Shown here piece by piece: positions 1-47,280 of a stretch of DNA of 47,280 bases. The stretch covers positions 1 through 47,280 of the IMG/VR virus record IMGVR_UViG_3300025316_000023. The stretch is one strand, 5' to 3'. The notes under the pieces are model-generated. The model was given only the letters and a program-made list of their open reading frames with translations, searched no databases and was not told where the DNA came from. Position numbers and translations under genes: made by a program. Numbering within the stretch: position 1 is the stretch's first letter; the number at the start of each line of letters is the position of its first letter. This DNA comes from a virus.

Positions 1-691
1 CTATAAATGTAGTCGCTGTCGCGGTTCCTGAAAAATTGGCAGCTGCGCCTGTTAGTTTTAAATATGCAGTCCCATTTAAAACGCTACCCACATTCCCTGC
101 TGTTGTGGCTCCAATAAAGAACTCATTACTTGTATTTATCCCTATTCCCATTCCAATGTTGGAATTCCTGGTTAGTCCAAAGTATGAGTAACTATTGGCA
201 TTGGCTGGCTGGCTTACCGCTATAGTTCCATAAGGATCTTGAACTCCACCGTTACCAATAACTGATATTGATGTCGCTGCTGTTGGAATATAATCATGCG
301 TGTGGCTCGTGATCGGTCCAACCAGTACTGCTTCCACATCTGCTTTAGCCATGTTTAGCGAAAGAACACCAAGCCCTGACGTAAGTATCAAACCGTTTCC
401 AAGTGAAATCTCCTGCAGTGCACCGGCACTTGTTGCATACCTTCCCCAGATGCGCTGCCCCGATATTGCGTCCCGTCGGGCATAAAGAGTGTCAAGATAG
501 GTTGTGTCAACCTTAAGGCTCACGTCTCCTGTACCGGCATCAACCCCGGAGCTGGCATTTATTTTGATACCTGAATTTGCGACCTCAAGTATCTTGGTTA
601 TGACCGCTTGCCCGGCGGTCAAAACGTTAAGGTCAGGACGGCCAATTGAACCATCCTGAACTTGTCTTCCAGTTAATTGTGTCGCTGACAT
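1..691 (-). CDS. Phage tail fibre or baseplate-associated protein, C-terminus cut off
   Basis: Open frame on the minus strand from an ATG at 691-689 running off the left edge, so about 230 N-terminal residues are visible. It begins MSATQLTGRQVQDGSIGRPD, then a low-complexity stretch rich in Gly, Ala, Ser, Thr and Asn, with an HTHDY segment near the middle. This composition is usual for fibre or tip proteins with beta-structured shafts. The ATG lies 3 nt after the stop of the gene at 695-1981, so it is the next gene of the tail operon. A C-terminal receptor-binding or chaperone domain, if present, lies outside the window. The specific role is inferred from position and composition only. Confidence 0.7.
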   Translation of the reverse strand, partial: MSATQLTGRQVQDGSIGRPDLNVLTAGQAVITKILEVANSGIKINASSGVDAGTGDVSLKVDTTYLDTLYARRDAISGQRIWGRYATSAGALQEISLGNGLILTSGLGVLSLNMAKADVEAVLVGPITSHTHDYIPTAATSISVIGNGGVQDPYGTIAVSQPANANSYSYFGLTRNSNIGMGIGINTSNEFFIGATTAGNVGSVLNGTAYLKLTGAAANFSGTATATTFI

Positions 692-694
692 CGC

Positions 695-1981
695 TTAGTA
701 AACGTAATTTACCCTGATTTTCTCACCTCCCAATGGAACTGTCAACATTGTAATTGTAGCTCCTGAAATGGTATAATCATTCCCGGCACCTGGCTCAAGT
801 AATTGTCCGTTCTGAAATACCTGTTCTTTCCCGACAGCCGGTGTATTTGCGAGCGTGAATACAGCGTTTGATCCGTTCATCAAGCCGCTTGGCGTTTCCC
901 TTACAATATGATGTGCAACATCGACATAGGTTTCAAGCGTGCTGCCTGCCAATACGCGACCGTAAATATCGACCAGCACCTTATTGTAGGAACCTGCGGT
1001 TGCTCCAGATACATCCAGATCGACAGTCGGGTTGCCCGATATACCGTCCCCGTTACCAACAATTACATGACCGGAAGTACCTGCAATTGATCTTACAGCT
1101 GCTACACCTGTCGCAGTTTTAACTATAATTCCGTTTGTTGCCAATGCTGCAATTGCTGAGAGCAGGGTACTTGCTGCCTGACCACTAAGATCACCAATTG
1201 TGATTGCGCGTTGAGCTGCTGCGGTGATCCTTCCGTATAGATCGACAGTGAAGTAAGGAACCTGAGCACCTGTTGCAGCCCCATAAGATCCAGCGGTCAC
1301 TCCCGATACTGCGAGGTCGATATTATCAGCGTTGACAACAATTCTTGACGCAGACGCAGTACCAATATCAAGTGTATTGCCCGATTTTGTCATACCTGCT
1401 CCGGCAATAAGCTGGCCAGCTCCTGAGAACTGAACAAAGCTAAGTACCGTAGTTCCTAAAATGACAGCCCCGTCAGTGGCCATAACCCAACCGCTGTCTG
1501 CGTTGACGGTTCCTTCTGTTACAAAGCAGAACATACCGGCTCTCACCTCTGTTGAGATGTTTGTATCTGCCGATCGTGCCCATGCTGTCGCTGAAGCTAC
1601 ATAGATGCCATTGTCAAAGCCGTTGGTTTGTGCTTTAACCAAAACCCTGTCACCGGCAACGACGGCCACTCCATCGATAGTCTGTGCACCAGTAAGGGTA
1701 ATGTTAGCAATAGTCGCTGCTCTTACCGCCTCTTTTGCCGAAAGTCCTACCGCGCTGTTCTGGATATCAATCAGACGAGCCGCGTCGTTGGCTGATACCG
1801 GAGCTCCAAGATTAGTGATTTTAAAGTTTGCCATTGACTGATCAGCTCCAAAGGCTACCGTCCCGTCTTTTTTGATATAATTACCAATGTTGGCAATCTT
1901 GCTGTCTGAAATCGAGGAGACGTCTGCGTCTACGATTGCGAGGGCTTCCAGCTGCCTCTTTTTGATTAATGTTTGTGACAT
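695..1981 (-). CDS. Tail fibre-like protein with repeated shaft motifs
   Basis: 428 residues. An N-terminal segment (MSQTLIKKRQLEALAIVDAD) leads into repeated modules of the type AGSYG...VPYFTVDLYGRITAA (about residues 225-260) and AGSYNKVLVDIYGRVLAG (about 330-350), a repeat seen in phage tail fibres and collar proteins. The last ~65 residues (GLMNGSNAVFTLANTPAVG...VFQNGQLL...YTISGATITM) form a small beta module that also closes the neighbouring gene at 2000-5101. It lies between the large tail protein and another fibre-like gene in one operon, so it is probably part of the host-recognition apparatus at the tail tip. The receptor is unknown. Confidence 0.7.
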   Translation of the reverse strand: MSQTLIKKRQLEALAIVDADVSSISDSKIANIGNYIKKDGTVAFGADQSMANFKITNLGAPVSANDAARLIDIQNSAVGLSAKEAVRAATIANITLTGAQTIDGVAVVAGDRVLVKAQTNGFDNGIYVASATAWARSADTNISTEVRAGMFCFVTEGTVNADSGWVMATDGAVILGTTVLSFVQFSGAGQLIAGAGMTKSGNTLDIGTASASRIVVNADNIDLAVSGVTAGSYGAATGAQVPYFTVDLYGRITAAAQRAITIGDLSGQAASTLLSAIAALATNGIIVKTATGVAAVRSIAGTSGHVIVGNGDGISGNPTVDLDVSGATAGSYNKVLVDIYGRVLAGSTLETYVDVAHHIVRETPSGLMNGSNAVFTLANTPAVGKEQVFQNGQLLEPGAGNDYTISGATITMLTVPLGGEKIRVNYVY

Positions 1982-1999
1982 TTGAAAAAAATTAAGTGT

Positions 2000-4900
2000 T
2001 TATAATATAATGTAATCGCAAATCAATAAATCGTCAGCATCCGGAGCCCTGGCGAGTTTTATCTTTCCGTCCTCCTCGATGTAGTCCGCATCAGCACCCC
2101 TGAATTGCCGAACCCCGTTAACAAATACCCTTGCGCTCCCTGGCTTGAAAGCCTTATTTGTTGAAAATTGTATTCTTGTTCCGTTCGGAGCTTCAACCAG
2201 ACCATAGTCGGAGGTTGTTTCTTCGCTCGTTGTGGTATCTCCGACCGCTGGAATTGTGTCGGTCACGGCACTATGCTGAAATCGGATGTTATCCAATCCG
2301 AGGTCGATATTGTTTGGCCAGCTACCGACCAAGCTTATCTTGAAGCTGTCTAATGTTGCTCGTGAAGCCGCGAAGCTATACATGGGAATAGCGATCATTT
2401 GCCATTGGTCGCTGTCTGGTTTATAACTGAAAAGATTTGAAGAGGCTGAAATTGCAACACTTCCTGTTTGTGATGTTCCAAGGTACGATTCAATAAACAA
2501 CATGCTATTTGCCAACCACGGTATCGTACTCTTAATCTCTAATGTCAGGATACCATCCTTTACTACAACCGGTGTCCCGGTCGCAAAGGTCATCTTAGTT
2601 GCAGTTGGAGCGAATGTCGCTACTTGCCCGGGAAGTAGGGTAGTGTCATCAAACTCCCTTATTGCCCTGACGTAATAGTTATTGTTTTTTAGCCTGGAGT
2701 ATTCCACTCCGTTTTCAAAGTTGATACACCATGCCGAATTCCAAGCATTTTCTGAGGATGACCAATATGTTTTATTCAATAAATTCGTGACGACTTGCCT
2801 TCTGAAATGTAGAGTCAAAAGCTCTTTTATAGAAGGCAAAAACCAATCATCAAATCCATCTATAATTAACTCGTTACAAAATTTTGCAGCGAAACCAGAA
2901 GCATACTGATTAGCAAGCATTGTGTATGTATTGCTTCGGCCTGTGCCTATTAATTGCCCTGTTGCCCCTGTTGATATTGTCCCACTTCCAGAAATAGGGG
3001 AGTAAAATATGTTTACGGCAGTGTCTTCTTTTGCTACTATCAATCCCTTTTTACCTGTTTCGTCCAGATAAAAAATAACACCTCCCTCATAATTCTCTCC
3101 AATAAAATGTTTTGGTGTAGGAATCTCTGTGTTTGGTACCGTAAGTGCCACTTTTATTCGCTTTGCTCCTGTAGACGGTGTTTCGGTGGATGCAAAATCA
3201 ATAGTTATATGACTATCCTTTATTGCTGATGTAACCCACTCAACGTTTTCTGAATAAATGTTTTCAACGTTAATGTTTGACGGCGTAAGTGCTCCTGGTG
3301 CAAGAATCACCGTCATGAGTGCCAATTGCGTAGATGAAAGAATAGGGCTCGTTGGGTTGACGGCTGGTGTTCCTGTCGCTACTTGAAGATTTCCGAAAAC
3401 ATCCACGTAAAAAACATCAATTCTTGAAAGATTCGGATCTGCTGGTTGTAGGGTAATTTCTTTGTCTTGCGCCTGTAAAGGAACACCCATAATTTTATAG
3501 GTGAGGTCTTTCCCCGAATACTTTAGTCCTGACATCCATATTATAGAGCCGGTAAGCAGTTCTGTTTTTGTATCAGCATTGGCAGCCCCTATTCTGATCA
3601 GATACGCATTGAGGGCATCATTATCATTCGGTAATCCAGTAATCGAATTAAACGACGGCGAGTAATTGTTGAAAGTCTCTGTTAGATTAACGACTGCGGT
3701 TCCTGCTGATAATGCTGCACTTCTTGCTTCTGTAAGCTTTTGGATCGTATCAGAAATAGTAGATGTTATTTCCTTTTCCCATGCTTCGTCTTTGTAGTTA
3801 GATATTTCGGCAGTTATATCTGTCCCGTCCAATTTCGTTTTTAAGGCTGTTATTCGGATTTGTTTATCTATCCCTATAACTGAATCAACAATCCTCACAA
3901 CATCTCCAATGGCCAACTCTATGCCGTTATCCCGGATGTATCTCGCGTCTAGTTTCAGTGTGTATTTTACTCTGAGTTGAGAGTAATAATCCAGCCACTT
4001 TTGACCCATCGCTTTAAGCAAGTTTTCCGCTTCGGATATGTCCGCTTGTGGCATACTGATATCTATGAGCGTAAACTTGTCGCCTGTTGCTGGTGCATGA
4101 TCCTGCGAAGGGTATACCTCTACTCCTGAAGTAATAGTTTTTAACTTGAAAGTATTTGCTTCATCATTAAAAGTTACAATCTCAAATGTGATACCCATTA
4201 AGTCACCGCTCAAGAATATCAACTTCGCCGTGGTTCCTGATATCAATTGTGCATTTACATCAAAACCTATTAACGGGCAGGTGATGGTTAACTTATCTGT
4301 GGATACGTCACCTACTATTCCTGTAAATCGTGGATATATCCCTTCAAAAACAATCTTTTTTTCGACTACTTTATTATATTCTGATCTGTTCTCTAAATAA
4401 TGTGACCCGTCTGAATTCGTAAATATCAAACGGCTTTCGCCTCCCCGGTAATCGGTCGGAATATTCCGGGTCGATCCAAATACAAAAGCTCGTGTTGCAG
4501 TGTTTTGATCATCAACGGATTCTCTTGAAAGTTCATAGAGACCTTTGTTTTTCCCTAATTCAAACGTTAATGCAGTGGCGTTTGAGACTCGATCTAAAAT
4601 ATTTATTTGCTTATTATTAATACTCCATTCAGCTGCAAATTCTTTAGCTAACGTATCAAGTAACTCTTTCCCGTTTTGCCCGTCACAGTAAATATTATGC
4701 CATCCAGAATCTAAAACCGAGACAGTCCCTTTTGTCCATCCTGTATCAACGACATTGATATTCGCAATTATCAAATCTACAAAGTCAGAGCAACTACCGG
4801 TAAGGTAGAATTCCGACTTTCCATTGAGTTGTATTAATTTATCAAGAAGACGGTAGGCAGGGCTTTCGAACTGTACCTCATACTGATATTCGACTGCGGA

Positions 4901-5101
4901 GGCCTTTCTGAATTTGATAGGTCTGTTTACTTCGTAGCTGACCCCTTTCCACATCGTATAGTCACCCACTCTGATATCAAGAATTGAAGACGTGGTCACA
5001 TTTGCCGTGATCAGATCTTCACCCATGATCTTCTTCGATAGCTCCGTATTGGTGTCTACCGTTAGGTCGTATAATAAGACTGCGTTTCTGTATATTATCA
5101 T
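2000..5101 (-). CDS. Large tail tip protein (Tal/tail-spike type) with inserted DUF1566 domain
   Basis: 1033 residues from an ATG at 5101-5099 that overlaps the upstream stop as ATGA. An in-frame ATG at 5131 would add 10 residues but overlaps the previous gene more. The first ~400 residues resemble phage tail-associated proteins that follow Dit (MIIYRNAVLLYDLTVDTNTE; strands and loops with WLDYYSQLRVKYTLKLDARYI). About residues 670-815 form a DUF1566-like domain: GGVIFYLDETGKKGLIVAKE, then GFDDWFLPSIKELLTLH, YWSSSEN, AWCINFENG and YYVRAIREF. This is a C-type-lectin-like fold used for ligand binding. The C-terminus ends in the same small beta module as the downstream fibre gene. It likely forms the tail tip and contributes to host binding. 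Confidence 0.75.
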   Translation of the reverse strand: MIIYRNAVLLYDLTVDTNTELSKKIMGEDLITANVTTSSILDIRVGDYTMWKGVSYEVNRPIKFRKASAVEYQYEVQFESPAYRLLDKLIQLNGKSEFYLTGSCSDFVDLIIANINVVDTGWTKGTVSVLDSGWHNIYCDGQNGKELLDTLAKEFAAEWSINNKQINILDRVSNATALTFELGKNKGLYELSRESVDDQNTATRAFVFGSTRNIPTDYRGGESRLIFTNSDGSHYLENRSEYNKVVEKKIVFEGIYPRFTGIVGDVSTDKLTITCPLIGFDVNAQLISGTTAKLIFLSGDLMGITFEIVTFNDEANTFKLKTITSGVEVYPSQDHAPATGDKFTLIDISMPQADISEAENLLKAMGQKWLDYYSQLRVKYTLKLDARYIRDNGIELAIGDVVRIVDSVIGIDKQIRITALKTKLDGTDITAEISNYKDEAWEKEITSTISDTIQKLTEARSAALSAGTAVVNLTETFNNYSPSFNSITGLPNDNDALNAYLIRIGAANADTKTELLTGSIIWMSGLKYSGKDLTYKIMGVPLQAQDKEITLQPADPNLSRIDVFYVDVFGNLQVATGTPAVNPTSPILSSTQLALMTVILAPGALTPSNINVENIYSENVEWVTSAIKDSHITIDFASTETPSTGAKRIKVALTVPNTEIPTPKHFIGENYEGGVIFYLDETGKKGLIVAKEDTAVNIFYSPISGSGTISTGATGQLIGTGRSNTYTMLANQYASGFAAKFCNELIIDGFDDWFLPSIKELLTLHFRRQVVTNLLNKTYWSSSENAWNSAWCINFENGVEYSRLKNNNYYVRAIREFDDTTLLPGQVATFAPTATKMTFATGTPVVVKDGILTLEIKSTIPWLANSMLFIESYLGTSQTGSVAISASSNLFSYKPDSDQWQMIAIPMYSFAASRATLDSFKISLVGSWPNNIDLGLDNIRFQHSAVTDTIPAVGDTTTSEETTSDYGLVEAPNGTRIQFSTNKAFKPGSARVFVNGVRQFRGADADYIEEDGKIKLARAPDADDLLICDYIIL

Positions 5102-5883
5102 GGCTGTCTGAACACTAAAGTGAAGTGGCAATTGTATTCCGTTATGCCTGAAACATTAAATCCGCTCTTCAGATAAACATTAGCAGTAGCCCCGTCTGGA
5201 AATGCTAAAACCTTTAGTCCAGGTAAAACTAAAAGTCCGTGTAAACGCCCCATTTTATTTGTCAGGTCTGAAATGTTTGAGCCTAACATCGTACAGTTAA
5301 TACTTATGTCTTTTGGTTGTCTGTATGTTGAATTCATATAAAAAGCCGTAGTGTTCACCTCTATTCTGGCAGGTACACTAAGTCTTTCACTTAATGAATT
5401 GACAGTAATCCCAAAATCAGATTTGAAGTTATACCCTGCAATCTTGTAACCTGTTCCTGCCGTTACTATGCCCGGAGCTACAGGAAATAATACAACTGGT
5501 TGCCTGAATTTAATTTCAATCGTTATGATCGTATCACTTAATTCTGATACCTGCATTTCTCCGGACATGTAAACCTGAAATATTCCTACACGTGTTTCAA
5601 AACTCAAACTACCTGATTGACATAGCGTGATCAATCCATTCAGATTTGTGAGTAGTAGGGTTCTGGTAGTTGCCCTCATGAGTCCTCTGAATGCAATGTC
5701 CCTACCGTCAAAAACTAAATCTGCTGCTGCAACAAAGAGTTCTGTTTCGGTTCCCCAGTTATGCTCTGTAGTTCCTTTTCGGTTCGGAAAGTCAAACACG
5801 CCGGATGTAGCCAATGACTGACCACTAATCTGAATCGGAGTGATTCCGAACGTCGCTAAATCTATGTTGTTTATTTTATACAT
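5098..5883 (-). CDS. Distal tail protein (Dit-like)
   Basis: 261 residues starting MYKINNIDLATFGITPIQIS. The opening, the DFPNRKGTTEHNWG turn and the position directly between tape measure and tail tip protein match the distal tail protein of long-tailed phages, which forms the hexameric hub joining the tail tube to the baseplate. The start overlaps the tape-measure stop by one base (TAATG) and its own stop overlaps the next ATG (ATGA), so the three genes are translationally coupled. No separate carbohydrate-binding insertion is obvious, and the length suits the compact form of the family. Confidence 0.7.
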   Translation of the reverse strand: MYKINNIDLATFGITPIQISGQSLATSGVFDFPNRKGTTEHNWGTETELFVAAADLVFDGRDIAFRGLMRATTRTLLLTNLNGLITLCQSGSLSFETRVGIFQVYMSGEMQVSELSDTIITIEIKFRQPVVLFPVAPGIVTAGTGYKIAGYNFKSDFGITVNSLSERLSVPARIEVNTTAFYMNSTYRQPKDISINCTMLGSNISDLTNKMGRLHGLLVLPGLKVLAFPDGATANVYLKSGFNVSGITEYNCHFTLVFRQP

Positions 5884-8800
5884 TAGAATCGGCTTGCTGT
5901 TTTGGTCACTGCCTGATCAATACTTTTAAGGCTTATTTCCATTGCGGACAATCTGTCTGTGTTGTCTGCTGTTCGTAGCGTATTAGCTGCAATATTGAGT
6001 AGATACCCTGACGACGCTTTACTTAAATTCAAAGTCTCCCTTATATCAAGGGCTGTTCTATTCCATAATCCCACTAATTCATTTGCTGTATCTTCGGTGA
6101 TCGAGGCAGATATTTTGCCGGACGTTGCCGTTGAAGAGGTGGATGCCGGATCAAGTCCAATTGCCTTGTAGGCATTGTCTCTGAGGTTTATTCCTGTCTG
6201 GCCAATAGCTGTATATTCTGCCTGTAAGTCTGTCTTTTCTTTGTCAGTAAGAATCCCGTCTGACATTGCAGTTGTGAAGTCTACATACCATTGCTTCATC
6301 AAAGGATCTAATTGTCCTGCAATTAAGGCATTGACAATAGCATTGCGCATGTACTGCTCAAAGTTATCTGCAATATCGGCCATTGTTGTGTCAGCACTAA
6401 GTAATAGGCTTTTCAATGAGCTTTTTGCATCATCAAAAGACAGGTCAGTCAGAGCCTTGCCTAATGCTTTTGTGGTATCATCAATTGCGCCTTTACTGTC
6501 AATGATGGTCTGAAGATAAGCCCTTGTCTGATCGTCAATCTTTGCCCAAGCTCCAGGGACTTCTTCTTTAATCTGCTCCAATTGCGCCGGGGTCATCGTG
6601 AACAATTGGCCTATTCCTCCATTTGAATCAGAGAAATTGACTCCAATAGCTGCTAATTGGCTTTTATATTCATCCAATGATACTTGCAAGTTATGACCCA
6701 CTGAATGTGAGTGAGCCGCTCTGGAGTCGAGATATTCAAGCCCTAATTTCCTTGTCGCTTCAATTTGCTTGTTGATTAATTCGGTGGCCTTTTCAGCCTC
6801 TGATACTGCTGCACTACCCGAAAATTCAGCGATTAAGGCTTTATGAACTGCTATAACATCCTTCATGGTGGCCATCAGGTCATCGTAGTAATCAATGACA
6901 CCTTGTGATAACACTTTGCTTCCATCCCCGAATAGTGCAGTACCAACACTGATCACGCCAGCGAGGGCTTTTACCCCACCGGAGATCATACTTACAACAT
7001 CCCCTGTGGCCATACCTTTTGCGAATGTGGAGGCTCCATCAAGCATTTGACCTGCACCGTCAAGTGCTTTGCTTACATTTTTATCAACGCTAATCCCTAA
7101 ATCTCCAAGGGCGCTCACAACGTCTCTACTTGCACCTATAAGCTGCTGGCCTTTATTTGCAACATCTTCCACGTCTTTACTTATGCGGGTCAGCGACTCC
7201 TTCTTTTTCTTCTCTGCATCTGTAAGATTTGCGGTGGCGTCTGCAAGATCTTGGGTAGTTGCTCCGCCAAATTTGGTTAAGTCGTTAAGATAGCTTTGCG
7301 CCTCTGCTACTTTAACACAGGCATCTTTATAATCGTTATACCCACTGATCAGCTCCTTTATTGGGGTTCTATTGGAAATGGCATCGTTGAGTTTATTAAA
7401 GGATTCGGTAACGGTTTTTAAATCCTCTTTCGAAATACTATTGCCGGCACTCGACAAGTATTGTTTCACTTTGGCTCGAAACTCATTTAGTGCAGTCGTT
7501 GATACGTTGTCTAAGTCGCCAAATATTGCAGCCCAATCGATGCTTTTTTGGAAATCTTCAAGCGATAGTTTTGAAGAAGCATTTTTCCAGTCTTCTTCAA
7601 GTTTAGCGATTGCCTTGTTTTTCCCTTCTCCCTCTGGCAATGACTGTAAAGCTAACAGATCAGCATTATATTTCTTGTCAATGGCTTCCTTTTTCGCTGT
7701 GAAATCTTGGTATTGATCAAGTAAATCTTTAATCAGCTTTGCACTTTGCGCTGTGCTAACAATGCCGTAGGTGTCTGTCTGGTCTGTAAGCCTTTTTTTG
7801 TTTTCTGGTGTAAGATCAGATGCAGTTTTTGTGGCAGGCGTAAAAACTCCTATCTTACCCGATTGGTCCCACTTGTCCCGTTCTAACTTCTGTTGTTCCT
7901 CAATAAGTTGTTGTGTGATCTTTGCTTCTGCCGTTTTTTCCTTTTCGCCATTAAGTTTAAGCTGCTCCTGGCTTTTTAAGAAACCATCCTCTTTAATATT
8001 CAGTAGTGCCTGTTGATTTTCCTGTGCTGCTGATTGCAATTCCAGACCTGACTTTATTTCGTCATTGGTCACCTTTAATTTTGCGTCCGCAATTTCCTGT
8101 GCGCTTTTCTTCTCCTTTGCTACATTTTTATCACTTATGCCTAATTGTTCTTTCAGTCCTTTTATTTTAGCCTCCTGATCAGAGATAGCAGTTAGTGGAG
8201 CTTTGTCAACGCCTACTTTATATTCTTTTGTCTGAAGAGATACCAGCTCCTTCTCTGCTGAAACTAAATCTTTACGCAATTGTAACCTTTGTTGATCAGC
8301 TGTGATAAAGGTGTCTTTCTTTACTGTTGTAGCTGCTGCCTTTTCAGCAACATTGAAGGCAGTAGTTGCAGCCAAAGTTTCATCTTTCCAACCTTCGAGT
8401 GCTCTTTCTGCTTCTCCTCGTGCTTCTCCAATCTTCCCGACGGAAGTACTCCAAATAGAGCTTTTCTTCGTCACTTCCTCCTGCAATTTTCGCATGTAGA
8501 CATCAAAGTCATCTTCTGCCTTCTTACGTGCCTCTGGGTCAATAGACAGTTTGATATTAGCAATTAGAGGAGCAATTTCCTGACCAACATTCGCAGCTCT
8601 ATCTGCTCCCAATGAACCCTTTACGGCTTCTTTGACATTGGTAACAGCGGCAGTAATTCTTGGATCATACTTCTGTATAATGTCGCCTAATGCCTCATTT
8701 TTAACCTTTAGCCTTATATTTTCTTCAATCCCTTTATTAACTGCATCCTGTGCTTCTGATTGGTTTTTTGTGCCAATAAGTTCTTTTTGCTGTTCGGTCA

Positions 8801-10532
8801 AATAATCTCCATACTGACTAAGAATCGCGTCCTTTGCTTTTTTCCAGGCATCAGTTCCTTTTGCTGCATGGTTTAATTCTGCAAAAAGTTCAATAGCCTT
8901 GTCTTTTTCAATATCAATTTCACCGTTTGACTTGTTAATGGCCTTGGTAAGATCAGATTGATAATTATACCACTTGTACAACCCATAACAGATAGCCCCA
9001 ATAGCCGCTGCCATTAGCACATAGGGATTATTGAGCATTGTGGCATTGAGAAGCTTTTGAGCTGCTGCCCCTAATTCCTTGGCCTTGGTTGCCATTATTT
9101 CTGCCCCCGTTGTTTCCACTGTTGCAAGGGCAAGCTCTCTTTGAACCGCTACACCTTGAAGTCTTGCAACTTCAGCAGCCGTCTCACCTGCAACTACGGC
9201 TTCAGTTGTAATTCGTGTATTGATAACCGATTCAGCTGTAATTTCTTTTTCGACTATTGCATTGGCTTTTTTTGCAGCTATCCTTGCTTCTTCAACACCT
9301 TTTAATTCAGTTTGTAATATTATTTGTTGCTCCGTTGCGGTCATTGTTCCGGCCAATACAGCGGCGTTTGTCTCTTCAACAGTAATAGCATAAGCTCTTT
9401 CAAGGGCTATCAAGTCTGCTGTCAGAACCATGCTCGCGTCTTTTGCTGCCATTGTTACAGCATTGGCGGCGGCTCTTTCTGCTTCATTCGATAGCATTAA
9501 ATCTGTTGCTTCTTTTTCTGCCAATGAAGTTTTTACGGCGGCTGCTGTGGCTGCATCTTGTGCGATAGCTTCCTCGGTCAAGGCTAATTTCTTTGCCTCA
9601 ATAACTGCTATTTCAGTGGCCTTCATACCTGCGACTGCCATAGTTGCCAATCGATACAAGCCATAAATGGATATTAGACCTGTTACAACTTCTCCAATCT
9701 CTTTGTAATTAGCAATCATGGATGTCAGGCCGGATATACCGCCATAAATAAGGCCCTCGTTTGATTTACCAATATCATTCAGCATAACCTGCCACTTATC
9801 GGATAGGTTAGACATCTGACCTGTTACAGAGGCGTTTTGTTTTTGCATTAAATCATAAAACATTCCTCCCTGACTTGACATTGTCTTGAATGCATTCTCG
9901 ACCATTGGAAAGCTGATCTGCCCGGCTGTAATCATAGCAGTGATTTCTTCCGGCACCTTTCCCAGGTTCTTTGCTAATTCTGCGGCAAGTGGGATACCGG
10001 CCATTGCAAAATCCCTTAACTCCCGTTCCTGAAGCTTTCCTAATACTGCAACCTGCCCATAATTAATGGCAACCCTTGAAATAGGAACACTTACCCCGGC
10101 TGCAACATCTCCAAGGGCTTTCATAGTGCCCATCACTTTGTCAGTGGCTATTCCCATAGCCATTAGTTGCTTGATATTGGACGCAACGTCTGTTAGTGTG
10201 AAAGGAGTGGCTTGTGCAAATACAACGGCTTCCTGCATGAGTTTATCAGCCTTATCTTTGCTCCCAAGCATTGTTTCAAAAGCAATTCCAAGTTGCTGAA
10301 ATTCTCCACGGACAGCAATAATACTTTTACCCAACGCTCCAATAGAGGCTATTCCGGCTGCTGCACCAATCATAGCAAGCGAAGATCCTATCGCGCTCTC
10401 CATCCTGTTGCCTTCCGTTACAGCGGCATTACCAATTCCTCTAAGTATCTCCCGTGAACGGTCTGCGTCCGCCTGAAGTTGCCTGTTGTTTAGTCCTATC
10501 TGAAAGTTGATTGGTCCGTTATCGTTATTCAT
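5883..10532 (-). CDS. Tail tape measure protein
   Basis: 1549 residues, by far the longest gene, directly after the tail chaperones as in other siphoviruses. The N-terminal ~220 residues carry a tape-measure domain (GEFQQLGIAFETMLGSKDKA; FAQATPFTLTDVASNIKQLM; GKLQERELRDFAMAGIPLA). Then follow long Ala-, Glu- and Lys-rich helical and coiled-coil segments, with a hydrophobic membrane-like segment near residue 510 (LMAAAIGAICYGLYKW). In this family the protein sets tail length and is ejected with the DNA. At the usual rise per residue this would give a tail of very roughly 200 nm (inference). The start lies 1 nt after the stop of the frameshifted chaperone product. Confidence 0.95.
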   Translation of the reverse strand: MNNDNGPINFQIGLNNRQLQADADRSREILRGIGNAAVTEGNRMESAIGSSLAMIGAAAGIASIGALGKSIIAVRGEFQQLGIAFETMLGSKDKADKLMQEAVVFAQATPFTLTDVASNIKQLMAMGIATDKVMGTMKALGDVAAGVSVPISRVAINYGQVAVLGKLQERELRDFAMAGIPLAAELAKNLGKVPEEITAMITAGQISFPMVENAFKTMSSQGGMFYDLMQKQNASVTGQMSNLSDKWQVMLNDIGKSNEGLIYGGISGLTSMIANYKEIGEVVTGLISIYGLYRLATMAVAGMKATEIAVIEAKKLALTEEAIAQDAATAAAVKTSLAEKEATDLMLSNEAERAAANAVTMAAKDASMVLTADLIALERAYAITVEETNAAVLAGTMTATEQQIILQTELKGVEEARIAAKKANAIVEKEITAESVINTRITTEAVVAGETAAEVARLQGVAVQRELALATVETTGAEIMATKAKELGAAAQKLLNATMLNNPYVLMAAAIGAICYGLYKWYNYQSDLTKAINKSNGEIDIEKDKAIELFAELNHAAKGTDAWKKAKDAILSQYGDYLTEQQKELIGTKNQSEAQDAVNKGIEENIRLKVKNEALGDIIQKYDPRITAAVTNVKEAVKGSLGADRAANVGQEIAPLIANIKLSIDPEARKKAEDDFDVYMRKLQEEVTKKSSIWSTSVGKIGEARGEAERALEGWKDETLAATTAFNVAEKAAATTVKKDTFITADQQRLQLRKDLVSAEKELVSLQTKEYKVGVDKAPLTAISDQEAKIKGLKEQLGISDKNVAKEKKSAQEIADAKLKVTNDEIKSGLELQSAAQENQQALLNIKEDGFLKSQEQLKLNGEKEKTAEAKITQQLIEEQQKLERDKWDQSGKIGVFTPATKTASDLTPENKKRLTDQTDTYGIVSTAQSAKLIKDLLDQYQDFTAKKEAIDKKYNADLLALQSLPEGEGKNKAIAKLEEDWKNASSKLSLEDFQKSIDWAAIFGDLDNVSTTALNEFRAKVKQYLSSAGNSISKEDLKTVTESFNKLNDAISNRTPIKELISGYNDYKDACVKVAEAQSYLNDLTKFGGATTQDLADATANLTDAEKKKKESLTRISKDVEDVANKGQQLIGASRDVVSALGDLGISVDKNVSKALDGAGQMLDGASTFAKGMATGDVVSMISGGVKALAGVISVGTALFGDGSKVLSQGVIDYYDDLMATMKDVIAVHKALIAEFSGSAAVSEAEKATELINKQIEATRKLGLEYLDSRAAHSHSVGHNLQVSLDEYKSQLAAIGVNFSDSNGGIGQLFTMTPAQLEQIKEEVPGAWAKIDDQTRAYLQTIIDSKGAIDDTTKALGKALTDLSFDDAKSSLKSLLLSADTTMADIADNFEQYMRNAIVNALIAGQLDPLMKQWYVDFTTAMSDGILTDKEKTDLQAEYTAIGQTGINLRDNAYKAIGLDPASTSSTATSGKISASITEDTANELVGLWNRTALDIRETLNLSKASSGYLLNIAANTLRTADNTDRLSAMEISLKSIDQAVTKTASRF

Positions 10533-10533
10533 A

Positions 10534-11219
10534 CTATCCGTATAATTCTTTTCTTACTGACTCTCTATTGCGTGGATCGTCTGCGTTAATCACCTTACTT
10601 CTATCTTTTTTATCTCCTTTTATATCGTCGTAACTTGGTAATACAGCACTGTACATAATCGTATTAGCATAACTCATCTTATAAAGGACATAATCAAAAG
10701 TCAGGGTATATCCTTTTGCGACTCCTGCAACTACTGCCCAAATGCTGTCATTTCTGTTTTCGTCTCCTTTGTCAGATTTATTCCGATTAGGAAAGTTGAA
10801 ATGCCGAAAAAAAAAGATATCTCCATTGCCCCTAAAAGCTTTTGCACTAACCCGTTCAATTCAATAGGGGTGATGTTGTTGAGTATTTCTTCTGCCAATT
10901 CTGATTGTTTATTGGCTTTTTTGCGATTAAACCACGAAAACCACGTTTTTGACTTCTTTTGCTTTAATGCTTTAGCCCCAAGAATCAATACCGCAATAAT
11001 ATTGCCTATTACTTTGCAGTCTTTTGCTACTTTCAGGCTTTCAGCCATTACCTGGTCAGCATCAAGCCTGATATTAGGCATTTGTGCGACCAATTCGGAA
11101 ACAAGAATAAGTGTTGCTGTTGACGGGGGTGCAACCTGATATGTTTTGTCCCCAATGACAACTTCTTGCCCTCTTTGAAGTATTGTATCAGCAACTTTTG
11201 ATTCTATTGGTTTTTTCAT
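10534..11219 (-). CDS. Frameshifted tail assembly chaperone (gpGT-like), -1 fusion product
   Basis: Not one uninterrupted frame: ribosomes starting at 11219 would shift -1 on a run of nine T (10807-10815, minus sense, read TCT TTT TTT TTC). Beyond the slip the -1 frame stays open through the zero-frame stop at 10731 and ends at TAG 10536-10534, one base before the tape-measure ATG. The fused protein would have about 228 residues. The extension contains WAVVAGVAKGYTLTFDYVLY, then KMSYANTIMYSAVLPSYDD and a charged tail ending KELYG. This exactly fits the gpG/gpGT arrangement known from lambda-like phages, where a small share of product carries the T domain that contacts the tape measure. Confidence 0.85.
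10731..11219 (-). CDS. Tail assembly chaperone, short form (gpG-like)
   Basis: 162 residues (MKKPIESKVADTILQRG...), ending in the zero frame at 10731. It lies between major tail protein and tape measure, the standard location of the tail-assembly chaperone that coats the tape measure before the tube polymerises. The first ~135 residues are mostly helical with a basic patch (ALKQKKSKTWFSWFNRKKAN). The C-terminal ~25 residues after the FFF run are the alternative to the longer frameshifted extension. It is separated from the major tail gene by a 119-nt gap that holds a tRNA-like element. Confidence 0.8.
   Translation of the reverse strand: MKKPIESKVADTILQRGQEVVIGDKTYQVAPPSTATLILVSELVAQMPNIRLDADQVMAESLKVAKDCKVIGNIIAVLILGAKALKQKKSKTWFSWFNRKKANKQSELAEEILNNITPIELNGLVQKLLGAMEISFFFGISTFLIGINLTKETKTEMTAFGQ
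10806..10817 (-). promoter_or_regulatory. Programmed -1 ribosomal frameshift site
   Basis: In minus sense the codons are TCT TTT TTT TTC. A T-TTT-TTT or T-TTT-TTC heptamer allows both tRNAs to re-pair after slipping one base back. The -1 frame is open from here for about 90 codons to the next gene, whereas the zero frame stops after 25 codons. Confidence 0.85.
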
Positions 11220-11239
11220 CTTGAATTTAAAGTTTTAGT

Positions 11240-11332
11240 TCTGATCCGGGAGTCGAACCCGGCCTTTTCAGTGGCATCTCAAGTTTATATGAGTTAATAG
11301 CCCGAATGAAAGTTCCCGTAAACTAAATCAGA
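11240..11332 (-). ncRNA. tRNA-like structure 1, between major tail and chaperone genes
   Basis: Minus sense. A perfect T-arm (stem CCGGG/CCCGG around loop TTCGACT, 11246-11262) is flanked by acceptor-like strands TCTGAT (11332-11327) and ATCAGA (11245-11240). After the 5' strand comes a D-arm-like hairpin AGTT-TACGGG-AACT. The remaining ~45 nt can form TTTCA/TGAAA, GGC/GCC and CTCA/TGAG stems but no normal 5-bp/7-nt anticodon arm. No CCA is encoded. It begins 7 nt after the major tail stop codon and ends 20 nt before the next ATG. The T-loop fits the tRNA consensus fully, and ACGGGA plus TTCGACT are also the most conserved parts of the tmRNA tRNA-like domain. A degenerate long-variable-arm tRNA is the alternative. 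Confidence 0.6.
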
Positions 11333-11338
11333 TCCTTC

Positions 11339-12028
11339 TTACGAAGCGGTATATTCCTTAAGAATATCACCTGTTGTAGGAACAAGACCTTCGAAAGTGT
11401 ACTTCAAGGTTTTCCCGTCTTTTGCAGCCCAAATTTCTTCCAGCTGAACCGACGTTCTGTCAATGACAAAACCTTCCATTGTGGGGTCTTCTGGTGTAAG
11501 GCGAACCATATAGTTTTGGCCAATGATACCATCAGAGTCAGCAATTGGCCTTGTCCATCCTTTCTTTACCCAAAGTTCACACTCAACGGTGTAGCCATTC
11601 TTGTCAAAACGAACATCAACCAAGCCGCCACCCTCTTCTTTGGCTTCTGTTTTTGCACCTTTGGTGGTGGTCAGCTTTGTACTGTCCTGCTTGATTGGGG
11701 TTAGTGTCACCCATGTTGCCTTCTCAACTGCTGCTGTTGGGGATACTCCTGCAGCTTCATATAAAATGGCTCCAATTGGAATAACGACTCCCATTGTTAC
11801 AGTGACAACATCCTTAAGCGGATCGGTAGAAACGACGGCGGTTGCAGCGAGAGATTTCTTTCCGTATCCGATTACGTCGCCAATGGCCACACCACTACCT
11901 TTTAGAATTTCGATAGTGGTATCAATTATTGCGACTGCTTTTGATAGTACATACCTCTTTTGTGGAGCTGCTCCTGCAATGTACGAGGCTACTTCTACTG
12001 TGGGTTTCCCCCATGATAATACTCCCAT
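11339..12028 (-). CDS. Major tail tube protein
   Basis: 229 residues (MGVLSWGKPTVEVASYIAGA...), Gly-, Val- and Thr-rich with alternating strands, located just upstream of the tail chaperones and downstream of the tail terminator, where siphoviruses encode the tube subunit. The internal stretch TTTKGAKTEAKEEGGGLVDV and the C-terminal RTSVQLEEIWAAKDGKTLKY are compatible with the beta-sandwich plus loop of tube proteins, but I see no diagnostic motif. It would be one of the most abundant phage proteins, which matters for the tRNA-like element that follows it directly. Confidence 0.75.
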   Translation of the reverse strand: MGVLSWGKPTVEVASYIAGAAPQKRYVLSKAVAIIDTTIEILKGSGVAIGDVIGYGKKSLAATAVVSTDPLKDVVTVTMGVVIPIGAILYEAAGVSPTAAVEKATWVTLTPIKQDSTKLTTTKGAKTEAKEEGGGLVDVRFDKNGYTVECELWVKKGWTRPIADSDGIIGQNYMVRLTPEDPTMEGFVIDRTSVQLEEIWAAKDGKTLKYTFEGLVPTTGDILKEYTAS

Positions 12029-12040
12029 AATATTTAATTT

Positions 12041-12448
12041 TTAAAAAGTTGATAATTCAAATTTGATTTTGCAATTCACAAAATGCTGATTGATTTCATC
12101 AGCTGGAAAAGTTTGAATAATTGCGCCAAGTGCGAAATGGTATTCACCAGGTACCAACTCCTGAATAATGGCATTGGCAAGAATTTCCAACACTCTGCAA
12201 CGTGAAACGTTCTTAACCAGCGAACCGCTTCCATTGTCGATATTGGGAACATAGATATTCAGATTCACAACCCCGGTTTGGATTTGCCCATCAAGTCCAG
12301 TCATAAATGAAACGACTGCATCTTCTGCCTTTGAGTTTATAGGTCTCAAGCCCTCTTTATAGGTCAGTCCACCTATCGCGGTCTTTAGCTGACTTGCGTT
12401 GATGATCGCATAAACATCAGATTCTATTTCGCTGCCTGTCTTTCTCAT
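12041..12448 (-). CDS. Tail terminator-like protein
   Basis: 135 residues. Small alpha/beta protein (MRKTGSEIESDVYAIINASQ...LNIYVPNIDNGSG...EYHFALGAIIQTF). It follows the gp10-like protein with an ATGA overlap and precedes the major tail gene, the usual slot for the tail terminator that caps the finished tube. The assignment is by gene order. The sequence itself shows only a plausible compact fold. Confidence 0.55.
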   Translation of the reverse strand: MRKTGSEIESDVYAIINASQLKTAIGGLTYKEGLRPINSKAEDAVVSFMTGLDGQIQTGVVNLNIYVPNIDNGSGSLVKNVSRCRVLEILANAIIQELVPGEYHFALGAIIQTFPADEINQHFVNCKIKFELSTF

Positions 12449-12876
12449 AATGTAAATCCAAGTTGTTTCATGAGTATTGGCACCATCTGATCTGCTAATA
12501 ATTCAGCACTGGTAAGCACGTTCAGGTTTCGGGCTTCAACTGAGGCGGCGTAATTCATTCCTGCTACAACAATCAGCACAATCCCTTTGGAGTTTTTTGA
12601 TATTGCTTTTTGAATTACAGAACTACCCTCTGATCCACCTTTATTGTTGTCGAATTCACCCCCAGAAATAACGACCCCGTCTTTAATGACGATGTAACCA
12701 ACAGAGCTTCTTAAATGTCCGGTTCTGTCTTTATAGGTTCCTCCGGTTTTTGCCTCATTCTGACATTGTACACCAACATATTCGAAAGCGTTGATAAGGG
12801 CTCTCATTCTTCTTTCAATTTGATCATCTAAATACTGATCAATCTGTGAAGGTGGCGTTGTCATTACTATTCCCAT
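12445..12876 (-). CDS. HK97 gp10-like tail completion protein
   Basis: 143 residues. The segments AKTGGTYKDRTGHLRSSVGY and VVAGMNYAASVEARNLNVLT match the pattern of the HK97 gp10 family (a TGxLRxS core followed by a YAxxVE segment), which acts at head-tail joining. Its ATG overlaps the previous stop as ATGA, and its stop overlaps the next start. An in-frame Met at residue 5 is an alternative start. Confidence 0.75.
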   Translation of the reverse strand: MGIVMTTPPSQIDQYLDDQIERRMRALINAFEYVGVQCQNEAKTGGTYKDRTGHLRSSVGYIVIKDGVVISGGEFDNNKGGSEGSSVIQKAISKNSKGIVLIVVAGMNYAASVEARNLNVLTSAELLADQMVPILMKQLGFTL

Positions 12877-13205
12877 CAGACTGTGATTTTAACTCTTCGT
12901 ACCAAATCAAGAAACTGAACATCTTGCACCTGGAACTCTCCAAGCTCAATACCTCTGTCGTTTGTCAGCCTTACCCGTTTTGCGTCAAAGGGCTGTTTAT
13001 CTATGTGGACTACATAAGCCATTTGCGTAAACTTCCCATCCTGATAAGTTCCTTTGTCGTTTCTGGTATTGGTGATGATAAGGCAGTCAACAGGATCACT
13101 CCAAGAAGTTACAACAGGGATCGGATCTCCGATAGCGTCGAGACCTCCACCTGTTACAATTGCATATTGAAGTGTTCCGTTTTTCATCTTACCAAGGCTT
13201 TGCAC
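12876..13205 (-). CDS. Head closure / head-tail connector protein
   Basis: 109 residues (MQSLGKMKNGTLQYAIVTGG...). Small beta-rich protein with the layout of head-closure proteins: an N-terminal extension, then strands GIELGEFQVQDVQFLDLVRR and a basic end. It overlaps the adaptor gene upstream by 17 nt and the gp10-like gene downstream by 1 nt. Function is taken from position between adaptor and gp10-like protein. Confidence 0.55.
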   Translation of the reverse strand: MQSLGKMKNGTLQYAIVTGGGLDAIGDPIPVVTSWSDPVDCLIITNTRNDKGTYQDGKFTQMAYVVHIDKQPFDAKRVRLTNDRGIELGEFQVQDVQFLDLVRRVKITV

Positions 13206-13503
13206 CGGCTACTGACCCCGAAACTGCAAAAGGATCTGATTCACCATACTTGAGATAGATAGCTGTTGCCATTGACTTGATGATTGCTTTTTCAGTGAGT
13301 GAAATACTGATTCCACCTTCCTGAATGTTAGGTGCAGCAACGATCTTCACATACATGTCAGCTCTGGCCATTTCTATTGAAACCTTATTCAACAGGGAGT
13401 AAGCCTCTGAAGGCTCAACTCCTCTGTCGATTAAAGACTTCTCAAGCCTTCCATCATCAAGGGGATAGATGATATCATTTCTTAATGCTTCGAGATTAGT
13501 CAT
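13189..13503 (-). CDS. Head-tail adaptor (gp6/gp15-like)
   Basis: 104 residues (MTNLEALRNDIIYPLDDGRL...). Mostly helical, with EKSLIDRGVEPSEAYSLLNK and AIIKSMATAIYLKYG. Helical bundles of about this size directly after the major capsid gene are the ring adaptors that bind the portal. It starts 13 nt after the capsid stop. Assignment by composition and order. Confidence 0.55.
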   Translation of the reverse strand: MTNLEALRNDIIYPLDDGRLEKSLIDRGVEPSEAYSLLNKVSIEMARADMYVKIVAAPNIQEGGISISLTEKAIIKSMATAIYLKYGESDPFAVSGSVAGAKPW

Positions 13504-13516
13504 TCCGATTTATTGA

Positions 13517-14608
13517 TTAGGCCGTTTTTGTTTCTACGTCCAAAATGTAGATCCTGTCAATCAGGCCAACAGACGGGAAAGCGTTCAATTCGCAATCCGT
13601 GAATTCACCCCAAGGATTTGCCTGACGGTATTTCTTCAAGAGTACATTCTGGTAGGTTGCATAATTGACGTTCTGTACTGGCTCCATTTGCTCAATCGCA
13701 AAGGCATTGTGGATCACCCCAAGTTTACCAGCCGGGACAAAAGTTACAGATGTGTCATTCCAAGGATTAAGCGGACTAACGAGACCATCAGATTCAATAC
13801 CGATATTCTCATTCACAATCTCGATGATTGGGAAACCATTTGCAGTCAGGTACTGGTTGACTTGTTCAATCGTTCCAATTGCTCCCTGATTCGAAGCTAA
13901 GCGGTAGTAACCTGCCAACATCTTGATGGTTTCAGCACAAATCTGAAGTTTCCAAAACGTGTTAAGAGTCATCAACATCTTTTCAAACTGCATCCCCTGT
14001 GCGTTTGCTGCAATGACGATTGTTTTAATGTCCGTAATTGGCGTTGCCGTTGCAGGAATACTCCATTTTTCGAATACCGTCTTCCTATTCGCTGTTGGCA
14101 TCAATAGGTCAATGTCTGTCAATACAAGCCCGTCAGGGTTGGTTGCAGCATTAACTGATATCTTACCAGTTGAAAGTGCCTGAAGCGTCATGATGTCCAG
14201 CCTCTTTAATGGAGCGTCACCGGCTTTTTTAAGGTCGTTGAACATCATATCCAAAAGGATGGTCCGCTTTGCTTCTTCGGTCAAGGCCATATTCTGAACA
14301 GTGAGGTAATTCCTGTAATCTTCCTCATTCATCCTGAACGATTCTTTGATTGCGGGTACTGTACCGCTCAGTTTCTCAATGTTGAGACGTGAACGGGTAG
14401 GAGCAGGGGCGTTACGGTCCACAACTGAAGCAGCTGCTTCAATACGGCTCCTGCCAATTGCGCTGACATAAGTCAGGGTGGTAGTTGGAATTCCCCAGTC
14501 AAAATACTTAGGAAACCAAATAGGGGCAAATTTGTCCAGTGACTTATCAATCACCACTTGCATTTTGACGGCGTACGCGCCAAACATCGAATTAATTTTA
14601 TCAGCCAT
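13517..14608 (-). CDS. Major capsid protein
   Basis: 363 residues, opening MADKINSMFGAYAVKMQVVI. Features expected for an HK97-fold capsid protein of the E-type are visible: an N-terminal arm, a central APAPTRSRLNIEKLSGTVPA segment, the long helix FRMNEEDYRNYLTVQNMALT and a C-terminal domain ending DRIYILDVETKTA. It lies after scaffold and decoration genes and before the adaptor, the standard order. No protease gene is seen nearby, so maturation cleavage is not supported by the window. Confidence 0.8.
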   Translation of the reverse strand: MADKINSMFGAYAVKMQVVIDKSLDKFAPIWFPKYFDWGIPTTTLTYVSAIGRSRIEAAASVVDRNAPAPTRSRLNIEKLSGTVPAIKESFRMNEEDYRNYLTVQNMALTEEAKRTILLDMMFNDLKKAGDAPLKRLDIMTLQALSTGKISVNAATNPDGLVLTDIDLLMPTANRKTVFEKWSIPATATPITDIKTIVIAANAQGMQFEKMLMTLNTFWKLQICAETIKMLAGYYRLASNQGAIGTIEQVNQYLTANGFPIIEIVNENIGIESDGLVSPLNPWNDTSVTFVPAGKLGVIHNAFAIEQMEPVQNVNYATYQNVLLKKYRQANPWGEFTDCELNAFPSVGLIDRIYILDVETKTA

Positions 14609-14638
14609 AGCTTATTTTCTCCTATTAAATTTGTCCTA

Positions 14639-15226
14639 TTAAAAGGATTGTGAAAAAATGATGTTTGGAAGCAAGGCCTTAATTTCAGTCGTAACGATTG
14701 GAATTCTGCGAGCGTAAACAGTTGCCCTGATAGCGATGGAAAGCGATTCGTTCACTCCAACATAAACACCTTGATACAATAGCCCTTTGGCTACAACTGC
14801 GTAAACGGCTGCTGTTGCACCTGTGGCAGAGCTTTGGAAGAGAGAGTCACCAACTGTCAAAGCAACTCCAAGAGTTGTTCCAACTGTTAGTAAGTCATAA
14901 GCAGCGTTGGTCTGATCAATCGCTGTGATTGCATAAGCCGCTCCGCCTACTGTTTTGGCGACATAATCACCAACGATGAAAAGCTGGCCTTTCAAAACCT
15001 TGATGGCAGTTGCCGAACTGATAGCATTCTCATACACTTGCGCCACTTTCAAAGGTTTTGCAAGTCGTGTGCTGTCGCTTGCTCCCATTACTGTTCCTGC
15101 CGGAACTAATACACCGGCTGTTAATCCGGTTGCGTCAAGGACGTATCCACCTTGCGCGTTTTCTGGTACTTGCTGAAAAATCGGGATGCCTCCTGTTGAT
15201 TTTTCGCGTGTAAGTGTTAATCCCAT
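14639..15226 (-). CDS. Head protein, possibly capsid decoration
   Basis: 195 residues (MGLTLTREKSTGGIPIFQQV...). Ala-, Gly-, Val- and Thr-rich, predicted mostly beta, with no recognisable catalytic motif. Located between the scaffold-like gene and the major capsid gene, where many phages encode a decoration or capsid-stabilising protein. The similarity is of position and composition only. Confidence 0.5.
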   Translation of the reverse strand: MGLTLTREKSTGGIPIFQQVPENAQGGYVLDATGLTAGVLVPAGTVMGASDSTRLAKPLKVAQVYENAISSATAIKVLKGQLFIVGDYVAKTVGGAAYAITAIDQTNAAYDLLTVGTTLGVALTVGDSLFQSSATGATAAVYAVVAKGLLYQGVYVGVNESLSIAIRATVYARRIPIVTTEIKALLPNIIFSQSF

Positions 15227-15244
15227 TTCTTATTTTTATTGGTT

Positions 15245-15862
15245 TTACTTTTTAGCTGCCCACGCTTCAATATCAGCGTCAACCTTTGCGGCTGCTGGTA
15301 TTCCTGAAGTTGCTGGCACGTCAATAACTACACCCTGATTAACCATTGTCTGTTTGACTGTCTGAAAGTCACCCTCAATAGCGGTTACCAAAGCGTCAAC
15401 GTCTTCCTCTTTCTCAATTTCCCTTCCTTTAAAAAAGATATCTGGTATCTTCTTGTCAGCGAGCTTGGCCTTAACCTTGTCCATCAGTCCTGTTGTTGCA
15501 GATCCTCTTTCGAGTGTCTGAAACTTTGCGGTCAGTTCCTGATTTTGTTTCATCAAGTCTTTTGCCCATTGTGGGGTTGTCGGATCTTCGACCGGAGCAG
15601 GGGGAGCGGTAACGACTTTACCGTCTTTCAGGTTATGTTTCTTTTCATAACTTGATACAGCGGTGGTGACTGCTTCTGTTGCCCTGCGGTCTGTTTCTGA
15701 TTGAAAAAAAGCGAGTAGGTTTTTGACCCCGTCACTGGAGGCAACGGTTTCAAGCGTTTCGTCTGTGACAGTTCCGGCCATTGTATCAGCGACCCTGTCG
15801 AGTAATGCAGTCGGAGTTCCGGAGTATTTGGCCCTCAGTGCTGCGATTAATTTTGTTTTCAT
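15245..15862 (-). CDS. Scaffold-like capsid assembly protein
   Basis: 205 residues, first gene of the left minus-strand operon. It has an acidic/basic helical composition with a likely coiled coil (QWAKDLMKQNQELTAKFQTL) and a Pro-rich linker (APPAPVEDPTTP), and ends ADIEAWAAKK. Phage scaffold proteins upstream of the capsid gene look like this. A promoter lies about 35 nt upstream of the ATG on the minus strand (15898-15930). Confidence 0.65.
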   Translation of the reverse strand: MKTKLIAALRAKYSGTPTALLDRVADTMAGTVTDETLETVASSDGVKNLLAFFQSETDRRATEAVTTAVSSYEKKHNLKDGKVVTAPPAPVEDPTTPQWAKDLMKQNQELTAKFQTLERGSATTGLMDKVKAKLADKKIPDIFFKGREIEKEEDVDALVTAIEGDFQTVKQTMVNQGVVIDVPATSGIPAAAKVDADIEAWAAKK

Positions 15863-15897
15863 TTACTTTTTTTAAGCTGTTTATTTTGATTTTGCGC

Positions 15898-15930
15898 CAA
15901 ATATAAATAAAAATTACATGTGTTCCCAAT
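15898..15930 (-). promoter_or_regulatory. Bacteroidota-type promoter for the left structural operon
   Basis: Minus sense: TATATTTG (15905-15898) preceded by a 21-nt spacer and ATTG (15930-15927). This fits the -7 TAnnTTTG and -33 TTTG pattern of Bacteroidota primary sigma factors. The -33 part lies inside copy A of the dispersed 18-bp motif. Confidence 0.6.
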
Positions 15931-15938
15931 AAGCACAT
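15921..15938 (+). promoter_or_regulatory. Dispersed 18-bp motif, copy A
   Basis: TGTTCCCAATAAGCACAT, one of five matches to TGTTCYYAWTRAGCRCAY. It covers the -33 element of the minus-strand structural promoter, a position that would block or modulate polymerase. Confidence 0.55.
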
Positions 15939-16020
15939 AAATTTATTTTGTAGTTAAGATTCAATCATTTAGGAATTTACCAAAAATCCAAATTTATTTT
16001 TAAATATTTCTTTTAGAATG

Positions 16021-16051
16021 TTGCATATATTAAATATATGCCCTATTTTTG
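16021..16051 (+). promoter_or_regulatory. Promoter with palindromic operator for the plus-strand accessory block
   Basis: TTG (16021-16023), 20-nt spacer, TATTTTTG (16044-16051). The spacer is filled by a perfect 8+3+8 dyad GCATATATTAAATATATGC (16023-16041), placed as a repressor operator between the two promoter elements. A 17/19 copy lies in the promoter at 19916-19948. Confidence 0.65.
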
Positions 16052-16059
16052 ACCCGTTG

Positions 16060-16077
16060 TGTTCCTATTGAGCGCAC
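16060..16077 (+). promoter_or_regulatory. Dispersed 18-bp motif, copy B
   Basis: TGTTCCTATTGAGCGCAC, located just downstream of the expected start of transcription of the 16.0-kb promoter, that is in an operator position. Confidence 0.55.
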
Positions 16078-16093
16078 ATTAAAAATAGACAAA

Positions 16094-16255
16094 ATGAAAA
16101 CTGCAACTCAATTAAAAGTACTGGATTTAAAAAAACAACGGCGTGACTTAGTGACCGAAAAAGGACTTGGCGAGAGAACCGATGCTTTTAATGTAGCTGT
16201 TGCATATATCGACGTTGAAATTGAAAAATTAACAACAAACTATTTTGGAGTATGA
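16094..16255 (+). CDS. Small hypothetical protein
   Basis: 53 residues from ATG 16094 (MKTATQLKVLDLKKQRRDLV...), rich in Lys, Glu and Leu, probably one or two helices. A TTG-initiated extension to 16049 is unlikely because it would begin inside the -7 promoter element. The stop overlaps the next ATG. First gene of the accessory block; no function recognised. Confidence 0.6.
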   Translation: MKTATQLKVLDLKKQRRDLVTEKGLGERTDAFNVAVAYIDVEIEKLTTNYFGV

Positions 16256-16593
16256 ATCACACTTTAGGTAGTTTGACCTTTGAAACAAGCGAGATAAGAA
16301 CTGAGGAGGCTCTAATCTATATAAAAGCTTCAATGGAAAATGGTTCTGATTTAAAAACGGCAAACGATGATATGCACATGATCGATAACATGTTTGCAAT
16401 GAAACGCTCCCATCTCGTTAGTTACGGATATATGAAAACTACTTGGAGAGGGAACGCCCGGAAAAACCAAACATTGTCAGATGCCTTTATGACAATAATT
16501 GACGGAAGGATTATTCAGGATAAAAAAGATAAACGTGTCCTTAATTTTCAAAGAAGAGATTTAAGATTTAAACTTATGTGTCATGTGGATTAA
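16252..16593 (+). CDS. Hypothetical protein
   Basis: 113 residues (MNHTLGSLTFETSEIRTEEA...), starting in an ATGA overlap with the previous gene. It has a helical middle (DDMHMIDNMFAMKRSHLVSY) and a basic C-terminal half (DKKDKRVLNFQRRDLRFKLM). No known motif. The basic region would permit nucleic acid binding, but nothing shows this. Confidence 0.6.
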   Translation: MNHTLGSLTFETSEIRTEEALIYIKASMENGSDLKTANDDMHMIDNMFAMKRSHLVSYGYMKTTWRGNARKNQTLSDAFMTIIDGRIIQDKKDKRVLNFQRRDLRFKLMCHVD

Positions 16594-16693
16594 ACCTTTA
16601 AGAGACGGAAAGTGTGCAGTAATGCCCGACTGTGCAGTATTCGATAATTGGGCACTTGCAAACGATTACATTCAATCAAAACCAATCAAATAG
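16583..16693 (+). CDS. Small hypothetical protein
   Basis: 36 residues from ATG 16583 (MWIKPLRDGKCAVMPDCAVF...). It overlaps the preceding gene by 11 nt and ends 2 nt before the next ATG, filling the gap in the tightly packed operon. Two Cys residues (GKC, PDC) are the only notable feature. Real but functionally unknown seems the best reading; chance cannot be excluded at this length. Confidence 0.45.
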   Translation: MWIKPLRDGKCAVMPDCAVFDNWALANDYIQSKPIK

Positions 16694-16695
16694 CC

Positions 16696-17025
16696 ATGGA
16701 AATAACAATTAGGATAATGCTGGTCAATCGTTTTGTCCCAAGAGGCATCGAAGGATATAAAAAGAATCGTTCAATGAAACTGCCTGCTCATGCCAGATGC
16801 AATGATGAAGATGAGCTTAACCGGTTTGTCAAAACAATAAAGGTGATTGATAGGGATAGGCTCTCCCAGCAAATAGCTGTTGAAATAACCAAGATCAAAG
16901 CTACTGCCAACTTCCAGATTAAAAGAGATCCGGATTACGGTGACAAGTTCATTGGCAAAATTGATGTGTGGGAGTATTCCGATTGGAGCTTTGCCGTTTA
17001 CGTACCTGTTAAAGCCTTTAAATAA
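16696..17025 (+). CDS. Hypothetical protein next to DNA methyltransferase
   Basis: 109 residues from ATG 16696 (MEITIRIMLVNRFVPRGIEG...). An upstream start at 16648 would add 16 residues but overlap the small gene at 16583-16693 in another frame. Mixed alpha/beta, basic, with IKATANFQIKRDPDYGDK and an aromatic end (WEYSDWSFAVYVPVKAFK). Its stop overlaps the methyltransferase ATG (TAATG), so the two are co-translated. No motif recognised. Confidence 0.6.
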   Translation: MEITIRIMLVNRFVPRGIEGYKKNRSMKLPAHARCNDEDELNRFVKTIKVIDRDRLSQQIAVEITKIKATANFQIKRDPDYGDKFIGKIDVWEYSDWSFAVYVPVKAFK

Positions 17026-18572
17026 TGTTTACAAACGATTTTTTTCCAACCCCTATTGAAGTGATCAACACCATGTGTTCAGGACTTGACCTTATCGGTA
17101 AGACTGTGCTTGAACCATCAGCCGGATCAGGGAATATAATTGACTATCTCAGGGGAGAAGGGGCAAAGGTTATAGCCTGTGAAAAGCACCCGGATTTAGC
17201 CCTTATCGCACAAAAGAAAGCCGACAGGTTTTTAAAGCATGATTTCTTACAAGTGACCGGCGAAGAGGTAAGCCATATCGACTTCATCATCATGAATCCT
17301 CCTTTCTTTTATGGAGACAAACACATTCGCCATGCCTGGGATATCGCGCCAGGTGGATGTGAAATAATCGCACTGTGTAACTCCAATACCCTTGATAATC
17401 GATATTCCTATGAACGGACAAACCTATTCAGTCTCATTGAGAAAAACGGCAATAGCGTAAGGCTTGGGAATGTCTTTTCGCAGTCGGAACGCGAAACAGA
17501 TGTAAGTATCTCAATGATTCATTTATTCAAACCCAGAACCGGCGACAATGAATTTGATGGATATTTTGATCTTGAAGACGATCCAGAGAAAGAAGGTAAT
17601 GGAATAATGGCCTATGATGTACTTCGCGATTGCGTCAATAGGTATGTGGGAGCCGTTAAAATGTTCGATGAAGTAGTAGGAGCCTCTCAACGTATGAACG
17701 TCCTGATTAAGCCTATCAATGAATCTGGCAACATCACATTCGGAGTTAATCAACGTCGGGATGGCCGGGATTACACCGTTACCCGGGATGAATTCAAAAA
17801 TGAACTTCAGAAGTCAGCGTGGAAAGCGGTTTTTGCTGAAATGAATATGAGCAAGTATATCACTAAGTCCGTAATGGAGAACATTAACAAGTTCGTAGAG
17901 CAACAGGTTAAGGTTCCGTTCACGCTTAAGAATATCTACAAGATGGGTCAAATGATAGTTGGTACCCATGCCGGGAGGATGGACAAAGTACTGGTCGATG
18001 CTTTCGATAAGATCTGTTCCTTCTCTCATGAGAACTCAGAAGCCGGTACCGGATGGAAGACCAACTCATCATATAAGGTCAATCAAAAATTCATACTTCC
18101 AAACATCATGACAACTGGATATAGTGGCCAGATGAGCGTAAATCATTACGGATACGACAGACAGGGTGATATGGATGATATTGTTAAGGCACTCTGTCAC
18201 ATGACTGGTAAGGACTACGACGAAATGGAGACCTTAAATGAGAAGGTTAAAGTTCGCACTCTCCCAAGCCTTAACGAATTTATTTCATTTACATTTTTAC
18301 GAGATGCTAAAGGTAACAGGGTTACGGATACAAACGGATATAGCGACAAATACAGGTATCTGGAATTTGGCAAATGGTATCAGTGGAATGAATTCTTCGA
18401 GATCCGCGGATACAAGAAAGGAACACTTCATGTTAAGTTCTCTTCTGAATCGGTCTGGATGGAGTTTAACCGCAAAGTAGCTAAAATCAAAGGTTGGGCA
18501 CTACCACGCAAGACAGATACCAAGACAAAGGGAACTGAGCGGACCAGTAAACAAGGATTAGAAATTTACTAA
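17025..18572 (+). CDS. DNA N6-adenine methyltransferase with DUF4942-type C-terminal part
   Basis: 515 residues. The N-terminal ~180 form a class I SAM-dependent methyltransferase: motif I VLEPSAGSGNI (about residues 28-38) binds SAM, and motif IV NPPF (about residue 90) is the catalytic signature of N6-adenine (or N4-cytosine) enzymes. The C-terminal ~330 residues, containing KSAWKAVFAEMNMSKYITKS, SVWMEFNRKVAKIKGWALP and YRYLEFGKWYQWNEFFE, correspond to a DUF4942-type region often fused to phage methyltransferases. It probably modifies phage DNA against host restriction. No cognate restriction enzyme lies beside it, so it looks like a solitary phage enzyme. Target site unknown. Confidence 0.85.
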   Translation: MFTNDFFPTPIEVINTMCSGLDLIGKTVLEPSAGSGNIIDYLRGEGAKVIACEKHPDLALIAQKKADRFLKHDFLQVTGEEVSHIDFIIMNPPFFYGDKHIRHAWDIAPGGCEIIALCNSNTLDNRYSYERTNLFSLIEKNGNSVRLGNVFSQSERETDVSISMIHLFKPRTGDNEFDGYFDLEDDPEKEGNGIMAYDVLRDCVNRYVGAVKMFDEVVGASQRMNVLIKPINESGNITFGVNQRRDGRDYTVTRDEFKNELQKSAWKAVFAEMNMSKYITKSVMENINKFVEQQVKVPFTLKNIYKMGQMIVGTHAGRMDKVLVDAFDKICSFSHENSEAGTGWKTNSSYKVNQKFILPNIMTTGYSGQMSVNHYGYDRQGDMDDIVKALCHMTGKDYDEMETLNEKVKVRTLPSLNEFISFTFLRDAKGNRVTDTNGYSDKYRYLEFGKWYQWNEFFEIRGYKKGTLHVKFSSESVWMEFNRKVAKIKGWALPRKTDTKTKGTERTSKQGLEIY

Positions 18573-18584
18573 TAACTCAAAATT

Positions 18585-18767
18585 ATGGATAACCAGGTAA
18601 CGCTTGAATGCCCGAAGTGCCATTCAAGATCAGTATTTAAAACCAAAAATAAAGGTCTTTGTACTTCATGCTTCCACAAATCAGACTTTGACAACTTCAT
18701 CATAGCCGGTATACCAAGAGGCAAAGAATTTAGCAAGCACGATTACTACGAACGAATTAACAATTGA
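18585..18767 (+). CDS. Small zinc-ribbon protein
   Basis: 60 residues with two Cys pairs, CPKC (near residue 10) and CTSC (near residue 27), the arrangement of a zinc ribbon, followed by an aromatic and basic tail. Phage zinc ribbons of this size often bind nucleic acid or act as adaptors; nothing more specific is visible. Confidence 0.65.
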   Translation: MDNQVTLECPKCHSRSVFKTKNKGLCTSCFHKSDFDNFIIAGIPRGKEFSKHDYYERINN

Positions 18768-18771
18768 TGAT

Positions 18772-18894
18772 ATGAAAGCAATTTTACCCTCTCTGAAAGT
18801 AATAATCCAAGTGATAGGATACACTTTGATGACCTGCGCTATCGTGATTCTTTACTTCGCCTTATTTGCCTATTGCGATAACTATTTACGATGA
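18772..18894 (+). CDS. Small single-span membrane protein
   Basis: 40 residues (MKAILPSLKVIIQVIGYTLM...) with one long hydrophobic segment and a short polar end. The stop overlaps the ATG at 18891 (ATGA). It is the first of several very small membrane proteins in this block. A holin or superinfection-exclusion role is possible but unsupported. Confidence 0.55.
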   Translation: MKAILPSLKVIIQVIGYTLMTCAIVILYFALFAYCDNYLR

Positions 18895-19064
18895 GTTGCA
18901 CTTTTGATATATCCCCACAGGCCATACTCGAAGCAAAGATGAAAGCCCTCGAAGCTCAATTCATCCTGCCTCTTTACAATCCCGCCGCTTACGCCCTGAA
19001 GCGACAAACGGAAATAGCACTGGGAGAAATTTACAGAGAAATAATGAAAAATAAAACCCTATGA
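18891..19064 (+). CDS. Small hypothetical protein
   Basis: 57 residues from ATG 18891 (MSCTFDISPQAILEAKMKAL...), soluble and probably two helices. Both ends use ATGA overlaps with its neighbours, which supports it being translated. No motif recognised. Confidence 0.55.
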   Translation: MSCTFDISPQAILEAKMKALEAQFILPLYNPAAYALKRQTEIALGEIYREIMKNKTL

Positions 19065-19162
19065 AAGAAGAAATTGAAGACCTTAAACCAAATTACGTAC
19101 TGCTTGCAGTAGTCCTGTTAGGTGTAGCCTTTGCCTTATTAATTTTAAAAATGATATTATAA
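19061..19162 (+). CDS. Very small membrane protein
   Basis: 33 residues: an acidic N-terminus (MKEEIEDLKP) and then one hydrophobic helix to the end (YVLLAVVLLGVAFALLILKM). ATGA overlap upstream. Size and topology resemble phage spanin-like or holin-like peptides, but without an endolysin in view no function is assigned. Confidence 0.5.
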   Translation: MKEEIEDLKPNYVLLAVVLLGVAFALLILKMIL

Positions 19163-19305
19163 AACAAGAAGATTTCGATTGGCAGGGTAAACGCCATGAT
19201 CAGGTACAGAGCAGCGCAAAGATCCTTGCTACGGCCTATGTATTCGGTGGTGCCTTATTTGTGTTGTGGCTTTTGCTTAAATGGATATTAACCCTGTGCC
19301 TTTAA
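19156..19305 (+). CDS. Possible small membrane protein without a standard start codon
   Basis: An open frame encodes KQEDFDWQGKRHDQVQSSAK followed by a hydrophobic helix (ILATAYVFGGALFVLWLLLK) and ends at 19305. It looks protein-like, but no ATG, GTG or TTG is found. The only codon overlapping the previous stop is ATT at 19156 (ATTATAA). Either a rare ATT start with coupling or a -1 continuation of the preceding gene would be needed. Low confidence. Confidence 0.3.
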   Translation: MIKQEDFDWQGKRHDQVQSSAKILATAYVFGGALFVLWLLLKWILTLCL

Positions 19306-19448
19306 AGTCTCAATACCCAGTTACCACTCCGCAAGGATCGGGTCACGCTAAAAGCAAAACCGCTTTAATTAACGGCAAATTGATCATTTACCTGGATTCC
19401 GGTAAAACGATTTACTGCCATAGTGATAATCTTAAATTTATAAAATAA
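19281..19448 (+). CDS. Small hypothetical protein
   Basis: 55 residues (MDINPVPLKSQYPVTTPQGS...), strand-rich, with GKLIIYLDSGKTIYCHSDNL near the end. It overlaps the previous possible gene by 25 nt. It looks like a small beta-barrel-like fold but no family is recognised. Confidence 0.5.
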   Translation: MDINPVPLKSQYPVTTPQGSGHAKSKTALINGKLIIYLDSGKTIYCHSDNLKFIK

Positions 19449-19471
19449 TAGAAGAACTTAAATACTTTTTG

Positions 19472-19726
19472 ATGGGGTCAGGAGTTATGCTATGGATAGT
19501 TATTATCTATATCGGGATTCAAGAAATGTTAATTAAAATCCTTGAATCCAAAATAGGTAACAGAATTTTAACGGTCTTGTTCCTTCCTGCTCTCTTATGG
19601 ATGCCCCTTGACAAACTTAGCTTACTGCATGAAAACATGAAATATGTTGGCTCAATTGGCCGTGACTATAACACTTGGAAATATAAATTTATAATGTTTG
19701 TGTGTAAAAAAAGATTGAAACTATGA
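19472..19726 (+). CDS. Membrane protein, two predicted spans
   Basis: 84 residues from ATG 19472 (MGSGVMLWIVIIYIGIQEML...); a TTG directly before it is an alternative. Two hydrophobic segments (about residues 5-22 and 32-45) and a basic end (FVCKKRLKL). ATGA overlap with the next gene. Phage accessory membrane protein of unknown role. Confidence 0.5.
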   Translation: MGSGVMLWIVIIYIGIQEMLIKILESKIGNRILTVLFLPALLWMPLDKLSLLHENMKYVGSIGRDYNTWKYKFIMFVCKKRLKL

Positions 19727-19914
19727 AACCAAAGAACTTGAAATTGATTGCTCTATTACGTTTATTTGCTACTTTTTTTTATTTGCCCATCCTGCTCATT
19801 GGATTTATTCTTTACTTCATCTCGAAATCTATCGGCATATTAGCCCATATACTGCTGTTCAGATTATCGACAGCAAATAACCAAATAAAATATTTTTGGC
19901 GAATACAGGGTTAA
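19723..19914 (+). CDS. Small membrane protein
   Basis: 63 residues (MKPKNLKLIALLRLFATFFY...), basic N-terminus, then a long hydrophobic region that could hold one or two spans. Last gene before the second operator-promoter. Unknown function. Confidence 0.5.
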   Translation: MKPKNLKLIALLRLFATFFYLPILLIGFILYFISKSIGILAHILLFRLSTANNQIKYFWRIQG

Positions 19915-19915
19915 A

Positions 19916-19948
19916 TGTTGCATTTATTAAATATATACGTTATATTAG
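19916..19948 (+). promoter_or_regulatory. Second promoter with the same operator
   Basis: TGTTG (19916-19920), 20-nt spacer, TATATTAG (19941-19948). The spacer contains GCATTTATTAAATATATAC (19920-19938), 17/19 identical to the perfect dyad in the promoter at 16021. Likely controlled by the same regulator. Confidence 0.55.
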
Positions 19949-19964
19949 GCGCAAAAATTGAAAC

Positions 19965-20225
19965 ATGACAGATACACCAAATAAGAAGCAGATCCACAAG
20001 CTCTATCATGTGGAGCTTTTGGAGAACCCGAATAAAAAGAAACATCATTATTTTGGTTCGCAGGCTGCGATATATGAAGCGTTCAGCGTGGATGATATCG
20101 GTATAACCTTAGATTACCTTAGGAGCACCTTTGACCTGTCCGCTGGGCCATATATAGGTAAGAAGTGTATCATCCGAATAGGAGAAGTAAAACGTAAACA
20201 TACTTTAAGAGGGAGGAAAATATGA
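19965..20225 (+). CDS. Hypothetical protein under the second operator-promoter
   Basis: 86 residues (MTDTPNKKQIHKLYHVELLE...), charged and soluble, with YFGSQAAIYEAFSVDDIGIT followed by a strand-rich basic end (KKCIIRIGEVKRKHTLRGRK). The AIYEAF...IGIT...L pattern is reminiscent of small DNA-binding phage proteins, but no HTH can be asserted. Its own promoter shares the operator with the start of the accessory block. Confidence 0.6.
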   Translation: MTDTPNKKQIHKLYHVELLENPNKKKHHYFGSQAAIYEAFSVDDIGITLDYLRSTFDLSAGPYIGKKCIIRIGEVKRKHTLRGRKI

Positions 20226-20296
20226 TTGGATTTTTATAGTGAGTCTCGAAGCTCCTGGAATGGATACCCTATTAGTTAAAAAGCAGTAAAAATATA

Positions 20297-20328
20297 TTTG
20301 CTTTTTGCATTATTCTTCATTATATTTG
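20297..20328 (+). promoter_or_regulatory. Consensus promoter for a small RNA
   Basis: TTTG (20297-20300), exactly 20 nt, TATATTTG (20321-20328): a full match to the Bacteroidota consensus. No open frame of useful length follows, only structured RNA and a terminator. Confidence 0.7.
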
Positions 20329-20333
20329 TGGCG

Positions 20334-20439
20334 TGTGATGTAAGAATCGAGAGAATCTTCTGAACGCAAAGATCCTGGAGGAAACTCCTTGGGCACTACA
20401 GGCTTCCTGTCGTGCAAAAAGGGCGAAAGCCCTTTTTTT
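20334..20439 (+). ncRNA. Candidate small structured RNA
   Basis: About 105 nt between a consensus promoter and an intrinsic terminator. Visible hairpins are GGAG-GAAA-CTCC (20377-20388, GNRA tetraloop), then GCAC/GTGC enclosing ACAGG/CCTGT (20393-20415), then the terminator. No start codon with a plausible frame is present. The class is not recognised. Because the terminator is shared with the convergent minor-head gene, its 3' end could also be antisense to that mRNA's end. Confidence 0.6.
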
Positions 20440-20440
20440 A
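20416..20440. terminator. Bidirectional intrinsic terminator
   Basis: A5-GGGC-GAAA-GCCC-T7. The T run serves the plus-strand small RNA; on the minus strand the same stem is followed by T5 and ends the portal/minor-head operon. The stop codon of the minus-strand gene overlaps the T run. Confidence 0.85.
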
Positions 20441-22096
20441 TTTAAGCAACTTGTAAATAACTTTCGAGAAAACTGCATTTCTATCCAGATTAAGAAACTG
20501 CTTTTTATAAAATAGCATTACAGATTTTACATTCTTCCCTGCGATAAGTCCACTTCTCAGTCCGTCGATTAAATCATTTATACTTATTTCAGAATTAATA
20601 TCAAGTACAATATGCTCCGCTTGCTTGCTTCCTGATTCAATTGATTTGAATATTGAATTTTTAGTTGGTTCAAAATTAGCCTTTAAGTCAGCTCTAATAA
20701 GATATTTATCCTTGTAAATTACAAAGACATCGAATTTTTTATCTTTTGTTTTAAACATACCTTTTGGTGCGAATATCACATCGTAATTAACATCTGTTAA
20801 TTTTTTGGCTGTAACAAATTCATGCATAAGTATTTTGGTTGGTTTATGTTTAAATATTTGGGTTCCAAAATCCTTATTTATATAATCTGAAATTAAATCT
20901 TTGTCCTCTTTTAATTCGTTGATCAACCGACTTCTTATACCTTTTTGTCCTGCCTCTATGATTGAATTAATAATCGATATAAATCCAGTTACGTCTGAAT
21001 ATAGTACTCCTGAGGCTTTGTAGTCGAATCTCATTGTAATATTTTTGGCGAATTTAAAACCTTTTTCAATATTGCCATTCTTGAAATTATCCTTTATAAA
21101 ATAGGGCTGATCCTTCCACGCCTTAGATCGTTCAGCGTTTGCCCCTATCCAGCTGCTAAAACCTTCGGGTACCTGGTCAACATTCTTAACGGATTTCAGA
21201 AATTCATCATTGGTACCGTCCAATATTGAATTCTGATATTTTCCGAATTCGTCCATTCCCATTGTGACAGCAATAGCATGACATAAACACAAAGGGTGCC
21301 AGCCAGTGAATATAAACCCTTTTGGATATTCTCCCTGTAACGTATCACAAATGTCAAGCATTGGATGTTCATGAGATAATTTAACCTCAAATCCTTTAAC
21401 AAAGCCTAATTGGTTCCACCTCGTATGATCTGCCATTCGATAGGCCATATTCGTCTCAGTTACGGCCAACCGTCGGGCATTCTTGAACGCGGAACGATAA
21501 ACCCCTTGTCCGGGATGGTACAGTTTTGCAGCTTTTGACCACTCCAATTCTCCTACATCATTTCGAACACGTCTAAACAGGCTTTCAGGGTCTTTTAAGT
21601 ACTGTCTGATCCTTTGTGATACAATGGCAGCACTGTCGCCGTTTAACAGCCCGTATCCTACCTGTACTTCAAGCTCAGACTGCAATTGAGATGATATTGC
21701 CCACACACGATCAGACAGATTAATTCCATTGACTTCGCGTTCGTTGAATGCTTTTAAAGCCGACTCATTGCGATTTGTCCAATCAGGATTTTTCTTGATG
21801 TTTGAAAAATTCTTTACAAAACTATTGACCAGAGCATCATTCTTGTTATTGGATAAAGCCCATTCTGTAATGTTTCCCCCGGCAATGATCTGAACAACGT
21901 TACTCTGAAGATCGTTTATAATTGCCTTTATTTGCTTGGCTAAAACCTGATTGTCTCCAAATGCAAATGACTTGGAGAACTTGGCAGAGGGATTCTCAAC
22001 CATTGTCGCCGCTCTTTGCCCAGCTTGGATAAAAGCGGCTTCAAGCTTTTTGGAATAAGCTACTAAATTGTCAATATGTTTTTGGTCGTAGGTCAC
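20438..22096 (-). CDS. Minor head protein (SPP1 gp7-like) fused to a CdiA-C-like nuclease domain
   Basis: 552 residues. The N-terminal ~300 belong to the SPP1 gp7 head-morphogenesis type: a helical region, then the signature ARRLAVTETNMAYRMADHTR and the GWHPLCLCHA motif. The last ~130 residues resemble the CdiA C-terminal tRNA-nuclease fold (PD-(D/E)xK type): MHEFVTAKKL, then FDVFVIYKDKYLIRADLKA with an acidic-Lys active-site pattern, and SGSKQAEHIVLDI with the conserved Gln-Ala. gp7-like proteins sit on the portal and some are ejected with DNA, so the nuclease could be delivered to the cell or act in head assembly. No immunity gene is evident beside it. Confidence 0.75.
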   Translation of the reverse strand: MTYDQKHIDNLVAYSKKLEAAFIQAGQRAATMVENPSAKFSKSFAFGDNQVLAKQIKAIINDLQSNVVQIIAGGNITEWALSNNKNDALVNSFVKNFSNIKKNPDWTNRNESALKAFNEREVNGINLSDRVWAISSQLQSELEVQVGYGLLNGDSAAIVSQRIRQYLKDPESLFRRVRNDVGELEWSKAAKLYHPGQGVYRSAFKNARRLAVTETNMAYRMADHTRWNQLGFVKGFEVKLSHEHPMLDICDTLQGEYPKGFIFTGWHPLCLCHAIAVTMGMDEFGKYQNSILDGTNDEFLKSVKNVDQVPEGFSSWIGANAERSKAWKDQPYFIKDNFKNGNIEKGFKFAKNITMRFDYKASGVLYSDVTGFISIINSIIEAGQKGIRSRLINELKEDKDLISDYINKDFGTQIFKHKPTKILMHEFVTAKKLTDVNYDVIFAPKGMFKTKDKKFDVFVIYKDKYLIRADLKANFEPTKNSIFKSIESGSKQAEHIVLDINSEISINDLIDGLRSGLIAGKNVKSVMLFYKKQFLNLDRNAVFSKVIYKLLK

Positions 22097-22419
22097 TCGT
22101 AAACTATCTCTTTGCCTTTATGGTAGTATTGTTCAGTTTGTTGCAATAAGTCAATAACCATAGGATAGATATAATTTCTCAACCTGCTTGCAAGATCGGA
22201 TTGGCGGTTATCTATCAAAAGGAATTCTGTTACCAGGTCATCAACGTTCATCTTATCCAATGCCAACAGACAGGAAAAAGCATCACTTTTAAATTCGCTT
22301 TTCTCAGCGACATCAAGAATCATTTGTCTTCTGCCGAATTCTGCCTGAGTCTTTCCTGTTAATAACTCTCTGAACTTCTTTGAGGTTAATAGTTCCTCAA
22401 GGCTTTTAGGTTTGCTCAT
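22093..22419 (-). CDS. Hypothetical protein between portal and minor head genes
   Basis: 108 residues, helical and charged (MSKPKSLEELLTSKKFRELL...). Its stop overlaps the start of the minor head gene (ATGA). Location suggests a head-assembly accessory, possibly a co-chaperone of portal or gp7, but no family is recognised. Confidence 0.6.
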   Translation of the reverse strand: MSKPKSLEELLTSKKFRELLTGKTQAEFGRRQMILDVAEKSEFKSDAFSCLLALDKMNVDDLVTEFLLIDNRQSDLASRLRNYIYPMVIDLLQQTEQYYHKGKEIVYE

Positions 22420-22425
22420 GGCTGA

Positions 22426-23844
22426 TTACATTACACTATTTGAAATTGATCCTACCGATTCATCTTTGAGTCGCTGTAATTCCACATCAGAATCAGAGAC
22501 AAGTGGATTATTTCTAACCCCTGTTTCCTTCGACATTACCCCAGCTGAGACAGCAACCGATATCGCGTCAATCTCTGCTTTCTCATCAAGCGGAAGGAAG
22601 GGAGTAAACACCGGGACCAAGGTTATTATTTTAGCGATTGCCCCAAATTTCAAATCAATCACTTTTGAAATTATCTCAATTAGCAGATTAGTTCTGCGTT
22701 GTATTCCTTCTCCAAAAAGTCCCTCTTTGGTTCTTGCCTTCATATGGGCATCAAGAAACAGCAGCTTAAGTGCTATTCCGCTTGCCCTTCCAAGTCCTTT
22801 CATTTGGGCAAATGAGATATCCGGAGTCTGTGACATCGAGTAGATGTTTTCCTTCAGCATTTCCCATTCGAGCTTCGTTGCTTCAGGGGCGTTATTACTT
22901 TCGAGATACTTAACGTCACCATCACCGGAAACCACCAATACTTTTCCCTGTTCGCCTTTACTGGCAAAGCCTTCCAGTTGTCCTTTTACGACAGTAATTG
23001 GGGCTCCGGAATAGTCGTTACTGTCTGCCCTGTTTGATACGCTTGTCTCAAATCGTTCGATCATTGACTGCACACGATACCACTCTGGATACTCCTGCCT
23101 GTAATAGACAATTGGAATTTTACCAAATGGATTAGGTAGGATTGATTCAATCGTATTGCTCATAACAAGATACTTGATAGTAAGATCAGCCGTGTAAAGG
23201 TCGAATCTTTGTTCTACCTGTGTTCCGTTGAGTAATCGGTATTCCCGGCCAAAAGCAATAAGATCCCCCGACAAATCGAAATAAGGATAAAGAATATCTC
23301 CAAGTGATTGGGCAAGTAGCTTAACTTTTGGTTTAAATACGCCTTTCGAAAGTTCCCCCCAATAATCATCATTGGCATCAACCAGGTACCAGAGCTCTGC
23401 AACTTCACACTCAGAAAACAGTTTTCTTGCAATGTCCTTATTGCGGTAATCCAGTTTGTTTTTTGTCCAGATCTTTTCTACCATGTCAACAAGCGCCTGC
23501 TGCTGATCACTGCCGTCTCCACCTTCGGCTTCAAGGACAATGGGATTACCAAGCAAAAAACCAATTGATCTTTCTACAATGATTTCCTGATAGGGTAACG
23601 CTATTCTTGCAACTTCTTCCTGTCTTGTCTCATAAAGATCTTTTCCGTTTGCATCTTTTGCCCCGCTTGCTTTTTGAATCATCTTCTTTGGCCGGATTGA
23701 TTCGTCAAATACATCATGCTTAACCGGATCGAATTGATTGATACAAGTTTCGGCGTCAACTTTAAGCGGTGGTTTATTCCGCATTAATTCTGATTTGATC
23801 TCAAGTACGGTGGGAAGTGCTATTAATTGTTCTGCTGTTAACAT
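22426..23844 (-). CDS. Portal protein (SPP1 gp6 type)
   Basis: 472 residues, right after large terminase and before the minor head gene. Features of the gp6/portal family are seen: IVERSIGFLLGNPIVLEAEG early, NPFGKIPIVYYRQEYPEWYR in the centre, RFETSVSNRADSNDYSGAPI, and the long helix SGIALKLLFLDAHMKARTKE typical of the portal stem/crown transition. It would form the dodecameric ring through which DNA is packaged and to which the adaptor binds. Confidence 0.9.
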   Translation of the reverse strand: MLTAEQLIALPTVLEIKSELMRNKPPLKVDAETCINQFDPVKHDVFDESIRPKKMIQKASGAKDANGKDLYETRQEEVARIALPYQEIIVERSIGFLLGNPIVLEAEGGDGSDQQQALVDMVEKIWTKNKLDYRNKDIARKLFSECEVAELWYLVDANDDYWGELSKGVFKPKVKLLAQSLGDILYPYFDLSGDLIAFGREYRLLNGTQVEQRFDLYTADLTIKYLVMSNTIESILPNPFGKIPIVYYRQEYPEWYRVQSMIERFETSVSNRADSNDYSGAPITVVKGQLEGFASKGEQGKVLVVSGDGDVKYLESNNAPEATKLEWEMLKENIYSMSQTPDISFAQMKGLGRASGIALKLLFLDAHMKARTKEGLFGEGIQRRTNLLIEIISKVIDLKFGAIAKIITLVPVFTPFLPLDEKAEIDAISVAVSAGVMSKETGVRNNPLVSDSDVELQRLKDESVGSISNSVM

Positions 23845-23855
23845 ATCATTAGTTT

Positions 23856-25037
23856 TTAAAACATTGCTGCTATTTGGTTTATATCAAGGTATTTCTTGTT
23901 TCTCCCAAGTACTTCGGATAAGATCACATAACGTGTTGCGTCAATTGCGTGGTTATAAGTGTCTATTGGTTCATTCAGGTATTTACCCTCTTTGTCCTGT
24001 GCATAGACATAATTATCAAGCTCTTTCTTGAGGTTGGTTGATCGTTTTGTAATCTTGATCTTATATTCTTTCATCTTGGTAAGCCCTGCCTTTATTGATC
24101 CTGCCCCTTTCTCAACGGCATGGATGTTTACGCCAGCGTTGTAGATTTCGTCTATCAACCTGGGATCTGCACTTTCGGAAATGATTTTTTCATTCGAACA
24201 TTCATCTTTCAGAACTTTGATGATATCGTTTGTCAACATTCGAGTCCGGTAACAAAGCTCATCCAGATAAAGGATATCCTCAAAAATGTAAACCGCAACT
24301 ATGGCGGTGGGATCTGAACTGTATCCTAAATCCTGACCAATACGCTTCCAATGCACGTGAAATGGAATACTCTCTACAATTTCGTAGCTGTCGAAAATAC
24401 GCCCCTCAATGACCGCACGCTGGCCAAGGCCATAAACCGTCCAAAGCGATTTGTTTTTATCCCGGAGCTTTTCAATATCATCGATGATCTTCTGTTCTAA
24501 GAAGGGATTGTCCTTGTAAGTCGAAATGAAATGATAAGTATCTTTATCCTGGTTCTCCGTTTCGATCCAGTGATCTTCTGAGAATGAGGGGTTATAATCG
24601 ATAATTGAAAACTGGGTAGTTCTCATTTTCAATTGCTGCCATTCGAGAAGCGTTATTTCATTGGCCTCATTGACAAACAGGATGTGCCTCTTACGCCCTC
24701 TGATCTTTTGCTCGTTGTCAGTTGAAAAGAATTCAACCCAAGATCCGTTTGGAAATTTATAGATTAGTTCGGTTTTATTGAAATCCTTATCCTGCCATAC
24801 TCCAAGCTTGTAAAGGATCTCTTTGAAATCGATAAGAACGGAGCCTTTGATAGCAGGGAGCGTTTTACGCACTATCGACAGCCGGGTATTAGCGTGTTGA
24901 AGCAGATAAGCAATCAGGAAGATTAGAACGTTGTATGTCTTTGCTGAACGTGACGAACCCTGAAGGCTGATTATCGTTTTATCTTCGTCAATCCCTTGGG
25001 TCAATCCGTTCCAAACTTTCTCCGCTACCTGGATCAT
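23856..25037 (-). CDS. Terminase large subunit
   Basis: 393 residues. ATPase: Walker A QGSSRSAKTYN (about residues 26-36, a PBSX-like variant), Walker B HILFVNEANE, followed by a coupling motif region. C-terminal RNase H-fold nuclease: IGQDLGYSSDPTAIVAVY with the first Asp, SESADPRLIDEIYNAG, and HAIDATRYVI with the last Asp. Its ATG overlaps the small-terminase stop (ATGA). It powers DNA packaging and cuts the concatemer. Confidence 0.93.
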   Translation of the reverse strand: MIQVAEKVWNGLTQGIDEDKTIISLQGSSRSAKTYNVLIFLIAYLLQHANTRLSIVRKTLPAIKGSVLIDFKEILYKLGVWQDKDFNKTELIYKFPNGSWVEFFSTDNEQKIRGRKRHILFVNEANEITLLEWQQLKMRTTQFSIIDYNPSFSEDHWIETENQDKDTYHFISTYKDNPFLEQKIIDDIEKLRDKNKSLWTVYGLGQRAVIEGRIFDSYEIVESIPFHVHWKRIGQDLGYSSDPTAIVAVYIFEDILYLDELCYRTRMLTNDIIKVLKDECSNEKIISESADPRLIDEIYNAGVNIHAVEKGAGSIKAGLTKMKEYKIKITKRSTNLKKELDNYVYAQDKEGKYLNEPIDTYNHAIDATRYVILSEVLGRNKKYLDINQIAAMF

Positions 25038-25594
25038 TCTTTTTTCACTTTGTCAGCACTATTGATAATTTCGATTGTGATTGATGGGATCAGGTCTCTT
25101 CCATCTTTGCCGGTTAACTCCTTTTTGATTGCGGCATTGAAGCCTAAAATGTTTGCAAGAGAGTCAAGACTTTTCTGTTTGTCGTATAATTTGACTTTTA
25201 ACGACTCTCCGAACATACTTGGTTTTGTGGTCACCTCCTGAATACATGCTTTTTCATCATCGGTCAACATTTCGAACTCAGTTGGAGAAAACCACCCATC
25301 GCGCATTTTCCCGGTGTTCAGAAAAGCAATTTTTTCATGTTCCTTGACAATTCTAAGTGCCGAAATCCCGGATAATTCTGCCAGGTTATCTTGCTTTTCC
25401 TTGATTCTTTTTGCGATCTTTGGTTTCTTAAGGTTTTCAGCACCAATCTGAAAGGCTGTTTTTGCACTGTATCCTGCTCTTGTAGCCGCTTTAGTTGCAT
25501 TAAAATCAAGACAGTACTCTTGACAGAACCTTTCCTCTTTCGCGGTTAGTTTTCTGTCTGCGTCACCTGGTCTATTTTGCTGTACTTTCGGCAT
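25034..25594 (-). CDS. Terminase small subunit
   Basis: 186 residues. N-terminal helix-turn-helix of the Terminase_2 type: LTAKEERFCQEYCLDFNATK followed by AATRAGYSAKTAF, then a helical oligomerisation region and EKIAFLNTGKMRDG. It recognises the packaging site and recruits the large subunit. First gene of the packaging operon, with its own upstream regulatory region at 25613-25644. Confidence 0.9.
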   Translation of the reverse strand: MPKVQQNRPGDADRKLTAKEERFCQEYCLDFNATKAATRAGYSAKTAFQIGAENLKKPKIAKRIKEKQDNLAELSGISALRIVKEHEKIAFLNTGKMRDGWFSPTEFEMLTDDEKACIQEVTTKPSMFGESLKVKLYDKQKSLDSLANILGFNAAIKKELTGKDGRDLIPSITIEIINSADKVKKE

Positions 25595-25612
25595 TTGATT
25601 GTTTTATTCTCA

Positions 25613-25644
25613 CAAAAATAATATTAGTGCGCTTAATAAGAACA
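25613..25644 (-). promoter_or_regulatory. Probable packaging-operon promoter overlapping motif copy C
   Basis: Minus sense: -7 element TATTTTTG (25620-25613). The -33 element about 20 nt upstream (TGTT) is weak. Copy C of the dispersed motif (TGTTCTTATTAAGCGCAC, 25644-25627) fills the space between the two, as an operator would. It is the only gap of note (71 bp) between the SNF2 gene and small terminase. Confidence 0.5.
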
Positions 25645-25665
25645 TTATTTGAATAAAAAAAATAA

Positions 25666-27060
25666 TTAAGCAGCTTTTTTGTATTTATTTATTATGGCCT
25701 TGACCGCATCCATCAAAGAGTCTTGTCCTTCAGCCTTTCCCTCAAGTGATAAAAACACTTTCTGATCGATGGTGGACACTGTAAGCAGGTGGTAAACGAT
25801 GACCGGTTTAATCTGCCCCTGACGATCCAAACGGGCATTGGCCTGTTGGTACAACTCAAGACTCCAATTGACTCCAAACCAAACGATGATATTACCTCCT
25901 GCTTGTAAGTTCAGCCCATGACCGGCACTGGCAGGATGGGCAAGAAGTAACTGGATCTTTCCTGCATTCCAATCAGCAATATCCGCGGAGTTCTCAAGCA
26001 TCCGGGGCTTATAACCTTTAAATCTCTTTTGGATACGTGCAAGATCGTGCTTGAAGGAATAGAACACCAACACTGGCTGACCATTGGCAGCTTCAACAAT
26101 TTCTTCAAGGGCCTCAAGTTTTTCATCATGTACAACATGGTAGTTTTTCTCAGCATCATAAATAGCTCCATTGGCAAACTGCCTTAACTTCGTTGAAAGT
26201 GCTGCAGCATTCACCGCTGAAACATCAGCATCAGAATCGATGATTGCAAGGACCTGTTCCTTTTCGAAAGTATCGTACTTCTCCTGAATAGCTTTTGGAA
26301 GTTTTACTTCATGCGTGATATTTATTCTTTCCGGAAGATCCAGGTAATCTTTTGTTTTCATCGAAATACAGATATCTCCAATCTTATCATAAATAACCTT
26401 GTCCATCTCATTTTTCAAATCATAATTAAAAACTACCTGGCCGTTTCGTTTACCGGGGGTGAAATACCTTTCACGATAGTTAGTAATTGTTTTGCCTAAA
26501 CGTGCCCCCTGGTCCAAGATGTACATTTGGCTCCACAAATCAATCAAACCATTGGGCGCAATCGTGCCGGTCAATCCAACTACACGCTTAATCATAGGCC
26601 GTACCATTCTCAGAGATTTGAATCTTATGGATTTTGCACTCTTGAAACTGGATAATTCATCGATAACTAAAAAATCGAAAGGAAAAGCACTTTGATAGTA
26701 TCCCACCAACCAAGCAACGTTTTCCCTGTTGATAATGTAAATATCGGCTTTGACTTTTAAAGCCTCTTTGCGCTCACGCTCGGTACCAAGGACAATAGAT
26801 GTCCGCAGGGATTTAAGATGATCCCACTTTGCAATTTCATCCGTCCAGGTCGACTCCGCTACACGCTTAGGCGCAATGATCAGAACCTTGCTAATTTCGC
26901 AATAATCAAACATCAACTTGTTAATCGCGGTAAGAGTTGAAATCGTTTTCCCTAAACCCATTTCTAACAATAACGCTGATTCAGGGTTGTTTATGATGTG
27001 CTCTACTGAAAACCTTTGGTATTCGTGGAGGTTACTTTCATTCAAAATTTTTACTGGCAT
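25666..27060 (-). CDS. SNF2-family helicase
   Basis: 464 residues from ATG 27060 (MPVKILNESNLHEYQRFSVE); a start at 27090 would add 10 residues and overlap the HNH gene more. Helicase motifs in order: LLLEMGLGKTISTL (Walker A), FLVIDELSSFK (motif II, DELS instead of DEAH), GLTGTIAPNGLIDLW (motif III), LLAHPASAGHGLNLQAGGN (motif V) and QANARLDRQGQIKPV (motif VI). Phage SNF2 proteins of this compact type usually lie in replication modules and remodel or translocate on dsDNA. Here it is the last gene before packaging. Confidence 0.9.
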   Translation of the reverse strand: MPVKILNESNLHEYQRFSVEHIINNPESALLLEMGLGKTISTLTAINKLMFDYCEISKVLIIAPKRVAESTWTDEIAKWDHLKSLRTSIVLGTERERKEALKVKADIYIINRENVAWLVGYYQSAFPFDFLVIDELSSFKSAKSIRFKSLRMVRPMIKRVVGLTGTIAPNGLIDLWSQMYILDQGARLGKTITNYRERYFTPGKRNGQVVFNYDLKNEMDKVIYDKIGDICISMKTKDYLDLPERINITHEVKLPKAIQEKYDTFEKEQVLAIIDSDADVSAVNAAALSTKLRQFANGAIYDAEKNYHVVHDEKLEALEEIVEAANGQPVLVFYSFKHDLARIQKRFKGYKPRMLENSADIADWNAGKIQLLLAHPASAGHGLNLQAGGNIIVWFGVNWSLELYQQANARLDRQGQIKPVIVYHLLTVSTIDQKVFLSLEGKAEGQDSLMDAVKAIINKYKKAA

Positions 27061-27562
27061 CGTATTGTTCGTTTTTATGCCATTCGGCATGTTTACCTTG
27101 TGAAGAAAAAATCATTAAGTTAAGCGGGCTATTGTCTCTTTTATCCTGATTTATGTGATGTACTACCTCCCCCTTTTCCAAAGGTCTACCAAGCATTTTT
27201 TCGGCAACAATTCTGTGCGAATGCCTGCTAAAGGTTTTCGAGTAGGTTTTACCTTCTCCTTTTCCTAAATTTACTTCTCTTAACTTTGCCCTGGTTTCGA
27301 TAGTCATTCTATCCGGATTAAGATTTTCGTTTAAATCCGTCATTTTGGAGCTTAAATAACCCTTCGAACATTTTCGACTGCAAAACACATGCTCAAGCAT
27401 CTGACTTTGACATCGGGTAACCCCTTTACCACAATTCTCACATGGTTTTGATATTTGTTTTCTTGGCCCTTTTGCACAATTTCGACTGCAAAAATTAAGG
27501 TCTGTTAATTTGTCGGGTCTTTTGTCGAACTCTATCCCGCATTTATCACATGTTATTTTCAT
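27038..27562 (-). CDS. HNH endonuclease with zinc-binding N-terminus
   Basis: 174 residues. Two Cys4-type modules at the N-terminus (CDKCGIEF...CSRNC and CENCGKG...CSRKC), a central helical linker, and a C-terminal HNH motif VVHHINQDKRDNSPLNLMIF ending KHAEWH. It could be a free-standing homing-type endonuclease inserted between VRR-NUC and SNF2 genes, or a replication nuclease. The overlap with the SNF2 start is 23 nt. Confidence 0.85.
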   Translation of the reverse strand: MKITCDKCGIEFDKRPDKLTDLNFCSRNCAKGPRKQISKPCENCGKGVTRCQSQMLEHVFCSRKCSKGYLSSKMTDLNENLNPDRMTIETRAKLREVNLGKGEGKTYSKTFSRHSHRIVAEKMLGRPLEKGEVVHHINQDKRDNSPLNLMIFSSQGKHAEWHKNEQYDASKNFE

Positions 27563-27570
27563 TTGATGAT

Positions 27571-27846
27571 TTATAAAAGTTCATTTAAGAATTGGTCTAA
27601 GGTTTCCTGTGAATCAATCACCGCTGTTTTGAACCCTAATACTGCCAACATCTCAAGGGATTTTATTTGCAGGGCTGTTGGTTTTTTTCCTGTTGACTTT
27701 AGCTCCACAAAACCTGCTTGGCCTCCTGGCATTAAAACAATCCTATCCGGCAGTCCTGTGTGATACGATGTCCCAAATTTCAGCGCTATTCCACCCAACT
27801 TTTTAACTCCCTCTCTTAACTTCTTCTCAAGTAATTTCTCGTTCAT
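27571..27846 (-). CDS. VRR-NUC domain nuclease
   Basis: 91 residues, single domain. The core shows YHTGLPDRIVLMPGGQAGFV then ELKSTGKKPTALQ, the G-x-PD...E-x-K active-site pattern of the VRR-NUC branch of PD-(D/E)xK nucleases, which cut branched DNA. Phages commonly place it beside a VirE/D5-type helicase, as here. The iteron cluster begins 24 bp upstream of its ATG. Confidence 0.9.
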   Translation of the reverse strand: MNEKLLEKKLREGVKKLGGIALKFGTSYHTGLPDRIVLMPGGQAGFVELKSTGKKPTALQIKSLEMLAVLGFKTAVIDSQETLDQFLNELL

Positions 27847-27870
27847 GTCTTTAATCTTATTTTTGCCCTT

Positions 27871-28150
27871 GTATACACGAACACATCAAAATGTTGTTTT
27901 TCCTACGTGTATATGCGTTTAGGCGGATTCGTGTATTATGTATGCTTATTTTCCTCTATAATTAATAAATATAAAAGATAGAGTAATTGGTGTATACCGT
28001 GTATACTTTTGCCCCTTAGTCCTTTGTTTTCAGGGGTTCCAATGGTATACACTAATTTAATCTCGTGTATACCTCGTGTATACCGTGTAGACTACTGCCT
28101 TTTTTCTCGTGTATACCATTTTGGCCGATTTCTACCCTTTTGTATACACG
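27871..28150. repeat. Cluster of GTGTATAC iterons, candidate replication origin
   Basis: At least twelve copies or near copies of CGTGTATAC or its complement in 280 bp: 27871, 27906, 27930, 27990, 27998, 28045, 28064, 28075, 28084 (one mismatch), 28108 and 28142 are clear starts. GTATAC is palindromic, so the orientation mixes. The cluster spans the AT-rich gap 27847-28051 and the last ~35 codons of the primase-helicase gene. Iterons next to a replication initiator are typical of origins; a multi-site operator is the alternative. Confidence 0.6.
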
Positions 28151-30547
28151 CTGACGGCCATATCCTTTCACTATTACCGGGAATTTATACTCTTCCCACC
28201 CTTCAATACTTCGCATAATAGTGTGCAGATCCTTGGTGTTATATTTGTTCATGTCTGCCTTCTGTTTGCCAAATAATTCAACCCACAGCTCCGCTACACA
28301 TATCCTTTGACGCTGTACGGTTCCTTTCTCTGAGAGCTCATCACCATCCATAAAACTTCTACGTTGGAAGTAATCCAACCCATCCCAATTCGTAGGTAAA
28401 AGGGTATCCAGATAGCCCGTGATAATACCGGTCCTGTCATCCGTTTCAGAGTGCTCAGCCTGTTTAGCGTATGCCATTTGTTCCAATTCAGGAGTCAGGT
28501 AAAGAGTTTCTCCCGCCTTAAATAACTTCACTGCTTCAGCCCAAATTTGGTCAACTTCGTATTGATCCAAGTCTTTAAATACGCTTTTTGCAGGGCTTGA
28601 TTCATCAATATTCACTGGCCAAAACCTTCTGTTCCCTGTTGGATCTCTCAGGAAGTCCTTATTATTTGTGGTGGCAAAGAACACGCATTGCCTTGGGAAG
28701 TTATCGATTCTCCGACCATAGGCTACCCGGTAACGGTCTTCACCTTTTGAGATGAAGTGTTTGATCGTTTCCATTTCAGCTTTCTTAAGACCGGCTAATT
28801 CTGCCATTTCCAAGAGCCAAACGCCTTGTATTTGTTCGAAAGCTTCCTTGCCTTGGACTGTACCGAATGAATCACTATACCAATTACCTCCAAGCTTTTT
28901 AATGATGGTACTTTTACCTTTCCCCTGATCACCTACAAGGACCAGCACATAATCGAATTTACACCCGGGTCTGAAGATTCGCGCTACAGCTGCAACCAAC
29001 ATCTTTCTGGTAACGGCTTTTACATATTCGCTGTCTTCAGCTCCAAGGTAATCAATCAATAAACTCTCAATCCTTTCTTCACCATCCCACACAGCGGAAT
29101 TCAGGTAATCCCTTACCGGATGGAAAGCATTCTTATCAACAGTCAGGGCAACCGCATCCTGCACCTTCTGAATTCCGGTTAACTCATAAGCCTTTTCAAG
29201 ATAATGCCTGATTCCTGCATCATCCTTATCAGCCAGGTAGTAATCCTTTGCACCAACTTTACGCCAAGGGAGATCCCCCAGAGCAACTTCGCGCTGTTCG
29301 AATTTATTAAGAGCAAGTTTCTTTTTAAGTCTCGGGTCGTTGTCAAGTACAATCCGGATATTGTCAATGGTATTTTTGTAATTACCTTTTTTATCAGTAT
29401 CCATCAGTTCCAACCAATCGGTGTCCGGTTCTTCTTCATCGTCATCACCTTTGAATTCAGTGGCAAAGTCACCTTTAATCTCCTGCAGGCGTTCAGTTCC
29501 TAAACGCTTCCGGACCTTACCGTCTTTTGTTGCACAGTCAACCATTGCCATAAAGGAAGGTAGCTTATTGCTTGGTGTTCCTTCCCGGACATCTTCGTCT
29601 TTCAGCCCGTACAGGTGCAACCTGACAAGGTCAAAAGCATTGCACAGTTTACCACTGGCAGGATCGGTACCATGATGAGAGAAAGCGTATTTGTCATCAT
29701 ACACAACCAATCCTGCAGCTGTGGATCCTTCCTTATAAGTATAGCGGTCTTCGATGTCGCAAGGGTCGTACTGTTCACCTAAGAAGGTTTCAATGGCCTC
29801 GTGGATATTGTACTCTCTGCAGAAGGCACCAACAACACCGGGTTTCTCCAAAGGATCTCCCTGCTTTTTAATTTCACGCTGCAGCACCTCACCGGCACGA
29901 TCCGACACTGGCCATTCGCTTGCATCCTGCCAATTCTTATAAGAGGCTAAAACCTTGTCAGCATCAAGCCACGGTCCGTCCTGATATTGGAAAACATACT
30001 CCCCATCCTTCGAAGTGGAAGGCCAATACATCAGCCTACTTGGTTCGTAAGTAGTATCATCAAAAGTGTTTATATCCAAATCACCTGCTATTCGTCTGGC
30101 AATGGCAATATATTCGTCTGTTGATACGGGCCTGTCAAGAGGCAGGATAAGGCGCAAACGTGGGCTTTCAGGCATATGCTTATGGGTGGAGTACACAGCC
30201 GCGGCATTGTCGTACAACATCGTGAAGTCATCCCAAGTCTGCCCCTGTCCGGTTGCAAAGTCAATGTCAAGGGTGATCAATTGTCTGTGAGTGATGTTCT
30301 CAGCTTTACGCCTGCCATTATTCACGTAACCTCCAACGAAGCCGCCAATGTCTTTACGTTCATCCTGCAGCGTCTTTTTGAAACCCATGTACTCACTCAG
30401 GGTCTCAGCTGTCCTGTGCGTTTCTGATATCTTTCTCACAAAAGCGGACCAGGTAGTTTCCCTGTTGCGCCAGTGCGTTTCCTTTCGGCTCTTTCCTGTT
30501 GCTATATCGAAAGGTCCATCATTAACAATTATAATTTCTTTAGTCAT
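28052..30547 (-). CDS. VirE-type primase-helicase
   Basis: 831 residues. The N-terminal half is primase-like (LITLDIDFATGQGQTWDDFT; STHKHMPESPRLRLILPLDR; TTYEPSRLMYWPS), in the style of BT4734/BF3469 proteins of Bacteroidota. The C-terminal half is a VirE/D5-like ATPase: Walker A LVLVGDQGKGKSTIIKKLGG, sensor region VWLLEMAELAGLKKAEMETI, KHFISKGEDRYRVAYGR, and FFATTNNKDFLRDPTGNRRF. It probably primes and unwinds phage DNA. Its 3' end contains part of the iteron cluster, which also shapes the C-terminal peptide (GIHE repeated). Confidence 0.88.
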   Translation of the reverse strand: MTKEIIIVNDGPFDIATGKSRKETHWRNRETTWSAFVRKISETHRTAETLSEYMGFKKTLQDERKDIGGFVGGYVNNGRRKAENITHRQLITLDIDFATGQGQTWDDFTMLYDNAAAVYSTHKHMPESPRLRLILPLDRPVSTDEYIAIARRIAGDLDINTFDDTTYEPSRLMYWPSTSKDGEYVFQYQDGPWLDADKVLASYKNWQDASEWPVSDRAGEVLQREIKKQGDPLEKPGVVGAFCREYNIHEAIETFLGEQYDPCDIEDRYTYKEGSTAAGLVVYDDKYAFSHHGTDPASGKLCNAFDLVRLHLYGLKDEDVREGTPSNKLPSFMAMVDCATKDGKVRKRLGTERLQEIKGDFATEFKGDDDEEEPDTDWLELMDTDKKGNYKNTIDNIRIVLDNDPRLKKKLALNKFEQREVALGDLPWRKVGAKDYYLADKDDAGIRHYLEKAYELTGIQKVQDAVALTVDKNAFHPVRDYLNSAVWDGEERIESLLIDYLGAEDSEYVKAVTRKMLVAAVARIFRPGCKFDYVLVLVGDQGKGKSTIIKKLGGNWYSDSFGTVQGKEAFEQIQGVWLLEMAELAGLKKAEMETIKHFISKGEDRYRVAYGRRIDNFPRQCVFFATTNNKDFLRDPTGNRRFWPVNIDESSPAKSVFKDLDQYEVDQIWAEAVKLFKAGETLYLTPELEQMAYAKQAEHSETDDRTGIITGYLDTLLPTNWDGLDYFQRRSFMDGDELSEKGTVQRQRICVAELWVELFGKQKADMNKYNTKDLHTIMRSIEGWEEYKFPVIVKGYGRQRVYKRVEIGQNGIHEKKGSSLHGIHEVYTRLN

Positions 30548-30560
30548 TTCTTAGAAGGTT

Positions 30561-32309
30561 TTATGCTGCTATTTCCATTTCAACCAGTTTCCAGACAAGG
30601 GCTTCACACATTACTTTTGCCATTGTTGTCTCAACTGCATTCCCGATATATTTCTTTTGTTCTGCCTTGGTACCAATTAGTTTATAGGTGACAGGGAAAC
30701 CCATGATTTGAAGAAGTTCCGGGATCTTGAGCATTCTCATTTTGATATCCCGAATTCCGTACAAGGCCATGAATTCTTTTATTGCGACCATTGCAGGGCT
30801 ATCACTCTCATAAATTTCATAGGTGACTACATTACCCGATATTTTGATGAAGTCAGGCAGATCTGTTGTTTCGGTCTCAACGTTGATAATACTTGGAGGC
30901 GCTTTGTCCATCCGGGCAATCAGGGTGAAGCAAGGATCGTTTAAGCCTCTGCCTGCATTCTTGTACTGAGGATTTACCAGGTATTGCCACTTTGGAGTAA
31001 CAAGGTTTTGCTTTGGTACTGACATCAGAGTGGAGCAAGGATCTTCCAAATCCGACAGCTGGCCACCACCTGAGTAAGAATTAGCAATAAAGGATTTACA
31101 GCTTACAAGATTGTACTTCGGATTTGCTGTAATTGTGCCAAGTGGTTTATCGATCGTAGCTGGTTGAGAATTCCCAAATTGCTGGTCAATGAACTGAGGC
31201 TTAACCAAAGCATATTTATCCTTGGTCAAAAGCGTTGGGCAAGGTTCATTTAATCCGGTTGCACCACTCCGGTACTGGTAGTTCAGAAGATAAACAGGTC
31301 TTACAACTGCGAGACGGTCCTTTGTGCTGAGCGTTGGAGCAGGCAAATGGATGGATGAAACGTTGTCACCATTACCGTAGTAAGCTGAAATGAAGTCCGT
31401 AGTTATTAACGAATGATGATCTTTAGGAGTGATTGTGTGAGCTGGGTCATCCATACTAATATTTTTACTTTCTGGATGTCCTGAATAATATTTACTCAAG
31501 AAAGCATCTTTTCCACCTGCAACAAACTTAACAAGGCCAGCGTGTATTCGCCAGTCAGTTGCTTCAACTAATGGCTTTTTGCGGCCAAAAATCGACCTTC
31601 CAACATCAGCCAATTCGAGCACGTCTTTAACGGCTTTCCATTTCTTCAGTCCGTTTGTTGGGTTTTTTGCATGAGTTGGTTCAGGAAAAACAATAGGTAG
31701 ACCGATCTTTGCAAACACTCCAAAAAACCTTTTTCTGCTTGTGTAGGCTCCATAATTGGCGGCATTTAACACGCGATAATCATAGTCATACAAATAGTCC
31801 TTTACACTTTCAACCCACTGGATATAGTCGGTTCCTGCCAATTTACTGATAGGCTTACCCTTTTCGTCAAGCGGTCCCCAGCTCATGAATTCTTCGACGT
31901 TCTCGATTTGGATATAATCCGGATCAATCGCTTGGATGTACCTGTACAAAGATTCTGCAAGGGTTCTGCTATCAGCATCCCGGGGTAAACCACCTTTTGC
32001 TTTGCTGAAATTGGTACACTCCAATGAAGCCCAAAGAACAAGCAGGGCATTGGGGTACATTATTCGCATAAGGGCAATGTGAGCTATTAAAGCGGTCAGA
32101 TCCAGGGTGCGGATGTCTTCAGTGAAATGAAGGGTATCTGGATGATTAGCCGCGTGGCTCAGGATAGCGTTTTTATCGTGGTTTATGCAAGCAATAACTC
32201 GTGCACACTTGGCAAGATCGTGACTTGCATTCTCAACACCGGTGGAAGTTCCACCAGCGCCACAGAAGAGGTCAACGTAAATGAGTTTTATTGATGAGTC
32301 GATTTTCAT
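30561..32309 (-). CDS. DNA C5-cytosine methyltransferase with internal tandem repeats
   Basis: 582 residues from ATG 32309, which overlaps the upstream stop as TAATG; an in-frame ATG at 32330 is possible. Motif I VDLFCGAGGTSTGVENA binds SAM. The catalytic loop reads LECTNFSKAKGG, with Glu-Cys where Pro-Cys is usual. Motif VI is IENVEEF, and the end has LLQIMGFP and YIGNAVETTMAKV. Between about 30885 and 31460 lie six ~35-residue repeats of the pattern P-x-x-T-(I/L)-x-(T/S/A)...(L/V)V, for example EPCPTLLTKDKYALVKPQFI. The family methylates cytosine to protect against restriction; the repeats occupy the target-recognition region. Confidence 0.88.
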   Translation of the reverse strand: MKIDSSIKLIYVDLFCGAGGTSTGVENASHDLAKCARVIACINHDKNAILSHAANHPDTLHFTEDIRTLDLTALIAHIALMRIMYPNALLVLWASLECTNFSKAKGGLPRDADSRTLAESLYRYIQAIDPDYIQIENVEEFMSWGPLDEKGKPISKLAGTDYIQWVESVKDYLYDYDYRVLNAANYGAYTSRKRFFGVFAKIGLPIVFPEPTHAKNPTNGLKKWKAVKDVLELADVGRSIFGRKKPLVEATDWRIHAGLVKFVAGGKDAFLSKYYSGHPESKNISMDDPAHTITPKDHHSLITTDFISAYYGNGDNVSSIHLPAPTLSTKDRLAVVRPVYLLNYQYRSGATGLNEPCPTLLTKDKYALVKPQFIDQQFGNSQPATIDKPLGTITANPKYNLVSCKSFIANSYSGGGQLSDLEDPCSTLMSVPKQNLVTPKWQYLVNPQYKNAGRGLNDPCFTLIARMDKAPPSIINVETETTDLPDFIKISGNVVTYEIYESDSPAMVAIKEFMALYGIRDIKMRMLKIPELLQIMGFPVTYKLIGTKAEQKKYIGNAVETTMAKVMCEALVWKLVEMEIAA

Positions 32310-33310
32310 TATTTCTGACTTGCAAGACATTGGTTGCCTACCTCATCAAGGAAGGGAATAAAAGCAGTAAGGCAATCGTCACACTCTAACTCTCCAAGCC
32401 CAATCTCTGACAGCTTAGTCCCACAGAGGAAGCAATGAAAAGAGTGATTTACTTTGGAGTATGAAGCGCAAGGAGGTGAACTTTTAAGGACAGTAATAGC
32501 AGGAGGATTATTAAAAACCGGTATATTTATTTCAGTAACGACAGGAATATTTTGTTTATGGATAGCAATAACTTGTTCAATCCTTAAGTCAAGCTCTTCT
32601 TTTCTCTTGATGATGTCAAGAAATTCAGCTTCAAACGCTTCAGTTGAAAAGTTCATAATATACCAAAGTCTATAATGCAGACCTTTGTAAACGAAGTCAC
32701 CACCCACGAACTTGAACCCTAATTCAAACATCCGGCTTTGGCGTTCAACCTTTTCTTGTTCCTTGGCTATCCGGTCAAGTTCAGCCTGCGCTTCTTCAGC
32801 TATTTTGTTTTCAAGGGCTTCTTTGCAATCAGATAATATTTTCTGATACTCATCCTCTGTATATTCTCCCAACGAGTATATCACGCAACCCGAAAACTCC
32901 ATGTAGGGGGCCAATTCCGCTGTCCGTATTGCTTTTAATTCGGCTTTCCGGTTTTCCTCCTGAATTTCAACAAACTTTTCCTGTTCTTCCAGGTGCTTTT
33001 CAGCAGGAGTGCAAAGGTCATCGATCAAGTTGTAAACGTTCTGCACAGCTTTGCCATAACGGGTACTATCTTCTTTGAGAGCAATCCTTTTCTTGTTGGC
33101 AGCTATCCTGATATCCCTTAGTGCCAGTCTGCCTTCACGTGCCATCTTCATCTCACGCACTTGGGATGCATCCGTTACAACAAGTGTTTTGGCTTTTTCT
33201 GACCAACTAAGCAGGTTATCGTAAAACGGTAAAAACGCATTTTGCAGACTTAAAGCGGTGGACTGTTCGACTTTACTATCACTAATGACTTTGATTAATT
33301 GGTTTTCCAT
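32309..33310 (-). CDS. Hypothetical coiled-coil protein with C-terminal zinc-binding motif
   Basis: 333 residues from ATG 33310 (MENQLIKVISDSKVEQSTAL...). An upstream ATG at 33370 lies inside copy D of the dispersed motif and is less likely. The region of about residues 60-220 is strongly helical and coiled-coil (EKHLEEQEKFVEIQEENRKA; AQAELDRIAKEQEKVERQSR). The C-terminal ~50 residues contain CFLCGTKL and CDDC, a probable zinc ribbon. It is coupled to the methyltransferase (TAATG) and follows the polymerase, so it likely belongs to the replication module. No specific function recognised. Confidence 0.65.
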   Translation of the reverse strand: MENQLIKVISDSKVEQSTALSLQNAFLPFYDNLLSWSEKAKTLVVTDASQVREMKMAREGRLALRDIRIAANKKRIALKEDSTRYGKAVQNVYNLIDDLCTPAEKHLEEQEKFVEIQEENRKAELKAIRTAELAPYMEFSGCVIYSLGEYTEDEYQKILSDCKEALENKIAEEAQAELDRIAKEQEKVERQSRMFELGFKFVGGDFVYKGLHYRLWYIMNFSTEAFEAEFLDIIKRKEELDLRIEQVIAIHKQNIPVVTEINIPVFNNPPAITVLKSSPPCASYSKVNHSFHCFLCGTKLSEIGLGELECDDCLTAFIPFLDEVGNQCLASQK

Positions 33311-33352
33311 GGTTTTGTATTGGGGGTTTAAATTTATTATTAATTCTTCAAA

Positions 33353-33370
33353 TGTTCCTAATGAGCGCAT
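33353..33370 (+). promoter_or_regulatory. Dispersed 18-bp motif, copy D
   Basis: TGTTCCTAATGAGCGCAT, in the 82-bp gap between the polymerase stop and the preferred start of the coiled-coil gene; antisense relative to these genes. Confidence 0.5.
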
Positions 33371-33392
33371 TTATATTTTAAAAAAATTTATA

Positions 33393-35354
33393 TCAGTCTT
33401 TCTTATAGTACTTTGTTTCATAGCCATCAGCCCTCATAGGAAGACCTTTAGCCCACGGAATACTCTGTCCCATAATTCGGCAAACCTCTGTAATATCGGC
33501 CTTATCTTCTTCAATTTCAATGATTGCTTCATCGTGAACGTGGAACACTATCTCATAACCGGCTTTTGAGAGACTGAGCATTGAATAAGCGAGACAGTCC
33601 CGGGCAATAGCCTGTATAATGTTCTCAACCAACTTACCTCCGTAGGTCTCCTGATCACACCATTGCTTCGTTGTCTGGTTCATTCCCCAATAGTGAACTG
33701 ATCCACCGCCGAACTTATTGTCACCGATCGAAGGTTGCCAGTAGGATAGTTTTCTTCCGGATGGTAACTCAATATAAAGTACATTTCCACGTCCTTCAAA
33801 TCTTATCCCGTGTTGGATAGGCACAACTGTATCTTCGTCAACTGCTTTCTTGGCTGCAGTCTCAACAGTCTTCCACAGCTTCACAATATGAGGGTTAGCG
33901 GCTCTCCATGCATCAACTAAGCCTTGGAGCTCATCTTCTTGCAGTCCCATCTTTTCAGCTCCCATCTTAGCAAGGGCACCAACTCCACCACCATAACCTA
34001 AAGCCAATTCTGATATCTTCGCTTTCTGTCTCAGTAATGATCCTTTTGTCACTTCTGAAATATCAACTTTGAACATCTGAGCGCCTGAAGCCTCATATAT
34101 TTTGCCGTGAGTGGCGAACACTTCAAGCCTCCACTTTTCATCGGCTACCCAAGCAATCACCCGGGCTTCGATAGCAGAGAAGTCAGCGACCAAGAAAGTA
34201 CATCCTGGCTTTGCAACAAAAGCAGTGCGAATGAGCTGGCTGAGCGTATCCGGGACATTTCCGAATAACATCTCCAACATTTCAAGATCATTCTCACTGA
34301 CCAATTGACGTGCAAGGTCAAGATCATATAAATGGTTTTGTGGAAGATTTTGCATTTGAACCCCACGACCTGCCCAACGTCCGGTTCTGTTAGCTCCGTA
34401 AAATTGTGACAGTCCGCGGATCCGACCATCAGAGCCAACCATATCCAGCATAGTACTGTATTTCTTCACGCTTGTTTTAGCCATTTCCTGACGGTTCTTG
34501 AGAACCTTTGTAACTTCATCCGAAGGGGTGTTTTTCAGCATTGCAAGAATGGCTTCTTTGGTCAGGCTGGTAACATCTTTGCCGGTCTCTTCAGCAATCC
34601 ACGCCTTAAGCTGTGCAACGCTGTTCGGATTGTCAAGGCTGGTAAGCTCTGTCATCTCAACCGTTAACCGGTCTTTGTAGGTAGCATCCATGTCAATAGC
34701 GTTATTGACAAATTGAGTATCGATCATTACACCACGATCATTGATCACCTGGTCAAGAATGTAAAGCTCTTTTTCTCCTTCGTGCATTTTGAAGAAAGCG
34801 GTCTTTTCCCGGATCTCTCTTTCTGCTTCGACGTCACGACCATTATACTTTTTATAGGTAGCCCACTTGTCGGCATCGTGTTCCGGCATGTTTCGCGTTC
34901 TCATACCATTTGCCTTAGTTGGCTTGCAAGGCATAGAGAAGTAACGGATTAAGGCTTTTCCCTCTGTCATCTTTTCCTGATCCAGTTTAAGGACCTTTCC
35001 CACAGCTGACAATTGGAAGGGTAAACCCAACATTGCAGACTTCACCATGGTGCACTCCCACTGATCAATTGGTAGGCTCACTCTGAGGTAACGGCCAATA
35101 CAGATCCTTTCGAAATTGGCATTGTGGGCAGTCTTTAGTACAGTCGGATCGGTTAAAGCTTCAAACACAACAGAGGGTAAATCTTCCAAGCTTGTGAAGT
35201 CAATAACCTTTACCGGATCTTTATCGAAGGCATACGCGAAAAGCAGTATTTCAAATTCCGGATGTTCGCTATATGGGTATAAGCCTGACTTCTTAATATC
35301 AACAGGTGAATAAGTTTCAATATCAATTGCCAGTACTCTTTTGGTTTGTATCAT
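33393..35354 (-). CDS. Family A DNA polymerase
   Basis: 653 residues from ATG 35354, which overlaps the upstream stop (ATGA); an ATG 12 codons earlier is less likely. The N-terminal 3'-5' exonuclease begins RVLAIDIETYSPVD (Asp-x-Glu). Polymerase motif A is VADFSAIEARVIAWVADEKW, motif B is RQKAKISELALGYGGG and motif C is HVHDEAIIE. Palm and fingers segments such as YGANRTGRWAGRGVQMQNLP are well kept. It resembles phage PolA-like replicases lacking the 5'-3' exonuclease. Replicative polymerase of the phage. Confidence 0.95.
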   Translation of the reverse strand: MIQTKRVLAIDIETYSPVDIKKSGLYPYSEHPEFEILLFAYAFDKDPVKVIDFTSLEDLPSVVFEALTDPTVLKTAHNANFERICIGRYLRVSLPIDQWECTMVKSAMLGLPFQLSAVGKVLKLDQEKMTEGKALIRYFSMPCKPTKANGMRTRNMPEHDADKWATYKKYNGRDVEAEREIREKTAFFKMHEGEKELYILDQVINDRGVMIDTQFVNNAIDMDATYKDRLTVEMTELTSLDNPNSVAQLKAWIAEETGKDVTSLTKEAILAMLKNTPSDEVTKVLKNRQEMAKTSVKKYSTMLDMVGSDGRIRGLSQFYGANRTGRWAGRGVQMQNLPQNHLYDLDLARQLVSENDLEMLEMLFGNVPDTLSQLIRTAFVAKPGCTFLVADFSAIEARVIAWVADEKWRLEVFATHGKIYEASGAQMFKVDISEVTKGSLLRQKAKISELALGYGGGVGALAKMGAEKMGLQEDELQGLVDAWRAANPHIVKLWKTVETAAKKAVDEDTVVPIQHGIRFEGRGNVLYIELPSGRKLSYWQPSIGDNKFGGGSVHYWGMNQTTKQWCDQETYGGKLVENIIQAIARDCLAYSMLSLSKAGYEIVFHVHDEAIIEIEEDKADITEVCRIMGQSIPWAKGLPMRADGYETKYYKKD

Positions 35355-36595
35355 TGTGCAACTACCTCCTTTTTCTCTTCTATTAGCCAAATACTCAAAC
35401 GATCCATTTCCTCCTGAAATACTTTAGCAAGACCAAACATTCCGTTTTGTTTCGCGTGTTCAATGTTTTCAAGGTTCAACTCCCTACGGGCAAGTACTTC
35501 GTTATCTTTATCCCTCATATTTTTTGAGTTAAGAAAAAACGTGCTTTTAGGGTTTCCAAGTTCTTTTGAGGGGGTGTAAGGTTCGATCTTTGCCGATGAT
35601 GGGTAGTTAATTCTTACCTTGTTCTCAACATCAATAGCAGCAATAAACATGAAGGTTATAGACCCTTTGCCTGTCGGGATCGTCACCTCTCCGGAGTCGG
35701 TAATATTCACGTTCGCTGCGCTCAAAGCGGCAATAGTTTTTTCTTTATCGGTAGCTGATAAAACGTAACGATTTTGTTTTACGTAGAATTTACCTTTGTG
35801 AGAATCTGAAATAGTCATTGACCTTCTGGCATCAGAGGTTCTATCTTCCTTTTCCTCTTTGATTTCTACCCCCGGATTATTAGCCACGATCACGGCGTTG
35901 ATTTGTGATAAAGCGCTCAGTAAGTTTAGTTTTTCGTTGGCAATATCCTCCGCCTGTTTCTTCATTTTTGGAGTCATCGGCTTTGCTAAATTTCTCTTTG
36001 TCTGCAAGGGTATAGCTCTCCACGGCTTTACGATCTCCGTAGTCAGTATATTATAAGGGGTCAAAATCATAGCTGTATTTGTTACCATCTTTACGTTGAT
36101 ACACAGGAATTCACAGCTTTTTGATCTGAGTAGCATAGCGGGCGCATTTAAAGAGGTGAGAAATATTTCAGGTATTTCTTCAACCGACTCGAACAAGGAT
36201 ATTGCTTTTTTGAGCTGGCAGGTGTGAAACAGTAAGTCTTCAATTTTAAGGCAAACCACGTGTTTTATTCTTTCTCCTATTGGAGCTTTAATAATGGCTT
36301 CCCAGGTATTGTCTGGCGCTGGTCTAAGCCGCTCTGACTTGCACGCGATTTTTAAGACCGCTTCAACATTAGAGAATGATTTTCCGCGGTTTATTTCTTT
36401 GTGGTCTTTTCCTACGCTAATCCCCTCTAAATCGAAGTCATACTCTTCGTAATGTACCCGGGCACACACATAGTTATCAGTTGCGTACAGATATCCGTTT
36501 TCGTGTAAAATACCCAATCCACGGGAATTGATACTATCGTCTTTCTCTTGTAAGGCACAGCCGTATAATGCCTTGTAAACATTTTCTATTTTCAT
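35351..36595 (-). CDS. Replication-module protein, N-terminal part sliding-clamp-like
   Basis: 414 residues. The first ~190 recall bacterial beta-clamp domains: ILHENGYLYATDNYVCARV early, and CQLKKAISLFESVEEIPEIF followed by LTSLNAPAMLLRSKSCEFLC, which mimics the clamp pattern of a helix, strand, Pro-Leu and a final strand. A central helical region (KPMTPKMKKQAEDIANEKLN) and a C-terminal region with NYPSSAKIEPYTPSKELGNP follow. Position directly upstream of DNA polymerase, with an ATGA overlap, supports a processivity role. The clamp idea is an inference from a weak pattern. Confidence 0.5.
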   Translation of the reverse strand: MKIENVYKALYGCALQEKDDSINSRGLGILHENGYLYATDNYVCARVHYEEYDFDLEGISVGKDHKEINRGKSFSNVEAVLKIACKSERLRPAPDNTWEAIIKAPIGERIKHVVCLKIEDLLFHTCQLKKAISLFESVEEIPEIFLTSLNAPAMLLRSKSCEFLCINVKMVTNTAMILTPYNILTTEIVKPWRAIPLQTKRNLAKPMTPKMKKQAEDIANEKLNLLSALSQINAVIVANNPGVEIKEEKEDRTSDARRSMTISDSHKGKFYVKQNRYVLSATDKEKTIAALSAANVNITDSGEVTIPTGKGSITFMFIAAIDVENKVRINYPSSAKIEPYTPSKELGNPKSTFFLNSKNMRDKDNEVLARRELNLENIEHAKQNGMFGLAKVFQEEMDRLSIWLIEEKKEVVAQ

Positions 36596-36777
36596 GATAT
36601 GTAAGTGATTATAAGATTGTTCTTATTGTGACCTCTTTGGATATACTCTTTCTTAAGCCCCTGAAGTATAGGGAAGGGCTTGTTATTCTCAAGCACTCTG
36701 GCTTCACGTCCGGGTACAAGCTCTATAAGCTTACCCATCTTCTTTGTTTTTGTTGGAGCAGCAGGAAGGTTAAACAT
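36592..36777 (-). CDS. Small hypothetical protein
   Basis: 61 residues from ATG 36777 (MFNLPAAPTKTKKMGKLIEL...), basic. A longer start at 36849 would translate through the tRNA-like element and is rejected. Its stop overlaps the next ATG (ATGA). It is a small protein between ssDNA-binding protein and clamp-like protein; function unknown. Confidence 0.6.
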   Translation of the reverse strand: MFNLPAAPTKTKKMGKLIELVPGREARVLENNKPFPILQGLKKEYIQRGHNKNNLIITYIS

Positions 36778-36801
36778 GATTTTAAGTATTTGGAGTTTAG
36801 A

Positions 36802-36852
36802 AGTGTGAAGGGGAGTCGAACCCCTAAAGACAGTCCCGTAGACCTTCACACT
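36802..36852 (-). ncRNA. tRNA-like structure 2, anticodon arm missing
   Basis: Minus sense. Perfect 7-bp acceptor AGTGTGA/TCACACT (36852-36846 with 36808-36802; an eighth A-T pair can be added), coaxial with a perfect 5-bp T-arm AGGGG/CCCCT carrying loop TTCGACT. Between them is a D-like hairpin GGTC-TACGG-GACT and a 6-nt link; there is no anticodon arm. Total 51 nt. It shares TACGGGA and TTCGACT with structure 1. It lies between the ssDNA-binding protein gene and the next start codon, 24 nt before that ATG. The acceptor/T-arm stack is the minimal substrate of RNase P and RNase Z, so processing of the mRNA here is plausible. Confidence 0.65.
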
Positions 36853-36881
36853 TTCAGATTAATCAACCTATAAGTTGATTT

Positions 36882-37445
36882 CTACATCAGATCGTCATCG
36901 TCTGCACTGGCAGCACCTCCGAAGTCAGCTTCAGCGGTTGCCCTGCCTCCAAGTGAATCACCGTCTTTGAGCTTCTGAAGGTTATTCAGTCCACAGGCAA
37001 TACCTTTGTTTCCGCTGGTGTTGAAAGCGTAGAATGTGATTGAAGCGCGGCCATAACAGCCAGAGTACAATTCATCCTGATCAAGGATCGGCTGAACGTT
37101 TTTGTCAACAAGACCAGGTTTGGTTTTGCAGTTTGCATTCAGGAAGAACGAATCTTCGTAACTTTCATCTTCAGGGCGTTCCACGTCACCATCTCTTAAC
37201 GGAGTCTTCAGAGTTGCAGGAACTTTACCTCCGAACTTCGCCTTGCCTGCTTCCTTCGCGGCTTCGATAGCTTTCTTTACAGCTGTTAAGGTTGCTTTGT
37301 CCGACTTCGGGATGATAAGAGATACTGAGTATTTCTTTTCCTGACCTTCTTCTACTGCTGAAGGTTCCCACACGTGCAGGTAACTAAATCTTACTTTACC
37401 TGTCACCACTTTTGTCAATTGAACATCATTCATTTCGATAAGCAT
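36882..37445 (-). CDS. Single-stranded DNA-binding protein, DUF2815 type
   Basis: 187 residues. It contains VTGKVRFSYLHVWEPSA, KKYSVSLIIPKSDKATLTAV, SFFLNANCKTKPGLVDK and YSGCYGRASITFYAFN, the pattern of DUF2815 phage ssDNA-binding proteins, with a Gly/Ala-rich linker and acidic tail ending DDDDLM as in SSBs that recruit partners through the C-terminus. Directly downstream of the DUF2800 nuclease with a one-base TAATG-type overlap. Needed in high copy, which fits a stabilising element after its gene. Confidence 0.85.
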   Translation of the reverse strand: MLIEMNDVQLTKVVTGKVRFSYLHVWEPSAVEEGQEKKYSVSLIIPKSDKATLTAVKKAIEAAKEAGKAKFGGKVPATLKTPLRDGDVERPEDESYEDSFFLNANCKTKPGLVDKNVQPILDQDELYSGCYGRASITFYAFNTSGNKGIACGLNNLQKLKDGDSLGGRATAEADFGGAASADDDDLM

Positions 37446-38605
37446 TAATTGTTTGAAAAATCATTTTTTGCACTTTCAGCGCTATTCCAAGCTGATCTTT
37501 TGTCCGACTCAACTACTAACGTTGGCTTGCCTGCAGGTTTAATTATGAGCTCACCAAGCACACTTTCAAAGGTCTTTTTTGTTATTGCCTTTTCCATCGC
37601 TGTAATCCCAAGTATCTTTCGTGTGTATATTTCCGATTCTGCGAATCCTTCTCTTACCAAAGCCTTGGCAACTTTATCTTCATCAGAATACACCCGATTA
37701 CTACGACCTTCAACAAGTTTGTACCCCGGCCAATTCTTTCCCTTTTCAACCGCTTCGGTTAATGCCATTTCTTCAACTGAGCTAATCCATGCTTTGAAAG
37801 CAGAGGCGCGAGAAAGGATATCAGCTACTTCAGCATCGTTCAGGAGAATACTTTCAGCAAAATCATACTTTGCCAATTCAAGATTCTCGTTTGCGTTTGC
37901 TTTGCATACAGCCTTAGCCCGACAGAATCGGCAATGATCGCCTACTTTGAATACTCCTGCACCTTCGAAAGCTAATTTTGCCAATGGTTTCAGGAAGTTC
38001 TCAGCCCACGCTTGCAGATCCTTAACCGACATTTCGAAAGTCGAGATGTTATCCATACGTGGCTGATAGATTGTCATGCAAACCGTATCAATAGAATACA
38101 TGAAGTCAAAGTCACGAAGACCTCCAAGAGCGTACAGCATCATTTGTTTGTTGTTCTCACAACTCACGTTCACACCTTTGCCATACTTCAGGTCAATTAT
38201 ATTCATCGTACCATCAGCGATAATTACAGCGTCACCGGTGCCAAAACCTTCAGGTACATAATCGGTAAGATTGAGCTGTGCTTCGATCTGTAGAACGGCA
38301 TCCTTGGTCACGCTCTTAGCGGCTTCGAATGTTTCAATCACATAAGCGGCGTAGTTCTCAGCGTAACCCTGCATATCAGCATTGTAATACTTACTTGACT
38401 CAATTACCTTTAAAGCTTTGGTGTATTCGGCAAAGTCAATAAATCGGTAGTGGTGCTTTAGAATTGTTTCGCCAAGCTCATGAGCGAGTGATCCTTCCTT
38501 GGCAGCTTCACCGGACGAATCCGGGAATTGCTGCTCAAGACGTGCGGAGGGGGTGCAATTAAGCCACCTTGAAGCACCGGAGGGAGATAGTACAGCGTGT
38601 GACAT
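37445..38605 (-). CDS. DUF2800 Cas4/RecB-like nuclease
   Basis: 386 residues, starting MSHAVLSPSGASRWLNCTPS. PD-(D/E)xK core: an early EGSLAHELGE, then GTGDAVIIADGTMNIIDLKY with the Asp and Asp-x-Lys, and a C-terminal Cys cluster (CRFCRAKAVC, with the Cys near residue 17) compatible with an iron-sulfur cluster as in Cas4 and AddB. DUF2800 and DUF2815 genes are a standard phage pair in recombination and replication modules. Confidence 0.88.
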   Translation of the reverse strand: MSHAVLSPSGASRWLNCTPSARLEQQFPDSSGEAAKEGSLAHELGETILKHHYRFIDFAEYTKALKVIESSKYYNADMQGYAENYAAYVIETFEAAKSVTKDAVLQIEAQLNLTDYVPEGFGTGDAVIIADGTMNIIDLKYGKGVNVSCENNKQMMLYALGGLRDFDFMYSIDTVCMTIYQPRMDNISTFEMSVKDLQAWAENFLKPLAKLAFEGAGVFKVGDHCRFCRAKAVCKANANENLELAKYDFAESILLNDAEVADILSRASAFKAWISSVEEMALTEAVEKGKNWPGYKLVEGRSNRVYSDEDKVAKALVREGFAESEIYTRKILGITAMEKAITKKTFESVLGELIIKPAGKPTLVVESDKRSAWNSAESAKNDFSNN

Positions 38606-39087
38606 TACGCTTTTACTTTTTCAAGTGTGATAGCGGTAACCTCTTTCAGGAAAGCGGAGTAATCCGATTCTACCAGGTCAGTAACTCTTGCTACTTTGTA
38701 CTTGGTAAGCAACGCTTTCACTTCTTCACGTTTGCCACCAGCTGCTTTCTCCTGTACTGCTGCTCTGACAGTCTCAATTGTGACGGTCTCAGCGGTTTCC
38801 TGTTCTTTGAATTCATCCTTAGGGGCTTCTTCCTTAACTTCTGGTTTCGGATCTTCCTTGACTTCATCCTTCACCTTGCGGGTTCTGGTAGTGGCTGTTT
38901 TCTCAATGGCTTTTTCATTGTCCTTCCAAATCTTGACAAGTTCTTCTCCCGTTTCCTCACTGATTGCCTTTGATATTTTTCCAGGGAGGCTTTTTTCAAC
39001 TGGTTTAGAAACACCACCAGCGAGCAGGTTAATTGCATCAAGTAATTTAGATGATGCTGTAAGCTTAACTTTAATTGTGAAATTCAT
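38605..39087 (-). CDS. Hypothetical charged protein of the replication module
   Basis: 160 residues. An N-terminal ~60-residue domain (TIKVKLTASSKLLDAINLLA...ISEETGEELVKIWKD) is joined by a low-complexity Lys/Glu/Pro linker (KEDPKPEVKEEAPKDEFKEQ) to a C-terminal helical module (EKAAGGKREEVKALLTKYKV...DYSAFLKEV) that recurs in phage proteins of this neighbourhood. The N-terminal ISEET...WKD segment also appears in a short antisense frame at 43655-43855. Function unknown; probably a DNA metabolism accessory. Confidence 0.65.
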   Translation of the reverse strand: MNFTIKVKLTASSKLLDAINLLAGGVSKPVEKSLPGKISKAISEETGEELVKIWKDNEKAIEKTATTRTRKVKDEVKEDPKPEVKEEAPKDEFKEQETAETVTIETVRAAVQEKAAGGKREEVKALLTKYKVARVTDLVESDYSAFLKEVTAITLEKVKA

Positions 39088-39117
39088 AGTGATTGATTTT
39101 TAAAAATTGGTTTATAA

Positions 39118-39330
39118 TTAAATTTTAGTGCTTTTTTCGGCATATTCCAAAAAAGGAATTTTTGTTTTTATATCCATGTAAGCGTTGTATTCCAATTCAA
39201 CTTTGCATGAGTTGATTATTTTACCGGCCATGTTTGCGAGTTCCTTACCTGTTTTTAAGGTCATGGTCTTGCTCTCCATTGCCTCAAAGTTTTTAGCAAG
39301 CTTTTTTCTCAATTCTGTAATGTTTTTCAT
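39118..39330 (-). CDS. Small helical protein
   Basis: 70 residues (MKNITELRKKLAKNFEAMES...), all helical and charged, with KTGKELANMAGKIINSCKVE. ATGA overlap with the gene upstream. Similar small proteins are frequent in early operons of Bacteroidota phages; no activity known. Confidence 0.6.
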   Translation of the reverse strand: MKNITELRKKLAKNFEAMESKTMTLKTGKELANMAGKIINSCKVELEYNAYMDIKTKIPFLEYAEKSTKI

Positions 39331-39899
39331 AATCGTTTTGTCTTTAGCATTAATCTTTTTACTTCTATTATTTCAGGATTATCATTTAGCTGAGCTCCTG
39401 TAAAACCGTGTTTTTCTCTCAGTAGCTTAGTTACATATCTGTCGGTTAAATTCTCACGCCTTTTCAATTCCCGTTTGGCATTCTCCTTGTTGATTTGGGG
39501 CTTATGCTTTTCGATATATGCTCTGTAAGTACCAACATTACGAGCATAGCTTTCGTGTTTCCCTTCGTTAACTACAACCTTTTTGTGCTCTTTGCAATAC
39601 CTTGCCAATAACTGACGACCTATTAAAGAGCAACCGCATATTTGGCATTTGTTATTTTCCTGCTTTAAGGCTTGCTTTTGTTTACGTTTTTCAAGAACGG
39701 CGGGCCAGTATTTGGTATTGTACTCGAAGGATTTGTCTTTATTATTGCGTATCCAATTTTGTCTGCCTTTGTTCAGGCATGGCCTGCACTGCGCTTTCAA
39801 ACCGGATAAATTCTTATTTGATAACCCAAACTCAGTGCTTAGTTTTGTTTCACCACATTTAGAACAAGTTTTTAAAAAAGCGGGAATAACTGTTTCCAT
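39327..39899 (-). CDS. Zinc-binding protein with two Cys clusters
   Basis: 190 residues. N-terminal CSKCGETKLSTEFGL...CRPC and central CQICGCSLIG...YCKEH suggest two zinc sites; between and after them are very basic helices (EKRKQKQALKQENNK; NAKRELKRRENL). The C-terminal ~50 residues resemble a small helical domain (YVTKLLREKHGFTGAQLNDN). No complete HNH triad is seen, so a nuclease is not claimed. Nucleic acid binding is likely from charge and zinc sites. Confidence 0.6.
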   Translation of the reverse strand: METVIPAFLKTCSKCGETKLSTEFGLSNKNLSGLKAQCRPCLNKGRQNWIRNNKDKSFEYNTKYWPAVLEKRKQKQALKQENNKCQICGCSLIGRQLLARYCKEHKKVVVNEGKHESYARNVGTYRAYIEKHKPQINKENAKRELKRRENLTDRYVTKLLREKHGFTGAQLNDNPEIIEVKRLMLKTKRL

Positions 39900-39903
39900 C
39901 TTT

Positions 39904-40197
39904 CTAAATTTTAGTGTTATCGAATACGCCTAAACGGCTTGCTTTCTCTGCATTTCTCACTGTCATTAATTCAGCTTTGGAGAAATAGATCGGGGAGTTC
40001 TTTGCTGGTCCTTTACGGTAACCCCGGATAAGATCATTCTTCACGTGGCTTCTAACCCATCCCTGCCCGAATTTCTCAAAGGCTTCGTTCTGTGTCATGC
40101 CATCAGATTTGGGCTGTATACTTTTCGCGTAGTTGGCGGCTCCCATCTCAGAACAACTTGTCATCAGTTCTTTTATTGCGAAGAGGTCGTTAGTCAT
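39904..40197 (-). CDS. Possible DNA-binding early protein
   Basis: 97 residues (MTNDLFAIKELMTSCSEMGA...). QNEAFEKFGQGWVRSHVKND followed by PIYFSKAELMTVRNAEKA has the rhythm of excisionase/MerR-type wing-and-helix proteins (a helix, a specificity turn, then a strand leading into an S-x-x-E-L helix). Start overlaps the previous stop (ATGA). The DNA-binding assignment is moderate. Confidence 0.5.
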   Translation of the reverse strand: MTNDLFAIKELMTSCSEMGAANYAKSIQPKSDGMTQNEAFEKFGQGWVRSHVKNDLIRGYRKGPAKNSPIYFSKAELMTVRNAEKASRLGVFDNTKI

Positions 40198-40691
40198 TCT
40201 GGGGGTAAGTTTGGGAATAAATTATTGACGGGTAAACCTGTTATTTCTGCAATCTTTTCACGTTTCAGCTTTTCAGGAATGGTTTCACCCGATAGCCACC
40301 TGAATATTGTCATTTCAGTGACCCCACATTCTTTTGCAATCTTTTCACGAAATTCCTTTTGTGGCGTTGGTTGGTTCTTAAGGGCTTTGTAATAGTCACT
40401 GAGATTCTGGGCTTTTAGTTCATCAATGCTTAATACATATACGTAGCCCTGTGATATTAAAGAGTAGGAAATAATGGTCACGATCTTATCATTTACCCGT
40501 ATTTCTAAAACTTTATTACTGACCGTCGTATAATCGGTATTGTCCTTTTCAAGAATCTCTTTTGCCTGTTCTTCGGAATCGGCGAATTGAACTTCTCCGT
40601 AAAAGTTCTTTATCACGTTCTCAATTGTTTCGCCTTTGTTCACCATTTGTGTCACAAAGTCCGCCAGTGCTTTTTGTTCTTCTGCTCCCAT
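40194..40691 (-). CDS. Early protein with C-terminal helix-turn-helix
   Basis: 165 residues. The N-terminal half is alpha/beta without known motif. The last ~55 residues, EFREKIAKECGVTEMTIFRW then LSGETIPEKLKREKIAEITG, form a XRE/Cro-like HTH with the recognition helix at VTEMTIFRWLSG. It could repress or activate phage operons and is a candidate reader of the dispersed operators. Confidence 0.7.
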   Translation of the reverse strand: MGAEEQKALADFVTQMVNKGETIENVIKNFYGEVQFADSEEQAKEILEKDNTDYTTVSNKVLEIRVNDKIVTIISYSLISQGYVYVLSIDELKAQNLSDYYKALKNQPTPQKEFREKIAKECGVTEMTIFRWLSGETIPEKLKREKIAEITGLPVNNLFPNLPPE

Positions 40692-40696
40692 AATAG

Positions 40697-40894
40697 TTAT
40701 TTTGTTTTTAGTGTTTCCTTGGTAAATTCTATTTCGAAAACCAGGTCGTTAAGAAATCGAAGGTTGTCTGATGCATCAGGGTATTCACCCCCGTTCTCCG
40801 TACCTTCTATTACAGCAAGTGAATACTCCCGTGTAATGCTCTCAATTCTGCTTTTGAGCTGTTTGTATGTCATTTGTAAATCAAGCTTTGCCAT
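40697..40894 (-). CDS. Small hypothetical protein
   Basis: 65 residues, helical (MAKLDLQMTYKQLKSRIESI...), acidic middle. Sits 3 nt downstream of the next gene in the operon. Nothing diagnostic. Confidence 0.55.
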   Translation of the reverse strand: MAKLDLQMTYKQLKSRIESITREYSLAVIEGTENGGEYPDASDNLRFLNDLVFEIEFTKETLKTK

Positions 40895-40897
40895 GTC

Positions 40898-41272
40898 TTA
40901 GTTCTTTATTGCCCTGTCGGTTAATATTCTCCAATACTTACCTTCCACTTTTTCTTCTGCAATGAAGAAACCGGCTGTACCGTCACGTCCTACGGACTGT
41001 AATATTCTACGGGCTATCCCACCGTTAAAAGTGACAAGGGCTTTATTTGCATCTCTCAGTTGAACAGAACCATCAATTTTGGCTTTGGTGAAATACCAGT
41101 CTTTAGGGTTTTCTTCATCCTGATAAAAGGCCAGACTATCACCTTCTTTAAGGGCTAATAGTTCAACAGTAGGGGCGTTGAAATAAATACGTCCGTTAAG
41201 GAAGTTCAGTGAGACGGTTGGGGCTGATTTCGCTTTTGACTGCGAAGTGCCGGTTACTTGTTTTAGTTTCAT
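40898..41272 (-). CDS. Hypothetical protein
   Basis: 124 residues (MKLKQVTGTSQSKAKSAPTV...), strand-rich, with GRIYFNAPTVELLALKEGDS, LAFYQDEENPKDWYFTKAKI and a final FFIAEEKVEGKYWRIL. The ATG overlaps the upstream stop (TAATG). The alternating strands and AxxLGLKEGDxV-like phrase recall small beta proteins of the SpoVT/AbrB type, but the match is weak. Confidence 0.55.
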   Translation of the reverse strand: MKLKQVTGTSQSKAKSAPTVSLNFLNGRIYFNAPTVELLALKEGDSLAFYQDEENPKDWYFTKAKIDGSVQLRDANKALVTFNGGIARRILQSVGRDGTAGFFIAEEKVEGKYWRILTDRAIKN

Positions 41273-41625
41273 TATAAAGAGGTATAAGGGATTTCGATAA
41301 TTAATTCATTTGTAATTGTGGCATTCTTGTAAAGAGAAATGATTGCCTCTTCCTCGAATGATCCGGTGCTAAGGGTGTAAGGAGCCGCAAGTGTCAGAAA
41401 GTATCCTTGTCTGGCATTCCAGGATATAAGGCAAATGAAATCATCAGAATGGAACAGTTTGCACAATGTCTCTGAAACTTTATTGAGCTTTAACGTAGAC
41501 TCTTTTTTAGTTTTAGCGCTTGTACGTGAGAACTGTTCGACCATATAAGCTTCATGGTCTGTGAGAGATGGGAAGAACTCTTTTAATTCATTTTCGGAAG
41601 AAGGACAAGTTAAAGTAGCGTTCAT
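41272..41625 (-). CDS. Hypothetical protein, first gene of the early minus-strand operon
   Basis: 117 residues from ATG 41625 (MNATLTCPSSENELKEFFPS...). A start at 41790 would run through the 39-bp repeat and antisense to another gene, so it is rejected. Alpha/beta, with FFPSLTDHEAYMVEQFSRTS and LISWNARQGYFLTLAAPY. The duplicated 39-bp element lies 21 bp upstream. Confidence 0.6.
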   Translation of the reverse strand: MNATLTCPSSENELKEFFPSLTDHEAYMVEQFSRTSAKTKKESTLKLNKVSETLCKLFHSDDFICLISWNARQGYFLTLAAPYTLSTGSFEEEAIISLYKNATITNELIIEIPYTSL

Positions 41626-41645
41626 GATTTTATTTTTTATGTTGT

Positions 41646-41684
41646 TGTTATTAATTATATTTGTCCTGTTATTAAAAACTAACA
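41646..41684. repeat. 39-bp direct repeat, copy 1
   Basis: Identical to 42053-42091. Contains two TGTTATTAA half-sites 21 bp apart (41646, 41667) on either side of TATATTTG, a -7-like box in the plus direction. Lies between divergent genes 41272-41625 (minus) and 41687-41881 (plus). Confidence 0.8.
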
Positions 41685-41686
41685 CT

Positions 41687-41881
41687 ATGATTAAATTTAT
41701 TGAATTGACATATTTGGAAAAACCGATTTTTATCAATGTAGCCCACATTTTAAGTGTCGAAGCTTGTAAAGAAGGAAGCCGGATAAACACTGATTTAACT
41801 GTTAGTAATCAGACGGCCTTCCTTTTTTACTACACGGTTAAAGAGAGTTATACCGAAGTTCTGGCGTTAATAGCGTCGTAA
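41687..41881 (+). CDS. Small hypothetical protein of the control region
   Basis: 64 residues from ATG 41687 (MIKFIELTYLEKPIFINVAH...), ending VKESYTEVLALIAS. Small proteins with the I-K-F-I-x-L...V-x-E-S-Y-x-E-V pattern are common in Bacteroidota phages and mobile elements. Its start follows the 39-bp repeat by 2 bp, and its 3' end overlaps the convergent gene at 41848 by 34 bp. Function unknown. Confidence 0.6.
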   Translation: MIKFIELTYLEKPIFINVAHILSVEACKEGSRINTDLTVSNQTAFLFYYTVKESYTEVLALIAS

Positions 41882-42045
41882 ACCTTTAGTTTGTCGGCAA
41901 ATTTCTTTTCAAAGTCGATCCGGCATTGTGAAATGAATTCTTCCATTTCAGCAAGATCATCGGGGTAGGAGACGCGAATTGTGACTGTCATAGAGAGTGG
42001 ATCAATGGAACTGTCACTGCTTGTGATTTCAATTTTTGTGTACAT
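41848..42045 (-). CDS. Small hypothetical protein
   Basis: 65 residues (MYTKIEITSSDSSIDPLSMT...), acidic, strand then helix (EEFISQCRIDFEKKFADKLK). Transcribed from a consensus promoter at 42097-42127 through copy 2 of the 39-bp repeat. Convergent overlap with 41687-41881. Unknown role in the switch region. Confidence 0.6.
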   Translation of the reverse strand: MYTKIEITSSDSSIDPLSMTVTIRVSYPDDLAEMEEFISQCRIDFEKKFADKLKVYDAINARTSV

Positions 42046-42052
42046 AGTGTTT

Positions 42053-42091
42053 TGTTATTAATTATATTTGTCCTGTTATTAAAAACTAACA
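42053..42091. repeat. 39-bp direct repeat, copy 2
   Basis: Exact second copy of 41646-41684, in the leader of the minus-strand gene 41848-42045, with the same paired TGTTATTAA half-sites. Confidence 0.8.
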
Positions 42092-42095
42092 TGGT

Positions 42096-42122
42096 GCAAA
42101 TATACATACAGATTCAGTAAAT
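42096..42122. promoter_or_regulatory. Putative repressor operator 1 overlapping a minus-strand promoter
   Basis: 27 bp that recur at 42782-42808 with two mismatches. In minus sense it includes the -7 box TATATTTG (42104-42097); TTTG at 42127-42124, 19 nt upstream, completes a consensus promoter for 41848-42045. Core on plus strand: ATTCAGTAAAT. Confidence 0.65.
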
Positions 42123-42192
42123 ACAAACAAATTGTGTATTTATTTTAGGTAAAAATGAAAATATTTTTTAATTGACTGATAAAGATGTGATT

Positions 42193-42582
42193 ATGGAATT
42201 AATTTATTTGTCCGAAACAGAAAAGGCTTTATTACTATCCTTGAAAGAGGATAAAGGCTTTGAATTGGTCGGAATTAGCAATAAGGAGCTTGGGGTTGCT
42301 GCTGTTATGCTCGAAGATAAAGGTCTTATAAAAGCCCGGGTAAATTATGACGAGATAATAGATGCAGCCATTCTTGCAAAAGGGGAGGTTTACGTCAAAG
42401 GGAATCCAACGCTTGAAAATCCAGTAAGTGATAACGAGTTAAAGCGTCTGCAAAAAGAAGCTTTAGAATATAAGTTGAAAATAAGGAAACAAGAGCAAGT
42501 AATTCGCTTGTGGCAATTACTTACTGCAATAGTTGGAATTATCGGCCTTATTGGATGGTTATTCGCCTTTTTCTTTAAATAA
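42193..42582 (+). CDS. Hypothetical membrane-anchored protein
   Basis: 129 residues from ATG 42193; a TTG 21 bp upstream is rejected as start. The N-terminal ~75 residues look like a small winged-helix-type domain (ELIYLSETEKALLLSLKEDK; ISNKELGVAAVMLEDKGLIK). Then comes a coiled coil (NELKRLQKEALEYKLKIRKQ) and a C-terminal membrane helix (LLTAIVGIIGLIGWLFAFFF). A membrane-tethered sensor or regulator at the immunity region is one reading. Tail-to-tail overlap of 24 bp with 42559-42753. Confidence 0.6.
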   Translation: MELIYLSETEKALLLSLKEDKGFELVGISNKELGVAAVMLEDKGLIKARVNYDEIIDAAILAKGEVYVKGNPTLENPVSDNELKRLQKEALEYKLKIRKQEQVIRLWQLLTAIVGIIGLIGWLFAFFFK

Positions 42583-42753
42583 GGTATCAATACGGTTAAA
42601 TATAAAAGAAAAATCATCATTTATCATTGGATATTGCATAATCTGAAATTTCTTTTTCCCTTTAAGCATGAGCAATATATCACCCATTGCCCTTTTGTAA
42701 AGCGTATTTTCTTCTTTTAATTCAAGAATGATTTTTAGAGTTTCGGCGTCCAT
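42559..42753 (-). CDS. Small hypothetical protein divergent from the repressor
   Basis: 64 residues (MDAETLKIILELKEENTLYK...), helical with a basic middle (LMLKGKKKFQIMQ). Its start is 54 bp from the repressor start on the other strand, with operator 2 between them. It occupies the place of a cro-like gene but shows no HTH that I can see. Confidence 0.5.
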   Translation of the reverse strand: MDAETLKIILELKEENTLYKRAMGDILLMLKGKKKFQIMQYPMINDDFSFIFNRIDTLFKEKGE

Positions 42754-42781
42754 GGTGTGAGATTTTAATTTAAAGTTTGAT

Positions 42782-42808
42782 GCAAATATACAAACATATT
42801 CAGTAAAT
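42782..42808. promoter_or_regulatory. Putative repressor operator 2
   Basis: Second copy (25/27) of operator 1. Minus sense again contains TATATTTG (42790-42783), here upstream of the gene at 42559-42753. Its other end reaches the repressor ATG (42807), so binding could also block the repressor's own expression. Confidence 0.6.
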
Positions 42809-43490
42809 GGAACAGGTATTACCAGAAAGAAATAATCGGCTAAAGATGGTTATTGACAATCTTTGCGGTGGTAATGTTAGCGAGTTCGCAAGACAAGTAG
42901 ACCTTATTCAGCAAAAAGTTGATCGACTTTTTAAGATTGACAATAGAACGAAAAAGATTCCTTTTGTAAAAGATGAAGTCTTTGAGGCTGTTTTATTTAA
43001 ATATAAAAACATAGATAAGGTGTGGCTCTTAACTGGTGAGGGACATATGTTGAAGTCTGATTCCGTTGTTGACGAAATACCCAAACCAAAGGAAAATACT
43101 ATCCCTTACTACCCTGACGTAAATGCAAGTGCAGGAATGGACTTTTTAACGGACAATGGCCATAATTACAGCCTTCCAATAAGCATCCCAAACGTGGACG
43201 CACAGGCATTCATAAATGTATTCGGAGATAGTATGTACCCTAAGTATTGTAGCGGTGAAATAATTGGAATTAAAGAAATAGATAAGGACATGGTATTTCC
43301 TGGACATGCTTATGTGATCCAGATGATAGATGGGGAGGCGTACATTAAATATATCGATCCTGGAAAAGATGAAGAGCATTGGATGTTAAGAAGCGAAAAT
43401 GAAAAATACAAACCAAAACAATTCCATCTTTCAAAAATTCATAAAGTATATATTATCAAAGCAGTAATCACAAAATCAACACTTTTATAA
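42807..43490 (+). CDS. Phage repressor, LexA/CI-like with S24 peptidase domain
   Basis: 227 residues. The N-terminal ~75 residues are an HTH region (NRLKMVIDNLCGGNVSEFAR, then QVDLIQQKVDRLFKIDN; VWLLTGEG as often seen after the HTH). The C-terminal domain is S24: FGDSMYPKYCSGEIIGIKEI with the catalytic Ser in GDSM, and MIDGEAYIKYI with the catalytic Lys in YIK. The linker includes NASAGM, a possible Ala-Gly-type cleavage site. It probably maintains lysogeny and self-cleaves on DNA damage. It starts within operator 2. Confidence 0.9.
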   Translation: MEQVLPERNNRLKMVIDNLCGGNVSEFARQVDLIQQKVDRLFKIDNRTKKIPFVKDEVFEAVLFKYKNIDKVWLLTGEGHMLKSDSVVDEIPKPKENTIPYYPDVNASAGMDFLTDNGHNYSLPISIPNVDAQAFINVFGDSMYPKYCSGEIIGIKEIDKDMVFPGHAYVIQMIDGEAYIKYIDPGKDEEHWMLRSENEKYKPKQFHLSKIHKVYIIKAVITKSTLL

Positions 43491-43524
43491 AGTCATCAAT
43501 CAATCAACTTAAAATTACAACCCC

Positions 43525-43815
43525 ATGAAATTAATAAGCCTTAGAGAAATAATCATAACAGCAACATCGCAACCCGAAATTGTGCAAAGAGCGGGCAACG
43601 AACAAGAAAAAATAATGTGGGCAATAGCCGAAGAACGCGACTTAACGGATTGTGCTATTTGGCTGAAAAACGCGATTGAGGTACTAAACGAAAGTATCGT
43701 ACAATCGAAATTAGAGGGCGAAAAAACAATTGTCGTAGCGGGTTTGCTCGATCTTTTCGAAGAGAGTCTTTGTGACGTTCAGAAATTATTGCTTGCTGAT
43801 CCTTCCAAGATTTAA
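43525..43815 (+). CDS. Hypothetical helical protein
   Basis: 96 residues (MKLISLREIIITATSQPEIV...), helical and acidic (EKIMWAIAEERDLTDCAIWL; LLDLFEESLCDVQKLLLADP). Begins 34 bp after the repressor. An antisense open frame (43655-43855) overlaps its 3' half, so the exact gene content here is not certain. Confidence 0.5.
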   Translation: MKLISLREIIITATSQPEIVQRAGNEQEKIMWAIAEERDLTDCAIWLKNAIEVLNESIVQSKLEGEKTIVVAGLLDLFEESLCDVQKLLLADPSKI

Positions 43816-43855
43816 TAAGAGCTTCGGCTGTCTCTTCTGAAATATTTACTTTCAT
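43655..43855 (-). CDS. Possible antisense small gene or remnant
   Basis: 66 residues from ATG 43855 (MKVNISEETAEALIKSWKDQ...). The opening ISEETAEALIKSWKD closely parallels ISEETGEELVKIWKD in the gene at 38605-39087, which is unlikely for a random frame. The rest is basic and looks degenerate. It overlaps 43525-43815 by 161 bp. Could be a gene fragment left by recombination. Confidence 0.3.
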   Translation of the reverse strand: MKVNISEETAEALIKSWKDQQAIISERHKDSLRKDRANPLRQLFFRPLISIVRYFRLVPQSRFSAK

Positions 43856-43929
43856 GTGTTGAAAATTTAATTTCTTAAAAGTAACCAATATTTTACTAAC
43901 TTTTGTAACCTTTAATTACAACTTCCGTA

Positions 43930-43947
43930 ATTCTCAATAAGCACACA
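43930..43947 (+). promoter_or_regulatory. Dispersed 18-bp motif, copy E
   Basis: ATTCTCAATAAGCACACA region, matching TGTTCYYAWTRAGCRCAY apart from the first bases; it ends 6 bp before the ORF6N gene start. Confidence 0.45.
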
Positions 43948-43953
43948 TGACTT

Positions 43954-44466
43954 ATGCAACTTGCAAATATTGAAACCAAAATTTACGAAATAAGGGGTCT
44001 AAAAGTAATGCTTGACTTTGACCTTGCCGAACTTTACGAAGTTGAGACAAGAGCCTTGAATCAGGCCGTAAAACGAAACATCAAAAGGTTTCCCGATGAT
44101 TTTATGTTTCAACTCAATAAAGCCGAATGGGGTACTTTGCGATCACAATCTGTGACATCAAAAACAGAAAAAAGAGGAGGGACGCAAAAGCTCCCTTATG
44201 CTTTTACGGAGCAAGGCGTGTCAATGCTCAGCGGTATTCTTACCTCCGACAAGGCAATTGAGGTAAATATCTCAATAATGAGAGCTTTTGTTTTTATCAG
44301 GCAATACGCTTTAACGCACAGAGATTTAACAACTGAATTACAGGAACTTGAAAATAAATACGACCTGCAATTCAAAGATGTGTACGAGGCAATAAATTTC
44401 TTGCTGCAAAAAGATAATCAGGAAACTGAGCAGAAACAGCGAAAACGAATAGGGTACAAGGAATAG
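43954..44466 (+). CDS. ORF6N-domain protein (antirepressor-like)
   Basis: 170 residues. The ORF6N domain covers about residues 1-90: KIYEIRGLKVMLDFDLAELY, then TRALNQAVKRNIKRFPDDFM, FQLNKAEW and LPYAFTEQGVSMLSGILTSD. A coiled-coil tail follows (LTTELQELENKYDLQFKDVY; EQKQRKRIGYKE). ORF6N/KilA-N proteins are widespread in phages and Bacteroidota mobile elements, often acting as antirepressors. Here it lies downstream of the repressor and carries motif E directly upstream. Confidence 0.9.
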   Translation: MQLANIETKIYEIRGLKVMLDFDLAELYEVETRALNQAVKRNIKRFPDDFMFQLNKAEWGTLRSQSVTSKTEKRGGTQKLPYAFTEQGVSMLSGILTSDKAIEVNISIMRAFVFIRQYALTHRDLTTELQELENKYDLQFKDVYEAINFLLQKDNQETEQKQRKRIGYKE

Positions 44467-44478
44467 CACACATCTAAA

Positions 44479-45258
44479 ATGGATAAGGTCCTCAAAATAA
44501 TATTTAGTAAAAAGACAAGTTCAAAACACTTGCCTGAAGCTTTACGTCTTGCTGTGAAATTAGGAGGAGTTGTGGAAGGGGACTATATCAGAATAAAATT
44601 AACCATTCAGGAAGTATTCAATCTCTGGGAATGGATCAACGCCCTTCTCAATGTCATCGACAAATGGAGCGGTTTTGAGATCTATTATAAGGACAGGCTT
44701 TGCATGGTCAATAAGGAATATCGAAGGTTGTTTTATGCTCTTCAGGAAATAAGATCCTGTTACCACACTAACCAGGATAATCCGGAGGACTTCGAAAAGT
44801 GTAATCCCGGCTGGGGCTGCAATAAAGTAAACTTTATATCGCTTGGGATGAAATCCCCCGGAGTAAAGATGTGGTATAAATATGGGCACCTGGTTGAGCC
44901 CGATACATGGGTAATTGACAAAGAAAGGATCTTGAATGAAGTTCAGATTGAGATAGCAAGAAAGCATCTCACCGTCTGTCCTGCATTCCCGAATAGCAGA
45001 ATTCAGAAAGTGATCGATCAATTACCAAATTCTTTTATACTGGATGAGTTTTGGCAAGTCGAGTATAAGAACGAAATGGTAAACGGAGTCTTGACAAAAG
45101 TTGTCAACTCAATATGGTACAATTCAGAATTTGAAAAGGATTGGTTCTCGATGGAGAGTCTGTTGGCTGAAATAAATAAGGAGACTATTAGCCCCTTTGA
45201 GAAAGGATCGGACGATTGGCTTGATTGGATGATGAACAAAGGTTACTTAAAAATATAA
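44479..45258 (+). CDS. Hypothetical protein
   Basis: 259 residues (MDKVLKIIFSKKTSSKHLPE...). Alpha/beta with several Trp and Cys residues: LWEWINALLNVIDKWSGFEI, CYHTNQDNPEDFEKCNPGWG and CNKVNFISLGMKSPGVKMWY in the middle; C-terminal DDWLDWMMNKGYLKI. No conserved family is recognised. It is co-directional with ORF6N (12-bp gap) and followed after 4 bp by the next gene. Confidence 0.6.
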   Translation: MDKVLKIIFSKKTSSKHLPEALRLAVKLGGVVEGDYIRIKLTIQEVFNLWEWINALLNVIDKWSGFEIYYKDRLCMVNKEYRRLFYALQEIRSCYHTNQDNPEDFEKCNPGWGCNKVNFISLGMKSPGVKMWYKYGHLVEPDTWVIDKERILNEVQIEIARKHLTVCPAFPNSRIQKVIDQLPNSFILDEFWQVEYKNEMVNGVLTKVVNSIWYNSEFEKDWFSMESLLAEINKETISPFEKGSDDWLDWMMNKGYLKI

Positions 45259-45262
45259 TACC

Positions 45263-45571
45263 ATGCCAGCTAAAAGGGAGTACACCAACGAAACGCTTGA
45301 GATCATGAAAAGATTTTATGAAGCAGTGGATATGCTAATAGCTCAAAAAAGAATCAGAGGTATTCAGACCTATTGCACCCTGACTAAGATCGACAGACGG
45401 CACTACTACGAACAACGAAAAGAAGTGAGCCGTGGATATTTTCAAATGTCATGGATGCTGCCTCTCATAAAAGAATTTGGGGTATCTTCGGACTGGCTTC
45501 TTCTTAATAGAGGAGGTATGTTTACCGTAAAAGCGGAACAAAAACAGCGTGAGTCAATTTTAATAAATTAG
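45263..45571 (+). CDS. Small putative DNA-binding protein
   Basis: 102 residues. REYTNETLEIMKRFYEAVDM then RGIQTYCTLTKIDRRHYYEQ and MLPLIKEFGVSSDWLLLNRG. The last phrase (a helix, then GVSxxWLLxGxG) is the end of the HTH region of many phage repressors, so this may be a repressor-type HTH without a peptidase domain. Last gene of the plus-strand run. Confidence 0.6.
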   Translation: MPAKREYTNETLEIMKRFYEAVDMLIAQKRIRGIQTYCTLTKIDRRHYYEQRKEVSRGYFQMSWMLPLIKEFGVSSDWLLLNRGGMFTVKAEQKQRESILIN

Positions 45572-45605
45572 ACTAAAATATTTTTTTAAAATTTATTTAA
45601 ACTTT

Positions 45606-45637
45606 ATTGCATTTAAATCGTTTTTAATGTAGTTTTG
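45606..45637 (+). promoter_or_regulatory. Bacteroidota-type promoter
   Basis: ATTG (45606-45609), 20-nt spacer, TAGTTTTG (45630-45637), a full TAnnTTTG match. Transcription would begin close to 45644, inside or just after the first arm of the long inverted repeat. Confidence 0.6.
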
Positions 45638-45638
45638 T

Positions 45639-45815
45639 CGTTCGAAGAAACATTAACAAACACCTCTTTCCGGTTTTTGCAGAACTGGGAGAAAAGAGAA
45701 CTAGGAAGGGTTAAAAATTTAAACCCGGGCTCTACCAAGTAGTCCGGGTTTTTTTTACCACTCACTTGGTAGTTGTCACCTTACTTAAAGATGAAGAAAG
45801 GAGGTGTAATGTTAT
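45639..45815 (+). ncRNA. Structured leader RNA with attenuator-like layout
   Basis: Downstream of the promoter comes CGTTCGAAGAAACAT (45639-45653), whose exact reverse complement is at 45820-45834 in the first codons of the small gene. Then comes an imperfect hairpin CTCTTTCC...GGGAGAAAAGAG, an intrinsic terminator (45722-45756), and ACTTGGTAG (45764-45772), which is complementary to CTACCAAGT in the terminator loop (45732-45740). A strong AAAGGAGG (45797-45804) precedes the gene. Terminator, competing pairing and masked start together suggest a riboregulator. No known riboswitch class is recognised. Confidence 0.55.
45722..45756 (+). terminator. Intrinsic terminator within the leader
   Basis: Stem AACCCGG/CCGGGTT (45722-45728 with 45744-45750) followed by T8. 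It lies about 60 bp upstream of the small gene, so read-through would be needed to express it from the upstream promoter. Confidence 0.8.
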
Positions 45816-45938
45816 ATGGATGTTTCTTCGAACGGTCAAGTGAAGCGTTTGATTTACTGCAAATCTATCAGACGTAACGGAAAGACCATTTATCCAAAGA
45901 ATGCGAAAGTATTCAAGTTTTGGGTAAAGGTTAAGTAA
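45816..45938 (+). CDS. Small basic protein
   Basis: 40 residues (MDVSSNGQVKRLIYCKSIRR...), very basic, ending NGKTIYPKNAKVFKFWVKVK. Small proteins with a R-x-G-K-x-I-Y-P-K-x-A-K-x-F pattern recur in Bacteroidota mobile elements. An unusually good Shine-Dalgarno (AAAGGAGG) lies 11 nt upstream. A competing ATG at 45809 reads only 22 residues in another frame and stops inside this gene. Codons 2-7 form one arm of the long-range inverted repeat. Confidence 0.55.
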   Translation: MDVSSNGQVKRLIYCKSIRRNGKTIYPKNAKVFKFWVKVK

Positions 45939-46121
45939 GCCAAAAACCTAGAGAAAGAAAGGGGAGTGAGTGGCTTCCCGATCTTTCTTGAGAAGAATGA
46001 AACTCTAAAAAACAGTTCCTCAATTCTTGTTTAAAATTCATCTTTTCTTCCGTTGTTCTCCAATAGTTTCACAAAAAATAAATTCAAATTTTATAAATCG
46101 TTTATCCTTAACGGTTTAGAT
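45939..46121 (+). other. Non-coding stretch with one hairpin
   Basis: Together with what follows, 45939-46426 has no convincing gene. An imperfect stem AAGAAAG/CTTTCTT with inner GGGA/TCCC is found at 45955-45989 without a T run; the rest is AT-rich and shows nothing I can name. Confidence 0.4.
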
Positions 46122-46178
46122 GCCTCAAAATGGAAGTTTCCTAAACTTTAGATTCGCGTTCGAGTCGCGGTGAGGCTA
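46122..46178 (+). ncRNA. tRNA-like structure 3, D-arm missing, anticodon CCU
   Basis: Acceptor-like GCCTCA/TGAGGC (46122-46127 with 46171-46176), a 5-bp anticodon stem GAAGT/ACTTT with 7-nt loop TTCCTAA (anticodon CCT at 46140-46142, preceded by T33), a 4-nt variable region, and a T-arm TCGCG/CGCGG with loop TTCGAGT. Only ATG lies where the D-arm should be. Discriminator A, no CCA. It may be a decayed tRNA-Arg, a functional armless tRNA-like RNA, or the 3' half of a tRNA gene carried as an attachment site. A perfect hairpin follows 2 nt later. Confidence 0.5.
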
Positions 46179-46179
46179 C

Positions 46180-46210
46180 AAAGTGCCAGGGTTTTAGACC
46201 CTGGCACTTT
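46180..46210. terminator. Strong hairpin after the tRNA-like element
   Basis: Perfect 13-bp stem AAAGTGCCAGGGT/ACCCTGGCACTTT with a 5-nt loop, followed by GATTTT. A-rich before and T-rich after, so a terminator (possibly in both directions), though the T run is short. Confidence 0.65.
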
Positions 46211-46339
46211 GATTTTCAGATAGCTCCATTTTGAAAATATCAAGTGTGATCACAGTAGGGTTTATATTACCACCTAAGATACCAGAAAATGGCACCAAAG
46301 AAATGAAAAGCACTGCTATTAATTGGGAATTCTTTCTAA

Positions 46340-46372
46340 AAAAATCCCCTGCGACAAAGCAGAGGATTTAAA
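46340..46372 (-). terminator. Terminator of the peptidase gene
   Basis: Minus sense: AAATCCTCTGC/GCAGGGGATTT with one mismatch, followed directly by a run of seven T. It lies about 55 bp after the stop of 46427-47179. Confidence 0.7.
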
Positions 46373-46426
46373 TTAACTGACAATTAGATTTTATATTAAC
46401 AAGGTGAACCGAATCACGCATTCATT

Positions 46427-47179
46427 CTATTCAACAATTCGTATTGTCCAGAAGTCACTTGCAAGTTTACTATTTGTAAGGTAGGTGTATGGCATTGTGA
46501 AATACCCTGCCTGCCCCCAGTCAGGTCCCCAGCTATTACGAACAATAAAACGCTGTGAAGTATCATCGTATCCAACACACATAACAGCATGTCCGCCAAG
46601 TAATTTTTCCGTCTTTAAAGGTAAATTGACGACGCCCGTTTTAGCTACCGTTTCACCTTCAAACGAGGTGTAAACACTGAAACCAAAAACAAATGGATAT
46701 CCAGCAGCCAAACATGATTTCATCTGATTTAAATCCTGCGGAATACTCAGGTACGAAGTTACCAGGTGCTTTAGTGCATCAGTGTAACACTTCTTGGTCG
46801 GTTTGGTTTTGAACTTATTAATAATATAGGGCCATATTGTTTCGTGGCATACACCCTGATTATTGACAGTTTTGATACCATCCCGAATTTGAGCGCCAGA
46901 GTCGGTGTTTACACTTCCCTCAATAACTCTTTCATTGTAATAGATGAAAAGTCGAGATGGAATGAAATCAGAAAGTTTTTGTTTGAGTAATTCAAACTCA
47001 AAAGCGCCACCAATTGCATTAGCAGTGCAACTGCCAAGTTGCCCTTGGTCATAAACCGCCGGACATTGTTTACTTAAGTCAATGTTTTTCGGCAATGTTG
47101 TTATCTTCGCCGGTTCGTAAACCATATCCCTAAAGTCGGGTAAATCCCTTACCCAACCATAATTGTGTTGTGTACTCAT
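46427..47179 (-). CDS. Papain-like (C1 family) cysteine peptidase
   Basis: 250 residues. N-terminal WVRDLPDFRDMVYEP, then the active-site segment DQGQLGSCTANAIGGAFEFE (Gln of the oxyanion hole and catalytic Cys), GGHAVMCVGYDD with the catalytic His, and FIVRNSWGPDWGQAGYFTMP with the Asn. All key residues are present. No signal peptide is seen, so it probably acts in the cytoplasm or is exported otherwise. It is a single-gene unit with its own terminator on the edge of the phage region: a phage accessory (moron) gene or a host gene. It is not a typical endolysin. Confidence 0.9.
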   Translation of the reverse strand: MSTQHNYGWVRDLPDFRDMVYEPAKITTLPKNIDLSKQCPAVYDQGQLGSCTANAIGGAFEFELLKQKLSDFIPSRLFIYYNERVIEGSVNTDSGAQIRDGIKTVNNQGVCHETIWPYIINKFKTKPTKKCYTDALKHLVTSYLSIPQDLNQMKSCLAAGYPFVFGFSVYTSFEGETVAKTGVVNLPLKTEKLLGGHAVMCVGYDDTSQRFIVRNSWGPDWGQAGYFTMPYTYLTNSKLASDFWTIRIVE

Positions 47180-47280
47180 AGTTATACGATTAAAATTTTT
47201 AGTTTGAAACCATTCTTTTACGTATTCTTGATTTTTTGTTACAATTTTTCTGTAAAAAATTAGAAATAATATTTTGTGGT
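47180..47280. other. Right edge, AT-rich upstream region of the peptidase
   Basis: About 100 bp upstream of the peptidase ATG, about three quarters A+T. No convincing promoter box or further gene is seen before the window ends. Confidence 0.4.

Follow-up and report, generated by a model that had tools for sequence, protein, structure and literature searches.

Why should a phage carry, between two protein-coding genes of what appears to be a single operon, an RNA structure that resembles a tRNA but lacks the anticodon arm? The question is raised by a 51-nt element in the virus record IMGVR_UViG_3300025316_000023, all 47,280 nucleotides of which were analysed and are referred to here as the window. 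The phage is of the siphophage type, encoding a terminase, portal, major head protein, tape measure, family A polymerase and primase/helicase.

An anticodon-less tRNA-like element behind the SSB gene

The original prediction was of a tRNA mimic without an anticodon arm in the gap behind the gene for a ssDNA-binding protein (SSB). Such an element is indeed present at 36802 to 36852, on the minus strand, where it reads (from 36852 to 36802) AGTGTGA AGGTCTACGGGACTGTCTTT AGGGG TTCGACT CCCCT TCACACT. The acceptor 5' strand AGTGTGA (36846 to 36852) pairs with TCACACT over 7 bp, extendable to 8-9, and the T-arm, AGGGG-TTCGACT-CCCCT (36809 to 36825), has a perfect stem of 5 bp, in agreement with the 7-8-bp acceptor and 5-bp T-arm first described. 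The T-arm contains the G53:C61 pair, the loop consensus T54 T55 C56 R57 A58 and T60. Between these two parts lie a D-like hairpin, GGTC-TACGG-GACT (36832 to 36844), with a stem of 4 bp of which one is G.U, and, where a tRNA has an anticodon arm with a 5-bp stem and 7-nt loop, a linker of only 6 nt (36826 to 36831). The acceptor 3' strand is followed by TCTA (together 36798 to 36808), which supplies a discriminator and C74, not CCA, in the manner of Bacteroidota tRNA genes.

The gene upstream (36882 to 37445, minus strand) encodes an Enc34/gp2.5-type SSB (PF10991 at 267 bits; phrog_112), and its stop codon is 29 nt from the element. A further 24 nt separate the element from an ATG at 36777, the likely start of a small gene (36592 to 36777, minus strand) that is followed by other replication genes; in many relatives the DNA polymerase gene comes directly after the gap. 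The spacer on the SSB side holds a weak hairpin, AATCAAC-TTATAG-GTTGATT (36861 to 36880, minus strand), which is confined to the window and absent from the two closest relatives, L002 and L128.

Both of these relatives carry homologous copies. In that of L002, whose SSB is 95% identical, changes are confined to the D-loop, the linker and the base that follows the acceptor. In L128, a Bacteroidetes MAG contig whose SSB is 81% identical to that of the window, the acceptor reads AGCGTGA...TCACGCT, a compensatory double change of the third pair from T-A to C-G, and the T-stem has acquired one G-U. The four D-like pairs are invariant in the three homologues while the loop changes to TTCGG, and the spacers between SSB stop and element are wholly different (29, 10 and 12 nt in the window, L002 and L128, respectively). 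Pairing is thus kept in relatives, the check proposed for the suggested selection on structure; one double change among three homologues is not significant alone, and this covariation is suggestive support for selection on pairing. A DNA-pattern search for more members of the 51-nt class returned only the contig of L002 and one unrelated element, in L041.

A second proposed check concerned translation. In the window a GTG-started frame crosses the element and would extend the downstream gene to 36849. This extension is unsupported, and is ruled out by L128, where a homologue of the small gene (64% identity) is preceded by a stop codon between the element and its ATG.

The predicted stability of the 51-nt element corresponds to z = -2.9. 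In all three close homologues the nearest-neighbour minimum free energy (MFE) structure is a longer, alternative hairpin of 11 bp, better than the tRNA-like fold by 0.7-2.5 kcal/mol; the energy model omits the tertiary contacts between D-loop and T-loop.

Comparison with known RNA families places the element close to, but outside, those that have been described. The tRNA model RF00005 gives no match over the Rfam gathering cut-off for the 51-nt element, and only the T-arm of the L002 copy is recognized, at 11.4 bits, whereas the elements of other lineages score 31-52 bits. The special link to tmRNA that had been proposed did not hold up: RF00023 matches the T-arm only (model positions 347-363; 11-14 bits, cut-off 47), as would be expected of any tRNA, so that the link is weak. 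Element and tmRNA have the T-arm sequence and the loss of the anticodon arm in common, but the element is without a tag reading frame, pseudoknots or a full-length match. Its only full-length match to a tRNA-like Rfam model on that strand is to the mascRNA-menRNA family (RF01684), which at 18.3 bits against a cut-off of 42.5 is a likeness of architecture, not membership, with no homology implied. A microRNA hairpin model also finds the long inverted repeat, on either strand, with a score no better than chance. An intrinsic terminator, i.e. a G+C-rich hairpin with a U-run, was also considered and rejected, the element being followed by CTAAACTCC, with no U-run. The open-licence literature searched yielded no description of anything equivalent in phages.

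Recurrence in SSB gaps of Bacteroidota-type phages

With SSB as the anchor, 193 distinct 3' gaps were collected from viral and genome contigs and isolate phages, and were scanned with two requirements only, a T-arm whose loop is TTCRA-like and an acceptor that matches. A tRNA-like element was found in the sense orientation in 26 of the 193 gaps and in the antisense orientation in 1. Shuffling all gaps gave about 0.1 (1 in ten rounds), the body of the SSB gene 0, and the region 0.8-1.2 kb downstream of SSB 0 of 185. Several further, more degenerate gap elements (L238, L244, L091, L270 and L275) were recognized by eye. In many loci the element ends some 19-28 nt before the next ATG, and several carriers have a hairpin and an element in series (stop, hairpin, element, approximately 22 nt, ATG). 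Relatives without an element often have an intrinsic terminator at the same place (L004, L005, L009, L022 and others), and isolate phages of Phocaeicola, Parabacteroides and Bacteroides have a plain hairpin in the SSB gap, partly without a U-run.

All 26 carriers are Shine-Dalgarno-poor phages of Bacteroidota type, near-absence of Shine-Dalgarno sequences being a mark of that phylum: such a sequence precedes 5 of 162 starts in element-carrying phages, compared with 349 of 1204 in other loci. The named hosts are Croceibacter (C. atlanticus HTCC2559, in culture together with phage P2559Y, whose element lies at approximately 26696-26782 of its record in an SSB gap that is unannotated there) and two Bacteroidetes/Bacteroidales assemblies. 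A search for prophage copies in Bacteroidota genomes found SSB relatives only in the two start genomes among the 395 drawn. Across the whole contigs of carriers, 19 of 20 Rfam tRNA matches over the cut-off fall in the SSB gap (17) or the tail gap discussed below (2); because the presence of a gap element was the criterion by which these contigs were selected, 17 of 20 shows that they contain few other tRNAs and is not independent enrichment. The contigs of eight terminator-type relatives gave no Rfam tRNA match over the cut-off.

What is retained among 31 elements, a set that includes related copies, is the top half of a tRNA. The G53:C61 pair is present in 31 of 31 and T60 in 30 of 31, although neither was demanded by the scanner. 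Nor was a D-arm, and yet 19 of 31 have a 4-bp D-stem with GG in the loop, where 3.6 would be expected. Only 4 have a canonical anticodon arm (1.7 expected), i.e. near chance, and the segment from D to T ranges from about 5 to 102 nt, a few values being uncertain on account of an ambiguous D-stem. Short elements other than that of the window include those of L064 (56 nt) and L138 (46 nt). The sequences themselves are widely different, with T-loop, G53:C61, T60, D-arm and C74 trailer the features that persist. A covariation count over the top half of 27 sequences gave 142 double-changed cells, a value reached in 0 of 500 shuffles, but it is biased because the scanner required pairing. Many of the gap elements are reported by ARAGORN as tRNA-??? 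with odd anticodons, or are missed; apparently capable of decoding are only those of L072 (Ser GCT) and L053 (Met CAT) and the second element of L240.

At the 3' end, the discriminator is followed by C in 25 of 31 elements (P = 5e-13 against gap composition, a value that, like the others of its kind, overstates independence owing to the related copies), and after C74 comes W-A in 20 of 31, with an encoded CCA in 1; C74 is missing from L128 and from a 46-nt class. Cellular tRNA genes of Bacteroidota (L323-L352; three genomes sampled) have C74 in 44 of 44 cases and an encoded CCA in 3 of 44. To judge from their sequences, the elements end as host tRNA genes do, with the same unpaired mark. Among the sequence hints that they may be handled by the tRNA 3'-maturation machinery this is the strongest, and common descent from tRNA genes could be an alternative source of the same trailer.

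A second gap in the window shows the same phenomenon. At 11239 to 11333 (minus strand) a 95-nt tRNA-like element, read by ARAGORN as tRNA-Asn(att), lies behind the gene (11339 to 12028, minus strand; phrog_17745) that from its location between the genes for the major head protein and the tape measure is presumed to encode the major tail protein, and ahead of the presumed tail chaperone and tape-measure genes. It was correctly noted at the outset that this element has both signature loops, TTCGACT and TACGGGA, in common with the 51-nt element while the stems differ. In L038 (82%) the element persists, its T-stem bearing a compensatory change from C-G to A-T. The corresponding gap of L039/L040 (51%) holds a terminator followed by a different tRNA-like element. 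A search for more tail-gap relatives came to only four loci, none of them in GenBank phages. Judged by the type of protein encoded, SSB and tail gaps would both be junctions of an abundant with a scarce product.

Possible role as a mark between messages

Taken together, these observations suggest that in many Bacteroidota-type phages a codon-blind RNA, equivalent to the top half of a tRNA, is placed behind the SSB gene and is probably a cutting or end mark between genes. More specifically, we consider it somewhat better than an even chance (roughly 0.55) that the element acts in cis as tRNA punctuation, with host RNase P and/or RNase Z separating the SSB mRNA from the next message. The element would be transcribed within a polycistronic replication mRNA, to judge from gene order, and would fold into an acceptor stacked on the T-arm, with a D-arm and elbow. 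Host tRNA-maturation enzymes, which the original prediction had named among possible partners and which remain plausible ones, would then recognize it, RNase P at the 5' end and/or RNase Z, 3' trimming and the CCA machinery at the 3' end. Cutting or capping would provide the SSB message with its own 3' end and leave the next gene a leader of about 20-25 nt, uncoupling abundant SSB from scarcer downstream products. The anticodon half would be dispensable, and its loss or replacement has been repeated: with the anticodon arm near chance, the part of a tRNA that RNase P, RNase Z and the CCA enzyme recognize has been retained, and the decoding part has not.

Precedents come from several directions. 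The mascRNA and menRNA of MALAT1 and MEN-beta are tRNA-like 3'-processing elements at which RNase P defines the end of the RNA. They are likewise small, with a perfect acceptor and T-arm and a reduced or absent anticodon arm, but the element described here belongs to a phage of bacteria, separates two protein-coding genes within an operon and has no triple helix. In plant mitochondria (t-elements) and in mitochondrial tRNA punctuation more generally, tRNAs or tRNA-like elements placed between the genes of a polycistronic RNA show RNase P and RNase Z where the mRNAs end. Here too a tRNA-like fold lies at a gene junction within one presumptive transcript, but in dsDNA phages instead of organelles, and at a specific site behind the SSB gene. 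Acceptor plus T-arm mini-substrates are classical substrates of RNase P. The SSB of phage T4 is the product of gene 32. The substrates of RNase P include phage M3 RNA, the C4 antisense RNA of P1/P7 and the T4 gene 32 mRNA (PMC11143913). These are also phage RNAs, but they differ in RNA and phage and are without a recurrent anticodon-less tRNA element. Finally, ordinary phage tRNA genes have the acceptor, D-arm, T-arm and C74 trailer in common with the gap elements, and some gaps hold complete tRNAs; most gap elements, however, are without a canonical anticodon arm and occur singly in a fixed mRNA gap, not in a tRNA cluster.

The punctuation reading thus draws on gap position, conserved form, the C74 signature, compensatory changes, the terminators or hairpins that take the same place in relatives, and the RNase P precedent. 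It is weakened by the MFE preference for another hairpin, the thinness of the 51-nt class, the lack of C74 in L128 and the 46-nt class, and the decoding-capable tRNAs in a few gaps. If it is correct, phages that infect a major phylum of gut, soil and marine bacteria would have a general way of setting the ratios of neighbouring products, with host tRNA enzymes doing the work of a terminator, and tRNA punctuation, familiar from organelles, would extend to dsDNA viruses. It would also explain a class of odd 'tRNA-???' and pseudo-tRNA calls in phage annotation, and make available a large number of natural minimal substrates of 46-58 nt for the two RNases. A bolder version, which we put forward only tentatively, is that the elements form a family of anticodon-less mimics, unrelated in sequence, that have evolved repeatedly, are excised by both host RNase P and RNase Z so that SSB and tail messages acquire defined ends, and persist as stable tRNA-like small RNAs, maybe with a second role.

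Among the rival explanations, the one that fares best, although we think it unlikely, is that of a purely structural barrier, a compact fold that stands in for a terminator by blocking 3' exonucleases, bringing about partial termination or insulating translation, but is not cut as a tRNA. The terminators and plain hairpins in the same gap of other relatives would fit this, as would the 11-bp hairpin of lowest computed energy and the distance of some 20-25 nt to the next ATG in many loci, which is just outside the ribosome footprint. A mere barrier, however, would have no need of the T-loop consensus, the G53:C61 pair, T60, a D-loop with GG or an unpaired C74, which all persist in sequences that are unrelated, and the U-run of a terminator is absent. 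Less probable again is a small RNA acting in trans, in which the released mimic would occupy a tRNA-binding factor (SmpB, EF-Tu or a tRNA-cutting defence nuclease) or offer a decoy tail substrate. Retention of the elbow and 3' end with loss of the anticodon would suit such an RNA, and some bacterial defences do target tRNA tails, as described for Cas12a3 (PMC12851939). Against it, the constant location after SSB and ahead of the following gene, filled by terminators in relatives, points to a role in cis, there is no selection on one shared sequence, and the tmRNA model recognizes the T-arm alone.

It is slightly more doubtful still that the elements are decaying phage tRNA genes located by chance in a tolerant gap. 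Plausible anticodons in L072, L053 and the second element of L240, and the tandem arrangement of three elements in L070, are what decay might leave behind, but it would hardly maintain acceptor and T-stems by compensatory changes while the flanking spacers diverge with indels, or remove the anticodon arm in most carriers with the top half intact. Chance inverted repeats, or a coding part of the 36592 gene as the GTG-started frame might suggest, have already been refuted by the scanner controls, by the compensatory acceptor pair kept in relatives and by the stop codon in L128, and the 51-nt element is neither chance nor coding.

Further RNA elements in the window and related contigs

A third tRNA-like element in the window, at 46121 to 46178 on the plus strand, consists of one short hairpin and a T-arm and matches the Rfam tRNA model at 29 bits, at the cut-off. 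Directly after it, downstream of rightward genes, is a strong 15-bp inverted repeat (approximately 46179-46211), a candidate attP site or terminator. The element found by pattern search in L041 (approximately 3540-3607, plus strand, of the 144-kb contig IMGVR_UViG_3300033463_000023) has a 6-bp stem with a 4-nt loop in the anticodon position, and lies directly behind a gene for a 343-aa protein without a Pfam or PHROG match. The three tandem elements of L070 occupy 3555-3993 (plus strand) of one SSB gap; ARAGORN calls one as Ile(tat) and one as tRNA-???, and misses the third.

L230 (IMGVR_UViG_3300032373_000042), a relative of Croceibacter phage P2559Y, encodes a permuted tmRNA at 174-539 on the minus strand, identified by ARAGORN as tmRNA* with the tag AKVITPSFTQLRAVA* and by Rfam as tmRNA_permuted (RF04321; 64.9 bits, cut-off 47); in the stretch of P2559Y examined, ARAGORN found no tmRNA. 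The phage contig L219 contains a DUF805b RNA motif (RF02914, 40.3 bits) at 9251-9283 on the plus strand. In L216 (IMGVR_UViG_3300002037_000001), a Pistol ribozyme scoring 64.5 bits is located at 16861-16925 on the plus strand, and would be a second RNA-cleaving device of this phage beside the tRNA-like element behind its SSB gene.
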